DNA of 64,000 nt from Ereboglobus sp. (GTDB taxonomy: Bacteria > Verrucomicrobiota > Verrucomicrobiia > Opitutales > Opitutaceae): positions 1-64,000 of the forward strand of contig JARKRC010000067.1 of NCBI GenBank assembly GCA_029974595.1. Direction: 5' to 3'. Positions within the stretch are counted from its first letter, which is position 1; each line of letters starts with the position of its first letter. A program made the position numbers and the translations under genes. Positions 1 through 64,000 of this stretch are shown piece by piece. Under the pieces are notes generated by a model that was given only the letters and a program-made list of their open reading frames with translations, did not search any database and was not told the origin of the DNA.

Positions 1-111
1 ATCTTCGATTACATCGAATCATTTTATAATCGCACCCGGCTCCATTCGAGTCTGGGTTATCAGAGCCCCGCTCAGTTCGAGGCACAACTAAACCATAACC
101 AATCACCCTAA
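1..111 (+). CDS. IS3-family transposase (OrfB), C-terminal fragment cut by window start
   Basis: Reading from base 1 gives 36 residues ending in TAA at 109-111. The stretch [19 protein letters not shown] is the hallmark C-terminal end of IS3-family (IS150/IS3 group) DDE transposases, just after the catalytic glutamate helix of the rve integrase core. The rest of the element lies upstream of the window, so I cannot tell whether it is intact. A terminal-repeat-like sequence follows within 10 bases. It marks the left edge of a lower-GC accessory region that runs to about 9.2 kb. Family identification is firm; the subgroup is not determined. Confidence 0.85.
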
Positions 112-116
112 ATCCA

Positions 117-141
117 TGTCCGTTTTTTCGGGGCAAGCCCA
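117..141. repeat. Putative right terminal repeat of the IS3-family element
   Basis: The reverse complement begins TGGGCTTGCCCCGAAAAAAC, resembling IS3-family ends (5'-TG, a C-run, then an A-run and GGACA). It sits just after the transposase stop, where the right end is expected. The matching left end is outside the window, so the exact boundary is uncertain. Confidence 0.45.
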
Positions 142-179
142 CCCTGACCCCTTCCCCCAAACCACACGTATTAAATTAG

Positions 180-515
180 ATGAAATCAGCGCACGAGCCA
201 GGGCATATATGCCAAGATAAGGCCAAAAGCCCTAGGCTTTTGATTATATCAATCTTTATTATAAGTATTCTTATGGGATACTTTGTAGATGATTTTCTGG
301 ATATGATTGGCAAGCATGATAAAGTCGGGTGGGCTATAATTTGGATGGCTCCTTCATGCCTTGTAATTTTTTTGATTAGTTTAATTTGTTTTATTTTTAG
401 GAAAAAATGGATGCTCTGGTTGTTAGGATTGGCCTTTATTATACATTTATTTTTTCCTTGGTTTTTTCCCAAACTAGAGAAGACCGAAAAACAAAACCGT
501 GACGACCCGAGGTAG
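180..515 (+). CDS. Small hypothetical integral membrane protein
   Basis: 111 codons, AT-rich, with about three hydrophobic segments (roughly residues 20-36, 50-73 and 77-97) separated by short charged loops, ending in a polar tail. No family is recognised. It starts only about 40 bases after the IS3 end and has no clear Shine-Dalgarno, so it could be the 3' remainder of a gene disrupted by the insertion, or an island orphan. An antisense frame of similar length exists, but its composition does not look like a protein. Modest confidence that it is expressed. Confidence 0.4.
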   Translation: MKSAHEPGHICQDKAKSPRLLIISIFIISILMGYFVDDFLDMIGKHDKVGWAIIWMAPSCLVIFLISLICFIFRKKWMLWLLGLAFIIHLFFPWFFPKLEKTEKQNRDDPR

Positions 516-862
516 CATGAGCAGCAAAGTCGCAATCCGCGGTTAAGCGGACTAGACTTGGGCTGTCATGTATTACACTGGATCCAAACAGAACTACGGT
601 AGGGATGCGACTGCCCGCGCTACACAAAGAACCGCATGCTTATGTTTTTTTTCAGAACCGTGAAGAAAGCGCAAAAACCGGCCAGGCAAATCCACGCACG
701 CGGCCGCACCACATGTTAAACAAAACCACAATCCGTTAGTGGCTAAAGTTTCCATGAAAACATATAAATTATTGATGGACAGGAACACAAAATGCCGGTC
801 AAGATGACGGTTCAACAATCTCAATAACCCGCACCAACCCAAAACAAACTACAATTAATCCA
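516..862. other. Gene-free stretch in the island
   Basis: 347 bases with no convincing reading frame on either strand, no RNA signature and no clear repeat. The composition is mixed, with short AT-rich runs near 740-780. It may hold the promoter of the following gene but no -35/-10 pair stands out. Confidence 0.5.
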
Positions 863-2074
863 ATGCCGCTTCAGAAAATCATAAAGATCGTCCTTCGTTT
901 CGTTTTATTGCTCACGCTTGCGTCCTCAATCTGTCCGGGACAAGAGAGCGTGACGCCAACGGTGCGCACGGCCAATGACTTCAAGAACGCCTGCCAGAAG
1001 GCCGGCTTGGCAAATAAAAAAATAGCTGTCGTGTTTTTCGACGATGCCACGGTACGCCATCCACAATTGTTTCCCGGGCCAATGGCCAAGGGCGCGAATG
1101 AAAATTATTCCGTTCTGTACATCGGGAAAGACACGGTTCCGGGCGTGGAGGCATTATTCCGGATCGCGCGCTATCCGACGCTGTTGATAGTCGATTCCGC
1201 AGGGGCTGAGATAGACCGCATTGCCGGGCCTTGGCAGCCGCAGGATGCTTTTTCATTGTTGCGCGCCTGCGCCACGGGAACCTCCGAATTGGAAACGTTG
1301 AAAATTCTTGCGGCTTCACCCAAGGGCACGTCAGCCGACCGGCTGAATCTGGCCAATGCCTATCGCAAGCGGGACAAGTTGCAGGAGGCTATTGGCGAAT
1401 ATGGCCGCGTTCTGGAAACCGAAAGCAAAAGCGATCCCGCCTCGGTCAGAGTCAATTTTCAAGCCGTCCAACGGTTGTCCGAGATGGGGAAAACTTATCC
1501 GGAGGCGCTGGCTCCATTGCGAAAGCAGCGCGACAAGATCGATGCCAACAGGGCCCTGGCAAAAAACGACACAAAAAGCCTGCAAAGTCTTTTTTCCTAT
1601 AATCTGGCGCTTGGCGAGGGGGCAAAAAACGCCGAAATCTACCTCGGCATTCCCGATGCCAATGTTGTCAAGCAACGCTTGTTCGCGATGGTTTTCCCCC
1701 AGCTTGTCGAGACGCGCAATTACGCCGCCATCATGTCGATGGTCGATATTGAAAGCCACATCAATGCCGCGTATCCACGCTTTTTATTCGAGCCGGGGCA
1801 TTCCGTCCATGACGGACATGACCACAGCCATCAAGAAAGGGCCGCAAAGCAGCGCGTAGAGGCCATCACAAAATCAGGCGTCGAGGTTTGCATAGGCACC
1901 AACGGGCTTGAAAAAGCCAGGCGACTGGCCGCGCGCGCATTGGATTACACGCAAAACAGTCAGTTGTCCGTCGACTTGATAGACGCGGCAAAGCGCGCCA
2001 ACAATCCGGCGCTGGCAAAGGAATTTGAAAACTGGATTACCAATTATATGAAGATAGTAAAATTGGAAAAATAA
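863..2074 (+). CDS. Exported thioredoxin-fold/TPR-like protein
   Basis: 403 aa. An N-terminal signal peptide (about residues 1-27, cleaved near PGQES) points to the periplasm or outside. Residues about 35-135 look like a thioredoxin fold: a beta strand IAVVFFDD, then RYPTLLIVD with the cis-proline-like YPT, then a helix. The usual CXXC active site is absent, so a redox role is unlikely. Residues about 160-330 are helical and TPR-like (LNLANAYRKRDKLQEAIGEY). A histidine-rich loop, HDGHDHSHQ, lies near residue 317. It is the first of four island genes that all look exported or envelope-bound. Family name and function are unknown; a chaperone or metal-binding role is speculative. Confidence 0.6.
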   Translation: MPLQKIIKIVLRFVLLLTLASSICPGQESVTPTVRTANDFKNACQKAGLANKKIAVVFFDDATVRHPQLFPGPMAKGANENYSVLYIGKDTVPGVEALFRIARYPTLLIVDSAGAEIDRIAGPWQPQDAFSLLRACATGTSELETLKILAASPKGTSADRLNLANAYRKRDKLQEAIGEYGRVLETESKSDPASVRVNFQAVQRLSEMGKTYPEALAPLRKQRDKIDANRALAKNDTKSLQSLFSYNLALGEGAKNAEIYLGIPDANVVKQRLFAMVFPQLVETRNYAAIMSMVDIESHINAAYPRFLFEPGHSVHDGHDHSHQERAAKQRVEAITKSGVEVCIGTNGLEKARRLAARALDYTQNSQLSVDLIDAAKRANNPALAKEFENWITNYMKIVKLEK

Positions 2075-2095
2075 TAAAACAACAGAAATTTCAAC

Positions 2096-2182
2096 CGCTG
2101 ATAAACGCGAATAATACAATCCATGCCGAATCTGTCAGGCTTCTCGCTTCGCTCGGAACGCGTCCATCGGCGTCCATTAGCA
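2096..2182. repeat. Degenerate dispersed-repeat remnant
   Basis: Words such as aaccgctgataaacgcg and gcgtccatcggcgtccatta recur, with changes, in other gaps of this window (for example near 33,630 and 42,030). They appear to be decayed copies of an intergenic repeat, not a gene. Confidence 0.35.
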
Positions 2183-2218
2183 GTCTAGAAATGCGCTCAT
2201 CCTTTCCGTTTCTTCCCC

Positions 2219-3688
2219 ATGAATACCCTGTATTACTACAACGGCAACTTGCGCTGGAGTTTTTACTGGGAAAATCCCAATTACTGGGCGATGTTTCTGG
2301 TGTTTGTCCTGATTGGCTCATGGGCGGTCGCCTATGTGGTTTTGCCGCGATTGAGGGCGCCGGGATTCATAAAATATATTGTTTGCGCATTTGAACTTCT
2401 CATCTGGTTTCTGATGGCGAAGACCTATTCGCGCGGAGGGCTGGTTGCCGCGGCAGCGGCCTTGCTGTTGTTCTTTATATTGGAAAAGCGAATCCAATCC
2501 GCCGGCATCCGGGCCGCCAATATTCTGGCACGACTGGTTGTCGTAGCCGTGATTTGCGTGTGCGTGGGAGGTGCCGGAAGGATCAGCCCGGATTACGTCG
2601 TCCAAGACAGGTCGGTGTTGAACCGCATGGATATGTGGCAGGGTGCGCTCGTGATGATGAAGGATTCCCCGTGGACTGGATGGGGGAATCATCTCGGCGG
2701 GTTTTCTTATATAAACTGGTATCAGCCAATGACGGCCAACGAGCGTCCTGTCGGGTTTGTGAACAGCTATCTCGATGTCGCGGTGGAATTTGGCGCGCCT
2801 GCCCTCTGCATGACGTTGTGGATTTTCTTTTTTCTGTTGATCGTGGCGCTAAGGCACAGGAAATCCCATGAAACCATGCCGGCTTTTGTAATCCTGGCAT
2901 CATGGGGTTTGGGCAACGTATGGAGCAGTTTGTGGCGCGAGACTTTGCTGTGGATTATCCCGATAGGCTGTGTGCTTTATCTTCTCACGGTTTGTTATCG
3001 TGCCCGCTTTTTAGGTACGGGTAACCCTCTAAATGAACCGAAACAGAGCGATGAACGGCCCAGCGGGAGGCGTCGTCCTATCCTGATGAATCTGGCACTG
3101 GCCTTCGCGCTGTCGGTAGGCATTGTTGTGGTTTTATTGTCAATGGGACGGGCTTTCTCCGGCAAATATGGGTGGATCGCATGCCCAAGCAGGGGCACGG
3201 ATAAAATCACGCTGATAAAACGCCATTCCGTGAGCGACACCGCAGACGCGCCTGAAATATTCATGGACGGCGCCGTGTTCGGGCGCTATTTTGGGAAAAC
3301 TTTCAGGAGCATCGCGGCAGCGACAACAAGGGAACAATTTCAAATTTATCCACCTTGGGCTCAAAATCCCAAACAAACCACCCTTGGGACGAAATTGGTG
3401 GTTTATTCCGGGTTCCATGCGTCTTGGCTTGCCGAACGATGTATTTTGTCTTCGCATAAAACCGTCATTTTGCATCCGACCGTGCATCCGCCGCATATCC
3501 AGACCACGGACAACCGTTCGACGCGTATTCTCCTGTGCGTGCCCTTGGCAGAGGCATCCGAGCACACCCTGGCGTGGCGGCGCTGGGCTGGAAAAAATGA
3601 TGTTCAAATTATCAATTCGTCACACGGTGGTTTGCGTATCGATCCGGAGGGAAACACCGAATTCTGGCGTCAACTTTTGGAACGATGA
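2219..3688 (+). CDS. O-antigen ligase/polymerase-like membrane protein, N-terminally short, with extra C-terminal domain
   Basis: 489 aa. Residues about 1-265 carry membrane segments and the Wzy_C/O-antigen ligase hallmarks: ENPNYWAMFL (compare GNPN in the family), TYSRGG at about residue 70, the WQGALVMMKDSPWTGWG loop and a late periplasmic loop. Full-length ligases have several more N-terminal membrane helices before the NPN motif, so this protein is only the second half of the family. After another membrane helix near 290-310, residues about 310-489 form a soluble alpha/beta-looking domain, possibly hydrolase-like but without a clear GxSxG. The role would be joining or polymerising surface glycans at the inner membrane; activity of the shortened form is doubtful. 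Confidence 0.65.
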   Translation: MNTLYYYNGNLRWSFYWENPNYWAMFLVFVLIGSWAVAYVVLPRLRAPGFIKYIVCAFELLIWFLMAKTYSRGGLVAAAAALLLFFILEKRIQSAGIRAANILARLVVVAVICVCVGGAGRISPDYVVQDRSVLNRMDMWQGALVMMKDSPWTGWGNHLGGFSYINWYQPMTANERPVGFVNSYLDVAVEFGAPALCMTLWIFFFLLIVALRHRKSHETMPAFVILASWGLGNVWSSLWRETLLWIIPIGCVLYLLTVCYRARFLGTGNPLNEPKQSDERPSGRRRPILMNLALAFALSVGIVVVLLSMGRAFSGKYGWIACPSRGTDKITLIKRHSVSDTADAPEIFMDGAVFGRYFGKTFRSIAAATTREQFQIYPPWAQNPKQTTLGTKLVVYSGFHASWLAERCILSSHKTVILHPTVHPPHIQTTDNRSTRILLCVPLAEASEHTLAWRRWAGKNDVQIINSSHGGLRIDPEGNTEFWRQLLER

Positions 3689-3842
3689 AAGGCAAAAAAT
3701 CCAACCAATCATTTTTACAGAGAATAACGAAGGAAACCAATAACACAGAATGCAAAACAATCCCTCCGGCATCTGACTTTCTTTCGTTCCCATCTGTTAA
3801 ACAGAGCCAACCAAAACCCTCCCATAAATTAGTGTTCAATTG

Positions 3843-4865
3843 GTGAAAATTAGTGATTTAAAACCCTCAAGTCTGATTCCGGCAATGCTACTCATGCTAT
3901 TGCCGGCCAGCCCGTCGGGGGCGCAGGCACCTTCCGTTGAAAGGCAGATTTACGCCAATATGGGAAACATCAATACTTCAGGATTGCCGCAAATCAGGAT
4001 TCCGCTGGGCAATGCCGGAATGCTTTCACGGATGGGTTTTGCTTTCGCAATGACCCACCATGTTGTTTCAGGATACGGCCGCTCTGTTCGTGCGGAATGG
4101 AAAATCTCCGGGCTGCGGACATGCGTGTATCTGGACGGCAAGGGGGACTTGGTTTGGGTCAGGCCGAACATGCAACAGCTCGTGTTTAAGAAAGAGCACA
4201 GTTATCAACAAGAGCGCCTAGGCTGGTCGGTTCACGTCCAAAACGACACCCGCGAGATAGAGTTCACGCATCCCAACGGCCAGAGATGGACCTACGTGGC
4301 GGGTTATTTGAGTGAAATTTCCGACAGGCTCGGGACTGTAGATTTTGTCACAGACCATGAAACCATCCTGCTGGCCACAAGGCGGGGCCGCGCCGCCGCG
4401 CTCGTTCTCATGCGGGCGGAGTATTCCAGCGGGGGCCTGCTCGAGCGTTTGGAATTGTGGCAGTCCCGCCCTCTGATATTTCACTGGTCCGGCGAGCCTG
4501 CTCTTCTGGCTATTGATGGATTAGGCGCGGGAAGGATGACTTTTGACTATAAAAACAGGCTGTTGCGGGAATGGAATGACGATAACGGCAGGCGGAAAAC
4601 CTACACTTGGGTGGCGCGCGATGAACAGGCCAAAAGCATCAGCTTTGGCGGCGCGTTGGTACGGCTGCAAAGCGATTCGGAGTTTCGCTATGAATATGAA
4701 AAGGCGGACGGCGCTAACATTATTCGCGTGTTCAGGAATGACGGGAGTTTCGTGAGCGAAACACACTTTGGCGACAGAGGAATAGTTCAAAAAGCCGGAG
4801 ACAGGACAACCAAGGCCATATATCGAAATGATGGCACAGGAAGAAGGCTGGTCATTGAACCATGA
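3843..4865 (+). CDS. Exported YD-repeat/RHS-like protein
   Basis: 340 aa from a GTG start, chosen because it gives a standard signal peptide (MKISDLK, hydrophobic core, cut near SGAQA); TTG at 3840 and ATG at 3885 are alternatives. The mature part is mostly beta strand with RHS/YD-type motifs: GRMTFDYKNRLLREWND near residue 230 and FRYEYEKADG near 281. These families form beta-rich shells or wall-associated surfaces. It is much shorter than typical RHS proteins and has no toxin-like C-terminus or core PxxxxDPxGL motif. The stop is only 19 bases before the next start, so the two genes are probably co-transcribed. Confidence 0.6.
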   Translation: MKISDLKPSSLIPAMLLMLLPASPSGAQAPSVERQIYANMGNINTSGLPQIRIPLGNAGMLSRMGFAFAMTHHVVSGYGRSVRAEWKISGLRTCVYLDGKGDLVWVRPNMQQLVFKKEHSYQQERLGWSVHVQNDTREIEFTHPNGQRWTYVAGYLSEISDRLGTVDFVTDHETILLATRRGRAAALVLMRAEYSSGGLLERLELWQSRPLIFHWSGEPALLAIDGLGAGRMTFDYKNRLLREWNDDNGRRKTYTWVARDEQAKSISFGGALVRLQSDSEFRYEYEKADGANIIRVFRNDGSFVSETHFGDRGIVQKAGDRTTKAIYRNDGTGRRLVIEP

Positions 4866-4884
4866 TGGACAGAGGAACCCTGCC

Positions 4885-7620
4885 ATGCCCATGAAAATAC
4901 TAAAACTTTGCCTGACCGTCATGCTTGGCTCCATGATGTCTGAAATGACACTGGCAGGAATGCAGGCCGGAGATTTTCGGAAAATCCCATATGTTGCAAA
5001 TGGCTCCTCGCTGCCGGGAGCCCATGTCGGCCTTTGGGATGAAATCGGATTGAACACGGAAAGCGAATCTCTTTTGGGGGCATCCCGATGGCTGTATTGG
5101 AACGAGACGGGATTAGGCTATACGATAAGCCTGCCCGGAGAAGCACTCGGCAATGGCGGCAAGGACGGGTTAACCATCCACTTATGCATCGACACGCGCT
5201 CCGAGTATGAAGACGTTTTATATGAATACCGGGAAGGCGCGGGCAGGGTTGATTTTATTATTAAAAACCATTCGGAAGGACCAAAGGCGAGACTGAAAAA
5301 CACAAGAGGACTGAAAGCTGGCAACCGCCTGTCATGTGATGCGTCCCTTGACGGCGGCTCGCTCGTATTGCGTGGGACAATCCCTTGGGAGAATTTTCCG
5401 TCGTTCCGATGCGCCCCGGACAAGACAGTGGCATTCTCAATCCGGCTGGCGCTGGGCAGAAGAATCCAAGCCGGCTGCCCGGACCTCGACCAAGACGTAA
5501 GCCCCATGAATAATCCCGAATTGCTCGAACCATTCCAACTGGCGCGCGCGGGGGAGGCAATGTCGAGGCGACAGCATCGCCTCGTCGCGGAAGAGTGCAT
5601 CGAAAACGGCCGGAATGTTTTGTATATGCACTGGTGCGAACCGGCTGGTTTGCGAGCCCCGCCCGAGGGCGCGACGGATGCGGAAAGATGTTTGCGGATA
5701 AAAATACCCGAACTTTCCGTGGACAAGACCGTCATGCTCGCGCCAAGCGTCGCGAACAAGTTTTTCTGGTGGACAGAGCGCATTCTTCTGAACCTTGAAA
5801 AAAATGCACCGAACGTGCTCACGGTCGCATTCGCGCGGGAGGGAGTGACCGAAACCATAAAAGTGCCTTTAAAAATGCTCGACCTGATCCGGGAAACGGA
5901 CGCGCGGCTGGAGAGCATTGCCATGCGCTTGAACAGGCAGGAATCGGAAAACCTGCTAGAACTCTTTCGAGATTGTATGATTGAGGAAGTCCGTCGTCTG
6001 CAAACGCTGCCCGACGGCATTCGCCCGGTCAGACGGCGACACAGGGAATCTGCGAATCATGAGGATGTGGAGGTGGCGCTGGATGAGCTACTAGCCTTGG
6101 CATCCAAGAACGGGCGCGACGGCGATGTAAGCGCCTATTGCTCGATTCGTCCGGATGGTGTCAGAAGCCCCTTCAAGGTTTATTATCCGGCATCGCATGA
6201 CCCAAAAAAGAAATACCCTGTGGTTTTCCAATTGAAAGGCTACAACCGCTACTCGACAAGGAGCCATTTCATGCTACAAAGGTCGATGAAGTTTTTCGTG
6301 CCCGACAAACGGGACTTTTTCATAATAAGTCCTTATGGTGCGGGAAACAACGATGAATGGAGCGGATTTGACGAACTCAATCATTTGATAAAATGGGCAC
6401 GGCAAAACCTCAATATAAGCGAGGAACAAATGACAATCAGGGGACACTCTCGCGGCGGAACAATGGCCTTCTACTTGGGAACGCGAATGCCGGGCCTGTT
6501 CACAAGCATCGACGTGCTGTCGGCGGACCCGATGCACAGGCTCCCGGGTTCACAACTCAGGCAAACGGTTTCTTCCGTGTATGCACCAAACCTGGGGCAA
6601 ACAGAGGTCTGCCTGACCATCGGCAGCGAGGACACCGAAACGCTGCTCCGGAGCAACCGGCGCATGCATGATTTACTAAAAAATCTGAAGGCGGATGTGA
6701 CGCTGAAGATCATCCCCGGCGTCGGCCACCAGCTTGGAAACCTGAAAACAGACCCCGTGATGGGCGCCCCCATCCGCTGGGTAGATGGCAGGCCCGTGTA
6801 TTACACGACGACCCAACCGATATTCCATGAGGCTTACGGAATCAAAATACTTGAGTATGCCGAGGCTCGTGCGCCATCGGGATTTGATATTGTTCGCCGA
6901 GATGAGTGTTGGAATATACAAACGAAAAACATCCAAAGCCTGGAATTTGACGAGCAATGGCATGGCAAAACGATCATGCTGGATGGCCGGCAAATCACGG
7001 CAGGCGAACCAGCCGGGGTTTTTAGGAAAAACGAACAAGGTGAGTGGGCCGTCACCAGCATGGATCGGATTGTGTGCAAATCGTCATTGCGACCAGGCGG
7101 CATGGAGGATATCCTGCGAAGGAGTTTTATCATAGTCTATGGCAGCCAAGACCCGCGCATCACACCATTTTTGATTGAACGCGCCCATGACATTGCCCAC
7201 CAGACATCGGGCACGAAATTCAGACAATGGTCCGGGCGCGTAATAACAATAATGTCGGACGAGGAATATCTGGCGTCAGACAACGCGGAGCGCGACGTGC
7301 TCCTGATCGGTTCCCCTCAACAGAACAAGGCAACGGCCCGCCTTGGCCGGCAGAGCCTCCGCGGACTTGAATCAATCCTGAGAGCAATCGACAAAACCCC
7401 GGAAAGCAGCCTGCTCTTCCAGGCGATATTGCCGAAGGAAACGAGCAACAAGTTTTATTATTTTGTAGAAGCTGGCTCGTCACCGCTGGCATACACAGGC
7501 GCTTTTATCAAGGAACCTGCATATGATTACTCGGTGAGCGAAAATAGGGAAAACTGGGCCTCGCGGACAAGAGGGAATTTCGACACGAATTGGACACTTG
7601 ACGAAGTACCACGATTTTGA
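4885..7620 (+). CDS. Large exported esterase, alpha/beta-hydrolase (prolyl-oligopeptidase/PHB-depolymerase-like)
   Basis: 911 aa. The ATG at 4885 is preferred over 4828 because AGAGGA lies 8 bases upstream and a signal peptide (MKILKLCLTVMLGSMMS) follows at once. The N-terminal ~400 residues are beta-rich, perhaps a carbohydrate- or substrate-binding region (a CBM9-like fold is possible). From about residue 400 comes an alpha/beta hydrolase: KYPVVFQLKGYN, the nucleophile elbow RGHSRGG near residue 520, and the histidine in GVGHQLG near 614. The last ~300 residues resemble a second hydrolase-like lobe (SFIIVYGSQDP) with no clear serine elbow. Families of this type deacetylate or de-esterify polysaccharides or cleave peptides. 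Substrate unknown. Confidence 0.7.
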   Translation: MPMKILKLCLTVMLGSMMSEMTLAGMQAGDFRKIPYVANGSSLPGAHVGLWDEIGLNTESESLLGASRWLYWNETGLGYTISLPGEALGNGGKDGLTIHLCIDTRSEYEDVLYEYREGAGRVDFIIKNHSEGPKARLKNTRGLKAGNRLSCDASLDGGSLVLRGTIPWENFPSFRCAPDKTVAFSIRLALGRRIQAGCPDLDQDVSPMNNPELLEPFQLARAGEAMSRRQHRLVAEECIENGRNVLYMHWCEPAGLRAPPEGATDAERCLRIKIPELSVDKTVMLAPSVANKFFWWTERILLNLEKNAPNVLTVAFAREGVTETIKVPLKMLDLIRETDARLESIAMRLNRQESENLLELFRDCMIEEVRRLQTLPDGIRPVRRRHRESANHEDVEVALDELLALASKNGRDGDVSAYCSIRPDGVRSPFKVYYPASHDPKKKYPVVFQLKGYNRYSTRSHFMLQRSMKFFVPDKRDFFIISPYGAGNNDEWSGFDELNHLIKWARQNLNISEEQMTIRGHSRGGTMAFYLGTRMPGLFTSIDVLSADPMHRLPGSQLRQTVSSVYAPNLGQTEVCLTIGSEDTETLLRSNRRMHDLLKNLKADVTLKIIPGVGHQLGNLKTDPVMGAPIRWVDGRPVYYTTTQPIFHEAYGIKILEYAEARAPSGFDIVRRDECWNIQTKNIQSLEFDEQWHGKTIMLDGRQITAGEPAGVFRKNEQGEWAVTSMDRIVCKSSLRPGGMEDILRRSFIIVYGSQDPRITPFLIERAHDIAHQTSGTKFRQWSGRVITIMSDEEYLASDNAERDVLLIGSPQQNKATARLGRQSLRGLESILRAIDKTPESSLLFQAILPKETSNKFYYFVEAGSSPLAYTGAFIKEPAYDYSVSENRENWASRTRGNFDTNWTLDEVPRF

Positions 7621-7670
7621 GGCATTTTGGAGCAGCCAATGAAATCTCATGAATACCCGTATCAAAAACC

Positions 7671-7680
7671 AGAAAGGAGG
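7671..7680 (+). promoter_or_regulatory. Strong Shine-Dalgarno deciding the start at 7687
   Basis: AGAAAGGAGG lies 6 bases before ATG 7687. It is far stronger than the ribosome sites of neighbouring genes and shows that translation starts at 7687, not at the earlier in-frame codon 7627. Confidence 0.8.
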
Positions 7681-7686
7681 TATAAC

Positions 7687-8256
7687 ATGGCAAACAAGCA
7701 AACATCCGCCAAAGTATCGGCACTGGCAGCCAAAATATTGTCCGGCGCCAAACAGCTGTTCGCCAGCATCCGGCCCGACGGAGAAATTTCCGAGCTGCCC
7801 GCCGCCGACGTGCGCCTGGAAAACAATGTCATTACCATCGAGCCGTGGGTATCCAAGGTGGGGATGCGCCGGCTTGTCACCATCCAGCCGAACCTCGCGG
7901 CGTGGCTGCGCGCGTATCCGCTGGATGAATACCCCATCATCCCGTCCAAGGACAAAATGAAGAACATCGCCGGGAAGCTCTCTCGCATCCGGAGGCAGTT
8001 CAAGCTCGCGCACGACGTATTGCGGCACACGTTTATTTCGATGCACGTGGCGAAGTTCCGCTCGATGGGTGACGCTGCTTTGCAAGTGGGCAATTCGGAA
8101 ACAATCATCCGCCGCCATTACCTGAACGTGATCACGCCGCAGGAGGCGGACCCGTTTTTTTCAATACTGTCAAGCAAGGTGCCGGAAACGAAGACGACGA
8201 AGGCGGATGCGATGCAAAGCACCCCGATTGCGACGCCTCCCTGCCTGACGAGCTGA
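7687..8256 (+). CDS. Chimeric remnant: small mobile-element protein leader fused to half a tyrosine recombinase
   Basis: 189 aa. Residues about 20-165 match the catalytic half of tyrosine recombinases: the first Arg in FASIRPDGEI, a Lys-bearing hairpin near SKVGMRRLVTI, HDVLRHTFIS (HxxR box) and the Tyr in RRHYL. The N-terminal SAM-like DNA-binding domain is missing, so it should not act alone. The first ~22 residues (MANKQTSAKVSALAAKILS) look like the start of a small conserved protein common on mobile elements (KxTSxKVAxxAxKxL), suggesting deletion joined two genes in frame. The fusion is inference. It marks the right side of the island, next to a MITE-like repeat. Confidence 0.65.
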   Translation: MANKQTSAKVSALAAKILSGAKQLFASIRPDGEISELPAADVRLENNVITIEPWVSKVGMRRLVTIQPNLAAWLRAYPLDEYPIIPSKDKMKNIAGKLSRIRRQFKLAHDVLRHTFISMHVAKFRSMGDAALQVGNSETIIRRHYLNVITPQEADPFFSILSSKVPETKTTKADAMQSTPIATPPCLTS

Positions 8257-8613
8257 GTCAGCTTGCGTCCTGAAACATCGACAACGCGACGAAGCGCGGC
8301 GCAGCGACTCGCAAGACGGCTTGAACCGTACCGGCGTCTTTTGCGCCGCTCATGCGGGAGGCAGGCGAGAATGCGATGTAAGGTTGACTAGCCCCTCACC
8401 GACATCAACGGCCTGCGCGCGAGCGGAGTTTTCCCGCAGGGATGCGAACCCTCAATCCGCACGCTGCGCACATGGACACCCAAGAACGGCGCTTTGCAGG
8501 CAAAACATGAAAATTGCGCAAAAAACATAGAGGAACTGGACTTGTGAACACTCGGCGAGCCGCGACAAAAGTTTTTTGAAATTGAGCCGACAATCCCATG
8601 CCGAGGTATTTTT
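8257..8613. other. Gene-free stretch
   Basis: About 360 bases after the integrase remnant with no reading frame of protein-like composition and no RNA signature. It probably represents decayed mobile-element DNA. Confidence 0.45.
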
Positions 8614-8690
8614 TATAGGGCACTTCGAAAAACCGGCTTTTAGAGCAGGATGCTCCCGCCACTTTTCCAGATTACTCAAAGTGCCCTATA
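8614..8690. mobile_element. MITE-like element with terminal inverted repeats
   Basis: TATAGGGCACTT at 8614-8625 is matched by its exact reverse complement at 8679-8690, and the match continues imperfectly inward (TCGAAAAACCGG against TTGAGTAATCTGG). The outer TA could be a target-site duplication. The centre carries a small hairpin, GAGCA-GGA-TGCTC. At 77 bp it is too short to code. The right repeat overlaps the end of the AraC-like reading frame and supplies its stop codon. No related transposase is visible in the window. Confidence 0.55.
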
Positions 8691-9152
8691 TATTGTGTTT
8701 ACCTTTAACGTCGCGGATGCCACCGGTCTCTGCCGGTAGGCTGAAGGCGTGGTTTTCGTAAATTTCTTAAGCACCCGACAAAAATAACTTGCCTCGGAAT
8801 AACCGCAGGCCGTCGCCACTTCGTCGACGCTCTGTCGGTATTCCCTGAGGAGCGCTTTAGCGCGGTTGACGCGCGTGTAGTTCACGTAGTCGTTGAACGA
8901 TATCGCGCCTTCCTTTTTAAAGAGGCGCGAAATGTGATTCGACGAGAGTCGAAAATACGCCGCCACCGAATCGCGCGTGATGTTTGCCTGCGTGTGGTCG
9001 CCATAGAAGCCTGCGCTACGGAGCTGGCGCGTTATTTTCTGAAGCCGGAAAATTCGGACGGAATGAACAAAAGCCGCCTCACGCAACGCCGGGGCGAAAT
9101 CCACGCCGGAGCGGCAGCTCCCGTTGCGTCGCCGCGCCGTTGCGTGAGCCAT
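8676..9152 (-). pseudogene. AraC-family regulator remnant (HTH domain only)
   Basis: A complete pair of AraC helix-turn-helix motifs is readable: YFRLSSNHISRLFKKEG and then VATACGYSEASYFCRVLKKF with the family ending FTKTTPSAYR. AraC regulators are normally about 270-300 aa with an N-terminal sensing or cupin domain. Here nothing recognisable precedes the DNA-binding part, and no continuation appears in other frames, so the 5' part seems lost. The end TIYRAL-stop is made by the terminal repeat of the MITE-like element, so the native C-terminus was probably altered too. The start is arbitrary. It could still bind DNA if expressed. Confidence 0.55.
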
Positions 9153-9353
9153 AAAAGCAGGGTACCGTTGATCAGGTCTCTCCCCCTCCCAGACACCCCA
9201 AAAAGAACTCCGGCGCATCAGTACGAGCATCGATGCGAAAATCCGTCCTGTTTTCCACAAACATAATCGGAACTTGCCTGCTTGCGCGGTGTGTTATCGT
9301 GAACGTTTTCCTGCAATTCGTTTCAAAGGCTTTATCCATTATTATCATCATCC

Positions 9354-10055
9354 ATGACAACATCCGCTCTCGCATTCGCTTTTCTCTCTCCGACGGTCAT
9401 CATCGTGCTCCTCGTCTTTTCGATGATCTTTGCCGCCTACGCGCAATACCGCGTGTCGAGCGCCTACGGCAAAAACGTCCGCATCCCGTCGCGCGGGCAC
9501 ATCACGGGGCGCGAGGCTGCCGAAGCCGTCATGGCGCGCGCCGGCATCACCGACGTCGAGATCACCGAAACCGGCGGCCATCTCACCGATCACTACGACC
9601 CGATGCACAAGCGCCTCGTGCTCTCGTCGGAAAACTATCGCGGCACCAGCCTCGCCGCCCTCGGGGTCGCCGCGCATGAGGCCGGCCACGCCATCCAGCA
9701 CAAAACCGGCTACGCGATGCTCAAAGCCCGCATGGCGCTCGTCCCTGTCACACAAATCGCCTCGCGCATTTTGCCCTTCGTGATCCTTGGCGCGTTTTTC
9801 TTCCGCATGTTCGGACTCATCGACATCGGCATCATCTGCTACGCGGTGCTGACATTTTTCCACCTTGTCACGCTCCCGGTTGAATTCGACGCGAGCCGTC
9901 GCGCCAAGTTCGAACTCGCCCGCCTCGGCATCATCGCCCCCGGCGAGGAAAAAGGCGTGAACGAAACCCTCAACGCCGCCGCGCTCACCTACGTCGCCGC
10001 GTTTCTCGGCTCGCTGCTCAATCTGCTCTGGCTCATCTCGGCCCGCCGCAACTGA
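9354..10055 (+). CDS. YugP-type membrane zinc metallopeptidase
   Basis: 233 aa, family PF04298 (Zn_peptidase_2, YugP-like). The catalytic zinc motif HEAGH lies near residue 107 in the typical setting AALGVAAHEAGHAIQHKTGYA, with the later conserved glutamate in LPVEFDASRRA near 184. Hydrophobic segments at about 11-31, 127-150, 155-178 and 210-228 anchor it in the inner membrane. Length and motif order match the family (about 225-240 aa). The native substrate is unknown in the family; a role in membrane-protein turnover is assumed. It stands alone, 203 bases upstream of smc on the same strand. Confidence 0.9.
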   Translation: MTTSALAFAFLSPTVIIVLLVFSMIFAAYAQYRVSSAYGKNVRIPSRGHITGREAAEAVMARAGITDVEITETGGHLTDHYDPMHKRLVLSSENYRGTSLAALGVAAHEAGHAIQHKTGYAMLKARMALVPVTQIASRILPFVILGAFFFRMFGLIDIGIICYAVLTFFHLVTLPVEFDASRRAKFELARLGIIAPGEEKGVNETLNAAALTYVAAFLGSLLNLLWLISARRN

Positions 10056-10258
10056 CGCGCCCCAGCCGCGCCGGCATTTGGAATCCGACACCGCACCCCC
10101 GTGCCCTCGCGCGCCCCGGCGCACGGCACGAGTTCCGCGTTCGCGCCGTTTTTGGCAATATCCTGTGAACAACTTCGCGGCGGTGAGGCGTTTTTTCCAT
10201 TTGCCGATCCGTTGCGCCTCCGCTCCATTAACCGGTTTCCATTTCCGTTTCCAATTTC

Positions 10259-13200
10259 ATGTATCTCAAGGCACTCAAGCTGCACGGCTTTAAATCCTTC
10301 GCCGATCCCTCCACTCTCGACTTCCAGCGCGGCGTCACCGCCGTCGTAGGCCCCAACGGCTGCGGCAAATCCAACATCGCCGACGCCATCCGCTGGGTGC
10401 TCGGCGAACAGAGCGCAAAAGCCCTCCGCGGCGGCAAGATGCAGGACGTCATCTTCGAAGGCGCCGACACGCGCAAACCCTCGCAAATGTGCGAGGTGTC
10501 CCTCCTTCTCACCGACTGCGAAAAACAGCTCGGCAGCCAGTTCCACGAGATCGAAATCATGCGCCGCGTGCACCGCGACGGCCAGTCCGAGTATTTTTTC
10601 AACAACACCTCCTGCCGTCTCAAGGATATCCACAAGCTCTTCATGGACACCGGCATTGGCCGCACGTCCTACTCGATCATGGCGCAGGGCCAGATCGACC
10701 AGATCCTGTCCTCCAAGCCCGAGGAGCGCCGCGCCGTTTTCGAGGAGGCCGCAGGCATCACCAAATACAAATCCCAGCGCCGCGAAGCCCTCCAAAAACT
10801 CGCCCTCACCGACACCAATCTCGCCCGCGTTTCCGACGTGATCGCCGAGGTCTCTCGCCAGATCGGTTCCCTCCGCCGGCAGGCATCCAAGGCGCTTCGT
10901 TACAAGCGCGTCTCGCACCGCCTCCGCCACCTCGCCCTCGCGCATTCCGGTTTCCAGCACGGGCAGATCACCGCGACCCTCGCCACTCTCGACGAACAGG
11001 TCGTCAAACTCCGCGCCGCCTCCGAAACCCGCCGCGTCCATTACTCGCAACAACAGCAGGATCTCGACGAGAAAAAAGCCCATCGCTCCCGCCTCAACCA
11101 GCGCGTGCAGGAAGCCCAGCAAGCCGCCTTCGACCTGCGCACCGAACGCGACCAAACCCTCAACACCGCCAACCTCGCCCAGATCAAACGCACCGGCCTC
11201 ACCGAACGCCTTGACGCCACCCGCGCCACGCTCGGCGAGCTCGAAATGCAACTGCGCGACCTCACCGCGCAGACTGACACCAGCGCGCAGGACAAACAAC
11301 TCCAGCTCTCCCTCCTCGGCTCGTCCGACGCCACGTTTCAGGAAATCAGCCGCCAGGTTGCCATCTCCGAGGCCGAGCTCACCCGCCTCGACCAGGAGCT
11401 CCAGCAATCCAAGTTCAACCTGCTCCAGATTGAAAGCAACGTCGCCCGCCTCCGCACCGATTGCTCCGGCTACGAAGTTGACCAGAAGACCTCCGTCCAC
11501 CGCCACGAAACGCTCCTCGCCGAAATCGAAGGCATCCGCCAGCAGCAAAGCGCCGCCTCGCAAGTCGCCTCCGAATTCGAGCTTCGCGTCGAAGAAAACC
11601 TCGCCGCCCGCGCCCGCGCGCAACAGGAGGCCCGCGACGCCCAGCAAGCCATAGCCGACCGCACCCGTGAGTTCCGCGACGCCCAGCGCCGCCTCAGCGA
11701 AATCGACCGCCAGCTTACCACGCGCACCGGACGCCTCCAAGTCCTCCAGCGTCTCCACGAATCCTTCGAAGGTTTCGGCGAGGGCGCAAAAGCCCTCCTG
11801 CAAGGCCAGCTCGACCACACGCTCGACGGCGCGCCCCGCCCCGCCCCGATCATGGACGGCCTCAGCTTCGATCCCCAATACGCCAAGGCCATCGAAGCCC
11901 TCATCGGTTCCGCCGCCGAAGCCGTCACCGTGGCCGATCTCGCCACCGCGCAAAAAATCCTCGCCCATCTCGAAACCACGCAGACCGGCTCCATCTGCCT
12001 CCGGGTAAACGAACTCTCCGCCACGACCACGCCGACCCTCGCCGCGCAGCCGTCCGACCTGCCCTCCGGCCTCACTCCCGTCAGCGCCATTCTCAACACC
12101 GCCGACGCAGGCCACCCCGCCGTCGGCCTTCTCTCCGCCTGCTACATAGCCGACGACCTCGCGGCTTTCCTCGACCACTGGAAGCAGAACCCCGCCTTCC
12201 CCTTCCTCGCCGTCGCCACCCGCAAAGGCGAATACATCGACCGCCGCGGCCTCGTCTCCGGCGGCTCCATGAAGAAAAACCCGCGCAGCATCGTCCAACG
12301 CGAAAACGAAATGCGCGAAACCGCCAACGCCGTTGCCGACGACCAAAAAGCCCGCGACGCACAAAAAGCCGTTTGCGACGCGATCAACACCGCCATCACC
12401 GAGGCCGAGGCCACCCTCCAGCAAAAACGCGAGGAAGAGCTCGCCGTCACGCAACAAGTCGCCGCCATCCAGGCCGAGCAGCGCAACGCGCAACGCGCCC
12501 TCGAGGACATCTCCAACAAACTCCGCCGCATGGAAGCCGAGTCCACCTCGGTCGAAGCCGCGCGCAACGAAGCCCACGCCCGCTGGGAAAAAGCCCAGGC
12601 CAGCCTCGCCGAGGCCGAGGCGCTTCACGTGCAGGGCCGCGAGCGCATCCAGCAAATGGAAGCGCGCATCGCCGAACTCCGCGCCACCCGCGACGCCAAA
12701 CGCGACGAACTCAACGCCGCCCGTCTCGAACTCGCCGAAAAACGCGCCAAGGTCGATTACCTCGACCGCGGCATCGCCGACATGGAGCGTCGCCGCGCCG
12801 AACTCGCCACCCTCCTCGTCCAGCGCCAGCAGGAAATCGAGCTCTGGACACAGCAAATTCAAGACCTCGAAGGCGAAACCGCCGCCAATCGCGCCCGCGC
12901 CGCCACCCTTGAGGAAACCATCGCCGTCGCCCAGCAGCAGGTGGAGCAAATCCGCGTGCAACTCGTCGAAGTCGAAAAACAAATCACCGGCGTCGAAGGC
13001 ACGCAGGACGGCCTTCGCATTGAGGCCGAAAAAGCGCACGACGAATTCAGCAAGTGCGAAATCAAACTCGCCGAAAGCCGCGCCCGCGCCGAATTCCTCA
13101 AGGAGGAAGTCGAGCGCGAATTTCAGGCCGACATCGCCGCGCTCGATTGGAAAAACCTCCTCTGGCATGCCGACGACGAACCCGAAGGCATCGAAAATCT

Positions 13201-14167
13201 CGACCTCGACGACGAGGAGGAAAACGGCGCGCAAAACGGTGCCGCCACCCCCAAGCCGCCCGAGAGCAGCGAAGCCGCCGCGCCCGCCGACGGATCAGCC
13301 CAGCCGGAGCAGTCCCCCGAAGCCACCGCGCCCGCCGAGGACGCAACTGCAGCCTCCGCCGCAGCCGAACCCGTGCGCCGCCGCCGAAAGAAAAAAAACA
13401 AAGGCGATCCCACCGGAGAAGACCTCGCCGCCCTCGACAACACCAACTGGGATCAAGTCCGCTCCGATGTCGCGAGCCTCCGCCAGCGCATCAACAGCAT
13501 GGGCGACGTGAACCTCGTCGCCATCGAGGAATACCGCTCCCTCAAGGAACGCTACGATTTTCTCAAAACACAAAACGACGACCTCGTTAACGCCAAAGCC
13601 GAGCTCCTGAAAACCATCGACGAAATCAACAACACCTCGATGCAGCAGTTCCAGATCACCTTCGACCAAATCAAGAAGAACTTCGACTACACCTTCACGA
13701 AACTCTTCGGCGGCGGCAAAGCCGCGCTCGACCTCGTGCAAGCCGACGATCCGCTCGAAAGCGGCATCGAAATCACCGCCCAGCCCCCCGGCACCAAACT
13801 CAAAGGCATCTCGCTCCTCTCCGGCGGACAAAGGACGCTTACCGCGGTCGCCCTCCTCTTTGCCCTCTACATGGTGAAGCCATCGCCCTTCTGCCTCCTC
13901 GACGAACTCGACGCCCCCTTGGACGAATCGAACATCGGCCGCTTCACCGACCTCCTCTCGAACTTCACAAACGACAGCCAGTTCATCATCATCACGCACA
14001 ACAAACGCACGGTGGCCGCCGCCGACGCGATTTACGGCGTGACCATGGAAGAACGCGGCGTCTCGAAAACCGTCTCGATGCGCTTCAACAAGGAACTCGG
14101 CGACGCCGAAGTCCAGAAAGGCGCCGACGACACCATCGCCGAAGCCGTCCGCAGCACAAAAGTATAA
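10259..14167 (+). CDS. smc: Chromosome segregation protein SMC
   Basis: 1302 aa. The ATP-binding head begins at once (HGFKSFADP, Walker A GPNGCGKSN near residues 33-41; GQIDQIL with EERRAVFEEAAGI near 140-165), followed by a long coiled coil, a hinge near 500-640, a second coiled coil and the C-terminal head with LSGGQ near 1187 and Walker B CLLDELDAPLDESN near 1212. It compacts and orients the chromosome as an ATP-driven dimer. Unusual is a low-complexity, acidic and Pro/Ala-rich insertion at about residues 985-1050 that ends in a basic run (RRRRKKKNK), just before the head-proximal coil; this makes it ~110 residues longer than typical bacterial SMC. No scpA/scpB is nearby. Confidence 0.97.
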   Translation: MYLKALKLHGFKSFADPSTLDFQRGVTAVVGPNGCGKSNIADAIRWVLGEQSAKALRGGKMQDVIFEGADTRKPSQMCEVSLLLTDCEKQLGSQFHEIEIMRRVHRDGQSEYFFNNTSCRLKDIHKLFMDTGIGRTSYSIMAQGQIDQILSSKPEERRAVFEEAAGITKYKSQRREALQKLALTDTNLARVSDVIAEVSRQIGSLRRQASKALRYKRVSHRLRHLALAHSGFQHGQITATLATLDEQVVKLRAASETRRVHYSQQQQDLDEKKAHRSRLNQRVQEAQQAAFDLRTERDQTLNTANLAQIKRTGLTERLDATRATLGELEMQLRDLTAQTDTSAQDKQLQLSLLGSSDATFQEISRQVAISEAELTRLDQELQQSKFNLLQIESNVARLRTDCSGYEVDQKTSVHRHETLLAEIEGIRQQQSAASQVASEFELRVEENLAARARAQQEARDAQQAIADRTREFRDAQRRLSEIDRQLTTRTGRLQVLQRLHESFEGFGEGAKALLQGQLDHTLDGAPRPAPIMDGLSFDPQYAKAIEALIGSAAEAVTVADLATAQKILAHLETTQTGSICLRVNELSATTTPTLAAQPSDLPSGLTPVSAILNTADAGHPAVGLLSACYIADDLAAFLDHWKQNPAFPFLAVATRKGEYIDRRGLVSGGSMKKNPRSIVQRENEMRETANAVADDQKARDAQKAVCDAINTAITEAEATLQQKREEELAVTQQVAAIQAEQRNAQRALEDISNKLRRMEAESTSVEAARNEAHARWEKAQASLAEAEALHVQGRERIQQMEARIAELRATRDAKRDELNAARLELAEKRAKVDYLDRGIADMERRRAELATLLVQRQQEIELWTQQIQDLEGETAANRARAATLEETIAVAQQQVEQIRVQLVEVEKQITGVEGTQDGLRIEAEKAHDEFSKCEIKLAESRARAEFLKEEVEREFQADIAALDWKNLLWHADDEPEGIENLDLDDEEENGAQNGAATPKPPESSEAAAPADGSAQPEQSPEATAPAEDATAASAAAEPVRRRRKKKNKGDPTGEDLAALDNTNWDQVRSDVASLRQRINSMGDVNLVAIEEYRSLKERYDFLKTQNDDLVNAKAELLKTIDEINNTSMQQFQITFDQIKKNFDYTFTKLFGGGKAALDLVQADDPLESGIEITAQPPGTKLKGISLLSGGQRTLTAVALLFALYMVKPSPFCLLDELDAPLDESNIGRFTDLLSNFTNDSQFIIITHNKRTVAAADAIYGVTMEERGVSKTVSMRFNKELGDAEVQKGADDTIAEAVRSTKV

Positions 14168-14194
14168 AGCGCGCCGCCCTCGCGCCGCGTGTGC

Positions 14195-14219
14195 CATTTT
14201 GCCGGATGCCGGCAAAATG
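14195..14219. repeat. Perfect hairpin between smc and lptB
   Basis: CATTTTGCCGG, a 3-base loop ATG, then CCGGCAAAATG: an exact 11-bp inverted repeat 28 bases after the smc stop. There is no following T-run, so it is not a classical terminator; it may be a processing or attenuation hairpin. An upstream in-frame ATG for lptB at 14199 lies within it and is therefore an unlikely start. Confidence 0.7.
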
Positions 14220-14291
14220 ATGCGTTCCTTTCGCAGACATTCCTGTTGTCATCCAGCCAGCTTTCCTGACTCTTTCAGTGACAACGAAACA

Positions 14292-15050
14292 ATGACCGTC
14301 CAAGCCGACACCACCGCCGCCACCCCGCCCGCCGAGATCACCACCCAAGCCCTCGTCAAAACCTACGGGCAGCGCAACGTCGTCAACGGCGTGGACATCG
14401 CCGCCCGCGCAGGCGAAATCGTCGGACTCCTCGGCCCAAACGGCGCCGGCAAAACCACCACCTTCTACATGATCGTCGGCCTCGTGCCGGCCACCTCCGG
14501 GCGCGTTTTCCTCAACGGCCACGATGCCACCCCGCTCCGCATGCACGAACGCGCGCGCCTCGGCCTCGGCTATCTCCCGCAGGAAGCCTCTACCTTCCGC
14601 AAACTCACCGTCGAGCAAAACATACTCGCCATCGTCGAGCTCCTTCCCATTCCCCGCTCCGAACGCGCCGCCCGCGTCCAAAAACATCTCGAAGAACTCC
14701 ACCTCACCCACGTCGCCAAACAAAAAGCCTACACGCTTTCCGGAGGCGAACGCCGCCGCCTCGAAATCGCCCGCGCCCTCGTGACGGAGCCCAAATTCCT
14801 CCTCATGGACGAACCTTTCGCGGCCATCGACCCCATCTCCGTCGCCGAGGTGCAGCGCATCGTCCTCGAACTCAAGGCGCGCGGCATCGGCACCATTATT
14901 ACCGACCACAACGTCCGCGAAACCCTCCGCGTCGTTGACCGCGCCTACCTCATCCACCAAGGCAAAGTCCTCACCTCCGGCACCAGCGAACACCTTATCA
15001 ACGACCCGCAGGCCCGCGAATTCTACCTCGGCAAAGATTTTAATATGTAA
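14292..15050 (+). CDS. lptB: LPS export ABC transporter ATPase LptB
   Basis: 252 aa. Walker A GPNGAGKTTTF near residue 49, Q-loop YLPQEASTFRKLTVEQNI, signature LSGGERRRLEIARAL near 150 and Walker B FLLMDEPFAAIDP near 170, then ITDHNVRETL: the LptB-specific sequence pattern. It powers LptB2FGC extraction of lipopolysaccharide from the inner membrane. ATG 14292 is chosen over 14199 because family members start shortly before this point and the earlier ATG sits in a hairpin. hprK follows 37 bases later, an arrangement close to the lptB-hpf-ptsN-hprK group of other Gram-negatives, though rpoN and ptsN are not here. Confidence 0.95.
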   Translation: MTVQADTTAATPPAEITTQALVKTYGQRNVVNGVDIAARAGEIVGLLGPNGAGKTTTFYMIVGLVPATSGRVFLNGHDATPLRMHERARLGLGYLPQEASTFRKLTVEQNILAIVELLPIPRSERAARVQKHLEELHLTHVAKQKAYTLSGGERRRLEIARALVTEPKFLLMDEPFAAIDPISVAEVQRIVLELKARGIGTIITDHNVRETLRVVDRAYLIHQGKVLTSGTSEHLINDPQAREFYLGKDFNM

Positions 15051-15087
15051 CGAGCCGACACAACCGAAACCTCCGCCCCGCACCGCC

Positions 15088-16122
15088 ATGAGCAAAGCCC
15101 ACGCAATCAACGGCATCACCGTCGAACACTTTTTCACGACCTACGGCTCCAAACTCAAGATGGAACTCGTCACCGGCAGGACCGGCCTGCACCGGGTCAT
15201 CCGCGAAGGCAGCATCAACCGCCCCTCGCTCGCGCTCACCGGCTTCTTCAAATATTTTGCCAACAAACGCATCCAGGTCCTCGGCGCCGCCGAAATCACC
15301 TTCCTCAAAACTCTCCCCCCCGAGCGCCAGATCGAGATTTTCCGGGGCATGATCGAGCGCCAGATTCCCTGCATCGTCCTCACGCGCAGCTTCCACCCGA
15401 CCCCCGAACTCCTCGCCGTCGCCAAGGAATGCAACCTTCCCCTCTTCCGCACCCCCCTCATCACGATGAAGTTCGTCAACCAGGCGACACACTTCGTCGA
15501 CAACGAATTTCACACCCCCATCACCGAGCACGCCACGACCGTCGACATCCGCGGCATCGGCGTCATGATCCGCGGCGGCTCCGGCGTCGGCAAAAGCGAA
15601 TGCGCCCTCGCCCTCATCGAGCGCGGCCACTCCCTCGTCGCCGACGACTACACCGTTCTCCGCCTTCTCGACGAACGCGAGCTCACCGCCTCCAGCCGCG
15701 AGCTCAATTTCGGCTACCTCGAATGTCGCGGCATTGGCATCATCAACATCGTCGAAATGTTCGGCGTCCGTGCCGTGCGCCCCGAAAAACGCATCGACCT
15801 CGTCGTCTCCATGCATGAATGGGCACCCGACGCCGTCGAGGAACGCACCGGCCTCGCCAACAACTATTACGAAATCCTCGGCCAAAAAGTTCCGCACATC
15901 ACCCTCTATGTCCGTCCCGGACGCGACATGGCCCGTCTCATCGAAGTCGCCGCCCTCACCCAGGCGCTCAAACGCGTCGGCATTCACTCCGCCGAGGAAT
16001 TCAACAACCGCCTCGTCTCCCACATGGCCGACCCCAAGAAAAAACTGGATTCCCCCTTTCAGATAAAAATCCGCCCACCCAACCTCACCGACCTCCCCTC
16101 GAACATCAACGCCGAACGATAA
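15088..16122 (+). CDS. hprK: HPr kinase/phosphorylase
   Basis: 344 aa. The N-terminal Hpr_kinase_N domain occupies about residues 1-135; the catalytic domain has the P-loop GGSGVGKSE near residue 165 and the family signature ECRGIGIINIVEMFG near 210, with the C-terminal helix region after 290. It phosphorylates or dephosphorylates a serine of HPr-type proteins and controls carbon metabolism in many phyla. The start gives MSKAHAINGITVEHFF, in line with homologues; earlier in-frame codons read as shadow of lptB. No PTS gene is visible, so its partner must be elsewhere. Confidence 0.95.
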   Translation: MSKAHAINGITVEHFFTTYGSKLKMELVTGRTGLHRVIREGSINRPSLALTGFFKYFANKRIQVLGAAEITFLKTLPPERQIEIFRGMIERQIPCIVLTRSFHPTPELLAVAKECNLPLFRTPLITMKFVNQATHFVDNEFHTPITEHATTVDIRGIGVMIRGGSGVGKSECALALIERGHSLVADDYTVLRLLDERELTASSRELNFGYLECRGIGIINIVEMFGVRAVRPEKRIDLVVSMHEWAPDAVEERTGLANNYYEILGQKVPHITLYVRPGRDMARLIEVAALTQALKRVGIHSAEEFNNRLVSHMADPKKKLDSPFQIKIRPPNLTDLPSNINAER

Positions 16123-16231
16123 GGCAATTTACGATTTACGAATTACGATTTACGATTGAAGAACCGAAAACAAACCGGCGCGGTAGCGCCTCATTCATTC
16201 GTAAATCGTAATTCGTAATTCGTAAATTGCC
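16123..16231. repeat. Long imperfect inverted repeat between hprK and rph
   Basis: It begins immediately after the hprK stop. The left arm (16123-16155) is built of the word ttacgaattacgatttacg; the right arm (16197-16231) mirrors it and ends in aaattgcc, matching ggcaattt at the left edge. A GC hairpin GGCGC-GGTA-GCGCC sits inside at 16177-16190. This is a dispersed intergenic palindrome that could fold into one extended stem in RNA. Confidence 0.8.
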
Positions 16232-16251
16232 TCCCTCTTCTTCTTCCTTTC

Positions 16252-17004
16252 ATGCAACGCAACGACAATCGCAAACCCGACCAGCTCCGTCCCATCACGC
16301 TCATTCCCAACATCGCGCCGCACGCCACCGGCTCCGTCCTCATCGGCTTTGGCAATACCCGCGTCATCTGCGCCGCGACCATCGAGCCCAACGTCCCCAC
16401 TTGGATGAAACAGCAGGGCGTGAAAGGCGGCTGGCTGACCGCGGAGTATTCGATGCTCCCCTATTCCACCCTCGACCGCAAACCCCGCGACATCGCCAAG
16501 GGCAGAATCGACGGACGCACCGTTGAGATCCAGCGCCTCATCGGACGCTCCCTTCGCGCCATCATCGACCTCCAGAAACTCGGCCAGAATACACTCTGGA
16601 TCGATTGCGACGTCCTTCAGGCCGACGGCGGCACCCGCACCGCCTCGATCACCGGCGCCTACCTCGCCGCCCGCCTCGCCGTGCAAAAACTGATCGACGC
16701 CAAAAAACTCGCCGAAAATCCCCTCCTCGACTCCGTCGCCGCCGTGAGCGTGGGCATCCACGAAGGCAAGGAACTCCTCGACCTGAATTATCTCGAAGAC
16801 AAGGACGCCGAAGTCGATTTCAACGTCGTAATGACCGGCAAGGGCCAGTTCGTCGAAGTGCAGGGAACGGGTGAGGAATCCACCTTCTCGAACGACCAGC
16901 TCCAAAGCCTCCTCGTCCTCGCCCAAAAAGGCCTCAAAGACCTCGCCGCCCAGCAAACCGCCTTCCTCACCAAACAACTCCTCGGCACCCTGAAAATCGG
17001 CTGA
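16252..17004 (+). CDS. rph: Ribonuclease PH
   Basis: 250 aa, full length for the family (about 238-255). Conserved RNase PH blocks are plain: NDNRKPDQLRPI at the N-terminus, KGGWLTAEYSMLPYST near 57-72, GRTVEIQRLIGRSLRA near 88-104, DCDVLQADGGTRTASITG near 120-137 and FVEVQGTGEESTF near 200-213. It trims the 3' ends of tRNA precursors phosphorolytically as a hexamer. It follows hprK after a palindromic repeat. Confidence 0.97.
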   Translation: MQRNDNRKPDQLRPITLIPNIAPHATGSVLIGFGNTRVICAATIEPNVPTWMKQQGVKGGWLTAEYSMLPYSTLDRKPRDIAKGRIDGRTVEIQRLIGRSLRAIIDLQKLGQNTLWIDCDVLQADGGTRTASITGAYLAARLAVQKLIDAKKLAENPLLDSVAAVSVGIHEGKELLDLNYLEDKDAEVDFNVVMTGKGQFVEVQGTGEESTFSNDQLQSLLVLAQKGLKDLAAQQTAFLTKQLLGTLKIG

Positions 17005-17070
17005 GCCCCATCAACAGGATCCACAGCCCGCGCAGGATTCACCCCAGGCATCCGACTCCGAATGCCTTTC

Positions 17071-17098
17071 ATCCTGTCCATCCTGTTAATCCTGTCCA
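17071..17098. repeat. Short tandem-like repeat
   Basis: The word atcctgt occurs three times in 28 bases (atcctgtccatcctgttaat, then cctgtcc). A related short word is at 17,018-17,035. Of the dispersed-repeat type; no function apparent. Confidence 0.5.
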
Positions 17099-17189
17099 AA
17101 TTCATACCTAAAAACTCCTCTACCTCCCTGCGGATTTTATCCTCTTGCACCGACCGCCGCTCCGGACGTTGCTCTTACCCCTAGCATCC

Positions 17190-18746
17190 ATGTCCAACGT
17201 CAGCAGCACCACCAGCAGCAAACAACAAAAAGGCATCGTCTATCTCGTCGGCGCAGGCCCCGGCGAACCCGGTCTCATCACCGCCCGCGCCAAGGAGCTC
17301 ATCTCCGCCGCGGATGTCCTCGTTTACGATTATCTCGTCCACCCCCAGCTCATCGCGGCGCGCCGCCCCGATTGTGAACTCGCCTACGTTGGCAAAAAAT
17401 CCGGCTTTCACGCCCTCCCCCAATCCGACATCGAGGCGCTCCTCGTCCGTCATGCCGCCGCAGGCAAATGTGTCGTGCGCCTGAAGGGCGGCGACCCCTT
17501 CATCTTCGGACGCGGCGGCGAGGAAGCGCGCACCCTCGCCAAAAACAAAATCCCCTTCGAGGTCGTCCCCGGCGTCACTGCCGCCATCGCCGCCGGAGCC
17601 TACGCCGGCATCCCCCTCACCCACCGCAATACCAATTCCGCCCTCGTTTTCCTCACCGGCCACGAAAATCCCGCCAAACAAAACGCGACTACCGACTGGG
17701 CTTCCTTCGCCAAACTCAAAAACACCACGCTCGCCATCTACATGGGCATGGGCCGCCTCCCCGAAATCACCGCCGGGCTCATCGCCGGAGGACTCGCCCC
17801 CGAAACCCCCGCCGCCATCGTCCAATGGGCCTCGCTCGGACGCCAGCGCAGCGTCACCGGCACCGCCGCCACCATCGCCGGCCTCGCCGAAAAACACGCC
17901 CTCGCTTCGCCCGCCATCATCTTCATCGGTGGCTCCGTCGAGCAACGCCAGCCCATCGACTGGTTTGAAAACCTCCCGCTCTACGGACGCCGCATCACCA
18001 TCACCCGCACGCGCGACCAAAACAGCGAACTCCGCGAAAAACTCGAAGCCCTCGGCGCCGAAGTCCTGGAACTGCCGCTCATCACCGTCACGCCTTCGAT
18101 TGACAAGGCCGCGCTCGTCGAAATCCTCGCCGAACTCGGCGGCTACGACTGGATCGTCTTCACCAGCGCCAACGGCGTGCGCATTTTCTTTAGCCAGTTT
18201 TTCAAGGCATTCGACGACATCCGCTCGCTCGGCCTGCTCCGCTTCGCCTGCGTCGGACGCGCCACCGCCCGCGAAATCGAAAAACACAATATCAAAGTCG
18301 AGTGCATGCCCAAGACCGCCACCGGCGAATCCCTCGCCGACGCGCTCATCGCGACCGACAGCCTCGACAACGCCAAGGTGATCGTCGTCACCGGCAATCT
18401 CAACCGCGACACCCTCGTCAAAAAACTCACCGCCGCCCGCGCCATCGTTGACCGCCTTCCCCTCTACAAAACCGAAAAAACGAATCTCTCCGAGGATCCC
18501 ATCGCCGCCAATTTCCGCGAGCACGGGGCCGACGCCATCCTCTTCACCAGCTCCTCGGCCGTCGATTCCTACACCAGCCAGTCCGCCTCGCTCCGCCGCG
18601 GCGAGAAGGCGAAACAGCCGCTCTACGGCAGCATCGGCCCGCTCACCAGCGACACGATGCGCCAAAACAAAATCCCGGTCGATTTCGAAGCCGGCGAAGC
18701 GAGCCTCGACGCGCTCATCGAAGCGCTCATCAAAAAACTGGGCTGA
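17190..18746 (+). CDS. cobA-hemD: Uroporphyrinogen-III C-methyltransferase / uroporphyrinogen-III synthase fusion
   Basis: 518 aa. Residues about 10-255 form a SUMT: VYLVGAGPGEPGLITARA, DVLVYDYLV, VRLKGGDPFIFGRGGEE and VVPGVTAAIAAGAYAGIPLTHR are the standard SAM-binding blocks. Residues about 260-518 form a HemD domain (RRITITRTRDQNSELREKL; YDWIVFTSANGVRIFF; DAILFTSSSAVDSY). The fusion makes uroporphyrinogen III and methylates it to precorrin-2, feeding siroheme and cobamides. The start is placed at MSNVSST; an upstream in-frame ATG at 17145 is less likely. Such CobA-HemD fusions are known in several phyla. Confidence 0.95.
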   Translation: MSNVSSTTSSKQQKGIVYLVGAGPGEPGLITARAKELISAADVLVYDYLVHPQLIAARRPDCELAYVGKKSGFHALPQSDIEALLVRHAAAGKCVVRLKGGDPFIFGRGGEEARTLAKNKIPFEVVPGVTAAIAAGAYAGIPLTHRNTNSALVFLTGHENPAKQNATTDWASFAKLKNTTLAIYMGMGRLPEITAGLIAGGLAPETPAAIVQWASLGRQRSVTGTAATIAGLAEKHALASPAIIFIGGSVEQRQPIDWFENLPLYGRRITITRTRDQNSELREKLEALGAEVLELPLITVTPSIDKAALVEILAELGGYDWIVFTSANGVRIFFSQFFKAFDDIRSLGLLRFACVGRATAREIEKHNIKVECMPKTATGESLADALIATDSLDNAKVIVVTGNLNRDTLVKKLTAARAIVDRLPLYKTEKTNLSEDPIAANFREHGADAILFTSSSAVDSYTSQSASLRRGEKAKQPLYGSIGPLTSDTMRQNKIPVDFEAGEASLDALIEALIKKLG

Positions 18747-18757
18747 GCGCCGCCGCC

Positions 18758-19606
18758 CTACGCCTTCTCCCAGACCGCCTTCACAAACGCCACCGTCTGC
18801 GCCAGCGTGTCCGGCTGCGTGTCCTCCAGCAGCACGTTCGCGAACGGCTTTTGCGCCTTCGCCAGTTTGAAAAACAGCGGATAATTCAGCAACCCGCCCG
18901 CCGTCCCCGCCGCGACCTGCCTGTAAGCGCCTTCCGGCGTGATGATGAAATCCTTCGCGTGAAACGCCGCCATGCGATCTCCGAACAACGCAAACGCCTC
19001 CTTGATGATCGCATCCTGGTCGCGATAATTTTCCGCATTCACCAGGTTCACCGGATCGAAAATGACTTGCAGGTTGTTCGATCCCACCTCGTCGAGCAGC
19101 CGCCTGATCCGCCGGGGCGAATTAACCACATACGACGTCACACCCTCCACGCCGACAAACACGCCGAATTTTTCCGCCTCGCCCACCAGTTCGCGCATCC
19201 GCCCCAGCACCCGCTGAAACGCCGCCTCGCCGTGATTGTCCGGATGAAACGCAAAGTTCGCCAGCACCGAGCCCGTTTCCGTGCCCACCATCCCGCATCC
19301 AAAATCGCGCGCATGGCGCAGATACTCCTTGAACCTCCCCATCTGAAACCGCGCGTCCGCCTCATCCGGCGTCCCCAAGTTGATATAACACCCGAGCACC
19401 GCGATCGAAACGCCCTCCGCCCGGAACGCCTCGCGCGCATACGTCGCAAGCCCCGGACTCACGCGTCCCGCATCCGACTCGAACCCCGGAATCGACTTGA
19501 TCGCCGCAAACTGCGCCGCGCACAGTCCATGCGAGGCGATCCGCTTTGCCAGCTCATCGAGTTGCATTTTCCCAAAATCGTGTGCGCGAACGCCGAGTCT
19601 CATCAT
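18758..19606 (-). CDS. Sugar phosphate isomerase/epimerase family TIM-barrel protein
   Basis: 282 aa, xylose-isomerase-like TIM barrel (AP_endonuc_2 fold). Recognisable barrel strands include SIAVLGCYINLG, MVGTETGSV, FGVFVGVEGVTSYV with the metal-ligand Glu, LQVIFDPVNLVN with the metal-ligand Asp, and MAAFHAKDFI with the His of the HxKD type motif. These enzymes interconvert or dehydrate sugars with a divalent metal. The start MMRLGVRAHDFG fits family starts; earlier in-frame codons are GC-rich shadow. It is divergent from an acetylesterase gene 113 bases away, which suggests a shared promoter region and a carbohydrate-degradation role. Confidence 0.85.
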   Translation of the reverse strand: MMRLGVRAHDFGKMQLDELAKRIASHGLCAAQFAAIKSIPGFESDAGRVSPGLATYAREAFRAEGVSIAVLGCYINLGTPDEADARFQMGRFKEYLRHARDFGCGMVGTETGSVLANFAFHPDNHGEAAFQRVLGRMRELVGEAEKFGVFVGVEGVTSYVVNSPRRIRRLLDEVGSNNLQVIFDPVNLVNAENYRDQDAIIKEAFALFGDRMAAFHAKDFIITPEGAYRQVAAGTAGGLLNYPLFFKLAKAQKPFANVLLEDTQPDTLAQTVAFVKAVWEKA

Positions 19607-19719
19607 AATGGCATAGCGTGCCCCGTCCCCGCGTCCCCGGTCAACCCCGCCCGCCCGGCTGACAGTCAATCTCCACGCACATCGCCACGCCATGCGTTCG
19701 CCGCAAGACAATCCCCGTC

Positions 19720-20574
19720 ATGAAACCGCTCCTCTTTTTATCCGCCCTCCTCGCCGCCGCCTCCGCCATTGCGCAAACCCGGCCCGCCGCTGACGACGCC
19801 ACCCTGCCTCCGCCTCCCGAAACAAAAGCCTCCATCGCGACCCCGGCCATCAATCCAAGCCTCCCCACGCTCTTTATCGCGGGCGACTCCACCGCCGCGC
19901 AAGGCGCGCCCGGCGCCATCGGCTGGGGCCGCATGCTGCCCGCGTTTTTCGACGCCGAAAAAATCAACGTCGTCAATCGCGCCCGCGGCGGACGCTCCTC
20001 GCGAACCTTCATCACCGAAGGCCTCTGGCAGGAAATCCTCAATCAAACCAAACCCGGCGACATCATCCTCATCCAATTCGGCCATAACGACGCCGGAAAC
20101 ATCAACGACGACAGCCGCGCCCGTGGCTCCATCAAGGGCCTCGGCGACGAAACCGAGCTTATCGACAACCAGGTCACCAAAAAATTCGAGGTCGTGCGCA
20201 GCTACGGCTGGTATCTCCGTAAAATGATCGCCGACGCCCGCGCCCACGGAGCCACGCCCATCCTCCTCTCCCTTACCGTGCGGAACGAATGGCCCGGCGG
20301 CAAACCCGAGCGTCAAAACGGACGCTGGAGCGAGTGGGCCGCCGAAACCGCCCGCGTCCAAAAAACCGCCTTTATCGACCTCACCGGCATCATCGCCGCC
20401 CGCTACGAAAAACTCGGCAGGGAAAAAGTCGCCGCCTTCTTCCCGAAAGACCACACGCACACCAACGAAGCCGGAGCCGGGCTGAACGCCGAGTGCGTGA
20501 TTCACGGACTCAACCGACTCCCTCAAAATCCGCTCGCCTCCTGCTATTCCGCCAAAGGCAAAGCCGTAAAATAA
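19720..20574 (+). CDS. Secreted rhamnogalacturonan acetylesterase-like SGNH hydrolase (CE12)
   Basis: 284 aa with a signal peptide (residues 1-18, cut after AIAQ). Block I IAGDSTA holds the catalytic Ser, block II is ARGGRSSRTF, block III FGHNDAG, and block V KDHTHTNEAGA holds the Asp-His pair near residue 247. The set matches carbohydrate esterase family 12. It removes acetyl groups from pectin rhamnogalacturonan or related glycans. The strong bidirectional-looking terminator begins at its stop codon. The divergent TIM-barrel gene may act on released sugars. Confidence 0.9.
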   Translation: MKPLLFLSALLAAASAIAQTRPAADDATLPPPPETKASIATPAINPSLPTLFIAGDSTAAQGAPGAIGWGRMLPAFFDAEKINVVNRARGGRSSRTFITEGLWQEILNQTKPGDIILIQFGHNDAGNINDDSRARGSIKGLGDETELIDNQVTKKFEVVRSYGWYLRKMIADARAHGATPILLSLTVRNEWPGGKPERQNGRWSEWAAETARVQKTAFIDLTGIIAARYEKLGREKVAAFFPKDHTHTNEAGAGLNAECVIHGLNRLPQNPLASCYSAKGKAVK

Positions 20575-20606
20575 AAAACCGGCGTGTATCAACGCCGGTT
20601 TTTATA
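20574..20606. terminator. Intrinsic terminator after the CE12 gene
   Basis: AAAAACCGGCGT, loop GTATCA, ACGCCGGTTTTT: a perfect 12-bp stem with flanking A and T runs, so it can also serve the minus-strand XRE gene ending at 20649. Confidence 0.9.
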
Positions 20607-20648
20607 AAATGCATATTATATACAATAAGGCTTTAACGCGGGCGTTTT

Positions 20649-21095
20649 TTATTCGCCGGTATCATCACTCTGGAGCCTTCTGATATTCTCCAGAATGGAA
20701 ATCACCTCCGGTTTTTCGACAGCATAATAAAGTGTGCGGATCTGAGTTACTGTCAGATGTTCGCGCATGATAAGCTCGCCGAGCAAGCGGACTGCCTCCT
20801 TTTCCGACGCCCTGTATTGGGCGATCCGTTCATGGGCTTCGCTCGCGCTTTCCGCCTGGGTGAGGTTGATCCCGCTGATTGCCTCCAGCCATAGGAGGGC
20901 GATGCTTTTCGTCTCTGGGGAATTGGTGTTGTAGCCCATCTTCGCCATGAGCTCGGCGATCGTCTTGAATTTCACCGGCCTGCCGCTTTCGACATTGATG
21001 ACAGTGTTCCTGTGGCATCCGACCAACTTCGCGAGGCCATCGTGGGTAAGCCCCTTGGATTCTCTGATGTTCCTGAAAAGCTGTGTATAGTTCAT
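20649..21095 (-). CDS. XRE-family helix-turn-helix regulator
   Basis: 148 aa. The N-terminal HTH_3-type domain (residues 5-60) reads LFRNIRESKGLTHDGLAKLVGCHRNTVINVESGRPVKF in sections, with recognition helix around CHRNTVINVE. The C-terminal ~80 residues are helical, with no named domain. Start MNYTQLFRNI is chosen because homologous HTH proteins start here; no Shine-Dalgarno is visible. It lies alone between a terminator and a 440-base AT-rich spacer, so it could be a self-contained accessory regulator. Targets unknown. Confidence 0.75.
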   Translation of the reverse strand: MNYTQLFRNIRESKGLTHDGLAKLVGCHRNTVINVESGRPVKFKTIAELMAKMGYNTNSPETKSIALLWLEAISGINLTQAESASEAHERIAQYRASEKEAVRLLGELIMREHLTVTQIRTLYYAVEKPEVISILENIRRLQSDDTGE

Positions 21096-21537
21096 GTGAT
21101 TCAAATGTTCGGTTGTTGAGCTGCCCTTAACTGTGTCAATGCAGCGGATATTGGGACAATACAACACAAACCATGATTATTGATAGTATAAAATACGAAA
21201 TTATTACACAGCACCCGGCATCTTTTACTAATTTTTCCGTTATTGAACACATTTTGGATGGCTGGTCGGCCGGAAGTGGAGTCATTTCCGCGCCCCGGAG
21301 GCCGCCCGTGCGAAACTCGCGGCACGGCGGCCCCGTCTCGGGCTTCACTGCGCAACCGTCCGCCTCCACCCGACCATGCGCCCCGTTTCAGCATCGGGAA
21401 GGGAAAAGCCCCAAAAACGCTTCCGCGCCCGCGCAAAGCCACCCGGTAAAAGGTTCAAAATTAATTCCAGATTTTATCTCAGATTTTGGTTTCCCGGGGG
21501 AACAAAGTGTGCATCTTTGCCATCGTATCCTCACACG
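21096..21537. other. Spacer between XRE gene and hpf
   Basis: 442 bases. The half next to the XRE gene is AT-rich (around 21,170-21,260) as expected for divergent promoters, but no clear -35/-10 pair can be defended. The remainder is GC-rich with no protein-like frame and no RNA signature. Confidence 0.5.
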
Positions 21538-21942
21538 ATGAAAAACCAAAATGTTCCCTCATCGGCCAGCGACAATCGCATGATTGTTCGCGGAGTTCAC
21601 CTAGATCTAACCGACGCGCTAAGGGCTTTCATTGAAAGCAAATGTGAAAGGCTCTTCAGGCACCACGCTCGAATAATTCGAATACGCGTCGATTTGGAAT
21701 ACGACAAACTGCGCAAAGGGAAACCGCGATTTCTCGCCAAGGGGCACATCGAAATCAGCGGTCCCGACATGGTCGTCACGATGGAAAGCGACGACGCTTA
21801 CAAAGCCATTGACATGATGTCGCAGAAACTCGACCGCCTCCTGCGCGTGCGCGCCAGCGCCATGAAGAAAAAGAGACTGCATCCGCACGCCGTGGAGCTC
21901 GCCACCGAACTGCCCAAGGTGGCGGCCTCTGCGCCTGCCTGA
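21538..21942 (+). CDS. hpf: Ribosome hibernation promoting factor (HPF/RaiA family)
   Basis: 134 aa. The single S30AE domain shows MIVRGVHLDLTDALRAFIESK, IIRIRVDLEYDK, AKGHIEISGPDMVVTMESDDAYKAIDMMSQKLDRLLR. Length indicates a short-type factor, with a basic tail (KKKRLHPH) but no dimerisation domain of long HPF. It binds the 30S decoding channel and helps store idle ribosomes. Start ATG 21538 is chosen because the S30AE core follows after a short leader; the longer in-frame extension upstream is not protein-like. Confidence 0.9.
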   Translation: MKNQNVPSSASDNRMIVRGVHLDLTDALRAFIESKCERLFRHHARIIRIRVDLEYDKLRKGKPRFLAKGHIEISGPDMVVTMESDDAYKAIDMMSQKLDRLLRVRASAMKKKRLHPHAVELATELPKVAASAPA

Positions 21943-21968
21943 GGCAAGCCCAACCGTCCCTCACAAAG

Positions 21969-21997
21969 AAGCCGTTCCCCCAAGGGAGCGGCTTTTT
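21969..21997 (+). terminator. Intrinsic terminator after hpf
   Basis: AAGCCGTTCCC, loop CCAA, GGGAGCGGCTT, then a T-run; 11 paired positions with one T·G wobble. It lies 27 bases after the hpf stop. Confidence 0.85.
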
Positions 21998-22074
21998 GTT
22001 TCTCCGGGAGACGCGGACGGGCGATTTCCGACTTGGATTTGCCCCGGCGGATCGACAACGTGAGCCAAAACATC

Positions 22075-23445
22075 ATGAAAATCTGTTGTATTGGAGCTGG
22101 ATATGTTGGCGGGCCGACCATGGCCATGATCGCGCTCAAGGCGCCGGACATCCGGGTGACTGTCGTGGACATGAACGCCTCGCGCATCGCCGCCTGGAAT
22201 TCCGACAGCCTCCCGATCTACGAACCGGGTCTCGACGGAATCGTGAAACAATGCCGCGGCCGCAATCTGTTTTTCTCGACCGATGTGACCGCCGGAATCC
22301 GCGATGCCGACATCATTTTTGTCTCCGTCAACACACCCACAAAAACCTACGGCGTGGGCGCCGGCCGCGCCGCGGATCTGCGCTTCATCGAATCCGTCGC
22401 CCGCACGATCGCCGAGGTCGCGGAAGGCTCGAAAATCATCGTCGAAAAGTCCACCATCCCCGTCAAAACCGCCGAGACGATCAAAACGATCCTCGCCGCA
22501 AACTCGAAAGGCTTGGAATTCTCGGTGCTCTCGAATCCCGAGTTCCTTGCGGAAGGCACCGCCGTCAACGATCTGCTCAACCCCGACCGCGTGCTCATCG
22601 GCGGCGAACACACGCCCCAAGGCGAACGCGCCGTGCGGACGCTCGCCGATATTTATGCGCGCTGGGTGCCGCGCGAACGCATCATCACCACGAATCTCTG
22701 GTCGTCCGAGCTCTCAAAACTCGTGGCCAACGCCTTCCTCGCGCAACGCATCTCGTCCATCAATTCCATCTCCGCGCTCTGCGAAGCCACCGGCGCCGAC
22801 GTTGACGAAGTCGCGCACGCCATAGGGTGCGATTCGCGCATCGGCCCGAAGTTCCTCAAGGCCTCCGTCGGCTTCGGCGGCTCGTGTTTTCAGAAGGACA
22901 TTTTGAACCTCGTTTACCTGTGCGAAAAATTCGGCCTCCCCGAAGTCGCCTCGTACTGGGAACATGTCGTGCGCATGAACGATTACCAGAAAACGCGTTT
23001 TGCGCAGCGCATTGTGTCCGCCCTCTTCAACACCGCCGCCGACAAGCGCATCGCCGTGCTCGGTTTCGCCTTCAAGAAAGACACCAACGACACGCGCGAA
23101 TCCGCCGCGATCCACGTCTGCCGCGAACTGCTCGCGGAGCAAGGCAACATCGCCGTTTACGATCCGAAGGTTCCCGCGGGCGAAATCATTTCGGAAGTGC
23201 TTGGCAAAAACGCCCCCGCCAATCCGCGCCTGAGCGTGGCAAAAACCGCCGCCGAAGCCTGCCAAGGCGCGCACGCCGTCGCCATCCTGACCGAATGGGA
23301 CGAGTTCAAGACGCTCGACTTCAAAAAAATCCACGACGGCATGATCAAACCCGCGTTGATTTTCGACGGACGCAACATCCTCGACCTCGCAAAACTCAAG
23401 GCGATGGGTTTCCGCGTGCATGGCATAGGCCGCACGCTGGAGTAA
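22075..23445 (+). CDS. UDP-glucose 6-dehydrogenase, eukaryote-like type
   Basis: 456 aa. The Rossmann start [15 protein letters not shown], then [58 protein letters not shown] and the catalytic cysteine in [12 protein letters not shown] (near residue 268) and [13 protein letters not shown]. It oxidises UDP-glucose to UDP-glucuronate with two NAD+, for glycan synthesis. Long blocks agree with animal and plant enzymes, as does the ~460-aa length, unlike the ~390-440 aa common bacterial Ugd. ATG 22075 is preferred; GTG 22060 is possible. It stands alone, flanked by terminators. Confidence 0.95.
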
Positions 23446-23455
23446 AAATCACAAA

Positions 23456-23487
23456 AAAAACGCGTGCAGGAAAACGCACGCGTTTTT
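23456..23487. terminator. Bidirectional terminator between ugd and dps
   Basis: AAAACGCGTGC, an 8-base loop, GCACGCGTTTT; A-run before and T-run after, so it can stop transcription from both convergent genes. Confidence 0.9.
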
Positions 23488-23499
23488 CAAACCTCCGTC

Positions 23500-24003
23500 T
23501 CAGCGCATGTGCGCCTCGATGAACCAGAGCGATTTGTCGAGCGCCCGTGAAACGCCCGTCAGCAAATCCGCCGTGTCGGCATCGCCCGCGGCGGCGGCCT
23601 CGTCGGTCCTGGCGCGCACGGATTTCGCGCTCACCGCATACTGCGCGGCGAGGGCCTTGGCGAACGCAAGCGGATCGCTTTCCACGGTCTTCTCGGAAAC
23701 CTCGAACTCCGAAAGTCCGGAACCCTTCGCAGCCATGCGCACCGTTCCCCGGGCGAAGCCGCCGAGCTGCACGATGCGTTCCGCAATGTCGTCGATCGGC
23801 TCCTCGACCATGTCCGCAACTTCGTCGAAGAGCTTGTGCAATGTGAAGAAATACGGGCCGCGCACGTTCCAGTGAGCCTGCTTGGTTTGCGAATAAAGAT
23901 CGCTTACGTCGGCAAGCGTCTGGTTGAGCACATCGATGGAGATGGCGCGTGTTTTGGAGGGAAGATCGTTCATTGTCGTTGTTTTTGTTGTTTGTTTTTT
24001 CAT
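23500..24003 (-). CDS. dps: Dps-type ferritin (DNA-protecting/iron storage)
   Basis: 167 aa from ATG 24003, or 157 aa from ATG 23973. Family motifs: TLADVSDLYSQTKQAHWNVRGPYFFTLHKLFDE with the His and Asp/Glu of the dimer-interface ferroxidase site, AERIVQLGGFARGTV, and DTADLLTGVSRALDKSLWFIEAH. The longer start gives a Lys-rich tail (MKKQTTKTTT), like the DNA-binding tail of E. coli Dps, and exactly its length; neither start has a good Shine-Dalgarno. It is the last gene of a minus-strand run beginning at crcB. Confidence 0.93.
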   Translation of the reverse strand: MKKQTTKTTTMNDLPSKTRAISIDVLNQTLADVSDLYSQTKQAHWNVRGPYFFTLHKLFDEVADMVEEPIDDIAERIVQLGGFARGTVRMAAKGSGLSEFEVSEKTVESDPLAFAKALAAQYAVSAKSVRARTDEAAAAGDADTADLLTGVSRALDKSLWFIEAHMR

Positions 24004-24064
24004 GGGCAAAACGTATTGCGGCAAATACAGACTGCATTTGGGCCAAAGGCAATCCTTGACGCAC

Positions 24065-24748
24065 TCACACGCTGGCGGGACGTCCGTTGTCCTTCGGTCC
24101 AAAACCGAGGATGATCTTGGCGGCGCGCTTCGCCCATTCGTCCGGCTTTTGATTCGAAGCGGCGTCATCCGGCCAGCACTGGCGAAGCATGTCCGTGTCG
24201 ATCACGCCCGGATTGAGCGGGATGGCCGCCATGCCATCGGGCAGTTCCTCCGCAAGCGCGCGCGTGAGGCCTTCGATCGCCCATTTCGACGCGCAATACG
24301 GCGCGACCTCCGGCGATACCGACCTGCCCCACCCCGAACTTAAATTCACGATCACGCCTCGCCCCGCCTTCACCATGTCCGGCACGAACGCGCGGATGAC
24401 ATTCGCCACGCCTTTCACATTGATGTCCATCACACGGGAAAAATCCTCCGGCTGTATTTTCCAGAGCGGCGCGAGTGTGTTCATCACACCCGCGTTGTTG
24501 ATGAGCAAATCGGGCGCGCCGTGAATGCCGGTCACGCGCTCCGCCCAGAGATCGACCTTCACCGGGGCCGCGACATCCACAACGGAAAAATCATGCGGCG
24601 CGGCATGGGCAAAACGCAGGTCGAAAATTCCCTCCGCCCCGCGCCCGCAGCCGATGACCGTGTGCCCGCCGCGAATGAATTCCTCCGCCAGCGCCCGCCC
24701 CAAGCCGCGCGTGACACCCGTGATGACGATTTTTTTGGAAGTGCTCAT
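24065..24748 (-). CDS. Short-chain dehydrogenase/reductase
   Basis: 227 aa classical SDR: TGVTRGLGRALAEEF (cofactor glycine motif TGxxxGxG), LLINNAGVMNT, the serine in NLSSGWGRS and the active-site YCASK at about residue 150, then LNPGVIDTDML. The cofactor and substrate are not evident. Start MSTSKKIVITG is the natural family start. It lies 33 bases after acpH and 61 bases before dps on the same strand, so it is probably co-transcribed with the fluoride-export genes. Confidence 0.88.
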   Translation of the reverse strand: MSTSKKIVITGVTRGLGRALAEEFIRGGHTVIGCGRGAEGIFDLRFAHAAPHDFSVVDVAAPVKVDLWAERVTGIHGAPDLLINNAGVMNTLAPLWKIQPEDFSRVMDINVKGVANVIRAFVPDMVKAGRGVIVNLSSGWGRSVSPEVAPYCASKWAIEGLTRALAEELPDGMAAIPLNPGVIDTDMLRQCWPDDAASNQKPDEWAKRAAKIILGFGPKDNGRPASV

Positions 24749-24780
24749 GCCGGGGAATTTCATGCCCCGGATTTGAAACC

Positions 24781-25374
24781 TCAAATCCTAAATTCCAAAC
24801 TCGCGGCATGAGCGGCGAGCTGCGGAAAAAACACCGCAAAATCCTTTGCGAACTCCGCCCGCGCGCCCTCGAAAACCGGCATCGCAATCGACAGATCGAC
24901 CGGACGCCGCAAACGCACGCCCATGCGTTGCAGGGCGAGCCTGATTTTCCCCGCATCGTGATACGAGGCCAGCCAGTCGTGCTCGCGCATGAGGCGCAGG
25001 CGCGTCCGCGCGGTTTCGGGCAGCTCGTGTTCGTGCGCCTCGATGTCGCCATATATCCGCCGTGCAAAATCAGGCAGCGCGACGCCGGGCGAATACTCGG
25101 CCCAGTTTTGCGCGAGGAGGTGGTCGTAAAACATGTCGGTCAGCACGCCGCCCATGTGCCGCAATTCCGGCACGCCGGCAAACCGCGCGATGCTGCGATG
25201 CACGACCGGATGCGAATCCGTGAAGTCGTCAATCGCATGATGGCACGCCGCGCCGCGTCCGTACTCGGGCGCAAGCGCCGCGATGGTTTGCGGTCCGACG
25301 ATATCCGGCAGCACATTCCCGATGCGAAAACGCGGCGACGGCTCCGAAAGCAAAAAGTGCGCAAGCCAGTTCAT
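24781..25374 (-). CDS. acpH: ACP phosphodiesterase (AcpH) family protein
   Basis: 197 aa. MNWLAHFLLSEPSPRFRIGNVLPDIVG matches the AcpH start (MNFLAH..., GN.L.D); HHAIDDFTDSHPVVHRS and GVLTDMFYDHLLAQNWAEYS carry the HD-like metal residues. The family removes the 4'-phosphopantetheine arm from acyl carrier protein. It starts 10 bases after the DUF190 stop, so coupling is likely; a GGAGGG sits very close to the ATG. Its place behind a fluoride exporter is unusual. Confidence 0.85.
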   Translation of the reverse strand: MNWLAHFLLSEPSPRFRIGNVLPDIVGPQTIAALAPEYGRGAACHHAIDDFTDSHPVVHRSIARFAGVPELRHMGGVLTDMFYDHLLAQNWAEYSPGVALPDFARRIYGDIEAHEHELPETARTRLRLMREHDWLASYHDAGKIRLALQRMGVRLRRPVDLSIAMPVFEGARAEFAKDFAVFFPQLAAHAASLEFRI

Positions 25375-25384
25375 GCCCTCCGGT

Positions 25385-25738
25385 TCAAACGACCCCCTTC
25401 CCGGCGCCTCCATGCCGGTAGCGAATGACGGTCACCTCTTCCAAGGTGACAAGGCCGCCGTCCATCATGCCGTCCAGCGCAGGCAGGAAGGCGTTGATTT
25501 TCGCCTTTTCGTCCACGATTTCGACGATGACCGGCAGATCGCCCGACAGGCGGAGAATCTTGGCCGTGTGAAGGCGGCTGGTTGCGCCAAAACCCATCGG
25601 ACTGCGTATCACCGTCGCGCCGGCTAGCCCGCTCTCGCGGGCCTTGAGCACGATGGCCTCGTAAAGCGGGCGGCCGTCGTGCCGGTCGGATTCACCGATA
25701 AAAATGCGCAGGAGTGTGGAATCAACAGGCAGGTGCAT
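25385..25738 (-). CDS. DUF190 family protein
   Basis: 117 aa. MHLPVDSTLLRIFIGESDRHDGRPLYEAIV, then the GLAGATVIRSPMGFG block and PVIVEIVDEKAKINAFLPAL: the DUF190 family, a GlnB-like small ferredoxin fold that is often encoded beside CrcB. It starts 2 bases after the crcB stop. Its role in fluoride resistance is inferred from conserved linkage only; a regulatory or accessory subunit is plausible. Confidence 0.9.
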   Translation of the reverse strand: MHLPVDSTLLRIFIGESDRHDGRPLYEAIVLKARESGLAGATVIRSPMGFGATSRLHTAKILRLSGDLPVIVEIVDEKAKINAFLPALDGMMDGGLVTLEEVTVIRYRHGGAGKGVV

Positions 25739-25740
25739 GA

Positions 25741-26139
25741 TCAGGTTCCTTTCAAAGAATTGAACCATGCGGCGCAGAGATGTCCGAACCACACGGCAAG
25801 AAAACAGAGTGTGAAGGTGCCGATGGCGTTGCCTCCGGCCCGAAACCATTCGCCATCCTGGACAAGCGTCAGCGTTTGCAGGCTGAACGACGAATACGTC
25901 GTGTAGCCGCCGAGGATGCCGGTCATCACAAAGTGGCGCATTGTCCCGCCAACCAGCAGGCGTCCGTCGGGCGCGGTCAGGGTTGCAAAAAAACCGATGA
26001 CGAACGAGCCGGAAATATTCACGAGCAACGTGCCCCACGGAAATGTCTCGCCGAAGCGATGCGCGATCAGGCCGGAGAGCGCGAATCGCGCCATTCCGCC
26101 TATGCCGCTGCCGAGTGCTATCCAGAGATATTGAGCCAT
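25741..26139 (-). CDS. crcB: Fluoride exporter CrcB/FluC
   Basis: 132 aa with four membrane helices. Typical motifs: GSGIGGMARFALSG, FPWGTLLVNISGSFVIGF (the Asn and polar track), and GILGGYTTYSSFSLQT near residues 74-90. It forms a dual-topology dimeric F- channel in the inner membrane. The ATG at 26139 follows GTAGGAAAATC, whose AGGA is the likely ribosome site, and a fluoride riboswitch lies directly upstream. It heads a probable operon with DUF190, acpH, an SDR and dps. Confidence 0.95.
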   Translation of the reverse strand: MAQYLWIALGSGIGGMARFALSGLIAHRFGETFPWGTLLVNISGSFVIGFFATLTAPDGRLLVGGTMRHFVMTGILGGYTTYSSFSLQTLTLVQDGEWFRAGGNAIGTFTLCFLAVWFGHLCAAWFNSLKGT

Positions 26140-26143
26140 GATT

Positions 26144-26172
26144 TTCCTACGTGCGTTGATTCGCGGTAGGAA
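26144..26172 (-). promoter_or_regulatory. Expression platform: stem that hides the crcB ribosome site
   Basis: UUCCUAC, part of the aptamer's conserved 3' end, is exactly complementary to GUAGGAA, which contains the AGGA ribosome site of crcB (5 bases before AUG). Aptamer folding and this stem exclude each other, implying translational ON switching by fluoride. Confidence 0.7.
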
Positions 26173-26241
26173 TCATCAGCACCGGCTTTCGCCGGGCGGT
26201 TTTCCCATCCTCCGTGGACGGGACGGCAGGAATCCATTGCC
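26161..26241 (-). promoter_or_regulatory. Fluoride riboswitch (crcB motif) aptamer
   Basis: Read on the minus strand: first stem-loop GGCAAUGGAUUCCUGCC (compare the GG-n-GAUGG-n-UUC-n-CC consensus), a variable hairpin CCCGUCC/GGAUGGG, the conserved AACCGC, a GNRA-capped stem CCGGC-GAAA-GCCGG, and GCUGAUGAUUCCUACC, which carries the highly conserved UGAUG-n5-UAC. The pseudoknot GGAUU/AUUCC would pair at 4 of 5 positions with one U·U mismatch. Location 22 bases before the crcB start supports the call. Confidence 0.85.
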
Positions 26242-26326
26242 GTTGCGCCAACCCTGAATCACACCGGTTTGTTTTCAAGAACAAAGGATTTCGCCCTCCC
26301 CCGCTTCAATCGCGCGAGCCTCGCAA

Positions 26327-27322
26327 TCACGACGCCAGAATGCCGTCGATCTGCGCGATCTCCGCATCGCTGAAGGCCGTGTTTTTTAATGCGCCGAGAT
26401 TGTCGTCGATTTGTTTCGTCTTGCTCGCGCCGATCAGCGCGGTCGTCACGGCCGGCTGGCGCAGCACCCACGCGAGCGCGAATTGCGCGAGCGACTGGCC
26501 GCGGGCTTTCGCCATTTCGTTGAGCGCGCGGAGCTGAACGAGCTTCGCATCCGTGATGTGCTCCGGTTTCAAAAAACGCGGATCGTGCCCCGCGCGCGAG
26601 TCGGCGGGAATGCCGTTCAGGTAGCGATCCGTGAGCAGGCCTTGCGCGAGCGGGCAGAACGGGATGCAGCCGATCCCCTCCTTCGCGAGCACGTCAAGCA
26701 GGCCGCGCTCCGGCGTGCGTTCATACATGTGATAGCGCGGCTGATGAATGAGGCACGGCGTGCCGAGCCCGCGCAAAATCTCCGCGGCCTTCGTAGTCTG
26801 CTCGGGATTGTAATTCGAGAGGCCCGCGTAGAGCGCCTTGCCGCTGCGCACCGAGTAGGCGAGCGCGCCCATTGTTTCCTCAAGCGGCGTCTCCGGATCG
26901 AAGCGGTGCGAATAAAAAATATCCACGTAATCGAGCCCGAGGCGGCGCAGGCTTTGGTCGAGCGAGGCGAGCACGTATTTGCGCGACCCCCATTCGCCGT
27001 AAGGCCCGCCCCACATGAGATAACCGGCCTTCGTCGAAATGATAAGTTCGTCGCGATGCGCGGCGAGATCCTCGCGCAGAATGCGCCCGAAATTGATCTC
27101 CGCGCTGCCGGGCGGCGGCCCGTAGTTGTTGGCGATGTCGAAATGCGTGATGCCCCGGTCGAACGCGTGCAGGATGAGCGTGCGCGCGTTTTCAAACAGG
27201 ACATTGTCGCCAAAATTATGCCAGAGGCCGAGCGAGAGGCGCGGCAGTTTCAGTCCGCTGCGCCCGCAGCGTTTGTAGAGCGAGGGATCGGAGTAGCGCG
27301 AAGAATCGGGAATGTAGGTCAT
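26327..27322 (-). CDS. gpr: Aldo/keto reductase, YghZ/GPR type
   Basis: 331 aa. MTYIPDSSRYSDPSLYKRCGRSGLKLPRLSLGLWHNFGD is the YghZ-group start; ITHFDIANNYGPPPGSAE holds the catalytic Asp and Tyr, STKAGY the Lys, and DIFYSHRFDP the His. The C-terminal LIGASKTKQIDDNL is the NADP site. E. coli YghZ reduces L-glyceraldehyde 3-phosphate and methylglyoxal. Substrate here is inferred. It follows the DUF480 gene by 34 bases on the same strand. Confidence 0.92.
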   Translation of the reverse strand: MTYIPDSSRYSDPSLYKRCGRSGLKLPRLSLGLWHNFGDNVLFENARTLILHAFDRGITHFDIANNYGPPPGSAEINFGRILREDLAAHRDELIISTKAGYLMWGGPYGEWGSRKYVLASLDQSLRRLGLDYVDIFYSHRFDPETPLEETMGALAYSVRSGKALYAGLSNYNPEQTTKAAEILRGLGTPCLIHQPRYHMYERTPERGLLDVLAKEGIGCIPFCPLAQGLLTDRYLNGIPADSRAGHDPRFLKPEHITDAKLVQLRALNEMAKARGQSLAQFALAWVLRQPAVTTALIGASKTKQIDDNLGALKNTAFSDAEIAQIDGILAS

Positions 27323-27356
27323 GGTGGATTGGTGACAAAAAAGAGTTTGCGAAATC

Positions 27357-28025
27357 TCACGCGCCGCCAAGCGCCTTGTGAAGTGTTTCGAGTTCGCTCC
27401 GCAAACGCGCGACCTCGGTCTCAAGCGCGGCAAGCCGTTGCTCGACTTCCGGAGGAAGCGTTTGGGTGACGGTCACGGGCGCGGCGGCAACGGCATCCGC
27501 GATAGGTTCGCCCGTGAGGAGTTGCGCCCAGCGCGCCTCTTTTTGCCCGCGTTGCGGCGGCAGTTTGCGCGTGAGCGGCTCGGCAAGGACGGACATGTCG
27601 GCGAGCACCTGCTCGACCTCCGACGCGCTCGCGGGCATCGCCGCCATGCGCTCGCCGCGCGTGCGAAGCTCCGCCGTAGTTTGCGAGCCGCGCAAGAGCA
27701 GCTCGGCCAGCAGAACGCGCGCGACCGGTTCGAGCGGATACACGGCGTCGAGCGTGTGCCTGAATTTCGCGACGCGCGCCTCGGCTCCGGCGAAGTGCGT
27801 GACGAGGCGCTTCTGCCGCAAGCCGTCGAGCGCGTGCTCGACGTCCTCGTGCGTGGCGCTGATGACCGGGTCCCGGTTGCTGCGCTGGTTGGCGGCGTTG
27901 ACGAGCGCGTTGAGCGTGAGCGGATACACGTCGGGCGTCGTCAGCTCCTTCTCGATGAGGCACCCGAGCACCCGGGCTTCGAGCGGGGAAAGAAACGCGG
28001 AGGCTTCGGGAACGTCGTTGGTCAT
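27357..28025 (-). CDS. DUF480 (YceH-like) winged-helix protein
   Basis: 222 aa. FLSPLEARVLGCLIEKELTTPDVYPLTLNALVNAANQRSNRDPV is the hallmark of the DUF480/YceH family; two winged-helix-like repeats follow (VEHALDGLRQKRLV; LLRGSQTTAELRTR) and a C-terminal coiled coil (LAALETEVARLRSELETLHK). Function unknown in the family. Start MTNDVPEAS is chosen among close ATGs. It lies 45 bases after the TonB receptor stop and may be read from the same transcript. Confidence 0.9.
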   Translation of the reverse strand: MTNDVPEASAFLSPLEARVLGCLIEKELTTPDVYPLTLNALVNAANQRSNRDPVISATHEDVEHALDGLRQKRLVTHFAGAEARVAKFRHTLDAVYPLEPVARVLLAELLLRGSQTTAELRTRGERMAAMPASASEVEQVLADMSVLAEPLTRKLPPQRGQKEARWAQLLTGEPIADAVAAAPVTVTQTLPPEVEQRLAALETEVARLRSELETLHKALGGA

Positions 28026-28070
28026 GCGCGCAAGCATCGACGCGCCCATGACCCGGCGCAAGTGCGTTGC

Positions 28071-30113
28071 TCAAAAAACAAGCCGCACGCCAAGCGTCAC
28101 GTCACATCCCGGGAGCGGCGCGATGTCCTTGAGGAACGAAACATGGTTGCGCGCCTCCTGGTCGGCGAGATTCGTGCCGCGAACAAAGAGCTCGCACTCG
28201 ACGCCCCTGCCGGACGCAACGCGCCATTCCACGTGCGCGCCGAGCAGGCCGTAGCCGGCGGTCGGCGTTTCGCCGGGCGCGAGATTGCGGGCGCGCGCGA
28301 CTGTCTGCACGCCGAGGCCGGCGGAAAGCGCGGGGCTGTGATATTCGAGCGCCAGGCCTGCGCGGTTTGGCGTGATGCGCGGAAGCGATTCGCGCGCCGT
28401 GCGATCCTCGGCGCGTACGGTGTCAGCCGTGAATTCGAGATCGAGCGAGTGCGATTTTGATTCGTGCAGGTGCAAGACCAATTCGAGCTCGGCGCCATAA
28501 AAAAGTGCGTCGCGTTGCGTGTAGGCGTATTCGGGCATGTCGTCGCGAATCGCGCCGGTCGCCTGCTCAAAAATAAACCCTTCGAAGCGGTTCGCAAAAA
28601 CGGCCAGCGCGCCGGTGACGCGACCGCGTTTGCGCCGCAGTCCGATGTCGATGCCGAGCGATTTTTCATGGGCGAGATTAGGATCTCCGATCTCGTAGGC
28701 ATTTGTGCCGGCATGCGGACCGTCCGCAAAAAGCTCCTGCGCGCCGGGCGCGCGTTCCGAGCGGGCAAACGAGGCGCCGAGCGTCCATGTCTTGGCGTGG
28801 TCGAGCGCGAGCACCGCGCCGAGCGAGGCGCTCCACACGCTGTCGTTGCGGCGCGCGCCTCCGGTCGAGATTTTCTGCTCCCCGGCGCGCGCGCCGAATT
28901 GCAAAGTGAGCGGCTGGAGCGGCAGTTCCTCGAAGAGAAACACGGCGGTATTCTGCGTGAGCGAAGGCGGAACAAACGCCTCCTCGCCGAATGCGGAAAA
29001 ATCGCTGCGCGTGTATTGAAAGCCCCACGCGCCGTCGAAGCGGCCGGCAAGTTTTTCGTGCAGGAGCTCAAGGCGGCCCTCGAATCCTTTGTTTTTGAAA
29101 ACGGTGCCTGTTTCAGCACCCTCAAACTCGGTGTGTTTGTAATCGGCGGCGGCAAGTTTTGCACGCGCGCCGCTGAAAATGCCAAAGGGCCGCGCCAGCT
29201 CCCCGGCAAAATCATAGCTGCGCTCAACCAGCCTGATGGTCACGTCGTGCCCGTGCTCATGTTCATGTTCGTGTTCGTGCTCGTGTTCGTGTTCGTGTTC
29301 GTGTTCGTGCTCATCGTGGTGCGTGTGGCCGGCGACGCCGTATTCCGTTTCAAAGCGCCGCGCGGAAATGCCCGCGTATCCCTGATTGGATACAAACGAA
29401 AAACCCCCGCTGTAAGCCGTCGTGCTCACGGCGCTGTTTTCCAGCGTGCCGCCGCCGGGCAGGCGCATGTCATCCGCATCGCGGCGCAGGCCCTCGGCGT
29501 GCCACGCGAGCGACGAAGCGAGCGCGCCGTCGAACGCGGCGACGCCCGTCCATTCGCCCGCAGCGGTGCCATGACGGCCCTCGACGCGTCCGGTGATCGC
29601 CGAGGCGGGCATCGCGTCGGGAATGCGCGCATCCATGACGTTGACGATGCCGCCGACGGCATTGCTGCCGTAAAGGAGCGTGGCCGGGCCGCGCACAACC
29701 TCGATGCGGCGCGCGAGGAGCGGTTCGATGGCGACGGCATGGTCGGGACTGGCGACAGAGGCGTCGATTACGCCGGCGCCGTTGTTGAGCACGCGCACGC
29801 GATCGCCGCCGAGCCCGCGAATCACGGGACGGCTTGCGCCCGGACCGAACCAGGTCGATGCGATGCCGGGCTGCCCGTCGAGCGTGGCGCCGAGCGAGGA
29901 TTGCCGGGCGATCAGGAGATTTTGCCCGGCGAGGACATTGGTGGCGGAGGCAAGCTCCGCCTGGTCGCGTGAAAACGGAGACGCGGTGACGATGTAGTTT
30001 TCCATGCGGACGGGTTCGTCCGCGTGATTTTGCGCGCTGGCCGTGGCGAGCGCGGAGAGCGAAATTGAAAGAATGAGTGTGGAACGGGAAAGAGTTGAAA
30101 AGTGTGTGTACAT
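28071..30113 (-). CDS. TonB-dependent outer-membrane receptor with His-rich loop, probably for zinc
   Basis: 680 aa. Signal peptide (about 28 residues, ending TASAQ), TonB-box-like MENYIVTAS, plug domain (RPVIRGLGGDRVRVLNNG; RIEVVRGPATLLYGSNAVGGIVNV) and a 22-strand type barrel. A loop at about residues 264-290 is a run of Glu-His pairs ending HGHD, as in ZnuD-like receptors, so zinc or a related metal is the likely cargo. It is preceded by a small His-rich exported protein in the same direction. The DNA of the His loop is a hexamer tandem repeat that could change length without shifting frame. Confidence 0.88.
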   Translation of the reverse strand: MYTHFSTLSRSTLILSISLSALATASAQNHADEPVRMENYIVTASPFSRDQAELASATNVLAGQNLLIARQSSLGATLDGQPGIASTWFGPGASRPVIRGLGGDRVRVLNNGAGVIDASVASPDHAVAIEPLLARRIEVVRGPATLLYGSNAVGGIVNVMDARIPDAMPASAITGRVEGRHGTAAGEWTGVAAFDGALASSLAWHAEGLRRDADDMRLPGGGTLENSAVSTTAYSGGFSFVSNQGYAGISARRFETEYGVAGHTHHDEHEHEHEHEHEHEHEHEHEHGHDVTIRLVERSYDFAGELARPFGIFSGARAKLAAADYKHTEFEGAETGTVFKNKGFEGRLELLHEKLAGRFDGAWGFQYTRSDFSAFGEEAFVPPSLTQNTAVFLFEELPLQPLTLQFGARAGEQKISTGGARRNDSVWSASLGAVLALDHAKTWTLGASFARSERAPGAQELFADGPHAGTNAYEIGDPNLAHEKSLGIDIGLRRKRGRVTGALAVFANRFEGFIFEQATGAIRDDMPEYAYTQRDALFYGAELELVLHLHESKSHSLDLEFTADTVRAEDRTARESLPRITPNRAGLALEYHSPALSAGLGVQTVARARNLAPGETPTAGYGLLGAHVEWRVASGRGVECELFVRGTNLADQEARNHVSFLKDIAPLPGCDVTLGVRLVF
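29253..29316. repeat. Hexanucleotide tandem repeat encoding (EH)n
   Basis: About ten imperfect units of gtgttc/gtgctc/atgttc on the plus strand, encoding Glu-His pairs in the receptor. Interruptions (gtgctc, atgttc) suggest an old array. Unit size keeps the reading frame. Confidence 0.9.
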
Positions 30114-30207
30114 AGTGAGTGCGGGTTGAATGATGCGGTTTCCGGATACGCCCAAGCGATGCGCAGACGTGTCAAAGCACGCCGCGTTTTTCATCACACG
30201 GGCAAAA

Positions 30208-30528
30208 CTACGCCAGCGACGGCGGCCCGCACTGCAAGGGCAGCAAATGCCTGGGACTTGCAATATGAAACACGCCGGTCGGCGCAGGGTAATCCTCGCG
30301 CCATCCGATCATCGCCGCCGGCGCGGCCGCAACCGCTGGCGCAAACGTGACGCCCTGCGCGAGGAAAACAATGGCGCACTCGTGGTCGTCATGATCGGCG
30401 TCGTCGTGCAGGTGTTTGTGCGCAACGGGCGCGGCGGCGAGCAATGCGAGTGTCAGCACGAGCGCGGCCAGCCCCGCCGCGACAAGGCGGCGGAAAAACG
30501 GGAGCGTGACTCGTGGGTGCGTGCGCAT
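30208..30528 (-). CDS. Small exported His-rich protein (DUF2946-like), metal-uptake associated
   Basis: 106 aa. MRTHPRVTLPFFRR, then a hydrophobic segment (residues 13-34) and HKHLHDDADHDDHECAIV with many His/Asp and one Cys, then a Pro/Ala-rich stretch and a short tail ending LQCGPPS. The pattern (HxHLHxDAD...H.CA...FxxG) resembles small periplasmic or membrane proteins next to metal TonB receptors and DUF2946/CopL-like proteins. It lies 94 bases upstream of the receptor. A metal-binding or sensing role is inference. Confidence 0.65.
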   Translation of the reverse strand: MRTHPRVTLPFFRRLVAAGLAALVLTLALLAAAPVAHKHLHDDADHDDHECAIVFLAQGVTFAPAVAAAPAAMIGWREDYPAPTGVFHIASPRHLLPLQCGPPSLA

Positions 30529-30577
30529 GGAGGCGTTGACGAGCATCCATGATGCCAAAGTCGTCAAGCGCCGCCGC

Positions 30578-30602
30578 GACACGGGGATGATTTCCGCGTG
30601 TC
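30578..30602. promoter_or_regulatory. Candidate operator dyad between divergent genes
   Basis: GACACG...CGTGTC at the ends of a 25-bp near-palindrome (centre GGATGATTTCC) between the His-rich/TonB operon and DUF1015. Position fits an operator for a metal regulator, but it does not match the proteobacterial Zur box. Speculative. Confidence 0.3.
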
Positions 30603-30674
30603 TTCCAAAAAATTTCTTTGGATTGCGCCCGTCCCGCCGCCCTTGCAGGCTCTCGCCTTTTCCATTTTCCAATC

Positions 30675-31889
30675 ATGAGAATCCGCGCCTTCAAAGGTCT
30701 TGTTCCGAAACCCGAGCTCGCAGCCGAAGTGGCTTGCGTGCCCTACGATGTCGTCAACACGGCGGAGGCCGCCGCGCTTGCCGACGGCAAACCGCACAGT
30801 CTGCTGCGTGTTGACCGCGCCGAGATCGCATTCCCGGCGGGCACCGACATTTACAGCGACCCGATTTACGCAAAGGCGCTCGAAATGTTTCAAAAGCTCC
30901 AGCGTGACGGCGCGCTCGTCCGCGAAACCGAGCCGTGCATCTACGTTTACCAGCAGCAAATGGGCGCGCACACACAGCGCGGCATCGTGACGCTCATGCA
31001 TGTCGATGATTACGACGCGGAGCTGATCAAGAAGCACGAGAAGACGCGCAAGGACAAGGAGGACGACCGCACGCGCCTCATCGACACGATCAGCGCCAAC
31101 ACCGGCCCGGTGTTCCTCACCTATCGCGACGCGCCCGCCGTCACCGCGCTCGTCAATGCGAAGACCGCCGAAAAACCGCTCCACGATTTCACCGCGCCCG
31201 ACGGCATCCGCCACACGTTCTGGCGCGTCGCCGGCGGCGCCGAGTGGATCTCGGCGTTTGGCGCCGTGCCCGTCACGTATATCGCCGACGGCCACCACCG
31301 CGTCGCGTCCGCCGCGCGCGTCGCCCGCCTTCGCCGCTCGCGCAACCCGAAACACAACGGCGCCGAGGACTACAACTGGTTCCTCTCCGTGCTCTTCCCC
31401 GCGAGCGAGCTGAAAATCCTTCCCTACAACCGCATCGTCGCCGACCTGAACGGACGCACGCCCGAGGCGTTTCTCGCCGAGGTGAAAACCGTGTTCGGCC
31501 TTGAGGAAAACGCGAACCCGTCGCCCGACGCGATTGGCCGCGTGAGCATGTATCTCGGTGGAAAATGGCATGGCCTGCGCTGCCCCGCCGACCCGAAGGC
31601 CGGCCCCGTTGACCGTCTCGACGTCAGCGTGCTGCAAAACCGCCTCCTCGCGCCCATCCTCGGCATCGACGATCCGCGCACGAGCAAGCGCATCGACTTC
31701 GTCGGCGGCATCCGCGGCACGGCGGAATTGACCAGGCGCGTTGACCGCGACGGCGGCGTGGCATTTTCGATGTATCCGGTGACAATCGGGCAGCTCATGG
31801 ACATCGCCGACGCCGGCGAAATCATGCCGCCGAAGAGCACATGGTTTGAGCCGAAACTGCGCTCGGGCCTCGCCATCCACACCTTTTGA
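30675..31889 (+). CDS. DUF1015 family protein
   Basis: 404 aa. MRIRAFKGLVPKPELAAEVACVPYDVVNTAEAAALA is the standard DUF1015 start, followed by TLMHVDDYDAELIKKHEKTR, YIADGHHRVASA near 215, FLSVLFPASELKILPYNR and the terminal VTIGQLMDIADAGEIMPPKSTWFEPKLRSGL. The family is wide in bacteria and sometimes neighbours serine metabolism; it resembles the ParB/Srx nuclease-kinase superfamily. Function here unknown. The start codon at 30675 fits the conserved opening. A strong terminator overlaps its stop. Confidence 0.92.
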   Translation: MRIRAFKGLVPKPELAAEVACVPYDVVNTAEAAALADGKPHSLLRVDRAEIAFPAGTDIYSDPIYAKALEMFQKLQRDGALVRETEPCIYVYQQQMGAHTQRGIVTLMHVDDYDAELIKKHEKTRKDKEDDRTRLIDTISANTGPVFLTYRDAPAVTALVNAKTAEKPLHDFTAPDGIRHTFWRVAGGAEWISAFGAVPVTYIADGHHRVASAARVARLRRSRNPKHNGAEDYNWFLSVLFPASELKILPYNRIVADLNGRTPEAFLAEVKTVFGLEENANPSPDAIGRVSMYLGGKWHGLRCPADPKAGPVDRLDVSVLQNRLLAPILGIDDPRTSKRIDFVGGIRGTAELTRRVDRDGGVAFSMYPVTIGQLMDIADAGEIMPPKSTWFEPKLRSGLAIHTF

Positions 31890-31915
31890 AAAGCCTGAAG
31901 ACCTTCAGGCTTTTT
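31889..31915 (+). terminator. Intrinsic terminator after DUF1015
   Basis: AAAAGCCTGAA, loop GACC, TTCAGGCTTTT: a perfect 11-bp stem with a T-run, starting at the last base of the stop codon and ending only 7 bases before the candidate preQ1 aptamer. Confidence 0.9.
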
Positions 31916-31922
31916 CACCAAT

Positions 31923-31956
31923 GCGGTTTCAACCACCCGCTAAAACAAAATTGAAC
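31923..31956 (+). promoter_or_regulatory. Candidate preQ1-I riboswitch
   Basis: The 34 bases before yhhQ fold as an H-type pseudoknot of preQ1-I shape. P1 is GCGG (31923-31926) with CCGC (31937-31940); the loop is UUUCAACCA; C31936 stands where the ligand-pairing cytosine belongs (the conserved ACCC). An A-rich strand UAAAACAAAA follows, and P2 is UCAA (31929-31932) with UUGA (31951-31954). P2's 3' strand lies 3 bases before AUG, so ligand binding would block initiation. The downstream gene family imports queuosine precursors, which supports the call. Confidence 0.7.
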
Positions 31957-32532
31957 ATGAACAATAATTCACCTGATGCCGCCGCGGGCGGCTCTTCATC
32001 GGCGCGTTTTGCGCTGCCCGTCCTGAGCATGGCGGGCGTTGTGCTGCTCTCAAACATCCTCGTCCAATACCCGATCAACGACTGGCTGACCTACGGCGCG
32101 TTTTCGTACCCGCTCACCTATTTCGTGACCGACGTGTGCAATCGCTGGGCCGGCCCCGCCCTCGCCCGCCGCGTCGCATGGGCGGGCTTCGTGACCGGCG
32201 TCGTGCTGTCGTTTGTGTTTCAAATCGAATGGCGCGTCGCGCTGGCGTCGGGCACGGCGTTCATCGTGTCGCAACTGCTCGACATCGCAGTGTTCAACCA
32301 GCTCCGCAAAAAAACGTGGTGGAAAGCGCCGCTGTGGGGCTCAAGCGCGGCGTCGGTGATCGACACGGCGATTTTCTTCTCGGTGGCTTTCGCGGGGGTC
32401 GAAGGCGTGAACTGGGTGCAACTCGGCGCGGGCGACCTCGCCGTGAAACTCGCGATGGCGATCGTCCTCCTCGCGCCGTTTCGCGTGATGATCGGCTGGC
32501 TGGGCCTCATGCCAAAAAATAAGAAGCGCTGA
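31957..32532 (+). CDS. yhhQ: Queuosine precursor transporter (YhhQ/VUT family)
   Basis: 191 aa with about five or six membrane helices. Family features: ILVQYPINDWLTYGAFSYPLTYFVTDVCNRWAGP (the VUT signature with the DxxN/R pattern), FIVSQLLDIAVFNQLRK and SVIDTAIFFSVAF. YhhQ imports preQ0/preQ1 for queuosine modification of tRNA. The ATG 31957 directly follows the preQ1-I-like RNA. Convergent with a SpoU methyltransferase gene that ends 6 bases away. Confidence 0.9.
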   Translation: MNNNSPDAAAGGSSSARFALPVLSMAGVVLLSNILVQYPINDWLTYGAFSYPLTYFVTDVCNRWAGPALARRVAWAGFVTGVVLSFVFQIEWRVALASGTAFIVSQLLDIAVFNQLRKKTWWKAPLWGSSAASVIDTAIFFSVAFAGVEGVNWVQLGAGDLAVKLAMAIVLLAPFRVMIGWLGLMPKNKKR

Positions 32533-32537
32533 TCTCC

Positions 32538-33356
32538 TTATTTGCGCCGCTGGCGCACGGCCTCGAAAAGCGTGATGATCGTGGCCATCGCGACATTGAG
32601 CGAATCGGCCTGCCCGGCCATCGGGATGCGCACGCACGCGTCGCTTTCGCCCAGCCAGAAATCGCTCAGGCCGTATTGCTCGCTGCCCATCACGATCGCG
32701 AGCGGACCGCGCAAATCCGCATCGTAATGCAGTTCCTGCGCCGACGGCGTCGTGGCCACCGCGCGGATGCCGCGACCGCGCAGCCACGCGCGCACGGGCT
32801 GGCTTTCGGCGATCACCACGGGCACGGAAAAAAGCACGCCCGTCGATGAGCGGACGACGTTGGGATTAAAAATATCCGTCACCGGATCGCACACGATCAC
32901 CGCGTCGATGCCCGCGGCGTCGGCGCTGCGCAAAATCGTGCCGAGGTTGCCGGGTTTTTCGATTGCCTCGACGACGAGCAGGAACGGTGCGGCCTTGCCC
33001 GACAAAAGCGGTTCGAGCGTGTCGAGAGTATTGTGCCACTGCGGCGCGACGGCGAGCAGGCCGTCGGGGCGTTCGCGATAGGCGACTTTTGCAAACGCGT
33101 CCTTCGAAAGTTCGACAATCTGCGCGCCCGCCGCGCGCGCCTCGGCGATGAGCGCGGGCTCGTTTTCACCCAAAAACCACTCGCGGGAAAAATACAGCTC
33201 CGCGAGTTTCAGGTTTTTTTCGAGCGCGCGGCGAATCTGCCGGTAACCCTCGACGAGGAACACGCCCGCCTCGTCGCGCGAACGCCGGTCGCGCAGGCGC
33301 ACGAGTTGTTTGATGCGCGGGTTTTGCAGGCTGGTGATGCGTTCGGCGGCGTTCAT
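32538..33356 (-). CDS. TrmH/SpoU-family RNA 2'-O-methyltransferase
   Basis: 272 aa. The N-terminal substrate-binding part (RIKQLVRLRDRRSRDEAGVFLVEGYRQIRRAL) is followed by the SPOUT core: VEAIEKPGNLGTILRSADAAGIDAVIV (motif 1 Asn and Arg), GPLAIVMGSEQYGLSD (motif 2) and IPMAGQADSLNVAMATIITLFEA (motif 3 knot). It methylates ribose 2'-OH in rRNA or tRNA; the target base is not decided by sequence. Both sequence blocks and length match RlmB/TsnR-like enzymes. Confidence 0.92.
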   Translation of the reverse strand: MNAAERITSLQNPRIKQLVRLRDRRSRDEAGVFLVEGYRQIRRALEKNLKLAELYFSREWFLGENEPALIAEARAAGAQIVELSKDAFAKVAYRERPDGLLAVAPQWHNTLDTLEPLLSGKAAPFLLVVEAIEKPGNLGTILRSADAAGIDAVIVCDPVTDIFNPNVVRSSTGVLFSVPVVIAESQPVRAWLRGRGIRAVATTPSAQELHYDADLRGPLAIVMGSEQYGLSDFWLGESDACVRIPMAGQADSLNVAMATIITLFEAVRQRRK

Positions 33357-33406
33357 TGGACGAGGTGCAGAGGAGACGTTTCCGCGCGCCTCGCGTCAAT
33401 GTCGCA

Positions 33407-33619
33407 TTAAACCCGTTCGCATCGGTGGCCCAGCAGGCGCGCCGGCAGGAGCAGCAGCGATTCGAGCAACGCCAGCACCGCTTTCAGGCACACCGCAAAA
33501 ATCCGGAACGGAATCGAAAGCAGCCACAAAATCGGAATGAGAGGAAGCGCGAGCAAAGCCAGCGGCCAGCAAACCGCCCAGAGAATGCACCACAGAAGAA
33601 GAGTCAGGATGAGTTTCAT
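33407..33619 (-). CDS. Small hydrophobic membrane protein
   Basis: 70 aa: MKLILTLLLWCILWAVCWPLALLALPLIPILWLLSIPF followed by a second hydrophobic stretch and a short basic tail (RLLGHRCERV). Two membrane segments, very Leu/Trp-rich. Neighbours on the same strand are 91 bases upstream (RDD gene) and 50 bases downstream (SpoU). No family is recognised; coding is supported by G/C-rich third positions and a clean signal for two helices. Confidence 0.6.
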   Translation of the reverse strand: MKLILTLLLWCILWAVCWPLALLALPLIPILWLLSIPFRIFAVCLKAVLALLESLLLLPARLLGHRCERV

Positions 33620-33629
33620 GATTTTATTT

Positions 33630-33704
33630 TTTAACCGCGAATGGACGCGAATGAATGCGAATTTTCGGACCGCATTTTCATTCCGCATTCCGCACTCCGC
33701 ATTC
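33630..33704. repeat. Dispersed short repeats
   Basis: gaatggacgcgaatgaatgcgaat at 33,639-33,662 and the run ttccgcattccgcactccgcattcc at 33,680-33,704: tandem short words of the same dispersed-repeat kind as elsewhere in the window. Confidence 0.6.
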
Positions 33705-33710
33705 CCCATT

Positions 33711-35327
33711 TCAGATGAGTGACTGCCCTTTCGGCGCGCGAACAACGACCGTGCCTGCGATTTTGTCGTGCCAGGACTGGCGCTCGTCATCGAAGGCGAC
33801 CCAGATGAAACCGAGACCGGCGGGCAGGATTGAGAGGAAGCCGCCGAGGGCGCGCACAATCGATGTGCTCCAGTCAACGGGCCGCCCGTCGAGCCGCACG
33901 ATTCTCAAGCCGCACACGATGCCGCCGATGGTCGTGCCGCGCAACGCCCACATGACGATGCAATATGCGGCAAACAACGGCACCGTCAGCGCCCCCAAGC
34001 GACAGATGCCGGCTATGATCCAGATCATGACGAAATCGATCAGCAGCGAACCGAAACGCACCCAGAATCCGGCGCGGGCAAGTTGCACGAGCGCGAGGGG
34101 CATGGTTGAAGCAGCCGTCTCCGGGGAAATGTTTTCGACAGGCGGAGGGGACGCCGCGGCCCTTTTGGCGGCGAGCGCCGCGCGTTCCTCGCGCCTGCGG
34201 CGCAGCGCGACGATGATCGCATACACCACCATGCCCGTGCCGATGAACTTGAAAATCCACCAGAGCAGCAGGCCCGCAAACGGCACCGCATACAGCAGCG
34301 CGACCAGCACGCCGCCGAGCAAGACGGCGGGCAAAGGATGCGTCATGCCCATCGGCAGCGTGGCGCGGCGGCCGATCCACGCGAAAAACGCGGTCTTCGC
34401 AAAAACCGCGAGCACGATGACCGCGAGTGGAAAGATCACCGCGCCGATAACCGTCACCGAGAACACAATCCCAAGGACCGGCTTGATGATCGCCGTCAGC
34501 AGCGCGGCCAGCATCACATAGCCGGGATGCAATTCCAGCGTCTCCGCGCACTTCACGATTTGTTTCGGGAAAACAAGCGAGACAAAAAGATAAAGCGCGA
34601 GGAAAAGGGCTGCGACGCCCCACGCCCAGCCGGAGCCGGGGGCAAAGGCGAGCAGGCGCCCCTTCGCGAGCGCGCTGGTGATCCATGCGTTGAAGCCGCC
34701 GAGATTCTTGAAGATTTTAAGCTCAACAATCTTGCCGCCGATGACCGCCGCGTCGTCGCGCTTGATGCCCCCGCCGAGCGCGACGACCCCGCCGTCCACT
34801 TTCGCATCGGGCCCGAGTTCAACGCCGCCGCCCACCGCGACGACCTGGCCGGTCACATGGCTGTTCACAGAAACATTGCCAATAACGGCGACTGCTTCGC
34901 GCGCGCCGCCGTTGATTGTGGTGGAGCCCACGATGGAGACGGCTTCGTCGATCTTGGTGTTGGCCGTGACCGAGCCGAGGATCGCGACCGCCTCGCGCGC
35001 CTCGCCGTCGATGAACACGTTGCCGACAATCGCGACCGCCTCTGAAACGCGCTTTCCGGCGGGCACGCGGGCGTCGGAGAAAAATGTGACGAGTTCATCG
35101 CCGCCCTTTATCGATGAGCGGACGCGGACCTTGGATTTTTTAGGCGGCGCAGGTTTTTCGGGCTCAGCCGGCGCCTCCGGCGTCGCGGGGGCGACTTCGT
35201 TCGAGGATATCGTTGCGGATTCCGGCGCGGGAACAGGCGGTTGCGCCTCTTCCTGCGCGAGAAGCGTGACAAGGGAAAAAGCACCCAGGGCGCCCAGCAG
35301 GGCGGTGATGCGGCGTAATGTTTTCAT
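33711..35327 (-). CDS. RDD-family membrane protein with bactofilin-like beta-helical region
   Basis: 538 aa. Signal peptide, a Pro/Glu/Ala-rich linker (residues 28-65), then repeated beta-helical steps of the type AVAIVGNVFIDGEAREAVAILGSVTANTKIDEAVSIVGS (about 85-185), like bactofilin or polymer-forming repeats; several membrane helices (about 215-370); and a C-terminal RDD domain (AGFWVRFGSLLIDFVMIW; RGTTIGGIVCGLRIVRLDGRPV; DDERQSWHDKIAGTVVV). It follows a sigma factor and a small membrane protein in one operon. Similar combinations occur in Verrucomicrobiota. It may organise or sense the envelope; this is inferred. Confidence 0.8.
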   Translation of the reverse strand: MKTLRRITALLGALGAFSLVTLLAQEEAQPPVPAPESATISSNEVAPATPEAPAEPEKPAPPKKSKVRVRSSIKGGDELVTFFSDARVPAGKRVSEAVAIVGNVFIDGEAREAVAILGSVTANTKIDEAVSIVGSTTINGGAREAVAVIGNVSVNSHVTGQVVAVGGGVELGPDAKVDGGVVALGGGIKRDDAAVIGGKIVELKIFKNLGGFNAWITSALAKGRLLAFAPGSGWAWGVAALFLALYLFVSLVFPKQIVKCAETLELHPGYVMLAALLTAIIKPVLGIVFSVTVIGAVIFPLAVIVLAVFAKTAFFAWIGRRATLPMGMTHPLPAVLLGGVLVALLYAVPFAGLLLWWIFKFIGTGMVVYAIIVALRRRREERAALAAKRAAASPPPVENISPETAASTMPLALVQLARAGFWVRFGSLLIDFVMIWIIAGICRLGALTVPLFAAYCIVMWALRGTTIGGIVCGLRIVRLDGRPVDWSTSIVRALGGFLSILPAGLGFIWVAFDDERQSWHDKIAGTVVVRAPKGQSLI

Positions 35328-35383
35328 GATATAAATGCGATGCGTGATGCGGGGGATGTGGTTGTTGTTCGTTTTCCTGAAAT

Positions 35384-35884
35384 TCATCGCGCCTTCCAAA
35401 GGTAGCGATAGGCGGCGGCGCCGAAGCCGAAGAGCGTGGCGTAACACGCGGCGACGCCCGCGGCGGCAAGCGTCCAGACGTGGAGTGGAATGCCGGCAAG
35501 ATGGTAGGCGCAAAACCCGGCGGCCATGTTCCAGTAACCTCGCACGATCATGAGCAGGCTGCCTGCCGAAAGCTGCGCGGGGACAATGTTGAGCACGCGC
35601 GCAAGACCCAGAATCATCGCGGCGGCAATCGCCGCGGTGACAATCAAAAACACGGCGCGCGCGGCAAGCGGCCAGCGCGCAAACGGCTGGCTCCACCAAG
35701 GCAGCGCGGAGCGGCGGGCGATCTCGGCAAACACGCGCGATTCGAGCGCGGCGGGCGCGACGCGATCGGGCTGCGCGCGAAGGACGCGGTGGATGTCGCG
35801 GGCGAGCCGCTCATGCACGTCGGGCGGGTTGCCTTGGGGCGCGGGAGTTTCGCGATGGGTGGCGTGCGGGTCGTTGTTGTTCAT
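35384..35884 (-). CDS. Membrane protein coupled to the sigma factor gene (possible anti-sigma)
   Basis: 166 aa. The cytosolic N-terminal ~75 residues (HERLARDIHRVLRAQPDRVAPAALESRVFAEIARR) are followed by hydrophobic segments near 83-105, 110-130 and 135-158. The start codon overlaps the sigma-factor stop as ATGA, so the two are translationally coupled. The arrangement is that of ECF sigma/anti-sigma pairs, but no zinc-binding HxxxCxxC is present and the N-terminal helix pair is only vaguely anti-sigma-like. Regulatory role inferred from context. Confidence 0.6.
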   Translation of the reverse strand: MNNNDPHATHRETPAPQGNPPDVHERLARDIHRVLRAQPDRVAPAALESRVFAEIARRSALPWWSQPFARWPLAARAVFLIVTAAIAAAMILGLARVLNIVPAQLSAGSLLMIVRGYWNMAAGFCAYHLAGIPLHVWTLAAAGVAACYATLFGFGAAAYRYLWKAR

Positions 35885-36516
35885 TTTAAGATCGTGCTTG
35901 CGGGATTTTTGGCGAGTTCGCGGGCGAGCGCCGCGCGCCCGCGGAGGATGTCGATTTTCACCTTGGAGAGCGAGACGCGGAGTTTTTTCGCTATCTCGTC
36001 GTAGGGCATGTCTTCGTAGTGGAAAAGAACGAGCGGCACACGCTGGTGCCCGGGAAGGCTGGCGAGCGCATTTTCCACCCAGGCGCGACGGTCGGCGCCG
36101 TCCATGTCGTCGAAAAACGTGTCGGGCGCGGCCCACTCGACGGCGGGCGCGTCGTCAGCTGAATCGCCGTCGTCGTGATTACGGGTGAACTCCGAGAAAA
36201 AGCGCCAGCGTTTGCGATAGCGCTGGAGGTGGTTGAGCGAAAGGTTGGTGGCGACGGTGCGCAGCCAGCCGGGCGCGGCGGGCTCGTCGCGAAGGGCGTC
36301 GAAATGCTCGTAGGCTTTGAGGAAAACCTCCTGCGCAATATCCTCGGCTTGCGCGTCGTTGGCGGTCAGGCGCGCGGCAGTGGAAAAAACCATGTTTTGG
36401 TATTTGCGCATGAAAATGGAAAAGTCTGCTTCCCCGGACGCGGTCATGTGCGGCTGTGCATCCGCTGGCGCGGGCGGCGTCGAAGGTTGGGCTGGCTTTT
36501 GCGGTTCATTGTTCAT
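35881..36516 (-). CDS. ECF-like sigma-70 family RNA polymerase sigma factor
   Basis: 211 aa. Region 2 (FMRKYQNMVFSTAARLTANDAQAEDIAQEVFLKAYEHFD, then WLRTVATNLSLNHLQRYRKR) and region 4 (LASLPGHQRVPLVLFHYEDMPYDEIAKKLRVSLSKVKIDILRGRAAL) are complete, joined by an acidic linker with no region 3. The N-terminal ~28 residues are Pro/Ala-rich. It recruits core polymerase to its own regulon. The stop overlaps the next start by ATGA, and the bactofilin/RDD gene follows, so this looks like an autoregulated envelope-stress unit. Confidence 0.92.
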   Translation of the reverse strand: MNNEPQKPAQPSTPPAPADAQPHMTASGEADFSIFMRKYQNMVFSTAARLTANDAQAEDIAQEVFLKAYEHFDALRDEPAAPGWLRTVATNLSLNHLQRYRKRWRFFSEFTRNHDDGDSADDAPAVEWAAPDTFFDDMDGADRRAWVENALASLPGHQRVPLVLFHYEDMPYDEIAKKLRVSLSKVKIDILRGRAALARELAKNPASTILK

Positions 36517-36582
36517 GCCAAGAACACAGGCAGGCAGGCGAAAGTTGCAGATGTTTTTTAATTTGTTCTGTTACTCATGATT

Positions 36583-36844
36583 GGAAATCCCAAATCCCAA
36601 GCTCCAAATCCCAAATAAATCACAAATCACAAAACCCAAATTACAAAGGGGCGAGGCTTTGCCCCGTCGAAAATGGGCTGGCGGACCCTGCAACTCGAAC
36701 TGGCAGGCTGGAAGCCTGCGCTACGGCGCTGGCGCGGTTGCTGTCACCCGCTCTTGCGCGTCAAAACACCCCAAAGGCCTTTTGCAATTTGTGATTTGGA
36801 TTTTGTGATTTATTTGGGATTAGGAAATTGGGATTTGGGATTTA
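36583..36844. repeat. Composite palindromic repeat, copy A (262 bp)
   Basis: It fills the 357-base gap before ribBA. The outer arms mirror each other (ggaaatcccaaatcccaa... against ...ttgggatttgggattta). Inside are modules acaaaggggcgaggctttgc, ggcaggctggaagcctgc and gctacggcgctggcgcgg. The same modules, in reverse complement and the same outer frame, form copy B at 44,311-44,575. No coding potential. Likely a non-autonomous intergenic element. Confidence 0.85.
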
Positions 36845-36873
36845 CCGCGCCGCACGGCGCGGTTGGCGCGCGG

Positions 36874-37983
36874 TCACAGCGGCACCTGTTCGACGATCTC
36901 CAAATTGTAGCCTTCGAGGCCGACGACTTTGCGCGGGTTGTTCGTAAGGAGACGGATTCTTTGCAAGCCGAGCGCGGAAAGGATTTGCGCGCCGATGCCA
37001 TAGTCGCGAAACCCCATGGGAGCGGGCGCTTCACCGGGGTTCGCGCCGAGACGCCGGATGCTGCCCGCGCCATGATCGCCCGGCTCCATGTAGAGGACGA
37101 CGCCGCAGCCCTCGCGCGCGACCGCGGCGAGCGAACCGGTGAGCATCCGAAAATCATCCATGCCGCGCGCGCGGAAAACATCGCTGAGCAGATTTTCGCT
37201 TTGCACGCGCACGAGCGTCGGCCCGGGCCCGGGTTTTCCCGCCACGAAGGCCAGATGCTGGCGGTGATCGAGCTTGTTGCGGAAAACGTGCAGCGTGAAC
37301 TCGCCAAACTCCGACGCGAACGGCTTCGCGCACACTTCCTCGACGAGCTGCTCGCGCTTGTGCCGGTATTCGATGAGCGACGAGATCGAGATGAGTTTCA
37401 GGCCGAACTGGTTCTTGAATTCGATGAGCTCGGGCAGGCGCGCCATGGTGCCGTCCTTGTTCATGATTTCGCAAATGGCGGCGGCGGGGCGCAGGCCGGC
37501 GAGCGCCACGAGGTCGATGGCAGCCTCGGTGTGCCCGGCGCGCTCGAGCACGCCCCCGGAACGCGCGGTGAGCGGAAAAATGTGGCCGGGTTGCACCAAT
37601 TCGTCGGCTCGCGTGTTCGGATCGCCCAAGAGTTTGATTGTGCGCGCGCGGTCAAAGGCGCTGATGCCCGTCGTGATGCCCTCGGCTGCGTCAACCGACA
37701 CGGTGAACGCGGTTTTGTGCGATTCGCGGTTTTGCTGCACCATGGGATTGATGCCGAGACGCTTCAGGTGCGACTCGGTCATGGGCACGCAGATGAGGCC
37801 GCCCGCATGGCGGATCATCATGTTGATGAGTTCGGGCGTGGCTTTTTCCGCGGCGATGGTGAGATCGCCCTCGTTTTCGCGTCCCTCGTCGTCGGTGACG
37901 ATGACCATTTTGCCATCAGCAATATCCTGAATGGCGGCTTCAACGGGATCAAAGGCGGCGTGCGATGTGGAATTGGCGGACAT
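36874..37983 (-). CDS. ribBA: 3,4-dihydroxy-2-butanone-4-phosphate synthase with degenerate GTP cyclohydrolase II domain
   Basis: 369 aa. Residues about 8-205 are an intact RibB domain: IVTDDEGRENEGDLTIAAE (metal Glu and DDE loop), THE-equivalent site, GHIFPLTARSGGVLERAGHTEAAIDL with the catalytic His. It makes the four-carbon riboflavin precursor from ribulose 5-phosphate. The C-terminal part aligns with RibA but reads SENLLSDVFRARGMDDF where active enzymes have SEC...RCDCG, so all three zinc cysteines are gone, and the REGRGIGL block is MEPGDHGAG. RibA activity is therefore not expected. No FMN riboswitch is seen upstream. Confidence 0.93.
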   Translation of the reverse strand: MSANSTSHAAFDPVEAAIQDIADGKMVIVTDDEGRENEGDLTIAAEKATPELINMMIRHAGGLICVPMTESHLKRLGINPMVQQNRESHKTAFTVSVDAAEGITTGISAFDRARTIKLLGDPNTRADELVQPGHIFPLTARSGGVLERAGHTEAAIDLVALAGLRPAAAICEIMNKDGTMARLPELIEFKNQFGLKLISISSLIEYRHKREQLVEEVCAKPFASEFGEFTLHVFRNKLDHRQHLAFVAGKPGPGPTLVRVQSENLLSDVFRARGMDDFRMLTGSLAAVAREGCGVVLYMEPGDHGAGSIRRLGANPGEAPAPMGFRDYGIGAQILSALGLQRIRLLTNNPRKVVGLEGYNLEIVEQVPL

Positions 37984-38147
37984 GAGGGCGCAAGATTCTG
38001 CACTGAAACGCAGGCTGTCAACGCGCCAGCTTTTCGGATGCATTGCGCATCCGCGAAGCCGGAAATCCGCATCGTTATTTACAAATGCGATCATTGCGCA
38101 CGGACAAGGAGCGCTTTTAATGCAGGCAAACAAACCCTTAAAAAACC

Positions 38148-39251
38148 ATGACAAAGATATCCTTCGCGCACGTGCTCGCGCTCGTTTTTGGCTGCGCGGC
38201 AATCCACGCCGCAAATGTCGAGCCGGGCCAGAATTCGCTGGAAGCAAAGGAACCCCTTGAAATCAAAGTAACAAAAAATGCCGACGGAACGGTCATCGGC
38301 AATCCATACCTCAGCCCCGTAAGCCTGTTTTTGCCATCAAAAGGCTACGAGATAGACAATAATGCCAGAGGCGCCGGACGTGGAAGTCCCCGTTATTTCA
38401 TAGGCAGAGACAAGGAGGTCGGACTGACCATGTCCGGATGGTTCGAACCTTCATATAAGTTCAAATATAGAAATGCGAAAGATCTGTGGCGGAGCGAAAG
38501 ACCCCGGAAAGCCAAAAACATCGAATATATGAAGATCAACGATTGGGATGTGATGTTTTACGATTTGGAGCTGCCGACAAAGATAAAGGATGACACCGTC
38601 TCAATGGTGACATTGAAAGCCAATTTATTGCGGGCCAGCACCTGGATTGACTTGCATTTGTCCGGCGTAGGCATTGGTGCCGAACGCACCGGCATGCGCA
38701 AAAAGCTCACTGACTACATCAAGGCCATACGGGTGGATGTCGGCAAAGCGATGGGCTTTCAAGTGGAAGTCAGCAACAAGGGCGCATCAATAATATCACC
38801 AGATGAAAACCCCGGCCGTTTATTTATAAAATCAAGATCCTTATCGGTAACCAAGGCCGACACGCCATCAAAGCCCGGTTTTTTCACTCTCCACGACCGC
38901 AATGATAATATAAGAATAATCGCATGGCTCCGGCCCTTATCCGATTATCATTATACGAGCCCGGCCATGCTATGGGACGAGACCAAGGCTTCCTTGACAA
39001 AACACCAGGTGCCCATCGTCGGTGACTTTGAATATGAGCAAATGCAAGGCTGGGATGTCATGCTTTATGACGTAAAGAAAGACAAGCAGGGAGAATACGA
39101 CCTGAATATGCGCGCCAGCCGCATCATCGATGGAATATGGTTTGATGTCCATCTGACGGCATTCGACCAAAAGGCGTATCCGCTCATGAGAACAAAACTT
39201 TCGAGGTATATGAAAAACATCGTCGCCACGGGAGGACAGGCCGGGAATTAA
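38148..39251 (+). CDS. Exported protein with two copies of one unknown domain
   Basis: 367 aa with a signal peptide (about 21 residues, cut near AIHA-AN). Two similar halves are visible: GWFEPSYKFKYRNAKDLWRS...NDWDVMFYDLELP...STWIDLHLSGVG...RKKLTDYIKAI (about 97-197), and AWLRPLSDYHYTSPAMLWDE...QGWDVMLYDVKKD...IWFDVHLTAFD...RTKLSRYMKNI (about 264-361). The shared pattern W-DVM-YD then W-D-HL is not one I can name. Codon use is more AT-rich than in neighbours, suggesting transfer. Function unknown. Confidence 0.7.
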   Translation: MTKISFAHVLALVFGCAAIHAANVEPGQNSLEAKEPLEIKVTKNADGTVIGNPYLSPVSLFLPSKGYEIDNNARGAGRGSPRYFIGRDKEVGLTMSGWFEPSYKFKYRNAKDLWRSERPRKAKNIEYMKINDWDVMFYDLELPTKIKDDTVSMVTLKANLLRASTWIDLHLSGVGIGAERTGMRKKLTDYIKAIRVDVGKAMGFQVEVSNKGASIISPDENPGRLFIKSRSLSVTKADTPSKPGFFTLHDRNDNIRIIAWLRPLSDYHYTSPAMLWDETKASLTKHQVPIVGDFEYEQMQGWDVMLYDVKKDKQGEYDLNMRASRIIDGIWFDVHLTAFDQKAYPLMRTKLSRYMKNIVATGGQAGN

Positions 39252-39314
39252 TTGTTCGCGCCAGAGGAAACACATTTGCAAAGCGGCCCGAGCCGCATTC
39301 AATCCATTCACATT

Positions 39315-40406
39315 ATGATAATTGGAATCCCCAGGGAAATAAAGAATGGCGAAACCCGTGTTTCGATGACGCCTGCGCTCGCCGCGCGGTGCATCCATCT
39401 CGGCGCCACCGTGCTCGTCCAAAAGGGAGCCGGGCTCACCGCCGGGTTCACCGATACCGAATACGCTGCCGCCGGCGCGCAGGTTATGCCCACCGCGCGC
39501 TCGGTCTGGAAAAATGCAGAAATGATTGTAAAGGTGAAGGAGCCGCTCGAATCCGAATACGCGCTCCTGCAAAACGGACAAGCGCTCTTCACGTATCTGC
39601 ACCTCGCCGCCGTGCCCGAGCTCGCCAAGGTTCTTCTCAGGAAAAATGTGCTCGGCATCGCCTACGAAACGGTCGAGGCGCAGGACGGCACCCTGCCCCT
39701 CCTCAAGCCGATGTCGCAGATCGCCGGACGCCTTTCGATCCAGATCGGCGCGTATTTCTTGCAAAGCCAGAACGGCGGATCGGGCGTGCTGCTCGGCGGC
39801 GTGCCCGGCGTGGGACAAGGCTCGGTCGCAATCATCGGCGCAGGCAACTCCGGCGCGCACGCATGCCGCATCGCCTCCGGCATGGGCGCGCACGTCACCA
39901 TCCTCGATCTCGACACGCGCAAACTCGACATGATCGACGACGTGTATCGCGGCGCGGTCACCACGCTCGTGGCGAATCCCGCGAACATCGAGGCGGCGGT
40001 CGCAAACGCGGATCTTGTCGTCGGCGCGGTATTGATCCCGGGCGCGAAGGCTCCCGTCGTCGTGAGCAGAAAAATGGTGCAAAACATGCGCCCCGGCAGC
40101 GTGCTCGTGGACATCGCCATCGACCAGGGCGGTTGCATCGAAACGATCCATCCCACATCGCACGAATCGCCGATCTACAGGCAGCACGGCGTCATTCATT
40201 ACGCCGTGCCAAACATGCCGGCGATGGTCGGCCGCACGTCGACAATCGCGCTCACGCAGGCGACGGAGCAGTTTGTGGTGCGTTTCATCGAAAAAGGCAT
40301 AAAACTCGCCATTGAGGAAACGCGCGGCATCGCCAAGGGCGTGAATACGCGCGACGGGAAAATCGTGAACATGACCGTCGCAAAGGCTCTGGGATATGTG
40401 CAGTGA
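39315..40406 (+). CDS. ald: Alanine dehydrogenase
   Basis: 363 aa. MIIGIPREIKNGETRVSMTPA is the canonical Ald start (with Arg and Lys of the pyruvate site), then VKVKEPLESEYALL, FTYLHLAA, AYETVE, SQIAGRLSIQIGA, and the NAD site GGVPGVGQGSVAIIGAGNSG near 150-170, DIAIDQGGCIE and HYAVPNMPAMVGRTST. It interconverts alanine and pyruvate plus ammonia. Length matches the family. sanA follows with only about 55 bases between, or overlapping if its earlier ATG is used. Confidence 0.96.
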   Translation: MIIGIPREIKNGETRVSMTPALAARCIHLGATVLVQKGAGLTAGFTDTEYAAAGAQVMPTARSVWKNAEMIVKVKEPLESEYALLQNGQALFTYLHLAAVPELAKVLLRKNVLGIAYETVEAQDGTLPLLKPMSQIAGRLSIQIGAYFLQSQNGGSGVLLGGVPGVGQGSVAIIGAGNSGAHACRIASGMGAHVTILDLDTRKLDMIDDVYRGAVTTLVANPANIEAAVANADLVVGAVLIPGAKAPVVVSRKMVQNMRPGSVLVDIAIDQGGCIETIHPTSHESPIYRQHGVIHYAVPNMPAMVGRTSTIALTQATEQFVVRFIEKGIKLAIEETRGIAKGVNTRDGKIVNMTVAKALGYVQ

Positions 40407-40461
40407 TAAAACAGCGAAAGACAGAAACAAACATCCGGGCCGCTTCTGCTTTGTTAAAAGA

Positions 40462-41103
40462 ATGCGCCATTTGTCGATGGTTTTCGGAATTGCTGCCGTC
40501 GGCATCGCCGCCGCCATGCTGGTTTCATTGCAGGTGGTCGAGAAAAGCTCGGCGGCCCTTGTCGCGAATGACGCCGCCGCGATTCCACACAGGAAAGTCG
40601 GACTGGTCCTTGGCTGCGCGCCCCTGCGGAGCAACGGCGAACCCAACCTGTATTTCCGCAACCGCATCGCCGCGGCCGCGGAGCTGTTCAAGGCGGGCAA
40701 AGTTGATTATCTGCTGGTCAGCGGCGACAATCATGCAGTCGATTACGACGAGCCAACCGCGATGAAAAACGCCCTCGTGGCGAGCGGCGTCCCGGAAGAC
40801 CGCATCGTGCTGGACTGCGCGGGATTCAGCACGCTCGACTCCGTCGTTCGCGCAAAGAAGGTTTTCGGTCTGCCGGAACTGTGCATCATTACGCAACGCG
40901 ATCACGCCATGCGCGCCCTCTATATCGCCAGGGAAAACGGAATCGATGCCATCGCGTTTGCCGCGACGGATGTGATGACGCTCCGCGGCGGATTGCGCAC
41001 AAAAATCCGGGAATCGTTTGCGAGGGTGAGCACGCTGCTCGACGTGCATGTAACCGGCCGCAAGCCGCGTTTTCTCGGACCGGAGATCGTGATTGGCGGT
41101 TGA
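40462..41103 (+). CDS. sanA: SanA-like protein (DUF218 fold), envelope barrier
   Basis: 213 aa from ATG 40462; an earlier ATG at 40396 overlaps the ald stop. One N-terminal membrane helix (residues 5-25). The SanA pattern is clear: IPHRKVGLVLGCAPLRSNGEPNLYFRNRI, KVDYLLVSGDNHAVDYDEPTAMKNALVASGVPEDRIVLDCAGFSTLDSVVRAKKVFG (in sections) and the terminal KPRFLGPEI. E. coli SanA is linked to vancomycin sensitivity and envelope permeability; biochemical function unsettled. rsmG starts 47 bases after. Confidence 0.9.
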   Translation: MRHLSMVFGIAAVGIAAAMLVSLQVVEKSSAALVANDAAAIPHRKVGLVLGCAPLRSNGEPNLYFRNRIAAAAELFKAGKVDYLLVSGDNHAVDYDEPTAMKNALVASGVPEDRIVLDCAGFSTLDSVVRAKKVFGLPELCIITQRDHAMRALYIARENGIDAIAFAATDVMTLRGGLRTKIRESFARVSTLLDVHVTGRKPRFLGPEIVIGG

Positions 41104-41149
41104 GTTTTGCGGACTTGTTTTGGATCCTTCGCATTTCATTTTTCGTTTC

Positions 41150-41818
41150 ATGCAACGCCTCCACTCCCTCTTTCCCGAAGTCACGCCGGCGCAGTGGTCG
41201 CTCCTTGAGCGCATGGCGGCGCTGCATCGCGAATGGAATGCCAGGATCAATCTCGTTTCGCGCAAGGACATCGACAACCTCGAATGGCACCACTACGCGC
41301 CTTGCGTCGCGGCAGTGAAATTCTTGCGGCTCATGAACGGCGCGACCGTCCTCGATGTCGGCACGGGCGGCGGTTTTCCCGGATTGATCCTCGCGGCGCT
41401 TTATCCTCATGCGCGTTTTACGCTCGTCGACTCGGTTGGCAAAAAAATCACCGTCGTCGCCGACATCGCGCAACGCCTCGGCCTCCGCAATGTCGAGGCG
41501 CGCAATGTGCGCGTCGAGACGCTGCGGCGAGAATACGATTTCGTCACGGGCCGCGCGGTCGCCTCGCTGCCCGCATTCATCCAGCTCATCCGCGACCGCG
41601 TGCGCGCGGGTCAAAAAAGCTCGCCCGGCAACGGCGTGATCTACTGGAAAGGCGGGAGCCTTGCCGACGAGGAAACCGCCCTCGGCATCGCGCCCTCGCG
41701 CGTGCTGTCGCTTGCCGAAACGCTTCCCGACGGCGAAAACTATTTCCACGAAAAATACATCGTGCACTACCGCCAGCAGGATCTGGCGCGGGCGAAGCCT
41801 CCGGTGGAGGAAGAGTGA
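41150..41818 (+). CDS. rsmG: 16S rRNA 7-methylguanosine (G527) methyltransferase
   Basis: 222 aa. SLFPEVTPAQWSLLERMAALHREWNARINLVSRKDIDNLEWHHYAPCV is the GidB opening; ATVLDVGTGGGFPGLILAAL is the SAM motif I near 65-84; FTLVDSVGKKITVVADIAQRLGL and RAVASLPAF follow. It methylates G527 (E. coli numbering) of 16S rRNA. ATG 41150 is preferred over the earlier GTG-like extension, which overlaps sanA. It is not beside gidA or parAB, as it is in many genomes. Confidence 0.95.
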   Translation: MQRLHSLFPEVTPAQWSLLERMAALHREWNARINLVSRKDIDNLEWHHYAPCVAAVKFLRLMNGATVLDVGTGGGFPGLILAALYPHARFTLVDSVGKKITVVADIAQRLGLRNVEARNVRVETLRREYDFVTGRAVASLPAFIQLIRDRVRAGQKSSPGNGVIYWKGGSLADEETALGIAPSRVLSLAETLPDGENYFHEKYIVHYRQQDLARAKPPVEEE

Positions 41819-41822
41819 GCGG

Positions 41823-42178
41823 AGAAGGGTGAAGAATGAAAGGTGAAGGGTGAAAAAGGGGCCGGGCGAGTGGCATGGGCAGCTTGCCGGTGTGAGGAAA
41901 TCCCAAATCCCAATTTCCAAACTCCAAACAAATCACAAAGCCCAACCTGAAAATTCCAAACCAAACCACACGTGCCACCCAAACCGCCCAAACACACGGG
42001 CGAGTCGCCCGTGCCACCCAATCCGTTTCGGCATCTGCGTTTATCTGCGTCCATCTGCGGTTAAAAACCTTTCCGCCCTCTTCGCGCTTTTTGGGCCTTT
42101 TTGCGGCCATGCTTGGGTTTTCTCTCTTCACACTTCACCTTTCACACTTCCCCACACGGGCCGGCAGCCCGTGCCACC
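41823..42178. repeat. Composite repeat region, partial relatives of the 262-bp element
   Basis: Fills the 532-base gap before potC. 41,823-41,862 has gaagggtgaagaatgaaagg words, with an inverted counterpart at 42,121-42,154. From 41,896 the outer-arm module ggaaatcccaaatcccaatt appears, then gtgccaccca words at 41,970, 42,013 and 42,171, an acgggcgagtcgcccgt palindrome near 41,997, and ctgcgtttatctgcgtccat at 42,035-42,054. No gene. The potC promoter presumably lies in 42,180-42,350. Confidence 0.7.
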
Positions 42179-42350
42179 CAAACCGTGCCTTTCGATCCAT
42201 CGCGCAAGTTTTTTGTCCCGGCCGACAAACCCGCTTGCATTGCGCTGCGATTGGCATTGATAACGTGCGTTTGATTTTCTGTTTCACGATTTTTTCGCCA
42301 CGATCTTCCCGCCGTCCCGCACCGACCTTTCTCCGCCGTTTCCACGTTCG

Positions 42351-43178
42351 ATGAACAAACCGTCTATCCTGATGCGCCTGTTTCCGGCATCAGGCCTCAA
42401 AATCCTGAATTGGGGCCTCGCTGCATGGACTGCGGTTGTGCTCGTGTTTCTCTACCTGCCCATACTCGTGCTGATCGTCTATTCGTTCAACGATACGACA
42501 AAAAAGACGATCTCGTGGGAGGGCTTCACGTTCAGGTGGTATGTCGATCTGGTGAACAATTCCACGATGATCAGCGCGCTGAAAAACTCGCTCATCATCG
42601 CCAGCATCACCACGGTCGCGTCGGTCATCATCGGCACCGTCGGCGCATGGCTCCTGCATCGCTACCAATACCGTTTTTCCAAGCTGATCCAGACGCTCGT
42701 CTGCATCCCGATGATCATGCCCGAAATCATCATGGGCATCAGCCTGCTGATCTTTTTCATCGTGCTGCACATGGAGCTCGGCTTCGTCACCGTGATCATA
42801 GCGCACATCACCTTCTGTTTTCCGTTCGTGCTCGTCGCGGTGCAGGCCCGGCTGCACGGGCTGGATCCGGCGCTTGAGGAAGCCGCGCTCGATCTCGGCG
42901 CGCGCCCGTTGCAGGCCTTCTGGCTCGTCATCGTCCCCTGCCTGCGTCCCGCCATCGTCTCCGGAGCGCTGATGGCCTTCACACTTTCGCTCGACGAAAT
43001 CATCGTCACCTTCTTCACCACCGGCCCCGGCACGCGCACCCTGCCCATCGAAATCTACGGGAAGGCCCGTGTCGGGCTCGATTACACGCTCAACGCCCTC
43101 TCGACCGTCTTCTTCCTGGGCACGATCGCCTTCGTCCTCTTCTCCGAATATCTCCGCAAACTCAGCGCCCGCAAATAG
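42351..43178 (+). CDS. potC: Spermidine/putrescine ABC transporter permease PotC
   Basis: 275 aa, six membrane helices. The inner-membrane-component motif EEAALDLGARPLQAFWLVIVPCLRPAIVSG near 180-210 docks the ATPase; LPILVLIVYSFND near the N-terminus and SLDEIIVTFFTTGPGTRTLPIEIYGKAR at the C-terminus are PotC/YdcV hallmarks. It pairs with PotB to move polyamines. Here it is the first gene of the cluster, ahead of the binding protein. Confidence 0.93.
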   Translation: MNKPSILMRLFPASGLKILNWGLAAWTAVVLVFLYLPILVLIVYSFNDTTKKTISWEGFTFRWYVDLVNNSTMISALKNSLIIASITTVASVIIGTVGAWLLHRYQYRFSKLIQTLVCIPMIMPEIIMGISLLIFFIVLHMELGFVTVIIAHITFCFPFVLVAVQARLHGLDPALEEAALDLGARPLQAFWLVIVPCLRPAIVSGALMAFTLSLDEIIVTFFTTGPGTRTLPIEIYGKARVGLDYTLNALSTVFFLGTIAFVLFSEYLRKLSARK

Positions 43179-43211
43179 CCGCGCTCCCCTCTTTTCCCAC
43201 CACCCACAACC

Positions 43212-44270
43212 ATGAAAAAATCCAGCATCATCGCCATGCTCACAGCCCTGGGCGCCCTCGCCTCCGGGCTTTTCCCCGGCGCGCTCTGCGCCGCCGAACC
43301 GAACAAGGAACTCAACCTGTTCGCCTGGTCCGAATACATCCCGCAATCCGTCATCGACAACTTTTCCAAGGAAACCGGCATCAAGGTCAATTACGAGACC
43401 TTCGGCAGCGGCGAGGAAATGCTCCAGAAAGTCATCACCGGCGGCACCAGGTATGACGTCGTGCAGCCCTGCGACTACATCGCCGAGGGCATGATCAAGG
43501 CCAAGCTCCTCCTGCCGCTCGACTACTCGAAGCTCCCCAACTTCTCCAACATCGCGCCCGAATATACAAAATTCGCCTACGACCCGCAGCAGAAGTTCAC
43601 CCTGCCCTTCATGATCAGCACCGTCGGCATCGTCTATAATTCCGACAAGATCAAGGAGGACATCAAGGGCTACAAGGACATCTTTCAGCCGAAATACAAG
43701 GGCCGCATCGTCGTCGTTGACGACGGACGCGAGATGGTTTCCTGGGCGTTCAACTGCCTCAACATCGACATCAACGCCATCAACAAGGTCAACATCCGCA
43801 AGGCCAAGGCGCTCATGTCCGGATGGATGAAACTCATCAAGGTTTACGACTCCGACAGCCCGAAAACCTCGCTCCTCAACGGCGACGTTGACATCGGCGT
43901 GGTCTGGGGCGGGGAAGCCGCCCGTCTCTGGCGCGACAACAAAAAGTTCAAATACGTGCTCCCCTCGGAAGGCGCGCACATGTTCGTGGACGTCTGGGCG
44001 ATCCCCAACAACGCCCGCAACGTCGAGGCCGCGCACAAATTCCTCGACTACATCATGCGCGCCGAGGTCGCCGCCGAAGTCTCGCGCGCCTTCCCTTACC
44101 TCAACCCGAATGTCGCCGCGCAAAAACTCCTCACCAAGGAAGAGCTCGAAAATCCCGCCAGCTATCCGAAAATCGACATCAAGAGCCTCGGCATCTTCCG
44201 CGACGTCCCCGGCTCCGGCGCTCTCACCGACGAAGTCTACACCGACCTGAAAAACGCCAGCGGACACTAA
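43212..44270 (+). CDS. potD: Polyamine-binding periplasmic protein PotD
   Basis: 352 aa with a signal peptide (about 25 residues, ALCAAE). LNLFAWSEYIPQSVIDNFSKETGIKVNYETFGSGEEMLQKV is the PotD/PotF opening; YDVVQPCDYIAEGMI, LPFMISTVGIVYNSDKI and WGGEAARLW with GAHMFVDVWAIPNNARN complete the family pattern, including the acidic and aromatic ligand residues. It delivers spermidine or putrescine to PotBC. It follows potC by 33 bases. Confidence 0.94.
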   Translation: MKKSSIIAMLTALGALASGLFPGALCAAEPNKELNLFAWSEYIPQSVIDNFSKETGIKVNYETFGSGEEMLQKVITGGTRYDVVQPCDYIAEGMIKAKLLLPLDYSKLPNFSNIAPEYTKFAYDPQQKFTLPFMISTVGIVYNSDKIKEDIKGYKDIFQPKYKGRIVVVDDGREMVSWAFNCLNIDINAINKVNIRKAKALMSGWMKLIKVYDSDSPKTSLLNGDVDIGVVWGGEAARLWRDNKKFKYVLPSEGAHMFVDVWAIPNNARNVEAAHKFLDYIMRAEVAAEVSRAFPYLNPNVAAQKLLTKEELENPASYPKIDIKSLGIFRDVPGSGALTDEVYTDLKNASGH

Positions 44271-44310
44271 ACCTGCGCTGCACCTGCGCCTGCGCGCCCA
44301 AGCGCGCGCA

Positions 44311-44575
44311 GGAAATCCCAAATTCCAATCTCCAAACTCCAAATAAATCACAAATCACAATGACCAAATCCCAAAAGGCAGACCTCTGCGCGAGAGTCCT
44401 CGCAACGCTGCGTCACCGCGGCCGCGCCAGCGCCGTAGCGCAGGCTTCCAGCCTGCCGGGTCGGGTGGCACGGGCGGCCCGCCCGTGTCCGACGAGGCAA
44501 AGCCTCGCCCCTTTGTAATTTGGATTTTGTAATTTGTGATTTATTTGGAGTTTGGAAATTGGGATTTGGAATTTA
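44311..44575. repeat. Composite palindromic repeat, copy B (265 bp)
   Basis: Occupies most of the 369-base gap between potD and potB. Outer arms: ggaaatcccaaattccaatc on the left and gtttggaaattgggatttgg on the right. Its inner modules (gtagcgcaggcttccagcct, gaggcaaagcctcgcccctttg) are the reverse complement of those in copy A at 36.6 kb, so the two copies are inverted relative to each other. A GC hairpin cctgcgcgc/gcgcgcgcagg sits at the left edge, perhaps ending the potCD message. Confidence 0.85.
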
Positions 44576-44639
44576 ACAACCTTTCCGCCTCCCGCTTCAG
44601 CCCCACCCTCGCCATCCTCTCCGCTCCGTTCTCCACGAG

Positions 44640-45551
44640 ATGCAATCCGCCGCCACGACGACCACAGACCTCCCCGCAACCGCGACCAACCACGCCAGAC
44701 GCCCGAAACTCTTCGGCTGGCTGCTTATCGCGCCCATGGTGCTCTGGCTCGCGCTTTTTGTCGTCGCCCCGCTCATCATCCTCCTCGTTTACAGCTTTTG
44801 CCAGCGCGACGATCTCGGGCGCATCGTTTACGAATTCACCTGGGAAAACTACGCACGCATTTTCGATTTCGAAGACCCCATTTATCTGCGCATTCTCTGG
44901 CGCTCCGTCCTCTACGCAGGCATCACCACCGCGTTCTGCATCGCCATCGGCTACCCCGTCGCCTGGTTCATCGCCCGCCAGCGGGAAACCACCCGCAACC
45001 GGCTCCTCATGCTCGTCATGGTTCCCTTTTGGACGAGCTTCCTCATACGCACCTACGCGTGGATCACCATCCTCAGCCAGAACGGACTTCTCAACGGCCT
45101 CCTCGAAGCCGCCAAGATCATCCCCCAGCCGCTGGAAATGATGTATACGCCCTTCGCCGTCGTGATCGGGCTCCTGTATGCGTATCTGCCCTTCATGATC
45201 CTGCCGATCTACGGCAGCGCGGAAAAAGTGGACAACTCCCTCGTTGACGCCGCGCACGACCTCGGGGCCGGCCCCTTCCGCGCATTCTCCGATGTCATCA
45301 TTCCCCTCACCTGGCCCGGCATCTCCGCCGGCATCCTCCTCGTGTTCGTGCCTGCGATCGGCATGTTCGCAGTCACCGACCTGATGGGCGGCGGACGCCA
45401 GCCCATGATCGGCAATGTCATCCAGAACCAGTTTCTAAAGGCGCGCAACTGGCCCTTCGGCGCGGCGCTCGGCATCATTTTCACGCTCCTCTTCGTCATC
45501 GCCTACGTCTTCGTGCAATACCGCGCCGCAAAACGCAGCCAGAACGAATAG
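44640..45551 (+). CDS. potB: Spermidine/putrescine ABC transporter permease PotB
   Basis: 303 aa, six membrane helices after a ~25-residue polar N-terminus. LFGWLLIAPMVLWLALFVVAPLIILLVYSF is the PotB/PotH opening; VDAAHDLGAGPFRAFSDVIIPLTWPGISAG near 200-229 is the ATPase-coupling loop; DLMGGGRQPMIGNVIQNQF follows. It forms the channel with PotC. Separation from potD by a repeat and from potA by 204 bases suggests that the cluster may be read as more than one transcript. Confidence 0.93.
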   Translation: MQSAATTTTDLPATATNHARRPKLFGWLLIAPMVLWLALFVVAPLIILLVYSFCQRDDLGRIVYEFTWENYARIFDFEDPIYLRILWRSVLYAGITTAFCIAIGYPVAWFIARQRETTRNRLLMLVMVPFWTSFLIRTYAWITILSQNGLLNGLLEAAKIIPQPLEMMYTPFAVVIGLLYAYLPFMILPIYGSAEKVDNSLVDAAHDLGAGPFRAFSDVIIPLTWPGISAGILLVFVPAIGMFAVTDLMGGGRQPMIGNVIQNQFLKARNWPFGAALGIIFTLLFVIAYVFVQYRAAKRSQNE

Positions 45552-45755
45552 CCGCGCCTCATCCCGCCCGCAAAAAATTTTGCAAACGCGCATAATTTTC
45601 ATCGCATTTTCCCGGACGATATTCTTTTTCGTCACAACAAAACTTCCTTAACACAGCGCACGCACAGAAATGCAGGCTAACCCGCAGCACGAAACCCACG
45701 CACAGCCGCCTTACGATCCCGGCTCGCCGCGCATGACCGAATCCAAAGCCGCATC

Positions 45756-46835
45756 ATGATCCAGATCAACGGAGTCACGAAACGCTTCGGAAACTTCACT
45801 GCGGTCAACGACGTGACCCTTGAGGTGCGCACGGGGGAATTCCTCACCCTCCTCGGGCCTTCCGGCTGCGGCAAGACGACACTCCTGCGAATGCTCTCCG
45901 GCTTTGAGCATCCGACCGAAGGCTCCATTTTCATAGACAGCGAAGACGTCACCGACCTCGCGCCCTACCGCCGCAACGTCAACCAGGTCTTCCAATCCTA
46001 CGCGCTCTTCCCCCACATGACCGTGCGCGACAACATCGGCTTCGGGCTGCGCATGCAAAAAGTCGATGACGCCGAGGCCCGCACCCGCATCAGCGACGTC
46101 GTCAAGCTCGTCGCGCTCGAAGGTTTCGAGGAACGCTACCCGCACCAGCTCTCCGGAGGCCAGCGCCAGCGCGTCGCCCTCGCCCGCGCCATCGTCCCCC
46201 GCCCCACCGTCCTCCTTCTCGACGAGCCGCTCTCCGCCCTCGACGCCAAGCTCCGCGTGCAAATGCAATTCGAGCTCAAGCGCCTCCAAAAACACCTCGG
46301 CATCACCTTCGTCTTCGTCACGCACGACCAGGAGGAGGCGCTCACCATGAGCGACCGCATCGCCGTCTTCAACAAAGGCCGCCTCGAACAACTCGGCACC
46401 GCGGACGAAATCTACCACCACCCCAAGACCGCCTTTGTCGCCGACTTCATCGGCGAGGCCAACCTCCTCGACGCCGAAATGATCTCGCGCAACGGCGTCA
46501 CCGGGCGCGTCCGCGTCGAAGGCGGCCTCGAACTCACCATCGGCCTCAGCCAATGGCCCGCCGAAATAACGCGCGCCATCGTCACCGTGCGCCCCGAGAA
46601 AGTTTTCATCAGCAAGCATCCCATCGACGCCGAAAACGTCTTCGAGGCGCACATCACCGAGGAAGTTTTCCAAGGCGCCATCGACCGCCTCGGCATCCAG
46701 TGCGTGTCCGGCACGACGCAACTCACCGCGCTCGTCGCCAACGAAAGCTCGCTCCAGGAAGCCTTCCATCAGGGCGACCGCATCTGGTGCGGCCTCCACG
46801 CGGACGACCTCGTCGTCGTGCGCAGGGAGGAGTGA
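45756..46835 (+). CDS. potA: Polyamine ABC transporter ATPase PotA
   Basis: 359 aa. Walker A GPSGCGKTTLLRMLSGF near 35-52, Q-loop VNQVFQSYALFPHMTV, signature LSGGQRQRVALARAIV near 133, Walker B VLLLDEPLSALDAKLR and the H-loop THDQEEALTMSDR, then a C-terminal TOBE regulatory domain from about 280. It energises uptake through PotBC. It is placed last, whereas potABCD is the usual order. Confidence 0.94.
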   Translation: MIQINGVTKRFGNFTAVNDVTLEVRTGEFLTLLGPSGCGKTTLLRMLSGFEHPTEGSIFIDSEDVTDLAPYRRNVNQVFQSYALFPHMTVRDNIGFGLRMQKVDDAEARTRISDVVKLVALEGFEERYPHQLSGGQRQRVALARAIVPRPTVLLLDEPLSALDAKLRVQMQFELKRLQKHLGITFVFVTHDQEEALTMSDRIAVFNKGRLEQLGTADEIYHHPKTAFVADFIGEANLLDAEMISRNGVTGRVRVEGGLELTIGLSQWPAEITRAIVTVRPEKVFISKHPIDAENVFEAHITEEVFQGAIDRLGIQCVSGTTQLTALVANESSLQEAFHQGDRIWCGLHADDLVVVRREE

Positions 46836-46941
46836 CTCCGCGCGACGACGCGATCCGCCGCGCAGCCGGCCCTCCGATAATCCGGCGCAGACCCGGGAAA
46901 GCCTTGCCTTTCTCGCGCACATTCATTTTTCAGCCAAACCC

Positions 46942-48774
46942 GTGCCATACGACGAACTCCAGATCACGCTCCAAACGATCTTCGGCTACCCCGAATTTCG
47001 CCCCTTGCAGCGCGAAATCATCGAGGCGTCGCTCGCGGGCCGCGACGTGTTTGCCCTGCTTCCCACAGGCGGCGGCAAATCCATGTGCTACCAGCTTCCC
47101 GCGCTTCATCGCAACGGACTGACCGTCGTCGTCTCGCCCCTCATCGCCCTGATGAAAGACCAGGTTGACCAGCTCCAGGCGGCGGGCGTCGCAGCGACCT
47201 TTCTCAATTCCTCCCTGGGCGAACGCGAAGCGCGCTCGCGCCTCGCCGGCTTGCACCGCCACGAATGGCGGCTGCTCTACGTCTCCCCCGAGCGCCTCAT
47301 GCTCGACAGTTGGGCCGAAAACCTCCGCGCATGGAACGTCGCCGCGCTCGCCATCGACGAGGCGCATTGCGTCTCCGAGTGGGGCCATGATTTCCGCCCT
47401 GAATACCGCCAGCTCTCCCAGCTCCGCGAGCTCCTCCCCGACATCCCCGTCATGGCGCTCACCGCGACCGCCACCGAACGCGTCCGCGCCGACATCGTAA
47501 AACACCTCAAACTCCGCGACCCGCAAATCTACGTCGCCAGCTTCAACCGCCCCAACCTCACCTACCGCGTTTCGCCCAAGGACGGCCCCCTCGGCCAGAT
47601 CATCGACTTCGTGAAAAAGCGCGAAGACGAAAGCGGCATCATCTATTGCGCCACACGCGCCACCGCCGAGCGCGTCGCCGAATCGCTCTCCGGCCGCGGC
47701 TACTCCGCGCGCCCCTATCACGCCGGCCTCGCCAACAAGGAACGCGCCGAAAACCAGGAACTCTTTCTCCGCGACGAAACCAAGATCATCTGCGCCACCA
47801 TCGCCTTTGGCATGGGCATCAACAAGCCCAACGTCCGCTGGGTCATCCACTACGACCTGCCCAAAAACATCGAGGGCTATTATCAGGAAACCGGACGCGC
47901 CGGGCGCGACGGCCTGCCCTCCGACTGCCTGCTCCTCTTCAGCGGAGGCGACGCCGCCAAGCAGACGCACTTCATCGACGAGATCACCGACGAGCACGAG
48001 CGCAACGTCGCCCGCACGCAGCTCCGCCTCATGCTCCACTACGCCGAGCATGCCGCCTGCCGCCGCCGCGAACTCCTCGGCTACTTCGGCGAAACTTTCC
48101 CGATCGACAACTGCGGCGCGTGCGACAACTGCCTCGAACCGCGCGAAACCTATGACGGCACCATCCACGCGCAAAAATTCCTCTCCTGCGTCTATCGCGT
48201 GCGCCAGGCGAGCCGCTTCGGCGTCGGCCTGAATCACATCGTCGAAGTCCTCACCGGGGCCGACACGGACAAAATCCGCCGCTGGGGCCACGACAAAGTC
48301 AGCACCTACGGCATCGGCGCGGACATGTCGCGCCCCCAATGGGCCGCCGTCGGACGCGAACTCATGCGCATGGGATTTCTCACCCAAGCCGAGGGCGAAT
48401 TCCCCACGCTCGAACTCACGCACGAAGGCATCGAACTCCTGCGCTCACGCCGGCAGGTGATGCTCACCAAACCCATCGTGCTCCCGAAGGTGAAAAAAAT
48501 CATCCTGCGCGAAGGCGACATCGCGTGCGACGAAATCCTCTTCGCCCGGCTGCGCGAACTGCGCAAAAAACTCGCCGACGAAAAACGCGTCCCCGCCTAC
48601 GTCATCTTCGGTGACAAGACCCTCCGCGAACTCGCCCGCCTCTATCCGGCAACGGAACAACAACTCATCGGCATCTTCGGCATGGGCGATAAAAAACGGA
48701 CCGAATTCGGAAGGCCATTTCTCGAAGCGATTTCGGAGTTCCTCCAGACGAATCCGAAAATGAATTTCCAGTAA
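46942..48774 (+). CDS. recQ: ATP-dependent DNA helicase RecQ
   Basis: 610 aa from a GTG start. Motif 0 FGYPEFRPLQREII, motif I LLPTGGGKSMCYQLPA, II DEAHCVSEWGHDFRPEY, III ALTATATERV, V ICATIAFGMGINKPNVRWVIHYDLP and VI QETGRAGRDG are intact; the RQC zinc site supplies Cys residues in CRRRELLGYFGE and CGACDNCLEP; a C-terminal HRDC domain (residues 525-605) ends the protein. It unwinds 3'-5' in recombination and fork repair. Length is normal for RecQ. Confidence 0.97.
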   Translation: MPYDELQITLQTIFGYPEFRPLQREIIEASLAGRDVFALLPTGGGKSMCYQLPALHRNGLTVVVSPLIALMKDQVDQLQAAGVAATFLNSSLGEREARSRLAGLHRHEWRLLYVSPERLMLDSWAENLRAWNVAALAIDEAHCVSEWGHDFRPEYRQLSQLRELLPDIPVMALTATATERVRADIVKHLKLRDPQIYVASFNRPNLTYRVSPKDGPLGQIIDFVKKREDESGIIYCATRATAERVAESLSGRGYSARPYHAGLANKERAENQELFLRDETKIICATIAFGMGINKPNVRWVIHYDLPKNIEGYYQETGRAGRDGLPSDCLLLFSGGDAAKQTHFIDEITDEHERNVARTQLRLMLHYAEHAACRRRELLGYFGETFPIDNCGACDNCLEPRETYDGTIHAQKFLSCVYRVRQASRFGVGLNHIVEVLTGADTDKIRRWGHDKVSTYGIGADMSRPQWAAVGRELMRMGFLTQAEGEFPTLELTHEGIELLRSRRQVMLTKPIVLPKVKKIILREGDIACDEILFARLRELRKKLADEKRVPAYVIFGDKTLRELARLYPATEQQLIGIFGMGDKKRTEFGRPFLEAISEFLQTNPKMNFQ

Positions 48775-48849
48775 GACGCAAATATCCCCATTACCCCGCC
48801 CTCCCGTTTCCCCTTTCCTTTTTCCCCCTTTCCCATTCACACTTCTCGT

Positions 48850-49620
48850 ATGAAAACACGTCAGGAAATCATCGAAAACTGGCTGCCCCGCTACACCGGC
48901 GTGCCTCTCAATGAATTTGGCGATTACATTCTGCTGACCAATTTTCAGCGCTACGTGCAGCTCTTTGCCGAGTGGCACGGCGTCCCCGTGTGCGGCCTCG
49001 ACAAGCCCATGTCCAGCGCGACCGCCGGACGCATCACAATCATCAACTTCGGCATGGGCAGCGCCACGGCGGCCACCGTCATGGACCTGCTCGGCGCCAT
49101 CAAGCCCAAGGCCGTGCTCTTTCTGGGCAAATGCGGCGGCGTGAAACACCGCGCCGAAGTCGGCGAATTCATCATCCCCATTGCCGCCGTTCGTGGCGAA
49201 GGCACAAGCAACGATTACTTCCCGCCCGAAGTTCCGGCCCTGCCCGCCTTCGCGCTGCAAAAAGCCATTTCGACCACCATCCGCGACTACGCCCGGGACT
49301 ACTGGACAGGCACCGTTTACACCACCAACCGCCGCGTCTGGGAGCACGACGACGATTTTAAGAAATACCTCCAAAAAATCCGCGTCATGTGCGTGGACAT
49401 GGAGACCGCCACCATTTTCACCGTGGGCTTCTACAATGACATTCCCACCGGCGCGCTCCTCCTCGTAAGCGACCAGCCCATGACGCCCGAAGGCGTGAAA
49501 ACCACCGAAAGCGATTCGCGCGTCGATGTGGATTACGTCGAGACGCACATTAAAATAGGCATCGATTCGCTAAAACAGCTCATCAACAAAGGCCTCACGG
49601 TAAAACACCTGAAATTCTAA
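48850..49620 (+). CDS. amn: AMP nucleosidase
   Basis: 256 aa. The short Amn type: MKTRQEIIENWLPRYTGVPLNEFGDYILLTNFQRYVQLFAEWHGV (in part), NFGMGSATAATVMDLLGAIKPKAVLFLGKCGG, PIAAVRGEGTSNDYFP, MCVDMETATIF and LVSDQPMTPEGVKTTESD are characteristic phosphorylase-fold blocks. It hydrolyses AMP to adenine and ribose 5-phosphate. The N-terminal domain of the ~480-aa E. coli enzyme is absent, as in other short members. A pyrimidine-rich tract (48,795-48,835) precedes it. Confidence 0.92.
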   Translation: MKTRQEIIENWLPRYTGVPLNEFGDYILLTNFQRYVQLFAEWHGVPVCGLDKPMSSATAGRITIINFGMGSATAATVMDLLGAIKPKAVLFLGKCGGVKHRAEVGEFIIPIAAVRGEGTSNDYFPPEVPALPAFALQKAISTTIRDYARDYWTGTVYTTNRRVWEHDDDFKKYLQKIRVMCVDMETATIFTVGFYNDIPTGALLLVSDQPMTPEGVKTTESDSRVDVDYVETHIKIGIDSLKQLINKGLTVKHLKF

Positions 49621-49645
49621 AACGCAGCTACACTTTTGCACATCT

Positions 49646-50002
49646 GTGAAAACCATCGCGCTTCTTGTTTGCTCAAATATATTCATGACGCTTGCCTGGT
49701 ATGGGCATCTCAAATTCAAGTTTCTCGAAGGAAAACACGTTTTCGCCGTCATTCTTGTATCATGGGGCATCGCCTTTTTTGAATACTGTCTGATGGTTCC
49801 CGCCAACCGCGCCGGCTACATGACCGGCACGTTCAGCGGATACCAATTGAAAATAATACAGGAAGTCATTACACTCGCCGTCTTCGTGGTGTTCGCATGG
49901 CTCGTCCTCGGCGAAAAACTGCGCTGGAATTACGCCGTCAGCTTCGGCTTGATTTTACTCGCTGTATACTTCGCGACGGCATTCAAACCCGGCACGGAAT
50001 AA
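49646..50002 (+). CDS. DUF486/DMT-family small membrane protein
   Basis: 118 aa from GTG 49646. Four membrane helices: KTIALLVCSNIFMTLAWYGHLKF, VFAVILVSWGIAFFEYCLMVPANRAG, IIQEVITLAVFVVFAWLVLGE and YAVSFGLILLAVYF. The family is a short relative of drug/metabolite transporters, of unknown substrate. The start is set by the conserved opening of the family. It lies 25 bases after amn and may be co-transcribed. Confidence 0.88.
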   Translation: MKTIALLVCSNIFMTLAWYGHLKFKFLEGKHVFAVILVSWGIAFFEYCLMVPANRAGYMTGTFSGYQLKIIQEVITLAVFVVFAWLVLGEKLRWNYAVSFGLILLAVYFATAFKPGTE

Positions 50003-50060
50003 TGCAATCCGACGCCAAAACACGCTCGCACCTCGGACGAAATAAATCTTCCGTTATCAC

Positions 50061-50090
50061 TTGACGTTATGAAAATAATGTAAATACAGT
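50061..50090 (+). promoter_or_regulatory. Candidate sigma-70-like promoter for the barrel gene
   Basis: TTGACG at 50061-50066 and TACAGT at 50085-50090, spaced 18 bases, in an AT-rich stretch 31 bases before the gene start. Confidence 0.45.
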
Positions 50091-50121
50091 TCACATGTTT
50101 TCACCCGAACACCAAAACAAC

Positions 50122-50808
50122 ATGAAACCCTACAGTAAAAAAACAATATTCGCGCTCATCATGAGTTTGCTGGTAACAAGTTCATCTCTTCTGGCCCAAG
50201 TCGCCCCGCCCTCCCCGGCTTCCGTTGCGCCGAATTATAACGCCGGAAATGAAACTTCCATCATAATGCCAAAAGCGAGAAGCAATCTGTTTTTGGATGT
50301 CGGCTTCCAGTATCTGAAGACTGACCTGAAAACCAGCTTCGGGGACACGAGGAATTATAATTTTTATGGGATCAACCTCGCTTTCGGCTGGCGCATCAAT
50401 GCCAACAATAAAATCCAAATCGATATCGCCGGCCTCGGCTCTTATAAAGATTACGGAAACGGAAATGAAGAAACACTCGCTGCCGTTCCCGAGCTGTTCA
50501 CTTATAGCTACTGCATTCCACTCGGAAGCAACGGGCGATGGGAGCTCAGGCTCTCCCCATCCATAGGTTTCAGCTATATCTTTGCGCGAGATGATTATTC
50601 CGGTTACTATGGAAGCGGCTGGCAAACCGACAGTGACATAAGCTTCGCCTATGGTGCAGGCGTCGGAGTCACCTGTCACGTCTCTAAACGCGTTTACTTG
50701 GATTTGAGTTATCGCTATCTGCGAGTCACCGGCCCTAGTCTTTTCGACAGAAACTATGAGGACATGGACACCAGCGCATTCACCCTCGCTTGCGGCTGGA
50801 AGTTCTAA
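50122..50808 (+). CDS. Outer-membrane beta-barrel protein
   Basis: 228 aa. Signal peptide (MKPYSKKTIFALIMSLLVTSSSLLAQ) followed by alternating amphipathic strands (SNLFLDVGFQYLKTDLK; FYGINLAFGWRINANNKIQIDIAG; RWELRLSPSIGFSYIFA; KRVYLDLSYRYLRV) and a C-terminal aromatic Phe (ACGWKF) typical of BAM substrates. About eight strands; an OmpA/OmpW-like small barrel. Lower GC than neighbours. A promoter-like pair lies upstream and a good terminator follows, so it is probably a single-gene unit. Confidence 0.78.
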   Translation: MKPYSKKTIFALIMSLLVTSSSLLAQVAPPSPASVAPNYNAGNETSIIMPKARSNLFLDVGFQYLKTDLKTSFGDTRNYNFYGINLAFGWRINANNKIQIDIAGLGSYKDYGNGNEETLAAVPELFTYSYCIPLGSNGRWELRLSPSIGFSYIFARDDYSGYYGSGWQTDSDISFAYGAGVGVTCHVSKRVYLDLSYRYLRVTGPSLFDRNYEDMDTSAFTLACGWKF

Positions 50809-50833
50809 TTTTTTGCATTTTTTCACGTATTCC

Positions 50834-50864
50834 AAAGCCTCGGCAGAAATGTCGGGGCTTTTTT
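50834..50864 (+). terminator. Intrinsic terminator after the barrel gene
   Basis: AAAGCCTCGGCA, GAAA tetraloop, TGTCGGGGCTTT, then a T-run; 12 pairs with two wobble pairs. Confidence 0.88.
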
Positions 50865-51000
50865 GCATCCCCAATCCGCCCGCGTTTCCATCCGAAAGTG
50901 CAAAAAGGCGCATTCTTCATTTGCCACCGTCCGTCCCCTCGCCCACCCTCCGCAAATCGTTTTCTCTTTTCTCAAACACCAACGCAAAAAACACACCACC

Positions 51001-52095
51001 ATGTCCAAAGCCGCACCCGCAAAAACCGCAGCCGCAACACCCGCCAAGGCCGACGCCATCGACGCCGCCACCCGCAAAAACCTCGACCTCGCCGTCTCCT
51101 CCATCACCAAGCAATTCGGCGAAGGCTCCATCATGCGCCTCGGTGACGCGCAAAAGATGAAAGTCGAAACCCTCTCCACCGGCTCCATCGCCATCGACCT
51201 CGCCCTCGGCGTCGGCGGACTTCCCCGCGGCCGCATCATCGAAATTTACGGCCCCGAGTCCTCCGGGAAAACCACCTTCTGCTTGAGCGCCATCGCCGAA
51301 GCCCAGAAACGCGGCGGCCTCGCCGCCTTCATCGACGTCGAGCACGCCCTCGACCCGAAATACGCCAAGGTTGTCGGAGTGAACCTCGACGATCTCCTCG
51401 TCTCCCAGCCCGATTCCGGCGAGGACGCGCTCAACATCATGGAGACCCTCATCCGCTCCAACGCCATCGACATCATCATCCTCGACTCCGTCGCCGCCCT
51501 CACCACCCGCGCCGAACTCGACGGGCAGATGGGCGACGCCACCGTCGGCGCGCAAGCCCGCCTCATGAGCCAGGCCATGCGCCGCCTCACCGCCGTCGTC
51601 AGCAAAACCCAATGCGTGTGCATCTTCACGAATCAAATTCGCGAAAAAATCGGCGTCATGTTCGGCAATCCCGAAACCACCTCCGGCGGCCGCGCGCTGA
51701 AATTCTTTTCATCCATCCGCATCGACATCCGCCGCAAGGACCAGATCAAAACCCCCGACGGCAAAGTCGTCGGCAACCGCACCAAAATCAAGGTCGTCAA
51801 AAACAAAGTCGCGCCCCCCTTCACCGAATGCGAGTTCGACATCATGTATGACGAAGGCATTTCGCGCACCGCCTCGATCCTCGACCTCGGCATCGAGCAC
51901 AAGATCCTCGATAAAAAAGGCGCGTGGATCGCCTACCAGGGCGAGCTGATCGGCCAGGGCCGTGACGCCGCCAAAGCCACTCTCCGCGAAAAACCCGAAC
52001 TCGCCGAAAAAATCATCACCGCCGTCATGGAAAAAGTGACCGTCACCGGCGGCACGACCATCGGCGAGGCGGGCGAAGATGCCGACAAGGAATAA
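51001..52095 (+). CDS. recA: Recombinase RecA
   Basis: 364 aa. An Ala/Lys-rich leader, then [22 protein letters not shown], Walker [20 protein letters not shown] near 82, [36 protein letters not shown] (Walker B), loop L1/L2 regions with [20 protein letters not shown], and [23 protein letters not shown]. It forms filaments on ssDNA for recombination and SOS induction. ATG 51001 fits homologues. I see no obvious LexA box upstream. Confidence 0.98.
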
Positions 52096-52114
52096 TTCCG
52101 GCACCATCTCCGCC

Positions 52115-52143
52115 GCGCGCTGTCCATCGGCAGCGCGCTTTTT
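52115..52143 (+). terminator. Intrinsic terminator after recA
   Basis: GCGCGCTG, 8-base loop, CAGCGCGC, then five T; starts 20 bases after the recA stop. Confidence 0.85.
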
Positions 52144-52196
52144 GTAGCGCAGGTTTCCAACCTGTCCGATTGCAGGCTTCAATGCCTGCAATCCAT
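52144..52196. repeat. Small palindromic repeat module
   Basis: gtagcgcaggtttccaacct, then gattgcaggcttcaatgcct: a diverged partner of the gtagcgcaggcttccagcct module of copies A and B, with its own short palindromes. Confidence 0.65.
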
Positions 52197-52205
52197 TCCA
52201 AAAAA

Positions 52206-53021
52206 ATGACGATCTTCTCCCGTATCCTTCTTCTCGCCTTTCTCTTCCCTGCGCTCGCTTTATCACAAACCACCGGCGACGCGCCATCGCAGCCTCCGGT
52301 GAAAAAATCCCGCTCCCAAAAAAACGCTCCATCGGTCAAAGTTGACGCCGCCACTGTCGCTGACGGCGACTCCGCCCCGGTGCTCATCTCCACCACCGGA
52401 GGTCGAGGCGCGGGCAATGACCATCAAAAATGGCCCAATTTCGCCGCTCTCCAAAAGGCTGCCGATGAGCAAAATCCCGACGCGCTCTATGAGCTCGGCC
52501 AGCGTTATCTGGAAGGGACGCCCGACACGCCCAAAAACATCACCCGCGCCCTCCTCAACATGGAAGACGCCGCGCGCCGCGGCCAGCGCGCCGCGCATTT
52601 CCGCCTCGGCAAACTCTACGCCGACGGCGTCGAAACACCGCGCGACTACGCCAAGGCTCTTGCGCATTACAAAGCCGCCGCCCTCGCCGGCGACCCGATC
52701 GCGCAGCACAACCTCGGCGCGATGATCTCCACCGGACGCGGCGTGAAACGCGACTACGCCGAAGGCCTCGCCTGGTTCATCCTCGCCGCCCGCAAAAACT
52801 CCGAGGCCGCCGAAAGCGAAAAGAAACTCCGCGATTTCCTCGCCAAACAACCCGCCACAATCGCCGCCGGGGAAAAGCGCGCCGCCGAACTCGACATCGA
52901 GCTCGTGCGGCAGTCCGCCCCCAAGCCCGCCGCTCCCAAACCCGATCCCCTGAAAGTCGAAGTTGCGCCAATCACGCCGCCCCCGTTCCAGCCCATGCCA
53001 ATCGTGCCGCTGGGAAACTGA
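52206..53021 (+). CDS. Exported Sel1-repeat protein
   Basis: 271 aa. Signal peptide (residues 1-20, ALALSQ), a polar linker rich in Lys/Ser/Pro, then three to four Sel1/TPR-like repeats: PDALYELGQRYLEGTPDTPKNITRALLNMEDAARRG, RAAHFRLGKLYADGVETPRDYAKALAHYKAAALAGD and PIAQHNLGAMISTGRGVKRDYAEGLAWFILAARKN (quoted in sections). A Pro-rich tail ends the protein. Such proteins act as scaffolds; partner unknown. It is preceded by a palindromic repeat and stands alone. Confidence 0.82.
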   Translation: MTIFSRILLLAFLFPALALSQTTGDAPSQPPVKKSRSQKNAPSVKVDAATVADGDSAPVLISTTGGRGAGNDHQKWPNFAALQKAADEQNPDALYELGQRYLEGTPDTPKNITRALLNMEDAARRGQRAAHFRLGKLYADGVETPRDYAKALAHYKAAALAGDPIAQHNLGAMISTGRGVKRDYAEGLAWFILAARKNSEAAESEKKLRDFLAKQPATIAAGEKRAAELDIELVRQSAPKPAAPKPDPLKVEVAPITPPPFQPMPIVPLGN

Positions 53022-53165
53022 CGCGCGTCGCGTTCAATAATAAATTATCATTATAATTAAAAACACCTTACCCCATATTGCCGCACAAAGGGCCATAAAT
53101 CGCCTTGTGGCGGCGCAAGTCGCGGCTCATTGGAAATCATAAAAGAAGACACTTCCATATTCACA

Positions 53166-53906
53166 ATGCAGCTGAACCAAGAAATGCAATCACAAGGACA
53201 ATGGCTGTTTCGCTGGCGGAGCTATCTGCCCCTGCTGTTCCTCGTCCTCTTCATTCCCGCGCTTCAGGGATTTCATTATCCCTTCGGCAGCCATTTCGCC
53301 GATCTTGCGTGGGAGAGCCTTTGCCTCCTCACCGGGCTGCTCGGCCTGACCATCCGGTGCCTCGTCATCGGCTACGCGCCCAAACGCACATCAGGGCGCA
53401 ACACGAAAGGACAGGTTGCGGAGACACTGAACACAAAGGGCATGTATTCGCTGGTGCGCAATCCGCTCTATCTCGGCAATTTTTTCATGTGGGCCGCGCC
53501 GGTTCTTTTCCTTCATGCGTGGTGGCTCGTCGTGATTTATGTCCTGGTGTTCATCCTGTGCTACGAGCGGATCATCATCACCGAGGAAACATTCCTGTTT
53601 CAAAAATTCGGCGGCGAGTATGCGCGCTGGGCGGCAAACACGCCGGCCATCTTCCCAAGGCATCTGCGCTGGGAGAATCCCGACCTGCCGTTCTCATGGA
53701 GAAACGTGATTCGCCGCGAATATCACGGCTTGTTCGGTTTGATAGCCGCTTTGACGGCGGTCGAAATCATTGGCGATTTGTTTGTGGAGCGTGCCTTCAT
53801 ATTGGATCCTTTCTGGGTGGTGATTTTTCTGTCCGGCATGATTTTTTATTTTTCGGTTCGTTACCTTGCCAAGCGCACGAATGTCTTGCAGGTTGAAGGG
53901 CGCTAA
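53166..53906 (+). CDS. Isoprenylcysteine methyltransferase-like (ICMT/PEMT) membrane protein
   Basis: 246 aa, five or six membrane helices. The SAM-binding features of the ICMT/NnrU-like group are present: NTKGMYSLVRNPLYLGNFFMW near 95-115 and EETFLFQKFGGEYARWAANTPAIFPR near 142-167. Substrate is unknown in bacteria (lipid or small thiol/phosphate acceptor). ATG 53166 is used; a TTG at 53130 would add 12 residues. The phosphodiesterase gene follows after 5 bases, so the two are co-transcribed. The AT-rich 53,030-53,070 stretch upstream holds TATAAT at 53,052 as a possible -10. Confidence 0.85.
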   Translation: MQLNQEMQSQGQWLFRWRSYLPLLFLVLFIPALQGFHYPFGSHFADLAWESLCLLTGLLGLTIRCLVIGYAPKRTSGRNTKGQVAETLNTKGMYSLVRNPLYLGNFFMWAAPVLFLHAWWLVVIYVLVFILCYERIIITEETFLFQKFGGEYARWAANTPAIFPRHLRWENPDLPFSWRNVIRREYHGLFGLIAALTAVEIIGDLFVERAFILDPFWVVIFLSGMIFYFSVRYLAKRTNVLQVEGR

Positions 53907-53911
53907 ACCCC

Positions 53912-54361
53912 ATGCGCATAGCCGTTATCTCCGACACCCACGACCATTGCCCTTCGCAACTGCCCCCGCTCATCGCCTCCGCAGACGAAATCTGGCACCT
54001 TGGCGATGTCACCACTCCTGACGTCGTTCGCGAGCTCGCATACCTCGGCCCGCCGCTGCACATCGTTCGCGGCAATTGCGATTTCGAGCCGTGGCCGTTC
54101 AGTCTGCGCCGCGACATTCACGGCGTGCGCTGCCAGCTCGTGCATATTCCGCCCGCCACCCTGCCGCCGCATTACTGCCACCTGCTCCTGCACGGCCACA
54201 CGCACATCCCCCGCGATGAAACCATCGAGGGCATCCGCTGGCTGAACCCCGGCAGCGTCTCGCTCCCGCGCGGCGGCCATCCGTCGAGTTTCGCATGGCT
54301 CACCCTCGCCCCCGGCACGCCGCCCCTCTGGAAAATCGAGCGGCTCGCGCAGCCCGCATAA
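53912..54361 (+). CDS. YfcE/MJ0936-type metallophosphodiesterase
   Basis: 149 aa. MRIAVISDTHDHC (DxH), DEIWHLGDVTTPDVV (GD), IVRGNCD (GNxD) and LLLHGHTHIPRDETIEGIRWLNPGS (GHTH, NPGS) give the full metal set of the small calcineurin-like group. It hydrolyses phosphodiesters; natural substrate unknown. It lies directly downstream of the ICMT-like gene. Confidence 0.92.
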   Translation: MRIAVISDTHDHCPSQLPPLIASADEIWHLGDVTTPDVVRELAYLGPPLHIVRGNCDFEPWPFSLRRDIHGVRCQLVHIPPATLPPHYCHLLLHGHTHIPRDETIEGIRWLNPGSVSLPRGGHPSSFAWLTLAPGTPPLWKIERLAQPA

Positions 54362-54409
54362 AGCAAACGCTTGCGATTCACGGGCCGCGCGACAACGCTG
54401 CCACCGCAC

Positions 54410-54976
54410 ATGAAAACCGAAGTTGTCCAGGTCTCCGTCAAAAACGTCATGCCAACGGCAAATGGCTGCGCCGTGTTTCTCGGAGCCGAGGGCAAGCACT
54501 TCGTGATTTACGTCGATCACTTCGTCGGCGGCGTCATGCAAATGGCCATTGACGGGGTGAAAAAGGAACGCCCGCTCACGCACGATCTTATCGGGCACAT
54601 CCTGCTCGGCCTCGGCGCCGAAATCGATCGCGTGCTCATCAACGACTCCAAGGAAGGCACGTTTTTCGCCCGTCTTCTCCTGCGCATGGAAAACGAGCTC
54701 GGCAAAAAAGTGATCGAGATCGACGCCCGCCCCAGCGATTCCATCGTGCTGGCGATCCAGCATTCGCGCCCCATCCTCGTCGCCCGTGCGGTCTTTGACG
54801 CCGCGGAGGACATGACCGAATTGCTGACGCATCTCATGGCGCAAAAAGAAGCCGGAGAAACCGGGGACGAGGGGGACGACGACGAGGCGGTTGATGATTT
54901 CCTGTCCGGATTATCCGACGAAAGCGAGGAAGACGACGACGAGACGGACGACGATGATGAGGACGGGAAAAAATAA
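54410..54976 (+). CDS. Bifunctional nuclease (BFN/DUF151) family protein
   Basis: 188 aa. MKTEVVQVSVKNVMPTANGCAVFLGAEGKHFVIYVD, RPLTHDLIGHILLGLGAEIDRVLINDSKEGTFFARLLL and IEIDARPSDSIVLAIQHSRPILVARAVFD match the BFN domain (two sections around HD and RPSDS). The last ~45 residues are a highly acidic tail (runs of Asp/Glu). The family is reported as nuclease in plants; bacterial role is unclear. Its 3' end overlaps the start of the next gene by about 20 bases, so translation is probably coupled. Confidence 0.9.
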   Translation: MKTEVVQVSVKNVMPTANGCAVFLGAEGKHFVIYVDHFVGGVMQMAIDGVKKERPLTHDLIGHILLGLGAEIDRVLINDSKEGTFFARLLLRMENELGKKVIEIDARPSDSIVLAIQHSRPILVARAVFDAAEDMTELLTHLMAQKEAGETGDEGDDDEAVDDFLSGLSDESEEDDDETDDDDEDGKK

Positions 54977-56867
54977 CGTTCCTCGCACAAGCCTCCGCCT
55001 CCTCGCAGCGAGCGAATGGCTCGTTGCGTTTCTCCTTTCCGCAAATCTCATCTGGACGGCACTGTGCCTCGGCGGCGTGCGCGCCGAAACGATGGTCTGG
55101 TCGGGCACGCTCACCTGCGCCATCGCCGCCATCGTCGTGCTCCGCCACATGGTGTTCAAAACCGGCGCCCACCGCGCGCCGGTTTGGCTGCTCCCGTTTT
55201 TGCTCTACGCGCTGTTCAGCGCCTGCGCCCTGTCCCCGGTGCGCTGGCTGGCGATTCGCGAGTGGCTGCTCTGGATGCAGCTCTTTCTCGTTTTTGCGAT
55301 CGTCCTCAACGGCCTGCAATCGCAAGCCCCGCGCCGCCTCGTGCTCGGCACGACGCTGCTCCTCGGCGCGATTGCGCTGGTCTTGTCCGCCTATCAGCTC
55401 AACGGGCATGAGGCGTGGCTCATGCTTGGCCGCTCGCAAGCCATTCAATACATCGGGCGCGCAAGCGGTTTTTTCGGCAACCCGAACTCGCTCGCGGCGC
55501 TTTATGTGCTGATCATCCCGCCGCTGCTCTCGCTCGCATGGCGCCGCGGGGCGGACGGCGTGCGTCGCGTCGCCTGCGGTTATGTGGCGCTCGCGCTCAT
55601 GGCCGGTCTCGTGCTCACACTCAGCCGCGGCGGCTGGCTCGCGCTTGCAATCGCGCTCGTCTGCTGGCCGTGGTTTGTCGGTGAATGGCGCTGGAAGCGG
55701 CGCGCCCTCGCGAGCGCCGGCGTCCTTGCCGCGGTGGTTCTCGGCGCGCTCACGGTTTGGGCGACCCTGCCCTCCGCGCGCGCGCGAATCGAAAGGCTCG
55801 CCGGCGACCACGGGGAAAAATCGCGCGTCATTCTCTGGCAGGCATCGCTAAAAATGACGGCTGGCTCGCCGCTCCTCGGCGTCGGCGCCGGCAGTTTTAA
55901 TACCGTTTTCGAAAAACACCGTCCCGAGGGTTTTCTCAACAACCCGCAATGGGCGCATAACGATTTTCTGAACATCCTCAGCGACTACGGCATCGTCGGC
56001 TTTGCCCTGCTTTTCGGCGGCATCGGCGCAATCGCTTGGAGGAGCCGGCGCAGAGGTTCGCTCCCGCCGAGCCACGCGATCACGGACGACGCGCGCGCCG
56101 CAGCCTCCTTCACACGCGCGCTTGGCATCGGCCTGCTCGCCTTCGCCTGCGCAAGCCTCGTGGATTTTCATACACACATCCCCGCGCTCGGAATGATCGC
56201 CGCCGTCCACGCGGCGGAATTCCTGAAACGTCGCGAAGTCTCCAACGATGTCCTCCAGCCCGCCGCCGCACCGCGCACGCTTCATTGCATCGCGGCGCTC
56301 GCCTGCCTGTCGCTGCTAGCCTGCGTCATTGCAAAAACCGATTCCGCGGAAGCCCTGCGCGTGAACGGGCGCGAACAGATCGACGCGCTTGCCGTCCGCC
56401 GCGAAAAGGACGGCGCCGGGCAATTGCAAACGCTCATGCGCTCCGGCGTGCATTTCGCCAAAGCCGTCCGGCGCGATCCCGGCAACGCGCAAGCCTGGGC
56501 CGATTGCGCCTACGCGCTCGCCCTGCGCGCCCGCATCGACAAACCCGCCGCCCCCGCGCTCGGACGGGAAGCCGAAAGCGCCGCGCGTCGCGCCATCGAA
56601 CTCGCGCCGGAGGTTTATGAGTTCTGGCTGCGCCTCGGTGTCGCGCTCGACCTGCAGGCGCGCGCTGCCGAGGCCGGCGAAGCCTTCACGCACGCCCTCC
56701 AACTCGCCCCGGCCAGCCCCCTTGCCTGGTATCATCAGGCCTACCACCTCAGCCTCGCACCTGCGACGCGCCATCTTGCGCTCGGCGCCATTGAGATATG
56801 CTTGCGCCTTGACCCCGGCCATCGAGACGCAGATATTTTGCGGGAACGCCTGCAATCAAACCGTTGA
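54954..56867 (+). CDS. O-antigen ligase family membrane protein with C-terminal TPR-like domain
   Basis: 637 aa. About ten membrane helices; the Wzy_C core has ASGFFGNPNSLAALYVLIIPPLL near 185, LTLSRGGWLALA near 230, and the periplasmic loop RVILWQASLKMTAGSPLLGVGAGSFNTVFEKHRPEGFLNNPQWAHNDFLNILSDYG (in sections) with the conserved His/Asn. A soluble C-terminal part (about 495-637) is TPR-like (AWADCAYALALRARI; EFWLRLGVALDLQARAAEAGEAF). It joins or polymerises surface glycans. The start at 54954 overlaps the BFN gene; ATG 54957 is equally possible. Confidence 0.88.
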   Translation: MMRTGKNNVPRTSLRLLAASEWLVAFLLSANLIWTALCLGGVRAETMVWSGTLTCAIAAIVVLRHMVFKTGAHRAPVWLLPFLLYALFSACALSPVRWLAIREWLLWMQLFLVFAIVLNGLQSQAPRRLVLGTTLLLGAIALVLSAYQLNGHEAWLMLGRSQAIQYIGRASGFFGNPNSLAALYVLIIPPLLSLAWRRGADGVRRVACGYVALALMAGLVLTLSRGGWLALAIALVCWPWFVGEWRWKRRALASAGVLAAVVLGALTVWATLPSARARIERLAGDHGEKSRVILWQASLKMTAGSPLLGVGAGSFNTVFEKHRPEGFLNNPQWAHNDFLNILSDYGIVGFALLFGGIGAIAWRSRRRGSLPPSHAITDDARAAASFTRALGIGLLAFACASLVDFHTHIPALGMIAAVHAAEFLKRREVSNDVLQPAAAPRTLHCIAALACLSLLACVIAKTDSAEALRVNGREQIDALAVRREKDGAGQLQTLMRSGVHFAKAVRRDPGNAQAWADCAYALALRARIDKPAAPALGREAESAARRAIELAPEVYEFWLRLGVALDLQARAAEAGEAFTHALQLAPASPLAWYHQAYHLSLAPATRHLALGAIEICLRLDPGHRDADILRERLQSNR

Positions 56868-56886
56868 GCCATCACGCCAGCAACGC

Positions 56887-57864
56887 ATGACGAAATTGTT
56901 TTCAAAACTCCTTCTACTCACAGTCCTTGCAGCCGCGCTCGCGGGAACAACACGCGCGCAACAGCCGCCGCAAACGCCGGAGCAGGAAAACGTCGCGCGC
57001 ATCACGGTCATCCAAGTCACCGGTGAAGTGTATGTGTCCATTGTCGGCGAAACCTACCGTTTCGCCCTGCGCATGGGATCGATAATAAGCGGGGGCCAGA
57101 TGATCGCCACCGGCCCGAAAGCCAGCGTGATGCTGGCTTTCTCAAACGGCGCCACGGTGACCATAGGTGAAAGCTCGCTCGTGTCGGTGGACGAGTTTCT
57201 GCAGACCCCTTTCAGCGAAACCTTCAAGATGTCCGAGGCCGCGAGGGAGCCCAGCAGCTCGCAAACACGGCTCGATCTGGTGCGCGGCGAATTGATTTCG
57301 AACGTCAAGAAACTCAACAAGGACGAAGGTTCGAGTTTCGAGATAAAAACTCCGCTCGGCGTCGCGGGCATTCGCGGCACCACGTTCCAGATCGCGTATG
57401 TTCCCGGCAGCTTGAAACGCGCGGCCAACGCCGATCCCGCCACCGCAAACTTCGCCATTGTGATGCTGGAAGGCGTTGTCGAGCTGAACGTCCCCAGCCG
57501 CCCGCGTCCCATCGTGATTCCGCAAGGCAAGCAGCTCGTCCTCGAAAACATCGACATCACGGACACCACCGGCGCGGCGCTTTCCGAAGAAGCCGAACCC
57601 GCCGACGCCCCGGCAGCGACCCAGGCGCTCCTGATGCAGCGCGTGCAAGCGATGATCAACGCGGCTGCCGACGTATCGGTCCCCGGCACACCCGGCGCTC
57701 CCGCGCGTCCGTCGGTCAGCGCACCCGAAGCCGGGCCTGCGTCCGAACAAAGCCAGGAAAAAGGAGAGCAAACGCAGAAATCCGCAGATGCCTCGTTCTC
57801 GCCCTCTCCCGCCCCGCAGATCCCCACGCCCCGCCTCTCGCCGACGGATGGGACGGGAAAATAA
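56887..57864 (+). CDS. Exported FecR-domain protein
   Basis: 325 aa. Signal peptide (about 24 residues, TTRAQ), then a FecR domain: VTGEVYVSIVGETYRFALRMGSIISGGQMIATGPKASVMLAFSNGATVTIGESSLVSVDEF (in sections) and FEIKTPLGVAGIRGTTFQIAY near 155-175. The C-terminal third is Ala/Pro/Gln-rich and disordered. Not the membrane-bound anti-sigma type, since no inner-membrane helix follows. It begins 19 bases after the ligase gene; joint envelope role is likely. Confidence 0.88.
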   Translation: MTKLFSKLLLLTVLAAALAGTTRAQQPPQTPEQENVARITVIQVTGEVYVSIVGETYRFALRMGSIISGGQMIATGPKASVMLAFSNGATVTIGESSLVSVDEFLQTPFSETFKMSEAAREPSSSQTRLDLVRGELISNVKKLNKDEGSSFEIKTPLGVAGIRGTTFQIAYVPGSLKRAANADPATANFAIVMLEGVVELNVPSRPRPIVIPQGKQLVLENIDITDTTGAALSEEAEPADAPAATQALLMQRVQAMINAAADVSVPGTPGAPARPSVSAPEAGPASEQSQEKGEQTQKSADASFSPSPAPQIPTPRLSPTDGTGK

Positions 57865-57878
57865 TAAAAGCAAAAAGT

Positions 57879-57960
57879 GGTAGGGCGAAGCCTCCGGCTG
57901 AGCCGGGAGCATGTGATATTCGAAAATCGCTTTCGGCTCAGCCGGAGGCTTCGCCCTACC
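57879..57960. terminator. Perfect 27-bp inverted repeat between convergent fecR-like gene and tmk
   Basis: GGTAGGGCGAAGCCTCCGGC... at 57879-57905 is the exact reverse complement of 57934-57960, with a 28-base loop. Placed between convergent stops, it can block transcription both ways, though without a strong T-run. It may also be a dispersed repeat element. Confidence 0.75.
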
Positions 57961-57984
57961 TAAACCAAAATCCGAGTCTCGCTC

Positions 57985-58713
57985 TCAAGCCGCCCTGCTT
58001 TTTTTCTTCGCCAGTTTCTTTTTCACGGCGGCTTTTTTCGCGGGCTTGCGGACGCCGTCATTGAAGAGACGGGCCTGAAGCGCGGTCCAGATTTCCTTTT
58101 CGATTTTTTCCTCGCTCTGCGTGCCGTCCACGACGACGAAGCGTCCGGGCATGCCTTTCGCGAGAAGGAGATAGCCGGCGCGCACTTTTTCGTAGAACCC
58201 GATGTTTTCGCGCTCCATGCGGTCGGGACGGCCGCCCTTGCGTTTGCTGATGCGCTCGACACTCACCTTCGTCGGCACGTCGATCACAACCGTGATGTCC
58301 GGCATCACGGTGCCAACGGCGAAGCGGTTGATCTCGTTGACCGGGCCTTTGCCGAGGTTGCGGGCTATGCCCTGATAGACGGTCGAGGAATCCAGGTAAC
58401 GGTCGCTCAGCACAATCGCTCCGCGCAGGAGCGCGGGGGCGATCGTCTCGCGCACGATCTGCGCGCGCGCCGCGGCGAAAAGCAGGAGCTCGGTCTCGGC
58501 AAACATGCGGTCGCCACCCGAGTTGTGCAGGAGGATCTCGCGCACCTGCTCGCCAATCTTCGTGCCGCCCGGCTCGCGCGTGGTCACGATTTCATGGCCT
58601 TGCTCGCGCAGGCGTTTGACGAGGCGGCTGATCTGCGTCGTTTTGCCGCTGCCTTCGGAGCCCTCGAAGGAGATAAGGATGCCGGTGCGTTGTTTGTTCG
58701 AAAGTGGTGGCAT
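57985..58713 (-). CDS. tmk: Thymidylate kinase
   Basis: 242 aa. P-loop FEGSEGSGKTTQ near 15-26, DR motif TTREPGGTKIGEQVREILL, SDRYLDSSTVYQG near 102-114, and a LID region RISKRKGGRPDRMERE. It phosphorylates dTMP. It is ~30 residues longer than usual because of a Lys/Ala-rich tail (KPAKKAAVKKKLAKKKSRAA), which could bind nucleic acid. Start ATG 58713 fits the family opening. The PfkB gene is 38 bases upstream on the same strand. Confidence 0.95.
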   Translation of the reverse strand: MPPLSNKQRTGILISFEGSEGSGKTTQISRLVKRLREQGHEIVTTREPGGTKIGEQVREILLHNSGGDRMFAETELLLFAAARAQIVRETIAPALLRGAIVLSDRYLDSSTVYQGIARNLGKGPVNEINRFAVGTVMPDITVVIDVPTKVSVERISKRKGGRPDRMERENIGFYEKVRAGYLLLAKGMPGRFVVVDGTQSEEKIEKEIWTALQARLFNDGVRKPAKKAAVKKKLAKKKSRAA

Positions 58714-58750
58714 GGGATGAATCTCGGTTTATGCGCGAAGCATGGAGGAT

Positions 58751-59872
58751 TTATTGCCAGCGTGCGAGGAATGTTTCGAGGTCGGCAAGCGAGGGGCTGT
58801 GCGCGCTGCGGACATAGTGGCCCGACGCGCATACGCCGAGGGCGAGGCACGCCCGGGGAGAAAGTCCGAGGAGCTGGCCGGTTGTGAAGCCGGCGTTAAA
58901 ATGGTCGCCCGCGCCGGTGGTGATGAGCGGTTTTTCGCAATACGGGCCGGGCACCCACCAGTCGCCGTCGGGCGTGGCGCACGCTGCGGATTTGCGCGGA
59001 TGGACGACGACGCACGAAAGGGAGAGTTTGGCGCGAATTTTGGAGGCCAGGTCGCGAAGCACCGGCTCCTCCTCGCCTTCGCTGACGCCGAGCCCGAGCG
59101 CGGCGTAAACCTGCTGCGCCTCCTTGAAATTCAGCCCGAGGGTGACGCGCCCGTATTTCTCAAAACGCGCGATGATCCCGAGCGCGTGGACGAGATCGTG
59201 CGAGGAACGTTTTTCGGGATCGGCCAGGTCGAAGAAGAAAATGCGTTCGCGCAAGGGAAGCACGGGAAGGATATTTTTGAGGAGTCCCTCGAACACGCCG
59301 GTCATGTTTGGAATCATGGTCCAATTGACGAGCGCGACGAGGTCGGCGGCGTCGAGCTGCTTCGCGAGGCCTTCGACGCCGAGCACGGCGACGAGCTTGT
59401 CGTAGGTGATTTCATCGAGCGTGCGCATCTGGCCGAGCATCAGTTTCCCGTCCTCGAACTCGACGGCGGTTGTCGATGCGGGGGCGCAGAGCAGGATGGC
59501 TTCGCGCGAGCGCGCGGCCATGTCGGCAAAAACGGGATGCGGGGCACCGCTGCCGATTGCGCCGACGTAGGTGAGCGTCGAGCCGGCGGCGACAAGCGCG
59601 TTGCCCATGATGGGGCCGTTGCCGCCGAGTTTTTCCATGCGCGGGTAGAGCTCGATGTTGGTTGATTTGCCGGCGGCGCTGAGCACGCGCTGGCCGAAAT
59701 CGGTGATGGTGGCGATGGGTGTGAACGCGTCGCCTTGCGCGGTGCGAAGGGCGACGGGCGTCACGATCGTATCGACAAAACCGTCGAGGCCCACAAGGGC
59801 GTGCTTGGGTTGTTTTTCGTAGGCGGCGCGTTTCGCGCTCAGTTCATTGCGGGCGTGTTGATGGAAGGACAT
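58751..59872 (-). CDS. PfkB-family carbohydrate kinase
   Basis: 373 aa, ribokinase fold. GLDGFVDTIVTPV near 28-40, MEKLGGNGPIMGNALVAAGS (the substrate-side GG motif) near 79-98, and the terminal catalytic motif PLITTGAGDHFNAGFTTGQLLG near 322-343 with the GAGD anion hole and base Asp. Substrate (sugar or nucleoside) is not resolved. It runs between thrS and tmk on the minus strand, 44 bases after thrS. Confidence 0.9.
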   Translation of the reverse strand: MSFHQHARNELSAKRAAYEKQPKHALVGLDGFVDTIVTPVALRTAQGDAFTPIATITDFGQRVLSAAGKSTNIELYPRMEKLGGNGPIMGNALVAAGSTLTYVGAIGSGAPHPVFADMAARSREAILLCAPASTTAVEFEDGKLMLGQMRTLDEITYDKLVAVLGVEGLAKQLDAADLVALVNWTMIPNMTGVFEGLLKNILPVLPLRERIFFFDLADPEKRSSHDLVHALGIIARFEKYGRVTLGLNFKEAQQVYAALGLGVSEGEEEPVLRDLASKIRAKLSLSCVVVHPRKSAACATPDGDWWVPGPYCEKPLITTGAGDHFNAGFTTGQLLGLSPRACLALGVCASGHYVRSAHSPSLADLETFLARWQ

Positions 59873-59916
59873 GGCGGAAAAAATTTGGAGCGGTTCTTAT
59901 GATTTGTTTCCAGTTT

Positions 59917-61842
59917 TCAGGTTTTCGGAGCTTCAGACCTTTTTTTCGGAAGCGAGCGGGTGGCGACTTCCTGCTTCGCGCGCTCGAAGTATTGGGCGAA
60001 GGGCTGCACGCCCTCGTCGCCGGCGGCGCGGGTGCGCACGCTGACGGCGCCGGCCTCGGCTTCCTTGGCGCCGAGGACGAGCACATGCGGGATTTTTTCG
60101 AGCTCGGCGCGGCGGATTTTGGCGCCGAGCTTGTCGCTGTGTTCATCCATCGTGGCGCGGAGACCGGCGGCGCGGAGTTGCGCGAGGAGATTGCGGCCGT
60201 AGTCGAAAACCTTGTCGCTGATCGGGACGAGGCGGATTTGCTCGGGCGCGAGCCAGAGCGGGAAATCGCCCGCGAAGTGTTCGATGAGGACGCCGCAGAA
60301 GCGCTCCATCGAGCCGAAGGGCGCGCGGTGGATCATCACGGGGCGGTGCGGCTGGTTGTCCGGGCCGATGTAGGAGAGGTCGAAGCGGATGGGCAGGTTG
60401 TAATCCACCTGCACGGTGCCGAGCTGCCATTCGCGTCCGATGACGTCCTTGATGACGAAGTCGATTTTCGGGCCGTAGAAGGCGGCTTCGCCGGGTTCCT
60501 CCGTAAAGGGAACGCCGAGTGTCTTCGCGGCGTTGCGGCAGGCTTCCTCGGCCTTGTCCCAGTTTTCAGCCTTGCCCGTGTATTTGTTGGAATCGGGATC
60601 GCGGAGACCGACGCGCACGCGGTAGTCGGACATGCCGAGGGTGTTGAGCACGATCTTCACGAGCGAGAGGCAGCCGAGCACTTCCTCGGCGACCTGTTCC
60701 TCGGTGCAGAAGAGGTGCGCGTCGTCCTGCGTGAAACCGCGCACGCGGGTCATGCCGTTGAGCTCGCCGGACTGCTCCCAGCGGTAAACGGTGCCGAACT
60801 CGGCGAGGCGCACGGGGAGGTCGCGGTAGGAGTGCGGCCGCGAGGCGAAGATTTTTATGTGATGCGGGCAATTCATCGGCTTGAGCATGAAGCCGTCGAG
60901 AAGCTGGCTGGCGTCCATGACGCGGTCGGCCGTGATCATTTGCGCGCCGACGCGCTCGTTGAGTTGCTGCGCGAATTGCGCGGAGACGGCTTCGAGGCGC
61001 GCGGTCATCTCGGCGCAGGAGCAGCCCTCGGAGGCGATGCGCGCGAGCTGGTCGGGCTCGGCGAACGCGGGGAATTGCGACTCCTTGTAATACGGGAAGT
61101 GGCCGGAAGTTTTGTAGAGCGCGAGCTTGCCGATGTGCGGGGTGAAGACTTGGAAGTAGCCTTGCTTGCGCAGCTCCTCGCTGATGAAGGTCTGCAATTC
61201 CTGGCGGATGATGGAGCCGTGCGGCGTCCAGAGGATGAGTCCCTGGCCGACGTCTTCGTCGATGTGAAAGAGTTTCAGGTCACGCCCAAGTTTGCGGTGG
61301 TCGCGGAGCCGGGCCTGTTCGAGGCGTTCGAGGTATTGGGCGAGTTCGTCCTTCGAGGGAAACGCGGTGCCATAGATGCGCTGGAGCTGTTTGTTTTTCT
61401 CGTCGCCGCGATGATACGCGCCGGCGATGGAGAGGAGCTTGAATGCCTTAATCTGCTTCGTATAGCGGACGTGGGTGCCGGCGCACAGGTCGATGAATTC
61501 GCCGTTTTGGTAGAAGGAGATTTTTTCGCCCTCGGGGATGTCGTCGAGACGTCCGAGTTTGTAGCGTTCCTGTCCGATTTGCCTGATGATGGCCTTGGCC
61601 TCGTCGCGGGAAACCTCCTTGCGGGTGAATGCCTGATTTTCGTCGATGACCTTCTTCATTTCGGCCTCGATTTTTGCGAGGTCGTCCTGGGTGAGTTTGT
61701 GATCGAGGTCGATGTCGTAGTAGAAACCGGTGTCCGTCGGGGGGCCGATGTCGAGCTTGGCATCGGGGAAGATGCGCAATACGGCGGTCGCAAGGATATG
61801 CGAGCAAGAGTGACGGATTTCTTCGAGCGGTGTCATGGACAT
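59917..61842 (-). CDS. thrS: Threonyl-tRNA synthetase lacking the TGS domain
   Basis: 641 aa from ATG 61842 (ATG 61836 is also possible). It opens at EIRHSCSHILATAVLRIFPDAK, the HxxxH of the N2 editing domain, with FIDLCAGTHVRYT near 120; the N-terminal TGS domain of about 60 residues found in most ThrRS is absent, and nothing like it is encoded upstream. The class II core has motif 2 RVRGFTQDDAHLFC, KPMNCPHH (zinc Cys and partners) and HRAPFGSMERF. An insertion of ~50 residues lies at about 258-312, before KPMNCPHH. The anticodon domain ends the protein. It charges tRNA-Thr and edits Ser. Confidence 0.95.
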   Translation of the reverse strand: MSMTPLEEIRHSCSHILATAVLRIFPDAKLDIGPPTDTGFYYDIDLDHKLTQDDLAKIEAEMKKVIDENQAFTRKEVSRDEAKAIIRQIGQERYKLGRLDDIPEGEKISFYQNGEFIDLCAGTHVRYTKQIKAFKLLSIAGAYHRGDEKNKQLQRIYGTAFPSKDELAQYLERLEQARLRDHRKLGRDLKLFHIDEDVGQGLILWTPHGSIIRQELQTFISEELRKQGYFQVFTPHIGKLALYKTSGHFPYYKESQFPAFAEPDQLARIASEGCSCAEMTARLEAVSAQFAQQLNERVGAQMITADRVMDASQLLDGFMLKPMNCPHHIKIFASRPHSYRDLPVRLAEFGTVYRWEQSGELNGMTRVRGFTQDDAHLFCTEEQVAEEVLGCLSLVKIVLNTLGMSDYRVRVGLRDPDSNKYTGKAENWDKAEEACRNAAKTLGVPFTEEPGEAAFYGPKIDFVIKDVIGREWQLGTVQVDYNLPIRFDLSYIGPDNQPHRPVMIHRAPFGSMERFCGVLIEHFAGDFPLWLAPEQIRLVPISDKVFDYGRNLLAQLRAAGLRATMDEHSDKLGAKIRRAELEKIPHVLVLGAKEAEAGAVSVRTRAAGDEGVQPFAQYFERAKQEVATRSLPKKRSEAPKT

Positions 61843-62027
61843 GTTGTCAGTAATAAAAAGCTGAAAGATTGAGGGACTGAAAGGCTGAAGGAAAGGACGT
61901 TTGCAGATCGTTGGCCATGAAAATTCCCGGCAAATGCGTTCCACGCGCGCGTGCAACAGGATGAATGCTCTTGTTTTACATGGGGGTTTTTCGCTATTCG
62001 TTTTCTGACATTCACTCATCAAATACA

Positions 62028-64000
62028 ATGAACCCTGACCCAATCCCACTCCTCCGCCGTCTGCTACCGCTGTCCGTCATCGCCTGCCTGTTGTTTTCCG
62101 CCAGCGCGCGCGCCGAACAACCGTCCTCGGAAAAGCTCAACATCAGCGGGATATATCCGCATCTGGCATTTTATAATGACGAGGGCGAATGCGGCACCGG
62201 CGCCGTGGTGCCCTGGGCGGGGAGCCTGTGGGTCATCACCTACGGGCCGCACAAACCCTACGGCTCATCCGACAAGCTCTACCAGATTTCCCCCGTGCTC
62301 GAACGAACCGTGCGCCCCGAAAGCATCGGCGGCACGCCCGCCAACCGCATGATCCACAAGGAAAGCAACCAGCTCTTCATCGGCCCGTATGCGATCGACC
62401 AGTCCGGCAATGTGCGTGTGATCGATTACAAGGCGATGCCCGGGCGACACACCGGCAATGCGCGACATCTCTTCGACCCCGCCGGGAAAATATACTACGC
62501 TACGATGGAGGAAGGTTTTTATGAAGTGGATGTCGCCACGCTCAAACCCACCGTCCTCTATCCGGACTGGAACCTCCTGCGCAAAGCCGGCCATCTTTCG
62601 CAGCATTCGGAATTGCTGCCCGGCGCCCACGGCAAGGGCGCGTATTCGGGACAGGGCGTGATGGTTTATTCCAACAACGGCGAATCCTCTAAGGAGGCGC
62701 GGAAACGCTTCGATGTCGAATCGGGCGTGCTCGCCGAATGGGACGGCCGCGACTGGAAGGTCATTCGTCGCAACCAATTCGTCGAGGTCACCGGTCCCGG
62801 CGGAATCCACGGCAACAGCAATCCCGCGACCGACCCGATCTGGGCCACCGGATGGGATCACAAATCCATTTTGATCGGCGTGCGAAGCGACGGCGCGTGG
62901 TCATTTTACCGCCTGCCCATGGCGAGCCGCTCCTACGACGGCGCGCACGGCTTCAACACCGAATGGCCGCGCATCCGCGACATCGGCACGCCGGACAAGC
63001 CCGACTATCTGATGACCATGCACGGCATGTTCTGGCGCTTCCCCGGCACCTTCACCGCGAAAAACACCGCAGGCATCCGCCCGCGCTCGGCCTACCTGAA
63101 AGTCATTGGCGACTTCACCCGCTGGAACGACCGGATCGTCTTCGGCTGCGACGATTCCGCCAAAAACGAGTTCCTCAACAAACGCAAAGCCAAGGGCGGC
63201 ATCCGCGGCCCCGGACAATCCAACTCCAACCTCTGGTTCACCTCCATCGACAAGCCCGACCACATCGGCCCCAACACCGCCTCCGGCCATGTGTGGCTGC
63301 GCGAGGCAGTGAAGGCCGGCAGCGCGTCCGAGCCGTTTCTCTTTTCCGGCTGGGATGAACGCTGCGCATGGCTGAAAAACGACGGCGCGCAACCTGTCGT
63401 TTTCCGTTTCGAAATCGATGCGAAAGGCGACAACACCTGGCGCGAAGCCAAAAAAATCACCGTGTCCGCCGGCGGCTCCGCCTTTGTCGATTGCAAGGAA
63501 ATCGGCATCGGCGAATGGATCCGCGTCAGCACCGACAAGGACACCGTCGCCAGCGTCGCATTCGCCTATACAAACCGCGAGAAACGCCATGCCCTCGCCG
63601 ATCCCATGTTCAACAGACTCGCTCGCATCGGCGACGCGCGTCATCAGGACGGCATCGTCCTGGGCCGTGCCGGCAACCGCTACACGATGGCCCTCGCCGC
63701 CAGCGATGAATCGGGCGAAACCGGCTATTACGAACTGGACGGCGACATGCGCCTCACCCGCAAGGACGATCCCCAAACCGCCGCCATCGTCCGCCAGCAA
63801 CTCGCCATCCCCAGCCGCATCGTCGAAATTGACGAAGGCTCCGTGCTCATCGTGGACGACTCCGAGCGCCGCTGGCGCCTGCCGCTGGGCGACGCGCGTT
63901 TCACCGAGCCCTCGCTCAACGGCTCGCTGCGCATCTGCCGCGAGGTCTCCACCGAGCGCGACCTGTTCAACTGCCACGGCACCTTCTACGAATTGCCCGC
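62028..64000 (+). CDS. Large exported protein of unknown family, cut by the window end
   Basis: 657 codons are visible and the frame runs open to the last base. A signal peptide (residues 1-29, ASARAEQ) is followed by blade-like beta segments (GAVVPWAGSLWVITYGPHK; KLYQISPVLERTV; IYYATMEEGFYEVDVATLK; GDWTRWN-like DFTRWNDRIVFGCDDSAKNEF), suggestive of a beta-propeller. Many HG/HS/W residues recur at blade ends. No catalytic motif is recognised. It is divergent from thrS. High-GC codon use matches the core genome. A role in surface glycan handling is only a guess. Confidence 0.6.
   Translation, partial: MNPDPIPLLRRLLPLSVIACLLFSASARAEQPSSEKLNISGIYPHLAFYNDEGECGTGAVVPWAGSLWVITYGPHKPYGSSDKLYQISPVLERTVRPESIGGTPANRMIHKESNQLFIGPYAIDQSGNVRVIDYKAMPGRHTGNARHLFDPAGKIYYATMEEGFYEVDVATLKPTVLYPDWNLLRKAGHLSQHSELLPGAHGKGAYSGQGVMVYSNNGESSKEARKRFDVESGVLAEWDGRDWKVIRRNQFVEVTGPGGIHGNSNPATDPIWATGWDHKSILIGVRSDGAWSFYRLPMASRSYDGAHGFNTEWPRIRDIGTPDKPDYLMTMHGMFWRFPGTFTAKNTAGIRPRSAYLKVIGDFTRWNDRIVFGCDDSAKNEFLNKRKAKGGIRGPGQSNSNLWFTSIDKPDHIGPNTASGHVWLREAVKAGSASEPFLFSGWDERCAWLKNDGAQPVVFRFEIDAKGDNTWREAKKITVSAGGSAFVDCKEIGIGEWIRVSTDKDTVASVAFAYTNREKRHALADPMFNRLARIGDARHQDGIVLGRAGNRYTMALAASDESGETGYYELDGDMRLTRKDDPQTAAIVRQQLAIPSRIVEIDEGSVLIVDDSERRWRLPLGDARFTEPSLNGSLRICREVSTERDLFNCHGTFYELP

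Follow-up and report, generated by a model that had tools for sequence, protein, structure and literature searches.

Class I preQ1 riboswitches (preQ1-I) fall into several types, and by the rule of a 2024 review they have AC or UC directly before the 3' strand of P1, with AC and not UC in type II (PMC11625349). The legend of Figure 2 in that review describes a C7+-G11-C30 triple above preQ1. Its list of phyla with type I members does not name Verrucomicrobiota, and type II is said there to spread similarly; its authors also anticipate translational riboswitches where organisms make no use of Shine-Dalgarno (SD) sequences (PMC11625349). The preQ1-I riboswitch on the E. coli yhhQ gene, a type III member, has a crystal structure (PMC10622847). 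In the literature collection searched, no paper linked preQ1 to Verrucomicrobia, Verrucomicrobiota or Opitutaceae.

Here we describe a candidate from Ereboglobus sp., located in a window that denotes the whole 64,000-nucleotide stretch analysed. Reading the sequence between positions 31923 and 31955 (+ strand) gives an H-type pseudoknot with the anatomy of a class I preQ1 riboswitch, directly before a yhhQ gene. On the strength of its sequence and of the comparisons below, it is very probably a translational class I preQ1 riboswitch on yhhQ, best filed as type II.

Anatomy and surroundings of the yhhQ leader

The features of the locus, in window coordinates, are these:

30675 to 31889, + strand: upstream DUF1015 gene (PF06245, E 1.8e-100; start picked by eye)
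31888 to 31915, + strand: terminator-like hairpin of 12 bp, its 3' arm ending in T5, 7 bases upstream of P1
31923 to 31926, + strand: P1 5' strand, GCGG, identical in 4/4 genus genomes
31927 to 31936, + strand: aptamer loop of 10 nt, UUUCAACCAC, read from the sequence and matched to the type II members as described in PMC11625349 and PMC10622847
31928 to 31932, + strand: P2 5' strand, UUCAA, from sequence reading and structural alignment
31935 and 31936, + strand: predicted gatekeeper A31935 and predicted preQ1-pairing base C31936, the final base of the loop
31937 to 31940, + strand: P1 3' strand, CCGC; P1 is longer by one outer G-C pair in L010, the yhhQ leader of genus genome G002
31941 to 31950, + strand: A-rich loop L3, UAAAACAAAA, from sequence reading and structural alignment
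31951 to 31955, + strand: P2 3' strand, UUGAA, from sequence reading and structural alignment
31957 to 32532, + strand: yhhQ, queuosine precursor transporter (Vut_1; PF02592, E 3.1e-23; TIGR00697 above its curated cut-off)

Read 5' to 3', the element is GCGG UUUCAACCAC CCGC UAAAACAAAA UUGAA, followed by C31956 and the AUG at 31957-31959, from which a product of 191 residues is encoded. Several features of class I coincide here: a P1 of 4 bp closed beside the pocket by a G-C pair, an A-rich L3 and, after it, a P2 that pairs back to the loop as a pseudoknot, and linkage to a queuosine gene (yhhQ, by PF02592 and TIGR00697). A31935 and C31936 directly precede the P1 3' strand, as expected for class I and for type II, and this AC is present in all four genus rows. 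Type III is marked by a short pyrimidine-rich loop and the SD sequence AAGG in P2; the loop here has 10 nt with CAA, and the P2 3' strand is UUGAA without an SD. The initial annotation of this DNA had described a P1 of GCGG/CCGC, a conserved ligand segment ACCC and an A-rich connector; P1, the AC that ends the loop and an A-rich L3 can all be read directly. It had also drawn P2 as four pairs (UCAA/UUGA) ending two bases from the AUG; that pairing stands, but it can be extended to 5 bp (31928-31932 with 31951-31955), so that P2 ends one base from the AUG.

The spacing given in the initial annotation, 7 bases past a hairpin that follows DUF1015, agrees with a hairpin at 31888-31915 and a P1 that begins at 31923, and this hairpin is absent from the list of an automated terminator scan. 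The DUF1015-yhhQ spacers of the three other genus leaders (L010, L011, L012) are made of repeated CTGAAG/CTTCAG units and differ greatly in length between the species; the stretch of this type in the window (31888-31915) is short and terminator-like. Elsewhere in the window, a fluoride riboswitch (26160-26250, - strand; RF01734, 37.6 bits) lies directly before a CrcB/FluC-like gene (25741-26139, - strand; named by eye).

Conservation, relatives and detectability

The element stands directly before yhhQ in all four genus genomes, with GCGGTTTCAACCACCCGC exact in each. Among the four leaders, two of which are nearly identical, 31 of the 34 columns from P1 to the last base before the AUG are invariant. 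The flanking coding sequence has 234 invariant columns of 313 (binomial p 0.016), and the spacer just upstream of the element, gaps counted, has 9 of 192. All three variable columns sit in the L3 linker beside P1. Loss of P1/P2 pairing in homologous leaders, which had been named beforehand as a counterargument, was not found, the pairing being kept in 4/4 genus genomes. Because the genus helices hardly vary, covariation can come only from distant relatives. Among named relatives, Ereboglobus sp. PH5-10 and an Opitutaceae MAG stand closest. Elsewhere in the genus the 18-mer has four near matches with one or two mismatches (L034, L035, L036, L037), and L034 looks coding.

A strong YhhQ (E <=1.2e-51) is encoded in 15 of the 57 genomes of the relatives search. 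Four of these are the genus genomes, all with the element, and no element is visible by eye at the other 11 strong family loci (L013-L023). Across 80 named loci, the descriptor placed an element at the gene start only in L038 and L039; six further loci had loose matches that were off the start or had a poor L3. Viral contigs contained no relative and plasmids no DNA match.

More distant relatives occur elsewhere in the phylum. PF02592 is present in 111 of 387 Verrucomicrobiota genomes, and we examined 87 regions upstream of PF02592 matches with a loosened descriptor, a set without the PF02592 matches in longer proteins (about 640-760 residues) and without some family loci that had been covered before. 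These yielded at least eleven type II-like elements (L142, L151, L170, L172, L175, L176, L184, L169, L177, L180, L181) and at least three type I-like elements with UC before the P1 3' strand (L160, L167, L168); L142, L160, L169, L177, L180 and L181 were added by eye. Two descriptor matches, L159 and L165, were not convincing and were excluded from the alignment. L123 (987-1034, - strand), upstream of a yhhQ-family gene and with a loop of 12 nt, is a plausible further preQ1-I candidate and was likewise excluded from the alignment. The eleven differ at the typing position, with AC in seven, CC in L151, L170 and L176 and UC in L142, and since AC is found in only 7/11 we call them type II-like. 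An L3 ending in AACAAAA, as in the window, is common to seven of them, and CAAAA ends L3 in 11/11. At the place of C7, ten of the eleven have C (L175 has A) and all four genus rows have U.

In the structural alignment, the eleven relatives have G-C as the inner P2 pair where the genus has A-U, and the next two P2 positions also vary on both strands in several rows. Nine distinct loop/tail sequences give 27 inner cells, of which 22 are Watson-Crick; with the 3' strands shuffled the mean is 15.8 paired cells and the fraction reaching 22 is 0.0013, which is support and not proof, as shuffling ignores kinship and related rows are not independent. L142 and L151 retain only the inner P2 pair in this register.

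We built a covariance model, R2, from the eleven type II-like relatives only, with rows chosen by descriptor and by eye and the genus excluded, and ran it on 14 family genomes. The best match of all 14 was the yhhQ leader of G002 (L010; 30.5 bits, E 1.3e-5), the next best having E 0.016. The window copy (genome G000) scored 15.3 bits, E 0.52 for its own genome, a score that by itself is not significant and that two other sites in G000 exceed; the leaders of G003, G000 and G001 together range over 15.1-15.3 bits, E about 0.5. Within the window, the top R2 match is the element. The E. coli yhhQ leader is not recovered by R2. A second model, R1, includes the genus and was trained on yhhQ-family leaders, so its recovery of such leaders is circular and R2 is the cleaner test. 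At E <1e-5, R1 matches 17 of 387 phylum genomes, of which 16 are sources of training sequences; among 384 class genomes, 1e-4 is passed by the two sampled members of the genus and by no others. The seventeenth match, L232 (about 1501-1544, R1 4.6e-6), has a long P1 and could be real; we set it aside, as no yhhQ-family gene was seen downstream.

The published family model, RF00522, has a gathering cut-off of 39 bits, which the element does not reach. The Rfam scan proposed in the initial annotation, which had named the lack of a covariance-model match as a counterargument too, gave zero matches in the window either at that cut-off or locally at E 10, and at the locus in its own genome the element is not among the 8 sub-threshold matches. 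However, the E. coli yhhQ leader has no RF00522 match even at E up to 10 and the model passes in 0 of 387 Verrucomicrobiota genomes, so the missing match says little. RF00522 finds two sub-threshold matches in these 387 genomes. One, L119, was judged by eye to be chance; the other, L118, is the type I-like element L160 (G155:C94), which scores 25.7 bits against the cut-off of 39 and has no obvious SD. On the minus strand of G155 the order is queF, type I-like element, transporter.

A strict descriptor asked for a G-C-closed P1 of at least 4 bp with one G-U allowed, U after it and AC before its 3' strand, an L3 of at least 70% A ending in AA, and a P2 of at least 4 Watson-Crick bp. When the whole window was dinucleotide-shuffled 600 times and both strands were read, it occurred 7 times. 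Because the descriptor was written after the element had been seen, this count serves as a guide and should not be taken as a strict probability.

Translation start and queuosine pathway context

No SD motif precedes yhhQ at -20 to -4, in agreement with the initial annotation, which had seen no ordinary SD. In the genus UUGAAC is followed by AUG, with no SD in P2. In contrast, the P2 tail of ten of the eleven type II-like relatives has or runs into AAGG, GAGG or GAAGGAG, and that of L172 has GGAG. Long ORFs were scored for GGAG, GAGG or AGGA between -20 and -5 of their first ATG, which is only a proxy for the start, with -52 to -37 as control. In 384 kb of the 4.07 Mb own genome (stretches L260-L275 plus the window), the motifs occur before 20 of 190 ORFs and in 17 of 190 controls, which is no enrichment. 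The identical count gives 44 of 83 against 12 in the control for G135, which carries an SD-bearing element, 14 of 69 against 2 for G062 and 11 of 31 against 2 for E. coli. Even so, the own genome shows no SD signal where the same count detects one in G135, G062 and E. coli.

The genus also stands apart in the queuosine pathway. Full-length QueC matches (E 1.5e-56 or better) were found in 4/4 sister genera tested. The four genus genomes have weak QueC matches only, of 22.5-28.8 bits in frames of 470-593 residues, scores that exceed the Pfam QueC cut-off of 22 bits. We read these as another protein, because the sister genome G007, whose own QueC is strong, carries a weak QueC-type match as well (25 bits, 593 residues). 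The QueD-type family PF01242 is found in 0/4 genus genomes versus 4/4 sisters. The three genus genomes that are near-complete all have QueF and TGT; G002, at 65% completeness, has a match to neither, an absence that its incompleteness makes uninformative. The three near-complete genus genomes, then, have no clear QueC or QueD and have kept QueF and TGT. Because QueC and QueD are apparently missing while QueF and TGT are kept, YhhQ is probably the route by which the genus takes up preQ0 or preQ1, and this transporter would then be the precursor source of the genus. Such a setting fits feedback by a preQ compound on a salvage transporter. Three element carriers elsewhere in the phylum vary in this respect: G135 matches none of QueC, QueF and PF01242, G062 has weak QueC matches only and no QueF or PF01242, and G155 has QueC, QueF and PF01242. 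Since G155 combines all three with a type I-like element, the pairing of element and pathway loss is not a rule.

Proposed mechanism and comparison with known systems

The identification of the yhhQ leader as preQ1-I, made in the initial annotation, gains support from the anatomy, the conservation in 4/4 genus genomes, the relatives in the phylum and the pathway setting. From anatomy, conservation and gene context we infer ligand binding, a base triple and an effect on translation. At low preQ1, the pseudoknot would be open, leaving the A-rich leader and the AUG accessible, and ribosomes would initiate without an SD. When preQ1 is present, it would pair with C31936 and stack between G31926-C31937, the closing pair of P1, and a predicted ceiling triple of A31932-U31951 with U31928. 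The L3 adenines would then lock into P1 and P2 would close. The ordered pseudoknot, ending one base before the AUG, would block the 30S subunit from the start; with the 30S excluded, uptake of the queuosine precursor would, we propose, be turned down. Somewhat better than even, in our estimate, are the chances of a further reading, in which the leader represents an SD-free preQ1-I platform: in a lineage without an SD signal, the SD/anti-SD pairing of P2 would have been replaced by UUCAA/UUGAA at the AUG, and the C+.G-C ceiling by U.A-U.

Other readings share much of this evidence. An identical riboswitch might mainly sense preQ0, which the genus would be likely to import given that it keeps QueF and has no clear QueC or QueD; this overlaps with the model above in all but the ligand. 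The abstract of PMC10622847 contrasts types II and III in their preference for preQ1 over preQ0, but the pattern described for the family in PMC11625349 is control by preQ1, the TGT substrate, and we consider preQ0 sensing unlikely. It is also conceivable that a preQ1-I aptamer acts here on transcription, by pausing or termination in the early gene, and not on SD-free initiation, since the type II member of B. subtilis acts by termination and pausing (PMC11625349). We think this quite improbable: P2 ends one base from the AUG, and the sole terminator-like hairpin seen nearby outside yhhQ (31888-31915) precedes the aptamer, so that the ligand would come too late to steer it.

The element might even be an accidental pseudoknot within a conserved leader whose only role is to leave the start region open and rich in A. 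Starts of this kind are frequent in hosts without SD use, and the nested part alone folds unremarkably (z -0.61, with 53 of 200 shuffles equal or better). However, P1, the AC before its 3' strand and both strands of P2 are conserved together while the L3 linker varies, and other genomes of the phylum show this architecture again on genes of that transporter family, making such an accident very improbable.

If the SD-free reading is correct, the leader would exemplify the SD-free translational riboswitches predicted in the 2024 review (PMC11625349). It would be a small and testable example, for which the SD-bearing relatives on this gene family offer natural controls. The preQ1-I-like elements of Verrucomicrobiota stay under the Rfam cut-off (0 of 387 genomes pass), and in one genus, a small sample, the element is paired with an apparent loss of de novo preQ0 synthesis.

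Compared with the described systems, the leader most resembles type II. Like the type II riboswitches of Thermoanaerobacter tengcongensis (Tte) and B. subtilis, it has AC before the P1 3' strand, an A-rich L3 and an H-type pseudoknot, and its loop has 10 nt as in Tte, where the closing pair is G5-C16 in the numbering of PMC11625349. Unlike in these two, P2 in the window is fully Watson-Crick, A-U rich, free of an SD and abuts the AUG, and the ceiling G-C with C7+ of Tte would be replaced here by A-U, with U at the place of C7. With the type III element of E. coli it shares the yhhQ gene, a UU that follows the P1 5' strand, an AC just ahead of the 3' strand and invisibility to RF00522. The E. 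coli loop, however, has 9 nt in our own reading and its P2 holds the SD sequence AAGG, whereas the window has 10 nt and no SD. The verrucomicrobial type II-like elements (L142, L151, L170 and eight others) share with it the GCGG/CCGC core of P1, the loop plan, the L3 ending in CAAAA and the gene family; unlike it, they have a 5-bp P1 and an SD-like sequence in or next to P2, with AC in 7/11.
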